This document shows, piece by piece, positions 1 through 37,690 of a DNA stretch of 37,690 nt. The translations under genes and the position numbers were made by a program. The number at the start of each line of letters is the position of its first letter. Position 1 is the stretch's first letter. The stretch covers positions 1-37,690 of the forward strand of contig VGPF01000022.1 of NCBI GenBank assembly GCA_016875535.1, read 5' to 3'. The notes beneath the pieces were generated by a model. The model did no database searches. It saw only the letters and a program-made list of their open reading frames with translations, and was not told the DNA's origin. The DNA comes from Chloroflexota bacterium (GTDB lineage: Bacteria > Chloroflexota > Dehalococcoidia > SHYB01).

Positions 1-435
1 AGGGACCCGCGGGGGCCGTCACGTTCGAGCAGGGCCGTCCGATTCCACTTCGATCGTTGTTCCTCTTGCTCCTTGTGCCTGCGCGTTATGGTTCGGTGCG
101 ACGATCGCCCCTTGCGCTTCGGGGCGCGCGTCGCACCCGGGCCGCCTGCGCTTCACTACCGGGATTACTCCCGACGGCGGGGCAAAAAGAAGGGGAGGCG
201 TCCCGACGAGCCGGAGGCGCACGCGCGCGTCCCCGACGATCGGTCCGCCTCCCCGGCTCTCTGTCCTGGCGAAGGCGTAAGCTTTTTGTGCTTACGAGAC
301 AATACTACGCAGAATAGGCAGTGGTGTCAAGTGGGGAAGGAACGCAGGGATGGAGGGACCGGGAACGAGGGAGGGGGAGGAGAGTTTATCCACTGAGGGC
401 ACTTGACCTTCACCCGTGTTTAGTATCAGGGGAGA
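1..435. other. Stretch with no recognisable gene
   Basis: I see no convincing coding region here: the open frames are short, mutually overlapping and of low-complexity Arg/Gly/Pro composition. Visible structure is limited to small inverted repeats, such as CGTAAGC at 276-282 facing GCTTACG at 290-296, and GTCAAGTG at 326-333 facing CACTTGAC at 400-407. The part from about 390 to 435 lies directly downstream of the transposase remnant on the minus strand and could contain the outer end of that former insertion element, but a terminal inverted repeat cannot be assigned without the other end. Confidence 0.6.
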
Positions 436-609
436 TCAGAGTGCCGTGGTTGCGTCAGCATACTCCGGTGGGGTGAGGTCCTTCAATGCGCTATGGGGTC
501 TCACCTCGATGTAGTCCCTCCGCCAATCCTCGATAACTTTCCTGACATGTTTCATGCTCAGGAGCCAGTTGATGTTCAGCCACTCAATCCTGAAGCGCTC
601 GTTGGGGAT
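436..609 (-). pseudogene. IS3-family transposase C-terminal remnant
   Basis: Reading the minus strand from 609 to the TGA at 436-438 gives about 57 codons that match the end of the rve integrase core of IS3-type OrfB transposases: NERFRIEWLN, then WLLSMKHVRKVIEDWRRDY, then EVRPHSALKDLTPPEYA. The block N-x-RF-x-x-E-x-L-N, an E-x-W-x-x-D-Y segment and RPHSAL-x-x-x-TPxE(Y/F) is the hallmark of this group and contains the region around the third acidic catalytic residue. A full OrfB is near 280 residues, so about four fifths is missing. Upstream the frame runs straight into the palindromic repeat at 610, which marks the truncation point. There is no start codon or ribosome binding site, so this is a dead relic. 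The family call is by eye from conserved motifs. Confidence 0.8.
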
Positions 610-610
610 G

Positions 611-779
611 GGGCTGGCCGCTCCGATGCTTCGGAGCCCTTTGGGGAGGCCAGCCCCTACCAGGAGGAAGTGGGTTGCGGGGGCACCTCAGGGGAAGTGG
701 GCGAGCCGCGCTACACACAGAGGAAGAATGGGACGCTTGGCTCGCCCCTACGGGAGGGTGGGCTGCGAGGGCGACCCAG
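611..779. repeat. Palindromic repeat unit, copy A
   Basis: This is the first of two near-identical units (the second is at 875-1041). It opens with a large foldback: GGGGCTGGCC at 610-619 pairs with GGCCAGCCCC at 648-657, and inside it CTCCGA at 621-626 pairs with TCGGAG at 631-636 around a four-base loop. A second foldback follows, GGGCGAGCC near 699 facing GGCTCGCCC near 739-747. Flanks end in CCCCTAC, a sequence often seen in intergenic repeats of Chloroflexota. No protein is encoded. It may be a non-autonomous (MITE- or REP-like) element; the mobilising enzyme is not visible. Confidence 0.75.
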
Positions 780-797
780 GAAGAGACCTCACCCTGG

Positions 798-844
798 CCC
801 TCTCCCAGACGCTTCCCGAGTTGCACTGGGAAGCTGGGAGAGGG
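798..844. repeat. Inverted repeat between the two repeat copies
   Basis: The left arm at 798-817 (CCCTCTCCCAGACGCTTCCC) pairs with the right arm at 828-844 (GGGAAGCTGGGAGAGGG) with a small bulge in the left arm and a ten-base loop. It sits between repeat copies A and B, and is followed at once by another foldback, GGGGCGCG at 847-854 facing CGCGCCC at 860-866. It is not followed by a T-run in either direction, so it looks like a repeat element rather than an intrinsic terminator. Confidence 0.65.
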
Positions 845-874
845 TAGGGGCGCGTGTTGCGCGCCCGATGGGGA

Positions 875-1041
875 GGGCTGGCCGCTCCGATGTTTCGGAG
901 CCCTTTGGGGAGGCCAGCCCCTACCAGGATGGTGGGTTGCGGGGGCAACCCAGGGGAAGTGGGCGAGCCGCGCTACACACAGAGGAAGAATGGGACGCTT
1001 GGCTCGCCCCTACGGGAGGGTGGGCTGCGGGGGCAACCCAG
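875..1041. repeat. Palindromic repeat unit, copy B
   Basis: Second copy of the unit at 611-779, in the same orientation and almost the same length. It preserves the outer GGCTGGCC/GGCCAGCC arms and the inner CTCCGA/TCGGAG stem (885-890 and 895-900). Differences are concentrated in the loop (TGTT in place of TGCT) and in the joining segment, where this copy has an exact foldback TGGGTTGC (933-940) facing GCAACCCA (945-952); in copy A the matching right arm is degenerate. Further GTTGC/GCAAC foldbacks follow at 1021-1040 and 1051-1067. Confidence 0.75.
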
Positions 1042-1081
1042 TCGGGTACGTGGGTTGCCGGCAACCAACTGCCTCATAGTT

Positions 1082-1126
1082 CCTTCGGGCGCTCAGGTGC
1101 TTCGCACCAGAGGCCCTCCCCGAAGG
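1082..1126. repeat. Nested foldback upstream of the LOG gene
   Basis: CCTTCGGG at 1082-1089 pairs with CCCGAAGG at 1119-1126, enclosing a second exact stem GGTGC (1096-1100) TTC GCACC (1104-1108). The following bases up to about 1180 contain a TCTTCGACGGGATGACAG stretch of the kind commonly dispersed in intergenic DNA of high-GC Chloroflexota. It is the last unit of the repeat block and ends about 60 bases before the predicted promoter of the next gene. Confidence 0.55.
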
Positions 1127-1182
1127 TTCGGACCGAGGGTACGGCCTGAAGACAGGGTCTTCGACGGGATGACAGTACAGAC

Positions 1183-1211
1183 CTGGGAAGCGTGATTCCG
1201 GATGGTATACT
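1183..1211 (+). promoter_or_regulatory. Possible sigma70-type promoter for the LOG-eno pair
   Basis: TATACT at 1206-1211 matches the -10 consensus in five of six positions. Seventeen bases upstream lies CTGGGA, a poor -35 box. The predicted transcript would start near 1218, about 20 bases before the GTG start. The -10 box is convincing, the -35 is not. Confidence 0.4.
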
Positions 1212-1239
1212 TGCCGCCGTCCGGAGGTAGACGCTTCCT

Positions 1240-3028
<1,789 letters not shown>

Positions 3029-3070
3029 AGCCCAGCGGATGCCCGCGCGCAAAGGGGCCGAGACCTCTTA

Positions 3071-3099
3071 TTGACACACCATATGCCCCATGCTAGACT
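3071..3099 (+). promoter_or_regulatory. Strong sigma70-type promoter for the ABC permease genes
   Basis: TTGACA at 3071-3076 is a perfect -35 box. After a 17-base spacer, TAGACT at 3094-3099 forms the -10 box (four of six). Transcription would start near 3106, leaving a leader of about 60 bases before the ATG at 3165. It lies 43 bases past the enolase stop, so the permease genes form their own unit. Confidence 0.7.
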
Positions 3100-3164
3100 T
3101 GCGCCCAACTTTCAAAAGCCGCCAGGTCTCCAGGGCTAATTGCAGCCCAGCGAATGGGTGAACG

Positions 3165-4124
3165 ATGCAGCGATATATAGTCCGACGGCTCCTCCAGTTC
3201 ATCCCGGTGCTCTTCCTCGTCTCCGTCGGCATCTTCCTTATCATGCGCGTGGTGCCGGGAGACGTGGCCCTCATGATCCTCGTCGGCCCGGACGGCACGG
3301 GCACGGTGGACCCCAAACAGCTGGAGGCATTGCGGACAAAGCTCGGGTTGAACGACCCGCTCTACATGCAGTATTTCCACTGGGTGGGCGGCGTCTTCGT
3401 TGGCGATTGGGGCCAGTCTCTCCGCTCCCAGACACCGGTGTGGGAGGAGATCACCAACCGCTTCCCGCTGACCTTTGAGATGTGCACGCTGACGGTCATC
3501 ATCTCCGTCTCCATCGCGCTTCCCCTCGGCATCCTGATGGCGATGCGCCAGAACTCGCCGATTGACTACGTGGCGCGGTTCGTGAGCATCGGCGGCCTGG
3601 CGATGCCGACGTTCTGGGTGGGCGCGCTGATGCTGCTCACGATGGTGGTCTTCTTCAACTGGATCCCGCCGTTGGGCTACACCGAGTTGTGGGAGAACCC
3701 GTGGAACAACATCCAGCAGATCATCTGGGCCTGTCTCGCCTTGGGATATGCCTTGTCCGCCGTTGTGGCCCGCATGACACGCTCGACGCTGCTGGAGGTC
3801 TTGCGGCAAGACTACATCCGCACGGCATGGGCCAAGGGCCTGCGCGAGCGGACCATCATGGTGCGCCACGCCCTCAAGAACGCCATCCTGCCGGTCATCA
3901 CCATCGTGGGCCTGCAATACGCCTCGCTCATGGGCGGCACCGTCATCATGGAGCGCATCTGGAATCTGCCCGGTCTGGGAACGGCGGTCATAGACTCCAT
4001 CAACTTCCGCGACTACCCGATGGTGCAGGGGTTAGTCCTGCTGTTCGCCCTCATCATCCTCTTCGTGAACCTTGTCATTGACCTGATGTACGCCTGGCTC
4101 GATCCGCGCATCCGCTACAACTAG
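3165..4124 (+). CDS. ABC transporter permease, DppB/OppB type
   Basis: Inner-membrane permease of the peptide/nickel (Opp/Dpp) importer family, 319 residues. It begins with the family-typical cytosolic-to-membrane start MQRYIVRRLLQFIPVLFLVS followed by RVVPGD. A periplasmic stretch with KLGLNDPLYMQYFHW is diagnostic for DppB-like proteins. The BPD_transp_1 core follows with about five further membrane segments, the EAA-type cytosolic loop DYIRTAWAKGLRERTIMVRHALKN split over positions about 215-240, and the family-typical end DPRIRYN. It pairs with the DppC-like gene 35 bases downstream. No substrate-binding protein and no ATPase genes are next to it, so the substrate cannot be named; peptides are the default for the family, but glycosides, metals and other solutes are also carried. 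The ribosome binding site is weak. Confidence 0.93.
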   Translation: MQRYIVRRLLQFIPVLFLVSVGIFLIMRVVPGDVALMILVGPDGTGTVDPKQLEALRTKLGLNDPLYMQYFHWVGGVFVGDWGQSLRSQTPVWEEITNRFPLTFEMCTLTVIISVSIALPLGILMAMRQNSPIDYVARFVSIGGLAMPTFWVGALMLLTMVVFFNWIPPLGYTELWENPWNNIQQIIWACLALGYALSAVVARMTRSTLLEVLRQDYIRTAWAKGLRERTIMVRHALKNAILPVITIVGLQYASLMGGTVIMERIWNLPGLGTAVIDSINFRDYPMVQGLVLLFALIILFVNLVIDLMYAWLDPRIRYN

Positions 4125-4159
4125 GCGCCGCGCGAGACCTGAAGCAACGGAACCAACCT

Positions 4160-5272
4160 ATGGCCGCACAAACAAAACGGGTCATGCGCGATGAGACGAA
4201 TCCCATCATCGGTGTGCTGACGAGCATCCGCCAGGGCTCCTGGAAGTTCGCCAAGCGGCAGCCCATCGGCGCCATCGGTTTCGTCATCCTGCTCATCGCC
4301 GTCATCGTCGCGATCCTCGGCCCCTGGATCAGGCCCCAAGACCCGCTGGAGATCCACGCCCGGGCGCTCTTCCACAAGCCGGAATGGATCAAGGGCTTCT
4401 ACCTGGGGACGGACCACCTGGGGCGGGATAACCTGAGCCGCATCATCATCGGCCTCAAGCCCTCTCTCCGCATCGCGATGTTCGGCGTCGCCTCGGGCTC
4501 CTTGATCGGCTACTTCATGGGCATCATCGGCGGCTATTACGGCGGCTGGATTGATGCCGTGTTCCAGCGCATGGTTGAAGCGAAGCTCGCATTTCCCACC
4601 CTGGTGCTGGCCCTCGCCCTCGTCTCGGTCCTCGGGACATCGGCCTGGCATCCCAATGCCTGGATCCTCTTCGGCATCATCATCGGCATGGGCGCCATCG
4701 TCGTGGCGCTGGCCTTCATGAACGAACGAGAAGCCGGCGCGGCGATGAGCACGCTCGTCAGCATGAGCCTCATCGTCGGCATCATCCTCATCCTGCTCGT
4801 CGGCCTCATGGATGACAAGCCGTTCACCCGCTCCCCCGTCTTCACCCTGGAGAAGGTGGCGATCCCCATCATGCTCATCGGTATCCCGGGCACCTCGCGC
4901 GTGGTGCGCGCGGTGACGCTTGCCAACCGCAATGCGGAGTACGTCCAGGCGGCGCGGGCCATCGGCGCCACGGATTTCCGGATCATGATCAGGCACATCG
5001 CGCCGCAGACCTTCGCCCCTGTGATGATCCTCATCACCTCCGGCCTCGGCTCCGCCATCATCATCGAATCGTCTCTCAGCTTCCTGGGCCTGGGCATCCC
5101 GCCGCCCCACCCGTCCCTGGGCGGCATGCTTTCCGGCCAGACGCTGACGAACGTGGAGAAGGCGCCGTGGAACGCGGTCTTCCCAGGTCTGGTGCTGACG
5201 ATGATCGTCTTCAGCTTCAACCTCCTGGGCGACTCTCTGCGCGACCACTTCGACCCGCGCCTGCGCAAGTAG
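4160..5272 (+). CDS. ABC transporter permease, DppC/OppC type, with extra membrane insertion
   Basis: Second permease of the importer, 370 residues where DppC proteins usually have 280-310. Residues about 31-60 form the N-terminal membrane segment (OppC_N), then comes the family motif LGTDHLGRDNLSRIIIGLK at 82-100. The BPD_transp_1 core starts near 105. Between ALALVSVLG (ends 159) and the next core helix (starts about 234) there is an insertion of roughly 60-65 residues holding two hydrophobic stretches, about 167-187 and 196-217, separated by a charged NEREAGA loop. The EAA loop EYVQAARAIGATDFRIMIRH (260-279) and the end LGDSLRDHFDPRLRK are canonical. Encoded 35 bases after the DppB gene under the same promoter. 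The core motifs being intact argues that the insertion is tolerated or functional rather than an assembly artefact. Confidence 0.9.
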   Translation: MAAQTKRVMRDETNPIIGVLTSIRQGSWKFAKRQPIGAIGFVILLIAVIVAILGPWIRPQDPLEIHARALFHKPEWIKGFYLGTDHLGRDNLSRIIIGLKPSLRIAMFGVASGSLIGYFMGIIGGYYGGWIDAVFQRMVEAKLAFPTLVLALALVSVLGTSAWHPNAWILFGIIIGMGAIVVALAFMNEREAGAAMSTLVSMSLIVGIILILLVGLMDDKPFTRSPVFTLEKVAIPIMLIGIPGTSRVVRAVTLANRNAEYVQAARAIGATDFRIMIRHIAPQTFAPVMILITSGLGSAIIIESSLSFLGLGIPPPHPSLGGMLSGQTLTNVEKAPWNAVFPGLVLTMIVFSFNLLGDSLRDHFDPRLRK

Positions 5273-5288
5273 GGTAATTCAGGCCCCT

Positions 5289-5317
5289 TTGCAGTCGCCG
5301 TTCTCCCGTGGTATGGT
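5289..5317 (+). promoter_or_regulatory. Possible promoter for the hydrolase-dehydrogenase pair
   Basis: TTGCAG at 5289-5294 and TATGGT at 5312-5317 are separated by 17 bases. Both boxes match only partly, so this is a tentative call. It falls in the 86-base gap after the permease genes and 42 bases upstream of the ATG at 5359; read-through from the permease promoter is the alternative. Confidence 0.3.
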
Positions 5318-5358
5318 TCCGCCCACAGCTTCCGCTTGCCTCGCATAAGGGGGCCATC

Positions 5359-6324
5359 ATGCCGACAACGCGCGTCAATACGGTCCTGGGGCCCATCTCC
5401 TCGGAAGACCTGGGCGCAACCCTCACTCACGAGCACCTGATCGCCTCCGCCATGGGCGTGGAGTACGACAGCACGGCCCACTTCGATTACGAGAACGAGC
5501 TGCTACAGGCCATCGGCGAGATGAAGCGCCTGAAGGCCGCGGGCATCACGACGATCATTGACCCGATCCCGATGGAGATCGGGCGCAACGTGAACTTCAT
5601 GGCGGACGTGGCCGAAAAATCAGGCATCAACATCATCTGCTCCACCGGCATCTACCACGAGACCGGCTCCTTCGCCGGGTATCCCACATACTTCCGCATC
5701 CGCACGGCGGATGAGCTGGCGGAGATCTACACCAAGGAGATCACGCAGGGGATCGGTGCCCGGAAGATCAAGGCGGGCGTGATCAAGTGCGCGACGAGCA
5801 GCGGCAAGGTGACGGATAACGAGAAGAAGGCGCTCCAGGCGGCGGCGCGGGCCTCCAAGGCCACGGGGGCGCCCATCACGACGCACACTACTGAAGGCAC
5901 GATGGGCCCGGAGCAGCTGGAGATCTTCGAGTCCGAGGGCGTGAACCCACAGCACGTCATCATCGGGCATTGCAGCGACAACCCGAATATCGCCTACCAC
6001 CTGAAGATGCTGAAGCGGAAGGCCTTCCTGGGGTTCGACCGCATCGGCTTCGAGATGCACTCGACGGACGAGGAGAAGCTCGGAACGCTGGCCGGCCTGG
6101 TGGCCCTGGGCTATGCGAACCAGATCGTCCTCTCCCACGATAACGTGGGCTGCATGCACGGCCCGGTCTCGCGGGCGCCCAGGAGCCCGGAGTATCTGAA
6201 GAAGCGCCGCTACACGTACATCATCGAGGACTTCATCCCTTCCATGAAGAAGGCGGGGGTCAGCGAGCAGGCCATCAAGACGATGCTGGTAGACAACCCG
6301 AGGCACTATTTCGAAAGCAACTAG
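5359..6324 (+). CDS. Phosphotriesterase-family metal-dependent hydrolase
   Basis: A 321-residue amidohydrolase-superfamily barrel of the phosphotriesterase (PF02126) family, which includes lactonases, resiniferatoxin-binding-type proteins and true phosphotriesterases. The binuclear metal ligands can be traced: HEH in TLTHEHLI, the carbamylated Lys in AGVIKCATSSG, His in ITTHTTEG, His in VIIGHCSDN, and Asp in IVLSHDNV. The segment GFDRIGFE is also typical. ATG 5359 was chosen over an upstream frame start at 5308 because AAGGGGG at 5347-5353 is correctly spaced and the product then begins MPTTRVNTVLGPISSEDLG, normal for this family. It is followed 23 bases later by an SDR gene, suggesting a two-gene catabolic unit. 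A lactonase or ester hydrolase role is more likely than organophosphate hydrolysis, but the substrate is not evident. Confidence 0.9.
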   Translation: MPTTRVNTVLGPISSEDLGATLTHEHLIASAMGVEYDSTAHFDYENELLQAIGEMKRLKAAGITTIIDPIPMEIGRNVNFMADVAEKSGINIICSTGIYHETGSFAGYPTYFRIRTADELAEIYTKEITQGIGARKIKAGVIKCATSSGKVTDNEKKALQAAARASKATGAPITTHTTEGTMGPEQLEIFESEGVNPQHVIIGHCSDNPNIAYHLKMLKRKAFLGFDRIGFEMHSTDEEKLGTLAGLVALGYANQIVLSHDNVGCMHGPVSRAPRSPEYLKKRRYTYIIEDFIPSMKKAGVSEQAIKTMLVDNPRHYFESN

Positions 6325-6347
6325 CGAAACTCACACGGAGGCGCACA

Positions 6348-7247
6348 ATGGCGGGACGTTTAGACGGGCGCGTGGCAGTAGTGACGGGTGCAGGCAGGGG
6401 CATCGGCAGGTCCATCGCGCACAAGCTCTCTGAGATGGGCGCGGCGGTGGTGGTGAACGACCTGGGCACGTCCACCCAGGGAAGCGGGAGCGACAAATCG
6501 CCCGCGGACCAGGTGGTCTCGGAGATCAAGGCGAAGGGCGGCAAGGCGGTCGCGAACTACGATAGCGTCTCGGACTTCGAAGCCTCGCGGCGCATCATCG
6601 AGACGGCGGTGAAGAGCTTCGGAAAGATTGACATCCTGGTGAACAACGCAGGGACGACGGCAGGCGCACCGATCTACGATCTCTCCCCGGAGACCTTCGC
6701 ATCGGTCGTCGGCGTGCACGTCTTCGGGACGTTCAACTGCACGCGGCACGCGTGCACTCACATGAAGAACCAGAAGTGGGGACGCATCGTGAACATGGTC
6801 TCCCGGGCGGGGCTCATCGGGAGCACGGGCAGCGCGCCGTACGGCGCGGGCAAGGGAGGCATCTTCGGCTTCACAAACGTGGTGAGCCGGGACCTGGCGC
6901 CCTTCGGCATCACGGTGAACGGCGTGAACCCGGCGGCGGCGAACACGCGGATGGTGACGGAGAGCATGAGCCGGGCGAAGGCCACCGGGGGAGACACATC
7001 GCAGACGGAGCGGATGCTGCGCGTGGTGCAGGACCCGGAGAACGTGGCGATCTGCGTGGCGGCCCTCTGCACGGAAGAGGCGGCGAACATCAACGGGCAG
7101 TACTTCTTCGTGCAGGGCGGGCACGTGGGGCTCTTCCAGCCGCTCCAGGTGACGAAGCATGTCTACAAAGACGGGATGTGGACACCCGGCGAGCTGGCGA
7201 AGGCGATGGGGACGATGGAGATCCCGCCGCTGGGGACGCTCTACTAA
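6348..7247 (+). CDS. Short-chain dehydrogenase/reductase
   Basis: NAD(P)-dependent oxidoreductase of the classical SDR family, 299 residues. The cofactor motif TGAGRGIG is at residues about 14-21, the NNAG motif follows in KIDILVNNAGTT, and the catalytic set is a Ser in NMVSRAG plus Y-x-x-x-K in PYGAGKGG. After the catalytic helix comes VNGVNPAAANTRMV, the usual PG-like loop with a changed sequence. The N-terminal VVVNDLGTSTQGSG resembles the (3R)-hydroxyacyl-CoA dehydrogenase domain of multifunctional beta-oxidation enzymes, where an Asp at the end of the second strand prefers NAD. It is about 50 residues longer than minimal SDRs, with a C-terminal tail ending in WTPGELAKAMGTMEIPP. GGAGG six bases before the ATG gives a good ribosome binding site. 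Likely oxidises or reduces a hydroxyl on an intermediate handled by the neighbouring hydrolase; this link is inference. Confidence 0.9.
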   Translation: MAGRLDGRVAVVTGAGRGIGRSIAHKLSEMGAAVVVNDLGTSTQGSGSDKSPADQVVSEIKAKGGKAVANYDSVSDFEASRRIIETAVKSFGKIDILVNNAGTTAGAPIYDLSPETFASVVGVHVFGTFNCTRHACTHMKNQKWGRIVNMVSRAGLIGSTGSAPYGAGKGGIFGFTNVVSRDLAPFGITVNGVNPAAANTRMVTESMSRAKATGGDTSQTERMLRVVQDPENVAICVAALCTEEAANINGQYFFVQGGHVGLFQPLQVTKHVYKDGMWTPGELAKAMGTMEIPPLGTLY

Positions 7248-7262
7248 GCCATCTCGAGGCGA

Positions 7263-7301
7263 CCTAACCCCTTGCCCCTTCCCTGGGAAGGAAGGGGTAG
7301 G
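7263..7301. repeat. Long imperfect palindrome after the SDR gene
   Basis: CCTA-A-CCCCTT at 7263-7273 pairs with AAGGGG-TAGG at 7292-7301, and inside it CTTCCC (7278-7283) faces GGGAAG (7285-7290). The whole element folds on itself nearly end to end. It starts 16 bases after the SDR stop codon and could act as a terminator, but no T-run follows; its sequence resembles the CCCTCTCCC-type inverted repeat at 798-844, so it may belong to the same dispersed repeat class. Confidence 0.55.
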
Positions 7302-7345
7302 AGCGGATCATCGTGTCCAGGAAACATGCCACCCCGTTTCGCGCA

Positions 7346-7374
7346 TTGCCAATGGGCGGGGCCGCCTGTATCGT
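7346..7374 (+). promoter_or_regulatory. Likely promoter of otsA
   Basis: TTGCCA at 7346-7351 (five of six) and TATCGT at 7369-7374 (four of six) are separated by 17 bases. Predicted transcription start is near 7381, which gives otsA an unusually long leader of about 150 bases that begins with an exact GCGCCC-TGA-GGGCGC foldback at 7380-7394. Confidence 0.5.
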
Positions 7375-7379
7375 ATCTA

Positions 7380-7533
7380 GCGCCCTGAGGGCGCAACGCG
7401 CAAGCGAGCCGCCCCATCCCTGAGAGAAAGGTGCCGGAGCGCCGGTTGAGCGGCGCTCCCCGGGCCATCACGCCTGAGCGCAGGCGATCACGGCTCCATC
7501 TCGCAGGGGCCGTGAGGAAAGCGAGTCTCGCAG
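7380..7533 (+). promoter_or_regulatory. Hairpin-rich leader of otsA, candidate cis-regulatory RNA
   Basis: Four stems are visible: GCGCCC/GGGCGC at 7380-7394; GGAGCGCCG (7436-7444) facing CGGCGCTCC (7451-7459), nine exact pairs; CGCCTG/CAGGCG at 7471-7486; and CACGGC (7489-7494) facing GCCGTG (7509-7514), the last of which touches the only ribosome binding site, GAGGA at 7514-7518. GCGAG at 7521-7525 can pair either with CTCGC at 7500-7504 or with CTCGC at 7527-7531, just before the ATG at 7534, so two structures exclude one another. The binding site is 15 bases from the start codon, too far unless the second pairing loops out the gap. It does not match a riboswitch class I can recognise. Regulation by structure is inference. 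Confidence 0.4.
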
Positions 7534-8928
7534 ATGAGCCAGACGGGCCGGATCGTGGTCGCGTCTAACCGGGTGCCGACGATCAGCGTGCCGAAGACCG
7601 AGGACGAGCGCCGGGCGCAGAGCGTGGGCGGGCTGGTGAGCGCGGTGCAGGCGGCGATGGAGAAGCGGGGAGGCCTGTGGTTCGGGTGGAGCGGCTCCAG
7701 CACCGGGACGCCTGCGGCAAAGCCGAAGCTGACGCAGACCGGCAGTATCCAACTGGCGACGATTGACCTGACGCCTGAGGCGCTGAACCTTTTCTACGCC
7801 GTCTTCGCGAACAGAACGCTGTGGCCGCTGTTGCACAGTTTCCCCGAGCGGGTAGTGATCCGCCATGACGCCTTCCGCGCCTACCAGCGGGTGAACCGCC
7901 GCTACGCGGAGGCGCTTTATCCCCTGCTGGAAGAGGGCGACCTAATCTGGGCGCAAGACTATCACCTCATCCCCCTGGGCGCGGAGCTCCGCAAGCTGGG
8001 ATGGAAGGGGAAGCTGGGCTTCTTCCTGCACACGCCCTTTCCGCCCGCGGAAATCTTCACGATCCTCCCCTGGGCGAAGCAGCTTCTGGAAGAGTTGTTG
8101 GAGTACGACCTGGTGGGCGTGCACATCCACCGCTACGCGCAGGACCTCCTGGACTCGATGGTGGCGGAGCTGGGCGGCAAGATTTCCGGAGACGTCTTCA
8201 CCAGCGGGAAGAGCAGCGTGCGCGTGGGGGTCTATCCCATCGGGACGGACGCGGAGGCCTTCACGAAGTGGGGCGAAGAGGCGGAGGTGGAGCTGGCGAG
8301 GGCGGGAAAGAAGACGGGGGAGAAGCACAAGCTCATCCTGGCTGTGGACCGCCTGGACTACACGAAGGGCATCCCGGAGCGGCTGTTGACCTTCGAGCAC
8401 CTGCTGGAGCACAGGCCCTCGCTACGAGGCGAGGTGACGATGATGCACATCTCGGCGCCATCGCGGACGCGGGTGCCGGAGTACGCGAAGGAGCGGGAGA
8501 TGGTGGACCAGCTGGTGGGGCGCATCAACGGGCGTTTCTCCGAGAAGGGGTGGACGCCGATCTCCTACCACTACCGTTCGTTCAACCAACGGGAACTGGC
8601 GCTGCATTACCGGGAGGCGGACGTCTGCCTGGTGACGCCGCTGCGCGATGGCATGAACCTGGTGGCGAAGGAGTTCGTCGCCTCCCAGGGAGCGGAACAC
8701 CCGGGGGTGCTGGTCCTTTCGCGGTTCTGCGGCGCGGCGGAGACGATGAAGGAGGCGATCATCGTGAACCCGCACGATATCGAAGGGACGGCGGGGGCGA
8801 TCCACCAGGCGCTGACGATGACGACGAAGGAGCGCCGCGAGCGGTGGCAGGCGCTCTATAAAGATGTGAGCACGAACACGGCGATCGCCTGGAGCGAGGG
8901 GTTCCTTCGGGACCTGGCGAAGCGGTAG
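7534..8928 (+). CDS. otsA: Trehalose-6-phosphate synthase (GT20)
   Basis: Cytosolic glycosyltransferase that joins glucose from a nucleotide sugar to glucose 6-phosphate. The 464-residue length equals a stand-alone OtsA without a fused phosphatase domain. Visible GT20 features are the N-terminal RIVVASNRVP and GGLVSAV loop that contact phosphate and UDP, WFGWSGSS, WAQDYHLIPLGAELR with the conserved Asp, FFLHTPFPPAEIF with the catalytic-site His, AVDRLDYTKGIPERL with the Arg and Lys that hold the donor phosphates, APSRTRVPEY, and the acidic LVTPLRDGMNLVAKEF near the C-terminus. No trehalose-6-phosphate phosphatase (otsB) is adjacent, so dephosphorylation must come from elsewhere. The closely related glucosylglycerol-phosphate synthases cannot be fully excluded. 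It is transcribed convergently with carB. The product would serve as an osmoprotectant, in keeping with a structured leader. Confidence 0.93.
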   Translation: MSQTGRIVVASNRVPTISVPKTEDERRAQSVGGLVSAVQAAMEKRGGLWFGWSGSSTGTPAAKPKLTQTGSIQLATIDLTPEALNLFYAVFANRTLWPLLHSFPERVVIRHDAFRAYQRVNRRYAEALYPLLEEGDLIWAQDYHLIPLGAELRKLGWKGKLGFFLHTPFPPAEIFTILPWAKQLLEELLEYDLVGVHIHRYAQDLLDSMVAELGGKISGDVFTSGKSSVRVGVYPIGTDAEAFTKWGEEAEVELARAGKKTGEKHKLILAVDRLDYTKGIPERLLTFEHLLEHRPSLRGEVTMMHISAPSRTRVPEYAKEREMVDQLVGRINGRFSEKGWTPISYHYRSFNQRELALHYREADVCLVTPLRDGMNLVAKEFVASQGAEHPGVLVLSRFCGAAETMKEAIIVNPHDIEGTAGAIHQALTMTTKERRERWQALYKDVSTNTAIAWSEGFLRDLAKR

Positions 8929-9007
8929 CGCACGACACCGGCTTCTGTCTTTCGGCGGCCCTGAGGGCGCGCTCCTACCGGGGAAACGCCTCTGCAGGGA
9001 ATACGTC
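8929..9007. other. Convergent gap between otsA and carB with a shared hairpin
   Basis: This 79-base gap separates two converging genes. It contains GCCC-TGA-GGGC at 8958-8968, part of a 13-base string that also occurs in the otsA leader (7382-7394). No T-run is seen, so an intrinsic terminator is not supported. Nothing else is recognisable. Confidence 0.5.
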
Positions 9008-12000
9008 TTACTTGGCGGAGCGGTAGGCGGGGAGCGGCCTGACGCTGTAGCCCTTGGCGCCGCTGACAACAGCCTTGAGAGCGGCCTCCGCCGTGTCCAG
9101 GGATGTGAAGCAGGGGACGCGCCGTTCCACCGCCGCGCGCCTGATGTGGAAGCCATCGCGCATGGGGGCGGCGCCGCTGGAGATGGTGTTGATGACGGCG
9201 CGCACCGTGCCGTTGTGGATAACGTCCACCACGTTGGGGTGGCCTTCGCCGAGCTTCTTGGTGATGAGGGTGGCCTTCAGGCCCGCCGCTTCGATGGCCG
9301 CCGCCGTGCCTTCCGTGGCGTAGAGCTTGTAGCCCAGGGAGATAAGGGTGCGCACCATGGGCATCGCCTCTTTCTTATCGCGGTCGGCGAGGCTGAGGAG
9401 GATGCCACCTTCGGCGGGGAGCATGAGGCCCGCGGCCATGATGGCCTTCACGAGCGCCGCTTCGAAGGTCTTATCTATGCCCATGACTTCGCCAGTGGAC
9501 TTCATCTCCGGGCCCAGGTAGGTGTCCACGCCGGAGAGCTTCTGCATGGAGAAGACGGGGGCCTTGATGGCGACGAGGGGCATCTTTCTCTGCAGGCCGG
9601 GCTTGTAGCCCTGCCCTGCGATGCTCTTGCCCAGCATGACGTTGGTGGCGACTTTCACCATGGGGATGCTGGTGACTTTGGAGATGAAGGGAACGGTGCG
9701 GCTTGAGCGCGGGTTCACTTCGATGACGTAGACCTGGGAGGATTCGCCGGGCTTGCCGGGCATGATGATGAACTGGACGTTGAGGATACCCTTGAAGCCG
9801 AGCTCCTTCCCGATGCGGTGGGTGTAGTCCACCATGGTATTCACTTCGGCATCCGTGAGGGTGATGCCGGGGTAGACGTACATGGCATCGCCGCTGTGGA
9901 CGCCCGCGCGCTCGATGTGCTCCATGATGCCGGGGATGAGGACGTGCTCGCCATCGCTGACGGCGTCAACTTCCACCTCCTTCCCCTGGAGGTACTTGTC
10001 TATGAGGATGGGGTGGCCGCCGCTGACCTCTTCGGCCATGCCCATGTACTTGGTCAGCTCCTGCCGGTTGTGGACGATCTCCATGGCGCGGCCGCCGAGA
10101 ACGTAGCTGGGGCGCACGACGACGGGGTAGCCGATGCGATCGGCGACGGCGATGGCCTCGTGCATCGTGGTGACGCCTGCGCCGGGAGGAGCCGGGATGC
10201 CGAGGCGGCTGAGGAAGTCTTCGAAGCGCTTGCGGTTGGAGGCGATGTCCAAGGGCTCCGCGCCCGAGCCGAGGGTGGGAAGGCCCGCGCGGGCCAGGGG
10301 CATGGCGAGGTTGATGGCGGTCTGGCCGCCGAACTGGACGCAGGTGGGCGGGGTGTCTTTCGGGTCGGCGCCGGAGGCCTCATTCTCGATGATGTCGCGG
10401 ACGCGCTCTTCATCCAGGGCTTCGAAGTAGAGGCGGTCGCTGCTATCGAAGTCGGTGGAGACGGTCTCCGGGTTGGAGTTGATCATGATGCTCTGGACGC
10501 CGGCATCGTGGAGGGCCCAGGCTGCATGGACGCTGCAATAGTCGAACTCGATGCCCTGGCCGATGCGGATGGGGCCGCTGCCGATGACGATGGCCTTGGC
10601 GCCAGGCCTCGCGACGGCTTCGTTCTCCTGCTCGTAGGTGCCGTAGAAGTAGGGAGTCACGGCATCGAACTCAGCGGCGCAGGCGTCCACCATCTTGAAA
10701 ATGGGGACGATGGCCCACTCTTTGCGCAGGGAGCGTATCTGCTCCGGCAGACGGTCGGCCAGGGTGCCGATGACTTCATCGGAAAAGCCCTTGCGCTTGG
10801 CATCCCGCAGGAGCTCAGGGGTGAGGGGCTCGGAGAGGAGGCGGCGCTCGAAGGCGACGATGTTGGCGAGCTTTTGGAGGAACCAGGAATCAATGGCGGT
10901 GAGCCTAGAGAGCTCGCCGACGGGAAGGCCACGGCGCAGAGAGGCGAGGAGGGCCCAGAGGCGGAGGTCGTTCGGGTAGAGCGGCAGGGACCTCAGGTCG
11001 AGCTTGCCGTCCTTGAGCCAGGCTGGGTCTTCCCAGAGGATGGACTTCTTGCCGAACTCCAGGGAGCGAACGGCCTTCTGCATGGCGGCTTCGAAGGTGC
11101 GGCCGATGGCCATGACTTCGCCGGTGGCCTTCATCTGGGTGCCGGTGCGGCGATCGCCGTAAGCGAACTTATCGAAGGGCCAGCGGGGGATCTTGACGAC
11201 GCAGTAGTCCAAGGCCGGCTCGAAGGCGGCAAAGGTTTTCTTGGTGACGGCGTTGGGGATCTCATCGAGGCGCTTGCCGATGGCGATCTTGGCGGAGACG
11301 CGAGCGATGGGGTAGCCGGTGGCCTTGCTGGCGAGGGCCGATGAGCGGCTGACGCGAGGGTTCACTTCGATGACGACATAGGCGCGTCCGTTCTCCGGGC
11401 GCGGGACGCCCGTCGCCGGGTGCGGCGAAAGGCCGAACTGGACGTTGCAGCCGCCCTCGATGCCCAGGGCGCGGATGATGCGGATGCTGGCGGAGCGCAA
11501 CATCTGGTACTCGTGATCGGTGAGGGTCTGGCTGGGGGCGACGACGATGCTATCGCCGGTATGGACGCCCATGGGGTCGAGGTTTTCCATATTGCAGACG
11601 ATGATGCAGTTATCAGCCCCATCGCGGATGACTTCGTACTCCAGCTCTTTCCAACCCTCCAGGCTCTTTTCCACCAGGACCTGATGGATGGGGCTGGCGG
11701 TCATGCCGCTATCGCAGAGGACCTCGTACTCTTCCCAGGTGTGGGCGATGCCGCCGCCGGTGCCGCCCAGGGTGAAGGCGGGACGGATGACCAGGGGCAG
11801 GCCGATGCGGTTGCCCGCGATGTGCGCCTGCTCCATGGTCGTCACCGTTTCGCTGTCAATGACGGGCTCGCCGATGGAGACAAGCATATCCTTGAAGAGC
11901 TGACGGTCCTCCGCCTTCTGGATACTCTCCAGGGGCGTGCCGAGGAGCCGCACATCATATCTCTTCAGGACGCCCGCCTCGGCGAGGTCAACGGCGAGGT

Positions 12001-12286
12001 TCAGGCCGGTCTGACCGCCGAGGTTAGGGAGCAGGCCATCGGGCCGCTCCTCCTTGATGATCCGCTCGAGGACGGGGACGGTCAGGGGCTCGATGTAGAC
12101 GACGTCGGCGATGCCTTCATCGGTCATGATGGTGGCCGGGTTGGAGTTGACGAGGACGGAGATGACGCCCTCTTCGCGAAGGGCTTTACAGGCCTGGGCC
12201 CCGGCGTAATCGAACTCGGCGGCCTGGCCGATGACGATGGGGCCGGAGCCGATGACGAGGACTTTCTTCGGTTTCTCGGTAGCCAC
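9008..12286 (-). CDS. carB: Carbamoyl-phosphate synthase, large subunit
   Basis: Makes carbamoyl phosphate from bicarbonate, ATP and ammonia delivered by CarA, feeding pyrimidine and arginine synthesis. The 1092-residue product has the usual duplicated plan: first ATP-grasp half starting KVLVIGSGPIVIGQAAEFDY, helical oligomerisation domain, second half starting AIVIGSGPIRIGQGIEFDY near residue 560, and a C-terminal MGS-fold allosteric domain with KLGEGHPNVVDVIHNGTV, where UMP and IMP bind in characterised enzymes. Both halves carry the family TGDS/SGD-type loop (VHTGDSIVVAPSQT; VHSGDAMYVYPG) and EVNPR metal-site motifs. GTG 12286 was chosen because it gives the normal N-terminus and is preceded by AAAGGA; the open frame continues upstream only as a shadow of the glycosylase gene. 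It starts four bases after that gene's stop and is the last gene of the operon. Confidence 0.97.
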   Translation of the reverse strand: MATEKPKKVLVIGSGPIVIGQAAEFDYAGAQACKALREEGVISVLVNSNPATIMTDEGIADVVYIEPLTVPVLERIIKEERPDGLLPNLGGQTGLNLAVDLAEAGVLKRYDVRLLGTPLESIQKAEDRQLFKDMLVSIGEPVIDSETVTTMEQAHIAGNRIGLPLVIRPAFTLGGTGGGIAHTWEEYEVLCDSGMTASPIHQVLVEKSLEGWKELEYEVIRDGADNCIIVCNMENLDPMGVHTGDSIVVAPSQTLTDHEYQMLRSASIRIIRALGIEGGCNVQFGLSPHPATGVPRPENGRAYVVIEVNPRVSRSSALASKATGYPIARVSAKIAIGKRLDEIPNAVTKKTFAAFEPALDYCVVKIPRWPFDKFAYGDRRTGTQMKATGEVMAIGRTFEAAMQKAVRSLEFGKKSILWEDPAWLKDGKLDLRSLPLYPNDLRLWALLASLRRGLPVGELSRLTAIDSWFLQKLANIVAFERRLLSEPLTPELLRDAKRKGFSDEVIGTLADRLPEQIRSLRKEWAIVPIFKMVDACAAEFDAVTPYFYGTYEQENEAVARPGAKAIVIGSGPIRIGQGIEFDYCSVHAAWALHDAGVQSIMINSNPETVSTDFDSSDRLYFEALDEERVRDIIENEASGADPKDTPPTCVQFGGQTAINLAMPLARAGLPTLGSGAEPLDIASNRKRFEDFLSRLGIPAPPGAGVTTMHEAIAVADRIGYPVVVRPSYVLGGRAMEIVHNRQELTKYMGMAEEVSGGHPILIDKYLQGKEVEVDAVSDGEHVLIPGIMEHIERAGVHSGDAMYVYPGITLTDAEVNTMVDYTHRIGKELGFKGILNVQFIIMPGKPGESSQVYVIEVNPRSSRTVPFISKVTSIPMVKVATNVMLGKSIAGQGYKPGLQRKMPLVAIKAPVFSMQKLSGVDTYLGPEMKSTGEVMGIDKTFEAALVKAIMAAGLMLPAEGGILLSLADRDKKEAMPMVRTLISLGYKLYATEGTAAAIEAAGLKATLITKKLGEGHPNVVDVIHNGTVRAVINTISSGAAPMRDGFHIRRAAVERRVPCFTSLDTAEAALKAVVSGAKGYSVRPLPAYRSAK

Positions 12287-12290
12287 TGGT

Positions 12291-12968
12291 CTATATCCTT
12301 TGGAGATTCCCCGTGAACGTGCCGGGCCATTTACCGTCAGGATCGGCCTGGAGGATGCGGCCGAGGCGCGTATAGTCCTTCGCCTGCTGACGGAAGGGAC
12401 GTTTGGCCATGGCGCGCCCGCTGGGGTGATAAAGGGGAACGACTTTGCATCCGCGCCAGGGCGTCGCGATGGCGACGCTGTCCTTGAGTGCGATCTTGTG
12501 GGGCTCGATGAGGTGGAGGGCATCCAGGGCCTTCTGGCCGAGGGTGACGACGTAGGGCGGGCGGACAATATCGAGGAGCTCGCGGAGGTAGCCGGAGCAG
12601 TTGCGCATCTCCTGGGGTGTGGGACGATCATTGCGGCCCTTGCCGTCCTTGGGGTTGCACTGCACCGCGTTGGCGATGAAGAGGTCTTCGCGCCGCAGGC
12701 CCGCATGGGGCAGGAGACTCTCGAAGTTCTCGCCGCTGCGATCGCCGTGGAAGGGGATGCGCGTCACGGCGGAGCCGAAGCGGCCGGGCGCTTCGCCGAT
12801 GACGAGGAGTCGGGCCTCCAGCCTGCCGTTCAGGGGGCCAAGGACGGCGGTGTTGCGCTCCATGCGCGGGCAGAGGGCGCATTCGTAGGTGCGCTGGGCA
12901 AGGTTGCTGAACCAGAGGTATTGCTCCTCCGTCGCGCCTTTCCGCAGGGTTAGGGTCGCCTTCGCCAT
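12291..12968 (-). CDS. Uracil-DNA glycosylase superfamily protein with likely Fe-S cluster
   Basis: A 225-residue DNA repair glycosylase that should excise uracil (or other deaminated bases) from DNA. Motif 1 is GEAPG at residues 58-62, followed by RIPFHGDRSG, the C-terminal minor-groove motif is HPSGRA at 181-186, and four cysteines (30, 33, 104, 124) sit where family 4 and 5 enzymes bind a 4Fe-4S cluster: C-A-L-C, NAVQC and MRNC. The dispositions resemble family 4 at the GEAPG box and family 5 in the F-x-GDRSG stretch, so I leave the family open. It lies between carA (two-base gap) and carB (four-base gap) in the same direction, so it is expressed as part of the pyrimidine operon. The ATG at 12968 is the only sensible start. 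Confidence 0.88.
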   Translation of the reverse strand: MAKATLTLRKGATEEQYLWFSNLAQRTYECALCPRMERNTAVLGPLNGRLEARLLVIGEAPGRFGSAVTRIPFHGDRSGENFESLLPHAGLRREDLFIANAVQCNPKDGKGRNDRPTPQEMRNCSGYLRELLDIVRPPYVVTLGQKALDALHLIEPHKIALKDSVAIATPWRGCKVVPLYHPSGRAMAKRPFRQQAKDYTRLGRILQADPDGKWPGTFTGNLQRI

Positions 12969-12970
12969 CG

Positions 12971-14086
12971 CTACTTCCTCTTGGCCCTTCGCCCGCCGCC
13001 TTCCGCGCGGACCATCTCGACGAAGCGATCGAACATCTCGACGTTGTCCAGAGGGCCGGGAGCGGCCTCCGAGTGGTACTGGATGGACATGACAGGGAGA
13101 TCTTTGTGGCGCAGACCTTCTACCGTGCCATCGTTCAAGTTGATGTGGGTGATCTCCACGCCCCTGGGAGCCGTATCGCCGTCCACGGCGTAGCCGTGGT
13201 TCTGGGCGGTGATATAGACGCGCCCGGTCTTGAGGTCTTTCACCGGGTGGTTGCCGCCGCGATGGCCGAACTTGAGCTTGAAGGTGGTCCCGCCGAAGGC
13301 ATGGCCCAGCACTTGGTGCCCCAGGCAGATACCGAAGATGGGGAGCTTGCCGATGATGCCCCTGGCCGACTGGATGGCGTAGCCAAGGAGCGCCGGGTCG
13401 CCGGGGCCGGGGGAGAGGAGGACGCCATCCGGCCCGGTGGAGAGGATATCTTCGGCTGAGGTGGTGGAGGGGACGACGCGGACGCGGCAGCCGCGGGACT
13501 GCAAGTTGCGGAGGATGTTGTACTTCACGCCCATATCCACCACGGTGATGGAGAGGGGCGGCGCTTCGCCATGGGGCGGCTCTTTCCAGGCGTAGGGAGC
13601 CTCCGTAGTCACAAGCTTCACGAAATCAGTATTGCCGTAGCGCGGGGCGTTCTGCAGGCGCTTGAGGGCCGCATCCGGCGCATCGCGGGTGACCATGCCC
13701 ATCATGACGCCCCGGGTGCGCAGGCGGCGGGTGACGGCGCGCGTATCGGCCCCGGCGATGCCGGGAACGCCCTGGGCCAGGAGATATTCATGCAGCGTCC
13801 GCTCGCTCTGGTAGTGGCTGGGCTCTTCGCAGTCCTCGCGCACAATGAAGCCTCGCACCTGGATGCGCCGGGATTCAAAGTCATCGGCGTTGATGCCGTA
13901 GTTCCCGATGAGCGGATAGGTGGGCATGACGATCTGGCCGCCGTAGGAGGGATCAGTAAGCATCTCCTGGTAGCCGGTCATGCTGGTGTTGAAGACGACC
14001 TCGCCGACGACTTCGACGGCCGCGCCGAAGGCCGTCCCCTCGAAGATGGCGCCGTCTTCCAATATGAGGTAGGCCTTATCTGCCAC
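12971..14086 (-). CDS. carA: Carbamoyl-phosphate synthase, small (glutaminase) subunit
   Basis: Hydrolyses glutamine and channels ammonia to CarB. The product is 371 residues, normal for CarA. The N-terminal CPSase small-chain domain begins AYLILEDGAIFEGTAFG and carries NTSMTGYQEMLTDPSY. The C-terminal class I glutamine amidotransferase domain has the nucleophile Cys at about residue 254 in FGICLGHQ and the His-x-Glu pair in SIQYHSEAAPGP. The GTG start at 14086 overlaps the pyrC stop by 11 bases, has AGGCAGG upstream, and gives the standard N-terminus; an ATG at 14131 would add 15 residues of poor quality and a longer overlap. The UDG gene and then carB follow. Confidence 0.95.
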   Translation of the reverse strand: MADKAYLILEDGAIFEGTAFGAAVEVVGEVVFNTSMTGYQEMLTDPSYGGQIVMPTYPLIGNYGINADDFESRRIQVRGFIVREDCEEPSHYQSERTLHEYLLAQGVPGIAGADTRAVTRRLRTRGVMMGMVTRDAPDAALKRLQNAPRYGNTDFVKLVTTEAPYAWKEPPHGEAPPLSITVVDMGVKYNILRNLQSRGCRVRVVPSTTSAEDILSTGPDGVLLSPGPGDPALLGYAIQSARGIIGKLPIFGICLGHQVLGHAFGGTTFKLKFGHRGGNHPVKDLKTGRVYITAQNHGYAVDGDTAPRGVEITHINLNDGTVEGLRHKDLPVMSIQYHSEAAPGPLDNVEMFDRFVEMVRAEGGGRRAKRK

Positions 14087-15407
14087 GGGTGGTTGCCTGC
14101 CTTTGCTCTTGATAGATGAGTGCGCCGCCATAGACCGTCGCCACGACTTTCCCCTTGAGGGTCTTGCCGTTGAGGGGCGAGTTCTTGCCCTTGGAGAGGA
14201 AGGCCTTGGCGTCTACCGTCCACGAGAGATCGGGGTCGGTGACGGCGACATCGCCGGGAGCGCCGGGGCGCAGGGCGCCGATGCCGTCTTTTTCGCGTGC
14301 GATGATGCGCGCCGGGCCAAGGGTGAGGCGCTCGATGAGGACGGGAAAGGTGAGCTTGCCCGTGTGAACCAGGGAGAGAAGACTGCCCATCGCAGTCTCA
14401 AAGCCGCTGATGCCGAAGGCTGCCTGGTCGTACTCGCAGAGCTTGTCCTCGGCGGCGTGGGGGGCGTGGTCGGTGGCGATGGCTTCAATGACGCCTTCGC
14501 GCAGGCCCTGGAGGACGGCCTCCACATCGGCGGCGGTGCGCAGGGGTGGGTTCACTTTGGTGTTGGTGTCATACATCGCGCCGGCGGTCACCAGCTCATC
14601 CGTCAGGGTGAGATGGTGGGGAGTGGCCTCCGCGGTGACGCGGATGCCTTGGGCCTTGGCGCGCCGCACCTGCTCCACGGAGCCTGCGGCGCTCAGGTGG
14701 CAGATGTGGACGTGGCCGCCGGTGAGCTTGGAGAGGATGAGGTTGCGCGCCACCATCGTCTCTTCCCCGGCGACGGGCATGCCGCGCAGGCCGAGCCGAG
14801 TGGCGACGCGGCCTTCATTCATGACGCCGCCGTGGCAGAGGGCGGTATCTTCGCAGTGATCCATGATGGGCAGGCCGAGCATCCTGCTGAAGGCGAGGGC
14901 GTGGCGCATCATTTGCGCATCGCCGACGGGGCTGCCGTCGTCCGAATAGCCGACGACGCCGAGCTTGGCCAGCTCCGCCATCTCGACGAGCTCCTTGCCT
15001 GCGCGGCCTTTGCTGACGGCGGAGACGACGAGGACGCGCACCGCGCCCGTATCAGCGGCGCGGGACTGGACGAATTCGATGGTAGAGCGGGAGTCCTGAG
15101 CCGGGACAGTGTTCGGCATGGCGCAGACAGTGGTGAAGCCGCCCTTGGCCGCCGCCCTGGTCCCGGTGGCGATGGTCTCTTTGTGCTCCTGGCCCGGCTC
15201 ACGAAGGTGGGCATGCAGGTCCACGAAGCCGGGGGAGACGACGAGGCCCGAGGCATCGAAGGACGCCGTTCCCTCGGGGACGGCGAGGCCGCCGCCCTGC
15301 TGCACAGCTTCGATGCGGCCATCCTTGATGTAGAGGTCGGCCTTGGCGTCCAGGCGCGAGGCCGGGTCTATCACGCGGCCGCCGCGGATGAGGAGGGATC
15401 CCTTCAT
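14076..15407 (-). CDS. pyrC: Dihydroorotase, type I
   Basis: Cyclises carbamoyl aspartate to dihydroorotate, the third step of UMP synthesis. The 443-residue amidohydrolase shows the type I (long) signature DLHAHLREPG with the H-x-H metal pair, further ligands in IMDHCED and HICHLSAAG, and the catalytic Asp in ATDHAPH. The segment PHHLTLTDE is also diagnostic. It is the catalytic, not the inactive, form, since all four His and the Asp are present. The position equivalent to the carbamylated Lys lies in a YSDDG segment, as in other type I enzymes that use Asp there. The ATG overlaps the pyrB stop by four bases (ATGA) and the end overlaps carA, so the genes are translationally coupled. Confidence 0.96.
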   Translation of the reverse strand: MKGSLLIRGGRVIDPASRLDAKADLYIKDGRIEAVQQGGGLAVPEGTASFDASGLVVSPGFVDLHAHLREPGQEHKETIATGTRAAAKGGFTTVCAMPNTVPAQDSRSTIEFVQSRAADTGAVRVLVVSAVSKGRAGKELVEMAELAKLGVVGYSDDGSPVGDAQMMRHALAFSRMLGLPIMDHCEDTALCHGGVMNEGRVATRLGLRGMPVAGEETMVARNLILSKLTGGHVHICHLSAAGSVEQVRRAKAQGIRVTAEATPHHLTLTDELVTAGAMYDTNTKVNPPLRTAADVEAVLQGLREGVIEAIATDHAPHAAEDKLCEYDQAAFGISGFETAMGSLLSLVHTGKLTFPVLIERLTLGPARIIAREKDGIGALRPGAPGDVAVTDPDLSWTVDAKAFLSKGKNSPLNGKTLKGKVVATVYGGALIYQEQRQATTRGR

Positions 15408-16411
15408 GCGCTCACCTCGCTTGCGCCGACAAGGCGGTAGAGGAGGGCCATGCGCACCGCCACGCCGTTCTTCACCTGGGTTTCTATAAGGGAGCGATCG
15501 CTATAGGCGAGGACGTGGCTGACTTCCACGCCTTCGTTCATCGGCCCCGGGTGCATGAGCATGGCCGTGGGCTTGGCTCTGTGCATGCGCTCTTCATTCA
15601 CCTGATAGGCGAGGATGTAGTCGCGAAGGTTCATGGCGCCATCGGCGGCGAGGCGTTCTTTCTGGATGCGGAGGGCCATGACCACATCGGCCCCTTCGAC
15701 AGCGGCGTCTAAGTTGGGCTCGGTCATCAAACGGCCGGGCAACTCGCCTGCGTAGGCTTCAAGAACTTCCTCGGGCAGAAGCGTGGGCGGCGAGGAGAGG
15801 ACGACATCGGCGCCCATCTTGCGCAGGCCCCAGATGTTGGACCGGGCGACGCGGCTGTGGAGGACATCGCCGACGATCACGACTTTCAGCCCGGCGATCT
15901 TCTTAAACTTTTCGCGGATGGTGTAGAGGTCCAGGAGGGCCTGGCTCGGGTGGGCGTGCCAGCCATCGCCGGCGTTGATGACGCTGAGGTTGGTGTGCTG
16001 GGCCAGGAGGTAGGGCGCGCCGGACATGGAATGGCGCATGATGATGATATCGGCGCCCATGGCCTGCATGGTGCGGGCGGTGTCTATGAGGGACTCGCCT
16101 TTCTTGGCGCTGCTCTCCGTGCCGGAGAGGTTGATGGTATCGGCGCTGAGGGCCTTGGCGGCGCGCTCGAAGGAGGCGCGGGTGCGGGTGCTGGGCTCCA
16201 GGAAGAAGGTGAGGACGGTCTTGCCGCGCAGGGTGGGCACTTTGCTGATGGGGCGGCTGAGGACTTCCGAAAGGACATCGGCCGTGCCGAGAATCTGGCT
16301 GATCTCCTCGGGTGAGAAGTCGTCGAGATCGAGGACGTGCTTGCGGGGCGGGAGGGCCGCCTTCGCCGCTTGCCGAGAGGCTTGCTGTCCCGCAGGCTTT
16401 GTGGATGTCAT
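15404..16411 (-). CDS. pyrB: Aspartate carbamoyltransferase, catalytic subunit
   Basis: Condenses carbamoyl phosphate and aspartate, the committed step of pyrimidine synthesis. The 335-residue protein has the carbamoyl-phosphate loop [10 protein letters not shown], the mobile loop with SSAKKGES, then [10 protein letters not shown], the [12 protein letters not shown] motif, and at the C-terminal end [11 protein letters not shown]. There is a 25-residue Gln/Ala-rich N-terminal extension ([16 protein letters not shown]) before the conserved start [13 protein letters not shown]; other members lack it or have a shorter one. No pyrI regulatory subunit gene is present. Its ATG overlaps the pyrR stop by four bases. 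Confidence 0.96.
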
Positions 16412-16971
16412 TGATTCCCTCCAGGCCCTTGCTTCCCGCTTGCCGCTTCCACGATGACGACTTGGTCCAGCCCATCCGACTCTTTGAGTTTGACCTGCAC
16501 CTCTTCCTGCTGGGCAGTGGGAACATTCTTGCCGACGTAATCGGCCCTAATGGGCAGCTCGCGATGGCCGCGATCCACGAGGACGGCGAGCTGGACGGCC
16601 TTGGGCCTGCCGAAGTCCATGACTGCGTCCATGGCGGCGCGGATGGTGCGCCCGGTGTAGAGGACATCGTCCACCAAGATGACGCGTTTGCCCTGGAGGT
16701 TGCCGGGGATGTCCGTCTTGCGCAGCTGGGGGCTTGCGCCCTGGAGCACGTCGTCGCGGTAGAGGCCGATATCGAGGGAGCCGACAGGGACATCGGCCCC
16801 TTCAAACTCCTTGATGAGGGCAGCGAGGCGCTTGGCGATGGGGACGCCGCGGGACATGATGCCGACGAAGACGAGGTCTTGCGCGCCGCGATTCCGCTCG
16901 ACGATCTCGTGGGCGATGCGGCGCATGGCGCGAAGGACTTCGTCCGCTGAGAGCAGTACCTTCTCAGGCAT
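16408..16971 (-). CDS. pyrR: PyrR bifunctional regulator / uracil phosphoribosyltransferase
   Basis: RNA-binding attenuation protein that senses UMP/UTP and binds the leader of pyrimidine mRNAs; many members are also weak uracil phosphoribosyltransferases. The 187-residue type I PRTase fold has the PRPP motif [19 protein letters not shown], the flexible loop region DIGLYRDD, and the start [20 protein letters not shown] typical of PyrR. It is the first gene of the operon, immediately preceded by a PyrR-binding RNA and an attenuator, so it most likely controls its own operon. The ATG at 16971 follows the terminator's U-run by two bases and uses GGAGG within the terminator's 3' arm. The C-terminal tail after VVIVEAA (GKQGPGGN) is short and variable. 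Confidence 0.95.
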
Positions 16972-16973
16972 AC

Positions 16974-17006
16974 AAAAAGACCTCCTGCAACACTCGCAGA
17001 AGGTCT
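16974..17006 (-). terminator. Attenuator hairpin of the pyr operon
   Basis: On the minus strand AGACCTTCTGC (17006-16996), a seven-base loop, and GCAGGAGGTCT (16988-16978) form an 11-pair stem with one G-U pair, followed by TTTTT. This is a classical intrinsic terminator placed directly before the pyrR ATG (16971). The 3' arm contains AGGAGG, the only ribosome binding site for pyrR, so the folded hairpin would both stop transcription and, in any read-through RNA, hide the site. Confidence 0.85.
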
Positions 17007-17071
17007 TGTCCCTTCGCAGCTATGGGCGGGCAGGGTGCGCCCGCATGTGAGCGGTGAGCGAACATCTTCGG

Positions 17072-17105
17072 CTTCCTTGCCAGCCTCGCAGGACCAGCTT
17101 AAAGG
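17072..17105 (-). promoter_or_regulatory. PyrR-binding leader element
   Basis: The minus strand reads CCTTTAAGCTGGTCCTGCG then AGGCTGGCAAGGAAG, matching the PyrR-binding loop consensus by its key blocks TTTAA, GTCC, GAGGCT and CAAGG. In Bacillus-type systems PyrR plus UMP stabilises this stem-loop (anti-antiterminator) and lets the terminator form. Here the element starts within about 10-15 bases of the predicted transcription start and lies about 65 bases upstream of the terminator stem. A further exact stem (GCGGGC/GCCCGC, 17026-17044) sits between them. I could not identify a convincing antiterminator pairing by eye. Confidence 0.8.
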
Positions 17106-17122
17106 GGCTCGATTCGCGGAAG

Positions 17123-17152
17123 ATTGTACCACTCGCGCGGGCGCGAAGGCAA
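17123..17152 (-). promoter_or_regulatory. Promoter of the pyr operon
   Basis: On the minus strand TTGCCT (17152-17147) and TACAAT (17128-17123) are separated by 18 bases. The -10 box matches five of six positions, the -35 four of six. The transcript would start near 17116, placing the PyrR-binding loop at its very 5' end, which fits the expected layout. Confidence 0.6.
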
Positions 17153-17263
17153 ATGCAGGAGGGAAATAGAGATCCATCCACAAATCACACAAAGAACACA
17201 GATTCTGAGGATAGGCAACCAGCGAAAGACTAAGCTGCTTGCTTTTTCCCGCAGCAATGCGCC

Positions 17264-17292
17264 TTGACACTGCTATACCCGGCTCCTAGTAT
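17264..17292 (+). promoter_or_regulatory. Promoter of the CoA-transferase operon
   Basis: TTGACA at 17264-17269 is a perfect -35 box, and TAGTAT at 17287-17292 follows after 17 bases. The start of transcription would be near 17299. The promoter covers an in-frame TTG (17264) and ATG (17291), which therefore cannot be used by this transcript, and places the coding start at GTG 17315 or 17321. It is divergent from the pyr promoter, with about 110 bases between the two -35 boxes. Confidence 0.7.
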
Positions 17293-17320
17293 GTGGCGAA
17301 CCTGCCCACCTGAGGTGGTT

Positions 17321-18628
17321 GTGGAACGGCTTCCGCTGCACGGCATCCGCCTCCTGGATATCACCGTTGTTTGGGCAGGGCCCTTCGCCTCGATGATCTT
17401 CGGCGACCTAGGCGCCGAGGTGATCCGCGTGGAATCGGTGACCACGCCGGGACACATGACGCGCGGGCACCCGAACCCCCCGCCGAACGTCATCTCGTCG
17501 CCGCGCGGCGCGTACTACGTGGACCGCGACCCGGGCGAACGCCCCTGGAACCGCTACAGCTATTTCAACTTCGCCGCGCGGCAGAAGCTGGCGGCGACGG
17601 TTGACCTGACGAAGGCGCAGGGGCGCGAGATCATGATGCGCCTCATCGCAACGAGCGATGTGCTCCTGGAGAACAACCGCAACTCCACGCTGAAGAAGCT
17701 GGGCATCGGCTACGACGAAGTGCGGAAGGTAAGGCCGGACATCATCTATCTCTCCGCGCCGGCGTACGGGACCACCGGGCCGTATGCCAACTTCAAGGGC
17801 TTCGGCGCGAACACGGAGGCCGTGGTGGGCCATACATGGCTGCGCGGCTACCCGGATGCGGACCCGAGCATGACCTTTGTGGTCTTCCACAGCGACGCCG
17901 CCGCTGGGGCGAGCGCAGTCTTCGCGCTTGTGGCGGCGCTGGAGCACCGGCGCCGCACCGGGGAGGGACAGTTCATTGACATGTCCCAGGCGGAGAACAT
18001 GATCCCGCACCTGACCCAGGCATTCATGGACTATTCGATGAACGGGCGCTCCCAAACGTCCCTGGGAAACCGCGACACCGCGATGACGCCGCAGGGGGCC
18101 TACAAGGCGAAGGGCGAGGACCAGTGGATCGCCATCTCCATCGAATCGGACGCGCAGTGGGCGGCCTTCTGCGCCACGATAGGCCAACCATCCCTGGCGA
18201 AGGACCTCAGGTTCAAGACGGTGATCGCCCGCAGGCGGAACCACGATGAGCTCGACGGCATCATCGCAGCGTGGACGCAGCAGCACGACGCCTACAAAGC
18301 GCCGGCGACGCTGCAGGCCGCCGGGATCACGGCGATGCCGGTGCTGAAGTACGAAGAGGCGCACTACGACCCGCACCTGACGGAGCGCGGCTTCTACGAG
18401 TTGGTGGCCGAGCCGGATGCGGGCGTCCACCTGCACCCAACGCGCGGCTTCCGCCTATCCGAGACGCCGATTCACGTGCGGTCGCCGGGGCCGATGCTGG
18501 GCGAGCACAACCGCTATGTGTACGGGCATCTGCTTGGCTACAGCGCGGCGGAGATGCGGCGATTCAAGGAGGAGAAGCACATCGGGAAGCGGTATGACGC
18601 AGCGGCCATGACGGTGGGGACATCATGA
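17321..18628 (+). CDS. Class III CoA-transferase, CaiB/BaiF family (first of four)
   Basis: Family III CoA-transferases move CoA between acyl groups through mixed anhydride and thioester intermediates on an active-site Asp. This 435-residue protein starts the domain with GIRLLDITVVWAGPFASMIF, has DLGAEVIRVE, and the catalytic Asp at residue 220 in GEGQFIDMSQAE. It is longer than its three neighbours owing to an extra loop near residues 45-75 (PGHMTRGHPNPPP onward). GTG 17321 was chosen because the promoter overlaps the upstream candidate starts and TGAGG lies five bases before it; GTG 17315 is possible. Its stop overlaps the next start as ATGA. The acyl substrate is not predictable; family members act on carnitine, formate/oxalate, bile acids, benzylsuccinate and others. 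Confidence 0.9.
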   Translation: MERLPLHGIRLLDITVVWAGPFASMIFGDLGAEVIRVESVTTPGHMTRGHPNPPPNVISSPRGAYYVDRDPGERPWNRYSYFNFAARQKLAATVDLTKAQGREIMMRLIATSDVLLENNRNSTLKKLGIGYDEVRKVRPDIIYLSAPAYGTTGPYANFKGFGANTEAVVGHTWLRGYPDADPSMTFVVFHSDAAAGASAVFALVAALEHRRRTGEGQFIDMSQAENMIPHLTQAFMDYSMNGRSQTSLGNRDTAMTPQGAYKAKGEDQWIAISIESDAQWAAFCATIGQPSLAKDLRFKTVIARRRNHDELDGIIAAWTQQHDAYKAPATLQAAGITAMPVLKYEEAHYDPHLTERGFYELVAEPDAGVHLHPTRGFRLSETPIHVRSPGPMLGEHNRYVYGHLLGYSAAEMRRFKEEKHIGKRYDAAAMTVGTS

Positions 18629-19836
18629 CGGCATCGCTGCTTTCGGGCGTGCGCGTGGTTGACCTCACCCAGGGGATCAGCGGCCCGTACTGCACCAAGC
18701 TCCTGGCCGATTACGGCGCAGAGGTGATCAAGATCGAGCGGCCCGGCGTAGGCGATATGATGCGCTCGCGGGGGCCGTTCCCGGGCGATAGACCGCACCA
18801 CGAGACGAGCGGCCTCTTCCTCACGCTCAACACGAGCAAGAAGAGTGTGACGCTCGATCTGAAATCAGAGACGGGGAAGGGCATCCTGCGGCGCCTTATC
18901 GCGTCGGCGGAGATTGTCGTCGAGGGCTTCCGGCCAGGGGCCGCCGAGGCGTTGGGCTTCGGCCCATCGGCGGTGCGCGAGATGAACCCGAAGGCCGTTA
19001 TGACCTCCATCTCCAACTTCGGCCAGTGGGGGCCGTATCGCGACTACCGGGTGACCGAGCTGACAGCCTATGCCATCGGCGCTTCGATGCACTCCACCGG
19101 CGTGCCGGAGCTGGGGCCGTTGAAGCTCGGGGGAACAGTGACGCTCTTCCAGGCGGGGAACCTGGCGGCGGCGGTGACGCTGGCGACGTGGTACGGCGTG
19201 CGCGAGGGAAGCCCAGGCCAGCACATTGATTACTCGATCATGGAGGGACAGCTCGCCTCTCCCGATAGGAATGGGCAGTGCCTATTGGGCATCGCCTACT
19301 CAGGGGATTCGGCCTTCCGCCGGGCGCACTCGCGGCGCTTCACGCTCCTGCCCTTCGGCGCGGGCCCATGCGCGGACGGCTACGCGCACTTCACGGCTGC
19401 GCAGCCGCACTGGTGGTCGCGCTTCTGCCAGATCATAGGCCACCCAGAGCTGATCGCCGACCCGAGGTTCGCGGGGCCGAACTTCTACAACATGGACATG
19501 TTCGATGCGTTCGACGCGTATTTCCTACCCTGGATCCTCTCCAAGACGAAGCGCGAGGTGATGGAAGGGTGCCCGGACGTGGCAGGAACGCCGGTGAACA
19601 CGATGGAAGACCTGTTCAACGATCGGCACTTCCGTGAGCGCGGGGCCTTCGCGGAGATCACGCACCCCATCGCCGGACGCCACACCTACCCAGGCGCGCC
19701 CTTCCGGCCGGCGAAGGCCCCCTGGAAGGCGGCGCCTGCGCCGACCTTGGGCCAGCACAACGAGGAAATCTTGTGCGAGCGGCTGGGGTACGCAAAGCAT
19801 TCCCTGGTCAAGATGGCCCAGGCGGGAGTAGTCTAA
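18625..19836 (+). CDS. Class III CoA-transferase, CaiB/BaiF family (second of four)
   Basis: 403 residues. Domain start GVRVVDLTQGISGPYCTKLL, then DYGAEVIKIERPGVGD, NTSKKSVTLDL, and the catalytic Asp at residue 202 in PGQHIDYSIMEGQL. It keeps the long form of the nucleotide-side loop GVGDMMRSRGPFPGD, which it shares with the third copy but not with the first or fourth. The C-terminal part has the usual PGAPFRPAKAP and LGQHNEEIL signatures, where the partner chain of the interlocked dimer contributes. In place of the usual G-rich loop after the active site it has FGAGPCADGYAHF, with a Cys. Translationally coupled to the first copy by ATGA. Confidence 0.92.
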   Translation: MTASLLSGVRVVDLTQGISGPYCTKLLADYGAEVIKIERPGVGDMMRSRGPFPGDRPHHETSGLFLTLNTSKKSVTLDLKSETGKGILRRLIASAEIVVEGFRPGAAEALGFGPSAVREMNPKAVMTSISNFGQWGPYRDYRVTELTAYAIGASMHSTGVPELGPLKLGGTVTLFQAGNLAAAVTLATWYGVREGSPGQHIDYSIMEGQLASPDRNGQCLLGIAYSGDSAFRRAHSRRFTLLPFGAGPCADGYAHFTAAQPHWWSRFCQIIGHPELIADPRFAGPNFYNMDMFDAFDAYFLPWILSKTKREVMEGCPDVAGTPVNTMEDLFNDRHFRERGAFAEITHPIAGRHTYPGAPFRPAKAPWKAAPAPTLGQHNEEILCERLGYAKHSLVKMAQAGVV

Positions 19837-19861
19837 CCACCACCACCGGCAAAGGATAGCG

Positions 19862-21076
19862 ATGCCCTCGGCACTCAGCGGCCTGAAAATCATCGAGTTC
19901 GGCAGCTTCATCTCGGCCCCGTTCTGCGCCAAGCTGATGGCGGACCTGGGGGCAGAGGTCATTAAGACCGAAGAGCCGAAGGTGGGCGACGATTCGCGGC
20001 GCTTCGGGCCCTTCCCAGGCGATATCCCCCACCTGGAGAAGAGCGGCCTCTTCCTCTATATGAACGCCAACAAGCGCGGCATCACGGTGAACCCGCGCAC
20101 CGCGACGGGCCTGGACATCATCAAAGCCCTCATCGCCGATGCGGATGTGCTCATCGAAAACCAGCAGCCGGGGGTGATGCGCGAGCTGGGGCTGGACTAC
20201 GAACGGCTGGAGCGGATCAACCCGCGCCTGGTGATGACTTCGATCTCAACCTTTGGGCAGACGGGGCCGTACAAAGATTACAAGGGATACGACATGACGG
20301 CGTGGCACGGCTCGGGGGTCGGCCCCCGATTCGCGGGCCGCGAGAAAGAGGAGCCGCTGCGCGGCGCGTGGTACCACGCCGACCACTGGGGCGCGATCAG
20401 CGCGGCAACGGCGACGATGCTGGCCCTGGCGGCGCGTGACCTGACAGGCGAAGGGCAGCTGGTGGACCTTTCCCAGGTGGAATGCCTGGCCACGCACATC
20501 CTGGGCTACCAACTGGTCACGCTCTACCACCTTACGGGGGAGACCTCCTCCCGCGCGGGGGACATCCTGCGCGGCGGCGCCCCCGCGGGGCTCTTCAAGA
20601 CGAAGGACGGCTTCATGTGCCTCCTGGTGATGGAGGACCAGCAGTGGGTGGGGATCAAGCGCGCCATGGGAAACCCCCAGTGGACGGAGGACCCGGTCTT
20701 CAACGTACCCTCGTGGCAGCGCGCGGAGGTGGCGGACATGATGTACGAGCTGATGGACCCCTGGTGGAAATCGCACACGAACGATGAGCTTTTCCAGATG
20801 CTCCAGGCGGAGCGCGTGCCCGCAGGGCCGCTCTACACGCCGAAGGACCTGCTGCACCACCCGCACTTGGAGGCTCGCGGCTTTTTCCAAGAGGTCGCGC
20901 ACCCGAAGGCCGGGACGGTTCGGATGCCGGGCGCGCCCTACCGCTTTTCGGAGACGCCGTGGCGCATCCAACGGCCTGCGCCGATGCTGGGAGCGCACAA
21001 CAAGGAAATCCTGAGCGGCCTCCTGGGCTTCAGCGGCGTGGACCTCACCGATATGCGAAGGACGGGCATCATCTGA
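19862..21076 (+). CDS. Class III CoA-transferase, CaiB/BaiF family (third of four)
   Basis: 404 residues. Starts GLKIIEFGSFISAPFCAKLM, with DLGAEVIKTEEP, NANKRGITVNPRT and the catalytic Asp at residue 202 in GEGQLVDLSQVECL. The loop KVGDDSRRFGPFPGD parallels the second copy, suggesting these two are the closer pair. The C-terminal region shows MPGAPYRFSETPW and LGAHNKEILSGLLG. AAAGGA about eight bases before the ATG serves as ribosome binding site; the gap after the second gene is 25 bases. The four copies differ enough throughout to be old paralogues rather than recent duplicates, so different acyl acceptors or heteromeric pairing are possible. Confidence 0.92.
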   Translation: MPSALSGLKIIEFGSFISAPFCAKLMADLGAEVIKTEEPKVGDDSRRFGPFPGDIPHLEKSGLFLYMNANKRGITVNPRTATGLDIIKALIADADVLIENQQPGVMRELGLDYERLERINPRLVMTSISTFGQTGPYKDYKGYDMTAWHGSGVGPRFAGREKEEPLRGAWYHADHWGAISAATATMLALAARDLTGEGQLVDLSQVECLATHILGYQLVTLYHLTGETSSRAGDILRGGAPAGLFKTKDGFMCLLVMEDQQWVGIKRAMGNPQWTEDPVFNVPSWQRAEVADMMYELMDPWWKSHTNDELFQMLQAERVPAGPLYTPKDLLHHPHLEARGFFQEVAHPKAGTVRMPGAPYRFSETPWRIQRPAPMLGAHNKEILSGLLGFSGVDLTDMRRTGII

Positions 21077-21089
21077 TGGAGCCGACACG

Positions 21090-22298
21090 ATGACACGCTA
21101 TCCCCTGGCGAACCTGCGCGTGGTGAACTTCGGCTGGGTGTGGGCCGCGCCCATCCTGGGAACGACCCTGGCCGATATGGGCGCCGAGGTCATCAAGATC
21201 GAGACGAAGAAGCGCCCGGATATCATCCGGCTGCTGCCGCCGCTGCTGAAAGATCAGCCGTACGAAGCGCTCTACGCGCACAATACGCTGCGCAACAACT
21301 ACGGCGTCAGCCTGGACCTTAAGGACAAACGCGGCTTCGCCATGGCGCAGGACTTAGTGCGCTCGGCGGACGTAGTCATAGAGAACTTCTCGCCGGGGTT
21401 CATGGAGTCCCTCGGCCTGGGCTATGCAGGCCTCCGCAAACTGCGACCGGACGTGGTGATGATTTCCCTTTCCGCCGCAGGACAGACGGGGCCGCTCCAC
21501 AATATCGTCACCTACGGCAACATCATCAGCTGCCTCGCGAGCCTTGACGGCTACCAGGGATACATCGGCGAAGACAGGCCGATGCGCTACGGCACCACGA
21601 TCCCTGACCCCTTGATGGGCATCTACGGGGCCTTCGCGGTGCTGACGGCGCTGCGCCACCGGGCGAAGACGGGGAAGGGCCAGTATATTGATCTGGGCCA
21701 GTGGGAGGCGGGCGTCACCATGGCAAGCGGGCCGATGATTGACTACGCGATGAACGGGCGCATCCAGCGGTGGCGCGGAAACCGGGATGAGATGCTGGCG
21801 CCCCACGGCTGTTACAAATGCGCCGGGGACGACGACTGGCTCACCATCGCGGTGAAGACGGACGAAGAGTGGCACGCGCTCTGCGAGGTGATGGGCCGAG
21901 AAGACATGGCGAATGACGAGCGCTACGGCGACCTGTACGGCAGGCAGATGCATCACGATGCAATTGACGCGGCCATCCGGGAGTGGGCGAAGGGCCAAGA
22001 GCATTACGCCGCCGGGGCGATGCTGCAAGCGAAGGGCGTGGCCGCCTTCCCGGCGCTCAGCATCCAGGAGACCTTTCTGGACAAACATTTCAACGCGCGC
22101 AACAATTGGGTGGAAGTGGAGCACCGCCTAGGGCGCGAGACGATCGCCGGAATGCCGTGGCGGCTCTCCAAGACGCCCGGGGGCGTCCGGCGGGCCGCGC
22201 CGAGCATCGGCCAGGACAACCACAAAATCTTCTGTGACGTCCTGGGCATGGCCCCGGAGCGCGTCACGATACTCGAACAGGAAAAGGTCCTTTACTAA
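21090..22298 (+). CDS. Class III CoA-transferase, CaiB/BaiF family (fourth of four)
   Basis: 402 residues. Starts LANLRVVNFGWVWAAPILG, with DMGAEVIKIETKKRPD and the catalytic Asp at residue 201 in GKGQYIDLGQWEAG. The N-terminal WVWAAP and the later DYAMNGRIQRWRGNRDEMLA resemble the first copy (DYSMNGRSQTSLGNRDTAM), so the set may be two subgroups, first plus fourth and second plus third. It has the usual end MPWRLSKTPG and IGQDNHKIF. It starts 13 bases after the third copy and is followed by the ligase-like gene after one base. Confidence 0.92.
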   Translation: MTRYPLANLRVVNFGWVWAAPILGTTLADMGAEVIKIETKKRPDIIRLLPPLLKDQPYEALYAHNTLRNNYGVSLDLKDKRGFAMAQDLVRSADVVIENFSPGFMESLGLGYAGLRKLRPDVVMISLSAAGQTGPLHNIVTYGNIISCLASLDGYQGYIGEDRPMRYGTTIPDPLMGIYGAFAVLTALRHRAKTGKGQYIDLGQWEAGVTMASGPMIDYAMNGRIQRWRGNRDEMLAPHGCYKCAGDDDWLTIAVKTDEEWHALCEVMGREDMANDERYGDLYGRQMHHDAIDAAIREWAKGQEHYAAGAMLQAKGVAAFPALSIQETFLDKHFNARNNWVEVEHRLGRETIAGMPWRLSKTPGGVRRAAPSIGQDNHKIFCDVLGMAPERVTILEQEKVLY

Positions 22299-22299
22299 C

Positions 22300-23328
22300 G
22301 TGCCGCAGCAGCTATCACCCCTCGCCGTGCGCCAGACTGCCTTCGCGCTGGCCGGCCTTCCCGCCGGCATCAAGCCGATGCTCGCCACACCATCGTTCGA
22401 GCCCTTCGATTCGCCGAAGTGGATCTTCGAGCCGTTGCGCGGCGGCCTCCGCGCCATCGCCTACTTCGACCACGGGACGATGCGGCTCCAGATAGGCGAG
22501 GACGGCAGGTTGGCAGAGGCCTTCCCGGAGATCACCGATGGGCTCACGGAGGCGGTCACGATTGACGGCGTCGTGCTGGATGGCGAGCTGGTCGCGCGGG
22601 ACAGGTTGGGCATGCCGAACGTCGCCCTGGTGCTGGAGCGCCTCAAGCCGGGGAATCGCAGGCGGTCGCGCGCGCCGCTGACCTTTCATGTGTGGGACAT
22701 CCTCTACCACGGCTACCGCCCGGTGCTGGAGAAGCCCCTGGCGAAGCGGAAGGAGCTTCTGCTCGGCGCGGTGCGCGCCACGGAGGCCGTGCAGCCGACG
22801 CTCACCCGGGAGACGGACGGCGTGGCGCTCTATGAGGCGGCGGTGGCCCTCGGGATGGAGGGCGTCGTCGCGAAGCACCGGGAGAGCCTCTACGTTCCAG
22901 GCAGGCGCAGCCGCCACTGGGTGGCGATACGGGAGCGGCGCTCGGCGGACGCGGTGATCGCGGGGTACACGATGGCAAGCGGACGCGGGCAGAAGGGCTT
23001 CGAGAGCCTGCTCCTTGGCGTCTATCAGGGAAAGCGATTGCGCTACGCGGGTTCTGTCTCAGGCGGATTCGACAAAGCCTCCCGCGACGAACTTTCAGCC
23101 CTGCTGCCGCAGCTCCAGTCAGATTCCTGCCCGTTCGGGAGGGCGCCCCGGATCGGCAAGCTGCTGTATTGGTGCAAGCCACAAGCCGTCGCGCACGTGC
23201 TTTTCGGCGAGCTGAACGATAGGGGCGAGTTCATCTTTCCGAAGTTCTCGGGCCTGCGTCGCGATCTGCAGGCGAGCGATTGCACGATGCCCATGGAGCG
23301 CGCCACAGGCGCACGGCGCAGAGGCTAA
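22300..23328 (+). CDS. ATP-dependent DNA-ligase-like protein lacking the catalytic lysine
   Basis: 342 residues with the fold order of a LigD-type ligase: adenylation domain (about 25-215) then OB domain (about 216-325). Motif III LDGELV (93-98), the F-x-x-WDILY segment (129-136) and motif IV MEGVVAK (186-192) are clear. Motif I, normally E-x-K-x-DG-x-R, reads EPLRGGLR at 44-51: the nucleotidylated Lys is Leu46 (TTG at 22435-22437) and the Asp is Gly48. Motif V, normally W-x-K-x-K, reads WVAIR (207-211). The OB part ends with FPKFSGLRRD. Adenylation should therefore be impossible, while the rest of the frame is intact, suggesting a pseudoenzyme with a DNA- or protein-binding role. No Ku or polymerase domain is adjacent. 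GTG 22300 follows the fourth CoA-transferase stop by one base. Confidence 0.82.
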   Translation: MPQQLSPLAVRQTAFALAGLPAGIKPMLATPSFEPFDSPKWIFEPLRGGLRAIAYFDHGTMRLQIGEDGRLAEAFPEITDGLTEAVTIDGVVLDGELVARDRLGMPNVALVLERLKPGNRRRSRAPLTFHVWDILYHGYRPVLEKPLAKRKELLLGAVRATEAVQPTLTRETDGVALYEAAVALGMEGVVAKHRESLYVPGRRSRHWVAIRERRSADAVIAGYTMASGRGQKGFESLLLGVYQGKRLRYAGSVSGGFDKASRDELSALLPQLQSDSCPFGRAPRIGKLLYWCKPQAVAHVLFGELNDRGEFIFPKFSGLRRDLQASDCTMPMERATGARRRG

Positions 23329-24758
23329 AGCCCCAGCGCGCGGGTGGCCTGCTCGATGAGGGTGAGCATCGGCCCAGGGTAGACGCCGAAGAAGAGGGTG
23401 GCGAAGCCAAGGGCCGCCACGACGCCCCCGATGGGAAGCGTGAGCCTGAGCGGGGCGCCCTCGGCCGGCTCTTCCATGTAGATGGCCTTGATGACCATCA
23501 GGTAGTAATAGAGCGACACGAGACTGCCCAGCGTCGCGATGATGACCAGCCAGAGCAGGCCTGCGTCGGCGGCGGCGGTGAAGAGGTAGAACTTCGTCGC
23601 GAAGCCCGCAAAGACCGGCAGGCCCGCCAGGGAGAACATGCCTGCGCTCATGACCAGGGCCAGGAAGGGCTGACGCTTCGCTAGGCCCTTGAAGTCGTCT
23701 ATCAGCTCCTTGCCTGTCAGATTCTCATAGGCGATGACACAGGCGAAGACGGCGAAGTTGGCGGCGGAATACCCGATGAGGTGGAAGACAAGGCCGTTGG
23801 CGGCCAGGGGTGAAAAGGCGGCGATGCCCATCAGGAGATAGCCTGCGTTGCCGATGCTGGAATAGGCGAGCATGCGCTTGATGTTGGCCTGCGCCGTGGC
23901 CACCAGGTTACCGAGGAGGATACTCGCAGCAGCCAGGCCCGCCACGATGGGTCGCCAATCATCCAGCGCAGGGCCGAAGGCCAGGGAGAAGAGGCGCAGA
24001 AGCAGGGCGAAGCTCACGGCCTTGGAGACGACCGCCAGGTAGCCGGTCACCGGAGTCGGCGCGCCTTCATAGACATCGGGCGCCCACATGTGGAAGGGGA
24101 CGGCCGTGACCTTGAAGCCGAAGCCGACGAGGACGAGGACGATGCCCGCGACCAAGGCGATCTGCGAATCGGCCCCGCTGTCCAGCGCAGCGGCGATCTC
24201 CGCGAAGACCGTCGTGCCCGTCGCGCCATAGATGAGACTGATGCCGTAAAGGAGCATCGCGGAGGAGAAGGCGCCGATCAGGATGTATTTGATGCCCGCT
24301 TCGACGGACTTGGGGCGGGTAAAGTTATATCCGGCAAGGATGTAGAGACAGAAGCTGAAAAGCTCCAGGGAGATGTAGGCGGTGAGCAGCTCTCCGGCGG
24401 AGACCATCGCCATCATCGCGAGGATGGAGAAGAGGAGGAGGCCGTAGAACTCGCCGGGATGAGTGAGCTTGACGCGAACGTGCTCCACGGAGGCCAGCAC
24501 CATGGATGCGCCCGCCGTCAAGAGGAAGATCTTGAAGAAGGCGGCGTAGCGGTCTATAAGGAAGAGGCCGCCGTACTGCTCGGCATCCTCGCCTGCCACA
24601 GGGAAGACGGTCGCGATGGCGCCGAGTATGCCGGCCAAAGCGAGGTAGGCGAGCCAGTGCTTCCGCTCTTCCCGCAGGAAGAGATCGGCCGCCATCACCA
24701 GCAGGGCGACGCCCGCCATGGTGAACTCCGGGATGAAGAGTGAGAAGTCAACGTTCAT
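23325..24758 (-). CDS. nuoN: NADH-quinone oxidoreductase-type complex I, subunit N
   Basis: Antiporter-like membrane subunit nearest the quinone module, 477 residues with about 14 membrane helices. The TM5 Glu is present in AYISLELFSFCLYILAGY, the TM7 Lys in GFGFKVTAVPFHMWAPDVY, and a TM8 Lys in VVSKAVSF, all needed for proton movement in characterised enzymes. APTPVTGYL is the family signature after TM7. ATG 24758 overlaps the nuoM stop by four bases. The stop codon at 23325-23327 overlaps the stop of the converging ligase-like gene in a CTAA, leaving no room for separate terminators. Confidence 0.95.
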   Translation of the reverse strand: MNVDFSLFIPEFTMAGVALLVMAADLFLREERKHWLAYLALAGILGAIATVFPVAGEDAEQYGGLFLIDRYAAFFKIFLLTAGASMVLASVEHVRVKLTHPGEFYGLLLFSILAMMAMVSAGELLTAYISLELFSFCLYILAGYNFTRPKSVEAGIKYILIGAFSSAMLLYGISLIYGATGTTVFAEIAAALDSGADSQIALVAGIVLVLVGFGFKVTAVPFHMWAPDVYEGAPTPVTGYLAVVSKAVSFALLLRLFSLAFGPALDDWRPIVAGLAAASILLGNLVATAQANIKRMLAYSSIGNAGYLLMGIAAFSPLAANGLVFHLIGYSAANFAVFACVIAYENLTGKELIDDFKGLAKRQPFLALVMSAGMFSLAGLPVFAGFATKFYLFTAAADAGLLWLVIIATLGSLVSLYYYLMVIKAIYMEEPAEGAPLRLTLPIGGVVAALGFATLFFGVYPGPMLTLIEQATRALGL

Positions 24759-26212
24759 AGGCCTGCGCTCAACCGATCAACCAGGGTATCCACGCCGCTG
24801 TTGATGACCTTCATAAGGGGCGAGGGCATCACGCCGACGATGATGAGGACGGCGACCAGCGTTCCGGCCGCGAAGCGCTCGCGAAGGTCGGCATCGCGCA
24901 GCCTCTCCCAGGACTTTGCCAGAGGGCCATAGAAGACCTTGGCTACCAGGCGCAGGATGTAGACGGCGGTGAGCATGGCGGCGATGATGCCGAGGACGCC
25001 TGCGACCGGATAGGTCTTGAAGGCCCCGGCGAAGACAAGGAACTCGGCGACGAAGCCGCTGGTGCCGGGCAGACCGAGGGAGGCAAGGCCCGCGACGATG
25101 AAGAAGGCGGCCACAAGCCCCATGCGCTTGGAGAGGCCTTGAAAGACACTTATATCCCTGGTGTGGGACTGCTCATAGAGGATGCCGACAAGGGCGAAGA
25201 AGAGAGCCGTCATGATGCCGTGGGAGAACATCTGCAAGACCGCGCCGCTCATGCCGACCTTGTCCATGGTGGCGATGCCCATGAGCACCAACCCCATGTG
25301 GCCGACGCTGGAATAGCCGATGACGAACTTGAGGTCCTTCTGCGTCATGGCGGCGAACGCCCCATAGACGACGTTGACGGTGGCGAGGACGATGAAGGCG
25401 GTCTGCCAGGAGTCGGCGCCGTCAGGAAAGAGCGTGAGGCCGACGCGGATGATGCCGTAGGCCCCCAGTTTCATAAGGACGCCCGCGTGGAGCATGCTGA
25501 CGGCGGTGGGCGCGGCGACGTGGCCATCCGGCGACCAGGTGTGGAATGGCCAGAGGCCCGCGAGGACGCCGAAGCCGATCATAAGGAGCGGGAAGAAGTT
25601 CCGCTGGAAGTCCTTCGCGAACTCCACGTCTTGCAGCTTGAGCAAGTCGAAGCTGCCGATGTTCGCCTCGGCGTAAATGGCGACGAGGGCGACCCAGACA
25701 AGGATGCTGCCCGCCACCAGGAACAGCGTCAGCTTGAGAGCGCCGTACTCCTTGCGCGTGCTGCCCCAGACGGCGATGAGGAGGTACATCGGTAGGACGG
25801 CCAGCTCATAGAAGAAGAAGAGGAAGAAAAGATCAAGGGAGACGAAGGTGCCGTAGACCCCCGTGACGAGCACCATGAAGAGGATGAAATACTCCTTGAG
25901 GCGCTCCTTGATGCTCCAGGAGACAACGGCGCCCGTGAAAAAGACGATGCCCGTGAGGAGCACCATGGGCGCGGAGATGCCGTCTATGCCCAGGTGGAAG
26001 GAGATGCCGAGACTCCGCATCCACTCCCATTGCTCTTGAAACTGGTAGCCGCCTTTGCCGTAGTCATAGCCGGCGAAGGCGAGGATAGAGACGAAGAGTC
26101 CCAGCGCGCTGAAGGCGACGGAGACCCACCGGATGATGTGCGGCTTGGAGCCGGGCAACAGCAGAATCGCACCCGTCGCGACGGCGGGGATAAGAATGAG
26201 AGAGAGAAGCAA
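24755..26212 (-). CDS. nuoM: Complex I, subunit M
   Basis: Antiporter-like membrane subunit, 485 residues. The TM5 Glu is kept in FFFYELAVLPMYLLIAVWG and the TM8 Lys in GVLMKLGAYG. The TM7 position, which is Lys in the common AVKxPxxPxHxWLPDAH motif, is Leu here: the segment reads GVLAGLWPFHTWSPDGH, with S and G replacing L and A in the WLPDAH part. I read this directly from the codons GTC CTC GCG GGC. The start is a TTG at 26212; no ATG or GTG lies between the nuoL stop (22 bases upstream) and the conserved N-terminus. It ends in a four-base overlap with nuoN. Confidence 0.94.
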   Translation of the reverse strand: MLLSLILIPAVATGAILLLPGSKPHIIRWVSVAFSALGLFVSILAFAGYDYGKGGYQFQEQWEWMRSLGISFHLGIDGISAPMVLLTGIVFFTGAVVSWSIKERLKEYFILFMVLVTGVYGTFVSLDLFFLFFFYELAVLPMYLLIAVWGSTRKEYGALKLTLFLVAGSILVWVALVAIYAEANIGSFDLLKLQDVEFAKDFQRNFFPLLMIGFGVLAGLWPFHTWSPDGHVAAPTAVSMLHAGVLMKLGAYGIIRVGLTLFPDGADSWQTAFIVLATVNVVYGAFAAMTQKDLKFVIGYSSVGHMGLVLMGIATMDKVGMSGAVLQMFSHGIMTALFFALVGILYEQSHTRDISVFQGLSKRMGLVAAFFIVAGLASLGLPGTSGFVAEFLVFAGAFKTYPVAGVLGIIAAMLTAVYILRLVAKVFYGPLAKSWERLRDADLRERFAAGTLVAVLIIVGVMPSPLMKVINSGVDTLVDRLSAGL

Positions 26213-26234
26213 GAAGCCGTCCAGTGGAGTCCCC

Positions 26235-28109
26235 TTACGTGGTCGTAATAACGATCAGGATGATGGCCATGGCGGTGGCGGCGATGGTCCAGACATAGGC
26301 GGAGACAACGCCCGTTTCGTGATAGCGAAGAAGCTTCCCGCCCCAGACGGTCACTTGGCCCGGGCCGTTGACGCCGATATCGTTGACCACGCGCCTATCG
26401 AATCTGGCGATGATGGACGAGAAGACGAGCACCACACGGTCAACCAACCACTGGTAGAACCGATCGAAATAGAGCTTCTCCTCCAACAGTCGGTAGAAGG
26501 TCGGCAGGCGCGCCTGCACGTAGGAGAGAGGCAAGCCTGAGGGGGCATAGAAGAGGATGCGCCCCACGATGGCGGCGGAGAAGGCGACGGCAAGAGAGGT
26601 GGAGAAGACGATGGCGTGGAACTTGAACTCGTGCGGACCCTCGGGAGGGAAGAAGAGGAAGGAACCGAAACCCTCGTAATCGCCATACGGGATCGCCAGC
26701 ATGCCAAGGCCCACCGCCGGGACCAGAAGGCCGACCATCGGCACTACCATCACGATCGGCGATTCGTGGGCGTGCCACGCCATATCCGAGCGCGCTTCGC
26801 CCCAGAAGACAAGGGCCACCATCCGCACAACGTAAAGGCCCGTCATGCCCACGGCCACGAGGGCGGCTGAGAACCACAAGGTCCCCCGATGCTCAAGGAT
26901 GGCGAACATCGCCTCGTCCTTGCTCCAAAAGCCGCTCAAGGGAAAGATGCCGATAAGGGTGAGCGCGGCGAAGGCGAAGGTGAGATAGGTCACCGGCAAA
27001 CGGTTCCCGAGGCCGCCCATCTTCCGTATGTCCTGCTCTTCGTGCATCGCGTGGATGATGCTCCCTGCGCCGAGGAAGAGAAGGGCCTTGAAGAAACCGT
27101 GGGTGAGGAGATGGAAGATGCCGGCTGTGAAGCCGAAGGAGCCCATCGCCAGCATCATGAAGCCGAGCTGGCTGATGGTGGAATAGGCCAGAACCTTTTT
27201 GAGGTCGTTCTGGACGAAAGCAAGCACCGCGCCGACGATGGCGGTGGCAAGCCCGATGTACGCGATGAGGTCCACGACCCCGGGCGTCAGCTCCAGCAGC
27301 GGCGCCATCCGCGCAACGAGGTAGACGCCCGCGGCCACCATCGTGGCGGCGTGGATGAGGGCGCTGACCGGCGTGGGGCCCTCCATGGCATCAGGGAGCC
27401 AGACGTGGAAGGGAACCTGTGCCGACTTGCCCATCGCGCCGATGAAGATAAGGGTTGCGGAGAGGTTCATCGCCGTATGGCTGATCTCCCCCGCGTGCGC
27501 CATCTCAAAGATAGCCGATAGCTCTAAGGTGCCCGTCACCTTGTAGAGCGTGAGGATGCCCGCCAGGAGGGCCACATCGGCGATGCGCGTGGTGACGAAG
27601 GCCTTCTTGGCCGCCTCCGCCGCCGAGTGCTTCTCATACCAGAAGCCGATGAGGAGATAGGAGCAGAGGCCCACCAGTTCCCAGGCGACGTAGAAGACGA
27701 GGAGGTTGTCCGCCAAGACGAGGGCGAGCATGGCGGCGGCGAAGAGGGAGTGGGCGGAGAAGTACCAGCCGATGCGCGGGTCGCCCTTCATATAGCCCAG
27801 GGAGAAGACTTGCACGGCCAGGGCGACTGAGGTCACCAGGCCCAGCATCACGATGGTGAGCTGGTCAATCGTCATGCCCAGGCGCAGGCGCGTCTCCCCG
27901 GCATCGAACCAGACGCGGGAGAAGCTGGACGGCCCGTTGCTTACCAGGTCGGACGTCACAGGCCAAAAGAGGGCGAAGGCGGCGGCGATGGCAGCGATGG
28001 CGATCCACGCGCCCTGGTTCGGCAGACGCCTGCCGCACAGGACAACCAGGCCGCACGCGCCGGCGCAGACGGCAGGCAAGAGCCAGGCCCATTCCATCCC
28101 TAGCGACAC
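26235..28109 (-). CDS. nuoL: Complex I, subunit L
   Basis: Distal antiporter-like subunit, 624 residues, long enough to include the lateral helix that runs along the membrane arm. TM5 Glu is in FYVAWELVGLCSYLLIGFWY, TM7 Lys in GAMGKSAQVPFHVWLPDAM, followed by EGPTPVSALIHAATMV. The C-terminal half keeps GFWSKDEA with the conserved Lys. The GTG at 28109 is favoured over an ATG at 28097 because AAAGGA lies nine bases upstream. The gap to nuoK is 28 bases and to nuoM 22 bases, so this is the one loosely spaced gene of the operon. Confidence 0.96.
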   Translation of the reverse strand: MSLGMEWAWLLPAVCAGACGLVVLCGRRLPNQGAWIAIAAIAAAFALFWPVTSDLVSNGPSSFSRVWFDAGETRLRLGMTIDQLTIVMLGLVTSVALAVQVFSLGYMKGDPRIGWYFSAHSLFAAAMLALVLADNLLVFYVAWELVGLCSYLLIGFWYEKHSAAEAAKKAFVTTRIADVALLAGILTLYKVTGTLELSAIFEMAHAGEISHTAMNLSATLIFIGAMGKSAQVPFHVWLPDAMEGPTPVSALIHAATMVAAGVYLVARMAPLLELTPGVVDLIAYIGLATAIVGAVLAFVQNDLKKVLAYSTISQLGFMMLAMGSFGFTAGIFHLLTHGFFKALLFLGAGSIIHAMHEEQDIRKMGGLGNRLPVTYLTFAFAALTLIGIFPLSGFWSKDEAMFAILEHRGTLWFSAALVAVGMTGLYVVRMVALVFWGEARSDMAWHAHESPIVMVVPMVGLLVPAVGLGMLAIPYGDYEGFGSFLFFPPEGPHEFKFHAIVFSTSLAVAFSAAIVGRILFYAPSGLPLSYVQARLPTFYRLLEEKLYFDRFYQWLVDRVVLVFSSIIARFDRRVVNDIGVNGPGQVTVWGGKLLRYHETGVVSAYVWTIAATAMAIILIVITTT

Positions 28110-28137
28110 GTTGTTGCGTCCTTTCGCACGGAGCTGG

Positions 28138-28446
28138 TCACCATTTCATGAGATTGACGTCGTCCACGTTGACGCTGGCGCGGCTCTTGAAGAGCCGCAG
28201 GACGATGGCGAGCGCCAGGCCGACCTCCGCCGCGGCGACGGTGATGATGAAGATCGCGAAGATAAGCCCGGTCATCGCCTCCGGAGAGAGATAGACGGCA
28301 AAGGCGATGAGGTTGATATTGACGGCGTTCAGCATCAGCTCGATGGAGAGGAGGATCATGATGGCGTTGCGGCGCGCCAGCACCCCATACAGCCCGAGGC
28401 AAAAGAGGATGGCTGAGACAGCCAGAACGTATTCGAGCTCGATCAT
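28138..28446 (-). CDS. nuoK: Complex I, subunit K
   Basis: Small Mrp-related membrane subunit of 102 residues with three helices. The two Glu needed for proton transfer are visible: one in LLSIELMLNAVNINL and one in TVAAAEVGLALAIVL. Real start is ATG 28446, giving MIELEYVLAVSAILFCLGL; the open frame continues upstream only as a shadow of nuoJ. The start overlaps the nuoJ stop by four bases. Confidence 0.95.
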   Translation of the reverse strand: MIELEYVLAVSAILFCLGLYGVLARRNAIMILLSIELMLNAVNINLIAFAVYLSPEAMTGLIFAIFIITVAAAEVGLALAIVLRLFKSRASVNVDDVNLMKW

Positions 28447-28934
28447 TTCTGGTCCCCCGGCTTCGCCATGACGATGGCGCCCACCAGGGCGACGAGGAGG
28501 AGGACGGAGGCCAGCTCGAAGGGGATGGCCCACTTGCTGAAGAGCGTCTCGCTGAGGTCGCGGAAGGCGGCGGGCTGAGGGTCAACGGAGGCGGGCCACT
28601 TGTTGGCGATGACCGTGGCGAGCAGGACGCCGAGAGCAGCCAGTCCCGTGACCGCCGCCATGGGCTTCTGGCGGTTGTCCAGGCTCTCGCCCGGCTCGCC
28701 GCGGCGGGTGAGCATGAGAGCGAAGAGAACGACGACGATGATGGCGCCGCCATAGATGAGGACCTGCACCAGGGCGAGGAAGGGCGAGAAGATGAGGACA
28801 TAGATACCTGCGACGGCGAGGAGGCTCAGCAGGAGGAAGAGCGAGGCGTAGACGACGCTGCGGGAGATGACGGTCCCGATCCCGCCGATAACGGCGATCG
28901 CGGAGACGACGACGAACATCGCCAGCTCGACCAC
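28443..28934 (-). CDS. nuoJ: Complex I, subunit J
   Basis: Membrane subunit of 163 residues with five helices, including the conserved LIYGGAIIVVVLFALMLT stretch whose TM3 Tyr/Gly bulge takes part in coupling. The GTG start at 28934 has an excellent ribosome binding site (GAGGAGGG) and shares one base with the nuoI stop. The C-terminus ends in MAKPGDQK after VALVGAIVM. Confidence 0.94.
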   Translation of the reverse strand: MVELAMFVVVSAIAVIGGIGTVISRSVVYASLFLLLSLLAVAGIYVLIFSPFLALVQVLIYGGAIIVVVLFALMLTRRGEPGESLDNRQKPMAAVTGLAALGVLLATVIANKWPASVDPQPAAFRDLSETLFSKWAIPFELASVLLLVALVGAIVMAKPGDQK

Positions 28935-29422
28935 TACGCGCCCTCCTCTTTCTTGTCCCCGGCGCTGCCGACGACGATGCCCGCGCGCTTCTGGAAGTCC
29001 CGCCCCATGCGGAAGAGGTCTTCCTTCTTGGCGATGAGGCCGCCCCGGGTGATATCGCCCTCCTCGTGATAATCGGACATCAGGATAGCGTCAAAGTTGC
29101 AGACCTCCACGCAGATGCCGCAGAGGATGCAGCGCTCCATCTTGATCTGGAAGTTGTCCACGATCTTCTTGCGGGCGCTCTTGCCCTCTTTCGCCAGGGG
29201 GTTGTCCTTCATCGTGACTGTCATGCACTCTGTGGGGCAGTAGCGCATGCAGACCTGACAGCCAGTGCAGGCAGGCTCGTCCACGTTGTCATCCCACAGA
29301 AGAACGGGGAAGCCCAGATTGCGCTTGGAAAGGGTGATGTGCTCGCCGGGGTACTGCACCGTGACGGGCTTGCGGAGGGTGCGCTTCAACGTGACGCCCA
29401 GGGACTTGAGGAGGCCGATCAT
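28934..29422 (-). CDS. nuoI: Complex I, subunit I (two 4Fe-4S clusters)
   Basis: Ferredoxin-like subunit of 162 residues that carries electrons to NuoB. It has two C-x2-C-x2-C-x3-C motifs: CTGCQVCMRYCP and CILCGICVEVCN. The second lacks the usual Pro after its last Cys, having Asn (CNFDAI), but all eight ligands remain. N-terminal amphipathic helix is MIGLLKSLGVTLKRTLRKP, with VTVQYPGE following, as in the family. Real start ATG 29422 overlaps the nuoH stop by four bases; the open frame upstream to 29749 is a nuoH shadow. Confidence 0.95.
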   Translation of the reverse strand: MIGLLKSLGVTLKRTLRKPVTVQYPGEHITLSKRNLGFPVLLWDDNVDEPACTGCQVCMRYCPTECMTVTMKDNPLAKEGKSARKKIVDNFQIKMERCILCGICVEVCNFDAILMSDYHEEGDITRGGLIAKKEDLFRMGRDFQKRAGIVVGSAGDKKEEGA

Positions 29423-30537
29423 GCGACCACCTTCCCCTGGCGGACGCGCACCTTCGCCGTTTCGATGGTCGCCAGGCGGCTGACGCGCCGGCGCTGATAG
29501 GCGATGCCGATGGCGGCCAGCACTGCGAAGGAGATCGCGACCATCGTCCAATCGGGCCAATCGTAATAAAGGTAGAAGGCCGTGAGGATCATATTGACGA
29601 AGGCCAGGGGCAAAAGAACGACCCAGGCCAGCGACATCAGCTGGTCTATGCGCAGGCGCGGCACGGTGGCGCGGACCCAGAAGATCGCCAGCAGCACCAG
29701 GGAGGTCTTGAGCAGGAACCAGAAGGCCATCATCACGTCCTGGCCCCATCCGGAATCGGGCCCGGGGCCGCGCCAGCCGCCCAGGAAGAGGATCGTGGCC
29801 AGCACGGCGACGGCGAAGGTGTTGGCATACTCCGCCAGGGAGAACATGGACCAGTGCATGCCGCTGTATTCGACAAATGGCCCGCCGACGACTTCGGACT
29901 CGGCCACGGGGATATCAAATGGCGCGCGGGCGACTTCGGCGAGGCCCGCGATGAGAAAGAGGACGAGCGCGATGGGCTGCATGAAGGCGAACCAGAGGCC
30001 GTCCTGCTCCGCGACGATAACCTTGAGGTCCAGGGAGCCGGAAATCATGACGACGCCCAAGACGCCGACGACCAGAGGCAGCTCATAGCTGATGAGCTGC
30101 GCGGCGGAGCGCACAGCGCCAAGCATCGCGTACTTGTTGAAGGAGCCCCAGCCCGCCATCAGCAGGCCCGCCGTGGAAAGGCCGGAGACGGCGAGGATGT
30201 AGAAGATGCCGAACTCCATGTTGCTGATGACGATGTCCCTGGTGAAGGGGATCGTCACCCAGGCGATGAAGGCGGGAACGAAGACCACGATGGGCGCGAT
30301 CCAGAAGCTCAGGCGATCCACGCTCCCGGGGATGAAGTCCTCCTTCGCCAGTAGCTTGAGGGCATCGGCCACCGGCTGAAGGAGGCCGAAGGGGCCGGTG
30401 CGCGTGGGGCCCAGGCGCTGCTGGAAGCGCGCGATGATCTTGCGCTCGCCGTAGGTGAGCCCAAGGACGACGATGGTGATGAAGCCGATGAAGATGACGA
30501 TAGCGAGGATGAGCCAGCCCATGTCCGCCCAGGTCAT
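29419..30537 (-). CDS. nuoH: Complex I, subunit H
   Basis: Membrane subunit that forms the quinone chamber with NuoB and NuoD, 372 residues, about eight helices. Signature GERKIIARFQQRLGPTRTGP is at residues about 29-48, then FGLLQPVADALKLLAKED, and the Glu-rich quinone-side loop AEVARAPFDIPVAESEVVGG is intact. The C-terminal extension after LYYDWPDW has a further helix and a basic tail RRRVSRLATIETAKVRVRQ. ATG 30537 forms ATGA with the nuoD stop; the open frame further upstream to 30912 is a nuoD shadow. Confidence 0.95.
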   Translation of the reverse strand: MTWADMGWLILAIVIFIGFITIVVLGLTYGERKIIARFQQRLGPTRTGPFGLLQPVADALKLLAKEDFIPGSVDRLSFWIAPIVVFVPAFIAWVTIPFTRDIVISNMEFGIFYILAVSGLSTAGLLMAGWGSFNKYAMLGAVRSAAQLISYELPLVVGVLGVVMISGSLDLKVIVAEQDGLWFAFMQPIALVLFLIAGLAEVARAPFDIPVAESEVVGGPFVEYSGMHWSMFSLAEYANTFAVAVLATILFLGGWRGPGPDSGWGQDVMMAFWFLLKTSLVLLAIFWVRATVPRLRIDQLMSLAWVVLLPLAFVNMILTAFYLYYDWPDWTMVAISFAVLAAIGIAYQRRRVSRLATIETAKVRVRQGKVVA

Positions 30538-31655
30538 CGGTCCACCTCGCCGAGGACGATATCGAGCGAGCCGAGGATGACGACGGCATCGGCGATGTAG
30601 TGGCCCACGGTCATCTGGCGCAGGGCCATGAGATTCACGAAGGACGGCCCGCGGATCTTCACGCGATAGGGCGACGTCTTGCCATCGCTCACCAGGTAAA
30701 CGCCGAACTCGCCGCGCGGGTTCTCCGCGCGGAAGTAGGCTTCGCCCACCGGCGGCTTCACGAAGCCAAACTTGGCCACCGGCGCTTGGATGGGCCCCTT
30801 GGGCATCAGCTTCAGCGCCTGCTCGATGATGGCGATAGACTGGCGGACCTCCTCCAGCCGCACCCAGTAGCGGTCCCAGCAATCGCCCTTCTTTCCCAGG
30901 GGGATATCCCAATCGAAACGGTTGTAGGTCAGGTACGGCTCGATGAGCCGCACGTCCTGGGCCACGCCGCAGGCGCGGAGGCAGGGGCCGCTCATGCCGT
31001 AGTCAACGGCATCGGCGGCGCTGATCGCGCCGACGCCGCGCGTGCGCTCCAGGAATATCTCATTCTTCGTCAGAAGCCTATCGCACTCCTCCACCGAGCG
31101 CTTTAGTTGGGAAAGCAGCTTGCCGGCCGCCGCTTCGAATCCGTCGGGCGTGTCTTGGAAGACGCCGCCGACACGGAAATAGGAGTGCATCATGCGCGCG
31201 CCGGTGACCGATTCGAAGAGCTGCTGGATCGTCTCGCGCTCGCGGAAGCCGTACATGAACGAAGTGCCGAAGACGCCGACATCCGCTCCATAGGCGCCGT
31301 AGAACATCATGTGGCTGGAGATGCGGTTCAGCTCGCAGAGGATCACGCGGATGAACTGCGCCCGCTCCGGCGCTTCGATGCCCATGAGCTTTTCAGCGGC
31401 CATCACAAATCCGAGCTCGTTGTTGAAGTTGGAGAGATAGTCGAGCCGGTCGAAGAGGGTGACGATCTGGCGGTAGTTCTCGCGCTCGCAGAGCTTCTCG
31501 GAGCCGCGGTGGAGGTAGCCGATGTGCGGCTCCACATCGGTGACGCGCTCGCCGTCTATGCGGAGGACCATGCGGAAGACGCCATGGGTGCTGGGATGCT
31601 GCGGCCCCATGTTGAGCAGCATGTCCACCGTGCGCAGGTCGTGCTCAACGGGCAT
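30534..31655 (-). CDS. nuoD: Complex I, subunit D (49 kDa type)
   Basis: Hydrogenase-like quinone-reducing subunit, 373 residues, separate from NuoC. The quinone-site His is in LLNMGPQHPSTHGV near the N-terminus, followed by PHIGYLHRGSEKL; the C-terminal GSLDIVLGEVDR is canonical and no Ni-binding Cys pairs are present, as expected. ATG 31655 was chosen since MPVEHDLRTVDMLLNMGPQ is the normal start; it overlaps the nuoC end by 11 bases. Confidence 0.95.
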   Translation of the reverse strand: MPVEHDLRTVDMLLNMGPQHPSTHGVFRMVLRIDGERVTDVEPHIGYLHRGSEKLCERENYRQIVTLFDRLDYLSNFNNELGFVMAAEKLMGIEAPERAQFIRVILCELNRISSHMMFYGAYGADVGVFGTSFMYGFRERETIQQLFESVTGARMMHSYFRVGGVFQDTPDGFEAAAGKLLSQLKRSVEECDRLLTKNEIFLERTRGVGAISAADAVDYGMSGPCLRACGVAQDVRLIEPYLTYNRFDWDIPLGKKGDCWDRYWVRLEEVRQSIAIIEQALKLMPKGPIQAPVAKFGFVKPPVGEAYFRAENPRGEFGVYLVSDGKTSPYRVKIRGPSFVNLMALRQMTVGHYIADAVVILGSLDIVLGEVDR

Positions 31656-32193
31656 CTTCTTTTTCCTTGAGCCAGCGCAGCTCCACCTCGGGCGTCCAGT
31701 CCTGCACCTCTTCGTACGGGAAGTCTTTCCGCATGGGAAACTTGCCGTCGAATGCATCGAAGAGAAGGAGGTGCTTGAGGTTCGGGTGACCGGTGAAGGT
31801 GACGCCGAAGAGCTCAGATCCTTCGCGCTCGTGCCAGTCGGCGCCGCGCCAGACGGAGGTCACGGATGGAATCGCCGCGTCGCTCTTCGGCGCATCGGCC
31901 TTCAGCATGAACTTGTGCCCCAGGCTCGTGGACCACAGCATGTAGGAGGCCTGGAACTTGTCCGGGTATTCCACGACGGCGAGGCAGCGAAGGTAATCGC
32001 ACTTGAGGCGGTCGTCGCCCTTCGCCAGCCGCGCCGCCTCCACGATGCGCTCCCTGGGCACCAGCACCGTGACTTCATCCACGGCATAGCCGAAGGTCGC
32101 GCCGAAGGAGGCATAAGCCTCTTTCAAAAGCGCCTCCATCTTGGGGTCGGCCTTGACGGGCGCGCCGGCGCCTTTGGGTGGAGGGGCGGACAC
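31645..32193 (-). CDS. nuoC: Complex I, subunit C (30 kDa type)
   Basis: Peripheral subunit of 182 residues. The family block EREGSELFGVTFTGHPNLK and the following DFPYEE are clear. The first 25 residues (SAPPPKGAGAPVKADPK) are a Pro/Ala-rich extension. GTG 32193 is preceded by AGAGG and lies two bases after the nuoB stop. The open frame continues upstream as a shadow of nuoB. Confidence 0.92.
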   Translation of the reverse strand: MSAPPPKGAGAPVKADPKMEALLKEAYASFGATFGYAVDEVTVLVPRERIVEAARLAKGDDRLKCDYLRCLAVVEYPDKFQASYMLWSTSLGHKFMLKADAPKSDAAIPSVTSVWRGADWHEREGSELFGVTFTGHPNLKHLLLFDAFDGKFPMRKDFPYEEVQDWTPEVELRWLKEKEDAR

Positions 32194-32195
32194 GG

Positions 32196-32744
32196 CTACC
32201 TCTTCCCCTCGCGCATGATCTTCTCTTGCAACTTGATGAGGCCGTCCATCAGCGCCTCCGGCCGTGGCGGACAGCCGGGGACGTAGATGTCCACAGGCAC
32301 GATCTTGTCCACGCCCATGACCACCGAGTAGGAGCGCGTGTACGGCCCGCCGCAGGTGGCGCAGCTGCCCATGGCGATGACCCACTTGGGCGACGGCATC
32401 TGCTCGTACAGGAGCTTGATGGGCTCCGCCATCTTCTTCACGACCGTGCCCGCCACGATCATCACGTCCGATTGCCTGGGCGAAGGCCACGGCACGATGC
32501 CGAAGCGGTCCAAATCATGGTGCGCCATGTAGGTGCTGATCATCTCGATGGCGCAGCAGGCGAGGCCGAAGGTCATGGGCCACAGCGACGACTTGCGCGC
32601 CATCGCCACCAGCTCGTCCACCTTGCCGGTGATGATGCCGGGCGCGCCGCTCTTGTGGAGAAGGCTCTCGCCGGGCCAGTACTTGTTGGGACTGACCAGC
32701 GTCAGCTCTTTGGCGGCGACGCGCGGGCGCTCGTCCTTGTTCAT
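32196..32744 (-). CDS. nuoB: Complex I, subunit B (N2 cluster)
   Basis: Holds the terminal 4Fe-4S cluster N2 next to the quinone. 182 residues from ATG 32744 with tandem Cys63-Cys64 in GLACCAIEM, Cys128 in [11 protein letters not shown] and Cys158 in [12 protein letters not shown] second ATG six bases upstream (32750) is possible; 32744 is preferred because it makes the same ATGA overlap with nuoA as used elsewhere in the operon. N-terminal extension [21 protein letters not shown] is variable. Confidence 0.95.
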
Positions 32745-33115
32745 TTCCATTGGAGCAAGCCCTTCTTCCAGCAATAGAAGAGTCCGAAGAGCAGGATGCC
32801 GATGAAGATCATCATGGCGTAGAAGACGGCGGAGCTGAGGGCCGGGCTGAGGAAGACGACGGCCCAGGGGAAGAGGAAGACGGCCTCCACGTCAAAGATA
32901 AGGAAGAGAATGGCGAAAAAGTAATAGCGGAAGTGCATCTGGGTCCAATGCCGGCCCTCGGGCACGATGCCGCATTCGTAGGGGAGGCTCTTCAGCTTGG
33001 AGCGCGCGCGAGGCGAGAGAACGAGGGCGGCGACGAAGCCGCCGACGACCATGACGGCGCCGGCGATGGTGGCGATGAGGACCGCCGTGTAGTCCTTGAA
33101 GTAGTCGCCGTGCAC
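32741..33115 (-). CDS. nuoA: Complex I, subunit A
   Basis: First gene of the nuo operon, a 124-residue membrane protein with three helices. The family block [12 protein letters not shown] and the segment [26 protein letters not shown] are diagnostic; the Cys in the first loop is the redox-state marker of the mitochondrial homologue ND3. The GTG start at 33115 follows GGAGAG. Predicted leader is about 63 bases. Confidence 0.95.
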
Positions 33116-33184
33116 GAAGGGTCTCTCCAGCGGCGGGCTCAGGCGGGCTGCAGACCGCCGTCAACAGGTTCGGAACGCGGGCAA

Positions 33185-33213
33185 ATCATAGCACGCAGGC
33201 GGTGGAGTCGCAA
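33185..33213 (-). promoter_or_regulatory. Promoter of the nuo operon
   Basis: On the minus strand TTGCGA (33213-33208) and TATGAT (33190-33185) lie exactly 17 bases apart. The -10 box matches five of six positions, the -35 four of six. Transcription would start near 33178, downstream of the uvrA stop, so nuo is not dependent on read-through from uvrA. Confidence 0.7.
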
Positions 33214-33249
33214 TCGGAACTATGAATCAGAAATCATGAATACAGGCTA

Positions 33250-36114
33250 TCACTTCGCCAGCAGCGGCTTGATCCACCCGCCCGTGACCGACTTGGGGTT
33301 CTTGGCCACCTGCTCGGGAGTGCCCGCCGCCACCAGCTGCCCGCCCTTATCCCCCGCGCCGGGGCCGAGGTCTATGAGCCAATCGGCGTTCTTGATCAGG
33401 TCGAGGTGATGCTCGATGAGGACCACCGTGTTGCCGCCGTCTACAAGACGATGCAATACACGCAGTAATGCGTAGGAGTCCTCAAAGGAGAGGCCGGTGG
33501 TCGGCTCGTCCAGGATATAGAGGGTGCGGCCCGTGGAGCGCCGCGAGAGCTCCGTGCTGAGCTTGATGCGCTGGGCCTCGCCGCCGCTCAGCGTGGTCGC
33601 CGGCTGCCCCAGGCGGATATAGCCCAGGCCCACATCGCGCATCGTCTCCAGCTTGTTGTTCACTGAGGGAATATTGGCGAAGAACTGCTGGGCCTCCGCC
33701 ACCGTCATATCCAGCACGTCCGCGATGCTCTTGCCCTTGAACAGGATCTCCAGGGCCTCCCGGTTATAGCGGCGGCCGTTGCAGACTTCACAGGGCACCG
33801 TCACATCCGGCAGGAACTGCATCTCGATGCGCACATAGCCTTCCCCGGCGCAGGCCTCACATCGGCCGCCCTTCACATTGAAGGAAAAACGCCCCGGCGT
33901 GTAGCTCCGGGCCTTGGCCTCCGGGACGCTGGCGAAGAGATCGCGGATGGGTCCGAATGCGCCGGTGTACGTGGCCGGGTTGCTGCGCGGCGTCCTGCCG
34001 ATGGGCGATTGGTCTATATCCACCACCTTGTCTATGTGCTCAAGCCCGGTGATGGCATCGTGGGCGCCCGCCCGGTCGCGGGCGTGGTAGAAGGACTGCG
34101 CCAGCTTCTTATACAGGATGTCATTGATAAGGGTGCTTTTGCCGCTGCCGGAGACGCCGGTGACACAGACGAGCATCCCCAGGGGGATATCTACATTCAC
34201 CTGCTTCAGGTTGTTCTCCCGCGCGCCCTTGACCTTGATGAACTTGCCGTTGCCCGGGCGGCGCCTCTCCGGCACGGGGATGATCTTTCTCCCGCTCAGG
34301 TACTGGCCCGTGAGGGAGTCCTTCGACTTTTCGATGACGGTGACCGGCCCCTGGGCCACGATGCGCCCGCCGTTCTCTCCCGCGCCGGGTCCCATGTCCA
34401 CGATCCAATCGGCGGCGCGCATCACCGCCTCATCGTGCTCCACCACGATGACAGTGTTGCCGAGGTCCCGCAGGCGCAGGAGCGTCTTCACCAGGCGCGC
34501 GTTATCGGCGGCGTGGAGGCCGATGGACGGCTCATCGCAGACGTACAGGACCCCCATGAGGCCGCTGCCGATCTGCGTCGCCAGCCTGATGCGCTGGGCC
34601 TCGCCGCCGCTCAGAGTTCCGGCGGAGCGATCGAGGGTGAGGTAGTCGAGACCGATGTCCAGCAGGAACTTCAGTCGGCTCTGGATCTCCTTGATGATCT
34701 GATTGGCGATAGTCTGCTCGCGCTGGTTGAGGATGGCCTTGGTCCCGTTCGTCCCGCGCAGGGCCTCCGTCCACTTCATCGCGTCCGTCACGGACATGCC
34801 GGTGACCTGCATGATGTGCCTGCCGCCGATGAGGACGGAGAGCGTCTCCGGCTTGAGGCGCTTCCCCTCGCAGACGGTGCAGGGCCGCGCCGTCATGTAC
34901 TGCTCGATCTCCGAGCGCACCCAATCGGACTCCGTCTCCATATAGCGGCGCTGAAGGCTGGGCATCACCCCTTCGAACTTCTGGGGAAAGTTGAAGACGC
35001 GCCCGTTCTTCGCCACGTGGCGCACCATGACTGAGCGCTCGCCATCGCCGTTCAGGATCAGATCTTGCTGGGCCTTGGTGAGCTTCTTGAACGGGTCCTT
35101 GGGCGAAAAGCCGCTCTCCCTGGCCAGCGCCTCCAGGATGCTGGCGTACCAGGGGCTCATGGAGCCTGCGCGCGCCCAGGGCTCGATGGCTCCCTCCGCC
35201 AGGCTCAGCTCCTTGTTCTTCACCACCAGGTCCGGGTCCACCTCCAGCTTGTGCCCAAGGCCGGTGCAGGCCGGACATGCGCCGTGGGGGCTGTTGAAGC
35301 TGAAGGTGCGCGGCTCGATCTCCGGCAGGCCTATGGAGCCATGCTCCGGGCAGGCCGCTTTCTCAGAAAAGACCAGCTCTTTACCGTCTACCACAGAGGC
35401 CTGCGCGACGCCCTGGGCCAGCTTCAGCGCCGTCTCGATAGAGTCCGTGATGCGCTGGCGGTTGCCTGCTGCGTCGTCCGTGATCGCGAGGCGGTCAACA
35501 ACGGCTTCGATGTCATGCCACTTCTTCTTATCCAGGTCTATCGTCTCTGTCAGCTCGTGGACCTTGCCGTTGACACGGACCCGGGCATAGCCGCCCTTGC
35601 GCAGGTCTTCAAAGATGGCATGGTGCTCGCCCTTCTTGTGCCGCACCAGGGGCGCCAGCACCAGGAATCGCGAGCCCTTGGGCAGGGCCATAACGGCGTC
35701 CACGATCTGCTGGACGGTCTGCTGGGCCACCGGGCGGCCGCACTTGGGACAGTGGGGCTTGCCCACCCGGGCGAAGATGAGGCGCAGGTAATCGTAGATC
35801 TCGGTGACGGTGCCCACGATGGAGCGCGGGTTGTGGCTCGTGCCTTTCTGGTCAATGGAGATGGCCGGGCTGAGGCCGTCTATATAGTCAACGTCCGGCT
35901 TCTCCATGCGCCCCAGGAACTGGCGGGCGTAGGCCGAGAGCGATTCCACATAGCGGCGCTGGCCTTCGGCGTAGATCGTATCGAAGGCGAGGGAGCTTTT
36001 GCCGGAGCCGGAGAGGCCGGTGATGACCACCAGCTTGTCCCGGGGGATCGTGACATCAATGTTCTTGAGGTTATGCTCGCGGGCGCCTTTGACGAAGATG
36101 GAATCGTGCGGCAT
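33250..36114 (-). CDS. uvrA: Excinuclease ABC subunit A
   Basis: DNA damage-recognition ATPase of nucleotide excision repair, 954 residues. Two ABC modules: first Walker [11 protein letters not shown] at residues about 33-42 with signature [12 protein letters not shown] and Walker [11 protein letters not shown]; second Walker [11 protein letters not shown] near 650 with signature [12 protein letters not shown] and [10 protein letters not shown]. The UvrB-binding domain begins after [10 protein letters not shown]. The last zinc module has C-x2-C in RCEACAGEG and C-x2-C in PCEVCNG. In the first zinc module the sequence is CPEHG then, later, CPACTGLG, with His in place of the usual second Cys. 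ATG 36114 was preferred over GTG 36126 because of family alignment and the promoter position. There is no obvious SOS operator. Confidence 0.96.
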
Positions 36115-36146
36115 GCGGGGAAGCACCTATCGGAAGGGTAACGGCT

Positions 36147-36176
36147 ATTGTAACAACCATCGCACGACCCAAACAA
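36147..36176 (-). promoter_or_regulatory. Promoter of uvrA
   Basis: On the minus strand TTGTTT (36176-36171) and TACAAT (36152-36147) are 18 bases apart. The -10 box is five of six. The start of transcription falls near 36140, about 26 bases before the ATG at 36114. The -35 box is weaker. Confidence 0.5.
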
Positions 36177-36202
36177 CGGTCATATGGCAGGGCGAAAGAC
36201 GC

Positions 36203-36223
36203 CGCCGCTCTTGGCTAGCGGCG
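36203..36223 (-). terminator. Weak hairpin overlapping the stop of the surface-protein gene
   Basis: CGCCGCT at 36203-36209 pairs exactly with AGCGGCG at 36217-36223. The stem covers the TAG stop codon (36215-36217). On the minus strand it is followed by GCGTCTTTC, not a proper T-run, so termination here is only a possibility. Confidence 0.3.
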
Positions 36224-37690
36224 CATGCGCCGGGCGAAGAAGAGCCCCGGCAGGACGAGGCCGATGGCGAGCCAGCCGAGATCGGCGGTCTGGGATGCGC
36301 CTCGGGCGGCGCTGCATCCGCCGCCGCCCGATTTCTCCGGGGTATCAGTGGGTGGCGGCGTTTGAGCGATAACCGCCGCGATAGGCGTAGCTGACGGCAA
36401 GGGCGTCGCCGTTGCTGAAGGCGATTCGCCTGCCGCAGCCGTAGAGGCTGGCGTGCCCGTGGCCGTCGGCAGGGGCGGTACCGTTGCCGTAGGCGCAGGC
36501 CGCGGGGTCGGCGTTGGAATCGGGGACGGCTGTGGCGTGGGCGTGGCTGTTGGAGCCGGGGTTGGAGTAGGCGTGCGCGTCGGCACCGGCGTCGCCGTGG
36601 GCGTCGGCTGGCTGCGCCGCCCCTCTTCGGCGGCCACGAGCGCGAAGGTGGAGAGGCCGTTCGGCGAGTTGACGTTGAACGTCACCGGGTCGGCGTTCGA
36701 ATCCTCCGGTGTTGGGTTCAACACCTGCGTTGAGCCGTCGTCCGCGATACGCACAACTTGAACGTTCTCGATGCCGAACTGGATGACCCAGGCGCGTCCC
36801 ACCGTGAGCGTCACCACCGCCGGGCCGACGACGCCATCAAGGTTCTGCTTGATGAAGTTCGCGGCAAAGGCCACGTCCCGCACGGGGCGGGCGTTCTGGT
36901 TCATCGCCTGGGTGATTTGCCGGTTCGCCTGCTCATTCGGCGCCTTCTCGATCGTCATCGTGAAGGTCGCGTTGTCCGGGATGGAGGAGAGCGTGGCCAC
37001 CACTCCCGCTCCGCCTCGGCCCACCCGCGCATCCTGCGCCGAAAGATCAACCTCGCGCCGCGGGACCTCCAGCTCCAATTGCTCGATCTGGCCGCTGGCG
37101 TTCTGCCCATCGCCTTCCAGGGAACGGGTCCGGGCGATGATATTCATCACCGGGCGGCCATCGGCGTCTCGCCGGGGAATCGTCACAACGGCGCGGTCGC
37201 CCTCTTGGCGGACGGTGATGCCGCTCTCTGAGTCGGTGAAATTCGCGAGCCGCTCGCCGCGCGGCACGTTCACCGGGAGGACGAGCGTCTCCCCTACGCG
37301 CCCGAGACGTACATCGTCATTCCGCGATTGAACGTCGCTGCCTCTGCTGTCCTTCCCTGTGCCACGCGAGCTGATCGCTGTATCGGAGCGCAATCCAGCG
37401 CGCGCCTGGCCCGGAGGCTGCGGCGTCTGGTTAGCCTGTGAACTGCCCCCACCCTGGCCGCGACTCTCGGTCTGTCCGCCGCTTGCGTTACCGCCGCCCT
37501 GGCTACTACCACCGGCATTCCCACCACCCTGGTTCCCGCCCGACTGGCCCCCACCTCCAGATTGGCCCCCACCGCTTGACTGGCCTCCGCCTTGGCTTCC
37601 GCCACCTTGGCTCCCGCCCGACTGGCCCCCGCCTCCAGATTGGCCCCCACCGGAACTGCCGCCACCGCCCTTTTGCGGCAATACGAAAGC
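36215..37690 (-). CDS. Surface protein with Gly/Ser/Gln-rich head, Pro/Thr stalk and C-terminal sorting-like tail (5' end cut by the window)
   Basis: The frame stays open to the window edge and no good start is seen (the first possible codon is a TTG at 37681), so the N-terminus, probably a signal peptide, is outside. Counting from the TTG, residues 5-85 are a GGG(S/N)Q-type low-complexity run, 125-290 an unassigned mixed region rich in beta-type sequence, 292-351 a segment ([14 protein letters not shown] to GLSTFALVA) that resembles the PGF-pre-PGF domain seen before C-terminal anchors, 357-446 a Pro/Thr stalk with TPTPTP repeats, and 452-488 a tail of GGGGCSA, one hydrophobic helix and RRMRR. 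That tail layout recalls MYXO-CTERM, JDVT-CTERM and Synerg-CTERM sorting signals. Likely an extracellular, cell-attached protein; the function is unknown. Confidence 0.72.
36344..36613 (-). repeat. Pro/Thr-rich coding repeat (stalk)
   Basis: This part of the surface-protein gene encodes a run of TP, PT and TPTP units (residues 357-446), built at DNA level from GGCGTGGGCGT-type hexamers. Such stalks are usually extended and often glycosylated on Thr; this is inference from composition. Confidence 0.7.
37433..37672 (-). repeat. Gly/Ser/Gln-rich coding repeat
   Basis: The gene is internally repetitive here. A 42-base block at 37533-37574 recurs at 37611-37652 with two changes, a period of 78 bases or 26 codons, so the protein repeat stays in frame. 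Shorter units of GGC/GGT Gly codons with TCT/CAG are scattered between. Slippage-prone DNA of this kind can vary in length between strains. Confidence 0.7.

Follow-up and report, generated by a model that had tools for sequence, protein, structure and literature searches.

The gene described here raises the question of what a DNA ligase-like protein is for once its catalytic lysine has been replaced, and of where such a protein comes from. The gene lies on the forward strand of the window, by which we mean the whole 37,690-nucleotide stretch of Chloroflexota DNA that was analyzed, at positions 22300-23328. Its frame is intact and long, as the initial annotation had described: 342 codons without an internal stop run from a GTG start at 22300 to a stop codon at 23326-23328.

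Fold and active site of the window protein

The 342-amino-acid product is a stand-alone protein with a nucleotidyltransferase domain (residues 34-208, 22399-22923; PF01068, E = 1.5e-19, and the structure model) followed by an OB-fold domain (residues 231-322, 22990-23265; PF04679, E = 2.1e-18). Scores of 71 bits for PF01068 (curated cut-off 26.2) and 67 bits for PF04679 (cut-off 27.5) identify an ATP-dependent DNA ligase fold, in agreement with the initial annotation. The score against the NHEJ ligase model TIGR02779 is 191.3 bits, under the curated cut-off of 227.75, and the protein consists of LIG and OB only, with no polymerase domain, so it is not a DNA ligase D. Among solved structures, those closest in sequence are entries for the Mycobacterium tuberculosis LigD ligase domain. 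An AlphaFold2 model built from 31 family sequences (mean pLDDT 89.1, pTM 0.79) matches ATP-dependent DNA ligases, including that of P. furiosus (2cfm; VIA Z 33.9, 327 aligned, rmsd 5.4) and LigD (6nhz; VIA Z 26.4, 299 residues aligned, rmsd 6.3); the high rmsd values probably reflect domain movement. The alignment and the model also place a helix with the pattern RQ.AF.L at residues 7-18 (22318-22353), where model confidence is low. This helix is common to the three pseudoligases of the window's family (the window protein, L036 and L037) and is absent from the Ku-coupled sister L111; it is possible that it forms a new contact surface.

We mapped the active site by alignment to M. tuberculosis LigD, taking its sites from PMC8656161, and scored eleven of them, at which all 39 of the full-length LigD ligase domains compared read EKDRREEKRKK. 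Motif I of the window protein (22429-22452) reads EPLRGGLR, with LRGG in place of the KxDG of an active ligase. The nucleophile of LigD, K481 (PMC8656161), is replaced by Leu46 (ttg, 22435-22437), the following codon is Arg47 (cgc), and D483 is replaced by Gly48 (ggc, 22441-22443), exactly as the initial annotation had read the motif; E44 and R51 are kept. Gly66 (22495-22497) stands in place of R501, which in LigD contacts the ATP gamma-phosphate and ribose (PMC8656161). The same annotation held that the motif V lysines were gone, and both are indeed replaced (22924-22932): K635 by A209 and K637 by R211, the latter a conservative change. The residues corresponding to E479, R486, E530, E613, K618 and R629 are retained, among them Glu96 (E530; 22585-22587) in a motif III that reads VVLDGEL, and Glu187 (E613) and Lys192 (K618) in a motif IV that reads MEGVVAK (22858-22875). 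Nick sealing by LigD is lost with E613A or K637A and lowered with R501A (PMC8656161). Judged from this alignment, the window protein lacks residues needed to seal DNA and is predicted to be inactive as a ligase. We dropped the loss of the motif VI lysine as a sign of inactivation, since many intact LigDs also lack that lysine.

A sequencing error at 22435-22443 is excluded because EPLRGGLR recurs in an independent genome of the same genus (G001; L002/L008), whose protein is 71-72% identical to that of the window (71% over 342 codons). In a genome of the same family (G003; 42% identity), motif I reads EGLWGGLR and K635 is also missing. The differences between the window gene and its counterpart in G001 amount to 0.20, 0.15 and 0.53 at the first, second and third codon positions, respectively, and the NG86 estimates of 0.21 for dN and 1.32 for dS give a ratio of 0.16, which is rough since dS is near saturation. 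A ratio this far under 1 clearly indicates purifying selection. The initial annotation's suggestion of a selected pseudoenzyme is thus borne out by the conserved motif change, the low dN/dS, the confident ligase fold and active-site losses across the family. We conclude that the window protein is a pseudoenzyme, a reading well supported by the conserved loss of essential catalytic residues in a fold that is under selection.

Ancestry among Ku-coupled stand-alone ligases

We searched 393 genomes of the window's class and 400 of the phylum Chloroflexota with profiles and recovered stand-alone members of approximately 330-400 amino acids. Within the class, these stand-alone LIG proteins form one group in the tree. 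Most of its members follow Ku immediately, the two genes often sharing 4 bases, or occupy one locus with LigD and Ku; in most loci the Ku stop codon overlaps the ligase start or lies within approximately 35 bases of it. The identity of Ku was checked by Pfam on four of the Ku-coupled loci. An apparent Ku-ligase fusion in L092 was rejected, as it is only an open upstream frame and Ku lies in another frame. The window protein groups with the Ku-coupled stand-alone LIG proteins in both of the trees built, with node support of 97/87 when the intact L111 is included and 100/99 for sets of 8 and 10 rows. L111 (G060), intact and Ku-coupled, is its closest outside relative. Tree and gene order together show that the window protein descends from the stand-alone ligase of a Ku-ligase operon, and the origin of the window gene therefore lies in DNA end joining. 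Far from being the isolated oddity that it first appeared to be, the protein belongs to a family of mostly inactivated, Ku-coupled stand-alone ligases.

Nearly all of the stand-alone LIG proteins of the class have lost essential active-site residues, and they have done so by differing routes. Only L039 (G038) and L111 keep all scored sites; no LigD polymerase domain was found in G038, and G060, which is only 63% complete, has a separate polymerase-domain frame nearby. The L111 locus looks like a split LigD: the polymerase-domain frame, the Ku gene and the intact stand-alone ligase gene all run on the same strand (L111:3398-5353; G060:C165:5592-6311). Of the 30-31 rows of this group in the class tree, 17 have lost K481, which takes 6 changes on the tree under a parsimony label count that allows reversal. 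Other class members keep the motif I lysine and lose the motif IV glutamate (His in family f50) or the motif V lysines. The f50 members L090, L103, L104, L105, L115, L087 and L162 are Ku-coupled or orphan with His for the motif IV Glu (LHG), and most f50 LHG ligases keep the motif I lysine, which makes this a second way of becoming inactive. Family f113, elsewhere in the phylum, has Ala for the motif I Lys in its Ku-coupled stand-alone proteins L157, L158 and L159, and its full-length LigDs are intact. Repeated independent loss of the active site appears to be the simpler reading, because several residues are lost together and the combinations differ between lineages (LG..AR, MG..ER, KE.H and AD..RR). 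Such loss does not always follow: f116, another phylum family, has second ligase-domain proteins, yet the active site is intact in most of its Ku-coupled copies. We accordingly did not keep a rule that loss follows whenever a second ligase is present.

Among the pseudoligases, conservation is 0.62 in the catalytic columns versus 0.77 in the other LigD-invariant columns, which is not significantly lower (one-sided p 0.06). A contrast noticed after this test lies between the phosphate contacts (K481 0.38, D483 0.14, K635 0.07, K637 0.31) and the adenosine contacts (E479 1.0, R486 1.0, K618 0.97).

The retained residues bear on the possibility that the window protein is still an active nucleotidyltransferase, working through another residue or by a non-covalent route, for example on pre-adenylated DNA. 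The steps of ligase chemistry that follow adenylation do not use lysine as a nucleophile, and E530, E613, K618, R486 and R629 are in place, with Arg at K637, so that some unusual nucleotide chemistry is conceivable. However, the search for an active-site lysine elsewhere in the pocket found none that is conserved in the family by alignment; the sole pocket lysine of the window protein, K192, is Arg in G003. R501 and K635 are lost as well, and E613 itself is lost elsewhere in the group. We therefore consider continued catalysis unlikely.

Orphan state and gene neighborhood

We found no Ku in the window genome, which is 98.4% complete, and no match to the LigD polymerase domain model (ligD_pol); the window gene is thus not itself Ku-coupled. 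The genome has an NAD-dependent LigA, and a search of the genome with the window protein returns only the window gene. Ku was also not found in G001, G003, G032, G071 or G211; several lineages thus carry a pseudoligase but no Ku. Ku and LigD have been lost from the window's lineage, leaving an orphaned pseudoligase. An orphan-type pair in another family (L087/L162) is likewise under purifying selection, with dS saturated; of the two, L087 was covered by a genome-wide Ku search.

This orphan state would also be expected of a slowly decaying remnant that has had no function since its partners were lost and has had too little time to decay. Consistent with such a remnant, the protein diverges faster than the product of the neighboring nuoN gene between the window genome and G001 (71% versus 87% identity), and the gene is absent from G002, a third genus of the family. 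Against it, the frame is intact in the window genome, G001 and G003 even where protein identity falls to 42%; third codon positions account for most of the changes, with dN/dS well under 1; and orphans are intact in further lineages (G032, G071 and G211). Slow decay seems to us quite improbable, and we retain the reading of a selected orphan.

The gene begins one base past the stop codon of the fourth of four consecutive CoA-transferase genes (17264-22298), a spacing that had been reported correctly, and its last 4 bases overlap a convergent nuoN-like gene (Proton_antipo_M; 23325-24758, reverse strand) that lies outside the system. The upstream CoA-transferase family III gene (21090-22298, forward strand) is probably co-transcribed with the pseudoligase and is the only one of the four clearly kept in place in G001, at 75.6% identity over the last 45 residues, where the contig starts. 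In G003, a gene for a DUF6282 protein (L037:1234-2112) ends 10 bases upstream of the pseudoligase. The initial annotation considered the position behind the CoA-transferase genes an unexpected place for DNA repair. These neighbors are real, but they are weak evidence of a functional link, because 109 hits to the CoA_transf_3 domain (PF02515) in 2.5 Mb make such neighbors common in the window genome. CoA-transferase genes in this genome often occur in tandem pairs. A new role away from DNA, such as sensing adenine nucleotides or CoA with the half of the pocket that binds adenosine and is retained, would fit the one-base spacing, the presence of CoA-transferases beside the gene in G001 and G003 and the loss of phosphate contacts with adenosine contacts kept, but it is very unlikely given how common such neighbors are, that they lie on the opposite side in G003, that the agreement between the window genome and G001 is plain genus synteny and that the neighbors in G032 differ. 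An anti-phage defense role was rejected, as PADLOC gave no match.

Proposed role and comparison with known systems

We propose that, mostly in genomes with a full-length LigD as well, the Ku-coupled ligase of the family ceased to ligate and became a non-catalytic subunit. Ku would place the pseudoligase on a broken end, the pseudoligase would clamp and align the ends, and the real ligase would then seal them. Ku and LigD were then lost in the window's lineage. The orphan, still under purifying selection, would continue to bind DNA ends, nicks or adenylated DNA but perform no covalent chemistry, which is the least certain step. An end-joining role cannot apply as such in the window genome, because Ku and the LigD polymerase domain are missing from it. 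Coupled members may bind Ku, as in M. tuberculosis, where the Ku core makes direct contact with the LIG domain (PMC9638933), and the orphan may have kept residual binding of DNA or adenosine. Most likely, the family contributes to Ku-dependent end joining as a subunit that binds ends without catalysis, and the window protein probably has a structural, non-enzymatic job. Taken as a whole, the explanation that this is a dead LIG+OB protein of Ku-operon descent, a former ligase turned subunit that survives as an orphan by its binding, has in our judgment about an even chance of being right. Our broader proposal is more tentative and may well be wrong: that a dedicated ligase paralogue, recurrently inactivated, works in the end joining of a large branch of the Chloroflexota as a structural subunit bound to Ku, and that it can persist after Ku and LigD are gone by binding DNA ends, nicks or adenylated DNA on its own.

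In the usual description, bacterial end joining takes two proteins, Ku and LigD. Recurrent inactivation of a ligase encoded behind Ku suggests a further component with no enzymatic activity, and the literature that we searched yielded no description of a natural Ku-coupled inactive bacterial ligase. Such a component would correspond in nature to inactive human DNA ligase IV, for which a structural role has been shown. In cells, inactive Lig4 (K273A) promotes end joining, and it also stimulates Lig3 (PMC9638927); the binding of Lig4 to DNA ends is required for short-range synapsis (PMC10858965). Dead Lig4 is a precedent for structural support of end joining by an inactive ligase. Human Lig4, however, is naturally active and its dead form is engineered, whereas inactivity in the window's family is natural and recurrent.

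Compared with the LIG domain of M. tuberculosis LigD (PDB 1VS0, 6NHZ), the window protein has the same nucleotidyltransferase and OB fold and length, approximately 29% identity, and motifs III and IV; it differs in having no POL or phosphoesterase domain, in the loss of the nucleophilic Lys, the motif I Asp, R501 and K635, and in the change of K637 to Arg. It resembles LigC-type stand-alone ligases in being a single LIG+OB protein with no POL or PE domain. LigC, however, is active, whereas the Ku-coupled group is mostly inactivated and forms its own branch in trees that contain no LigC reference. The intact Ku-coupled stand-alone ligases (L111, L039 and those of f116) have the same gene order behind Ku as the rest of the group and, unlike the window protein, intact active sites. 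Because active and inactive members share this gene order, they offer natural material for separating the holding of DNA ends from their sealing.
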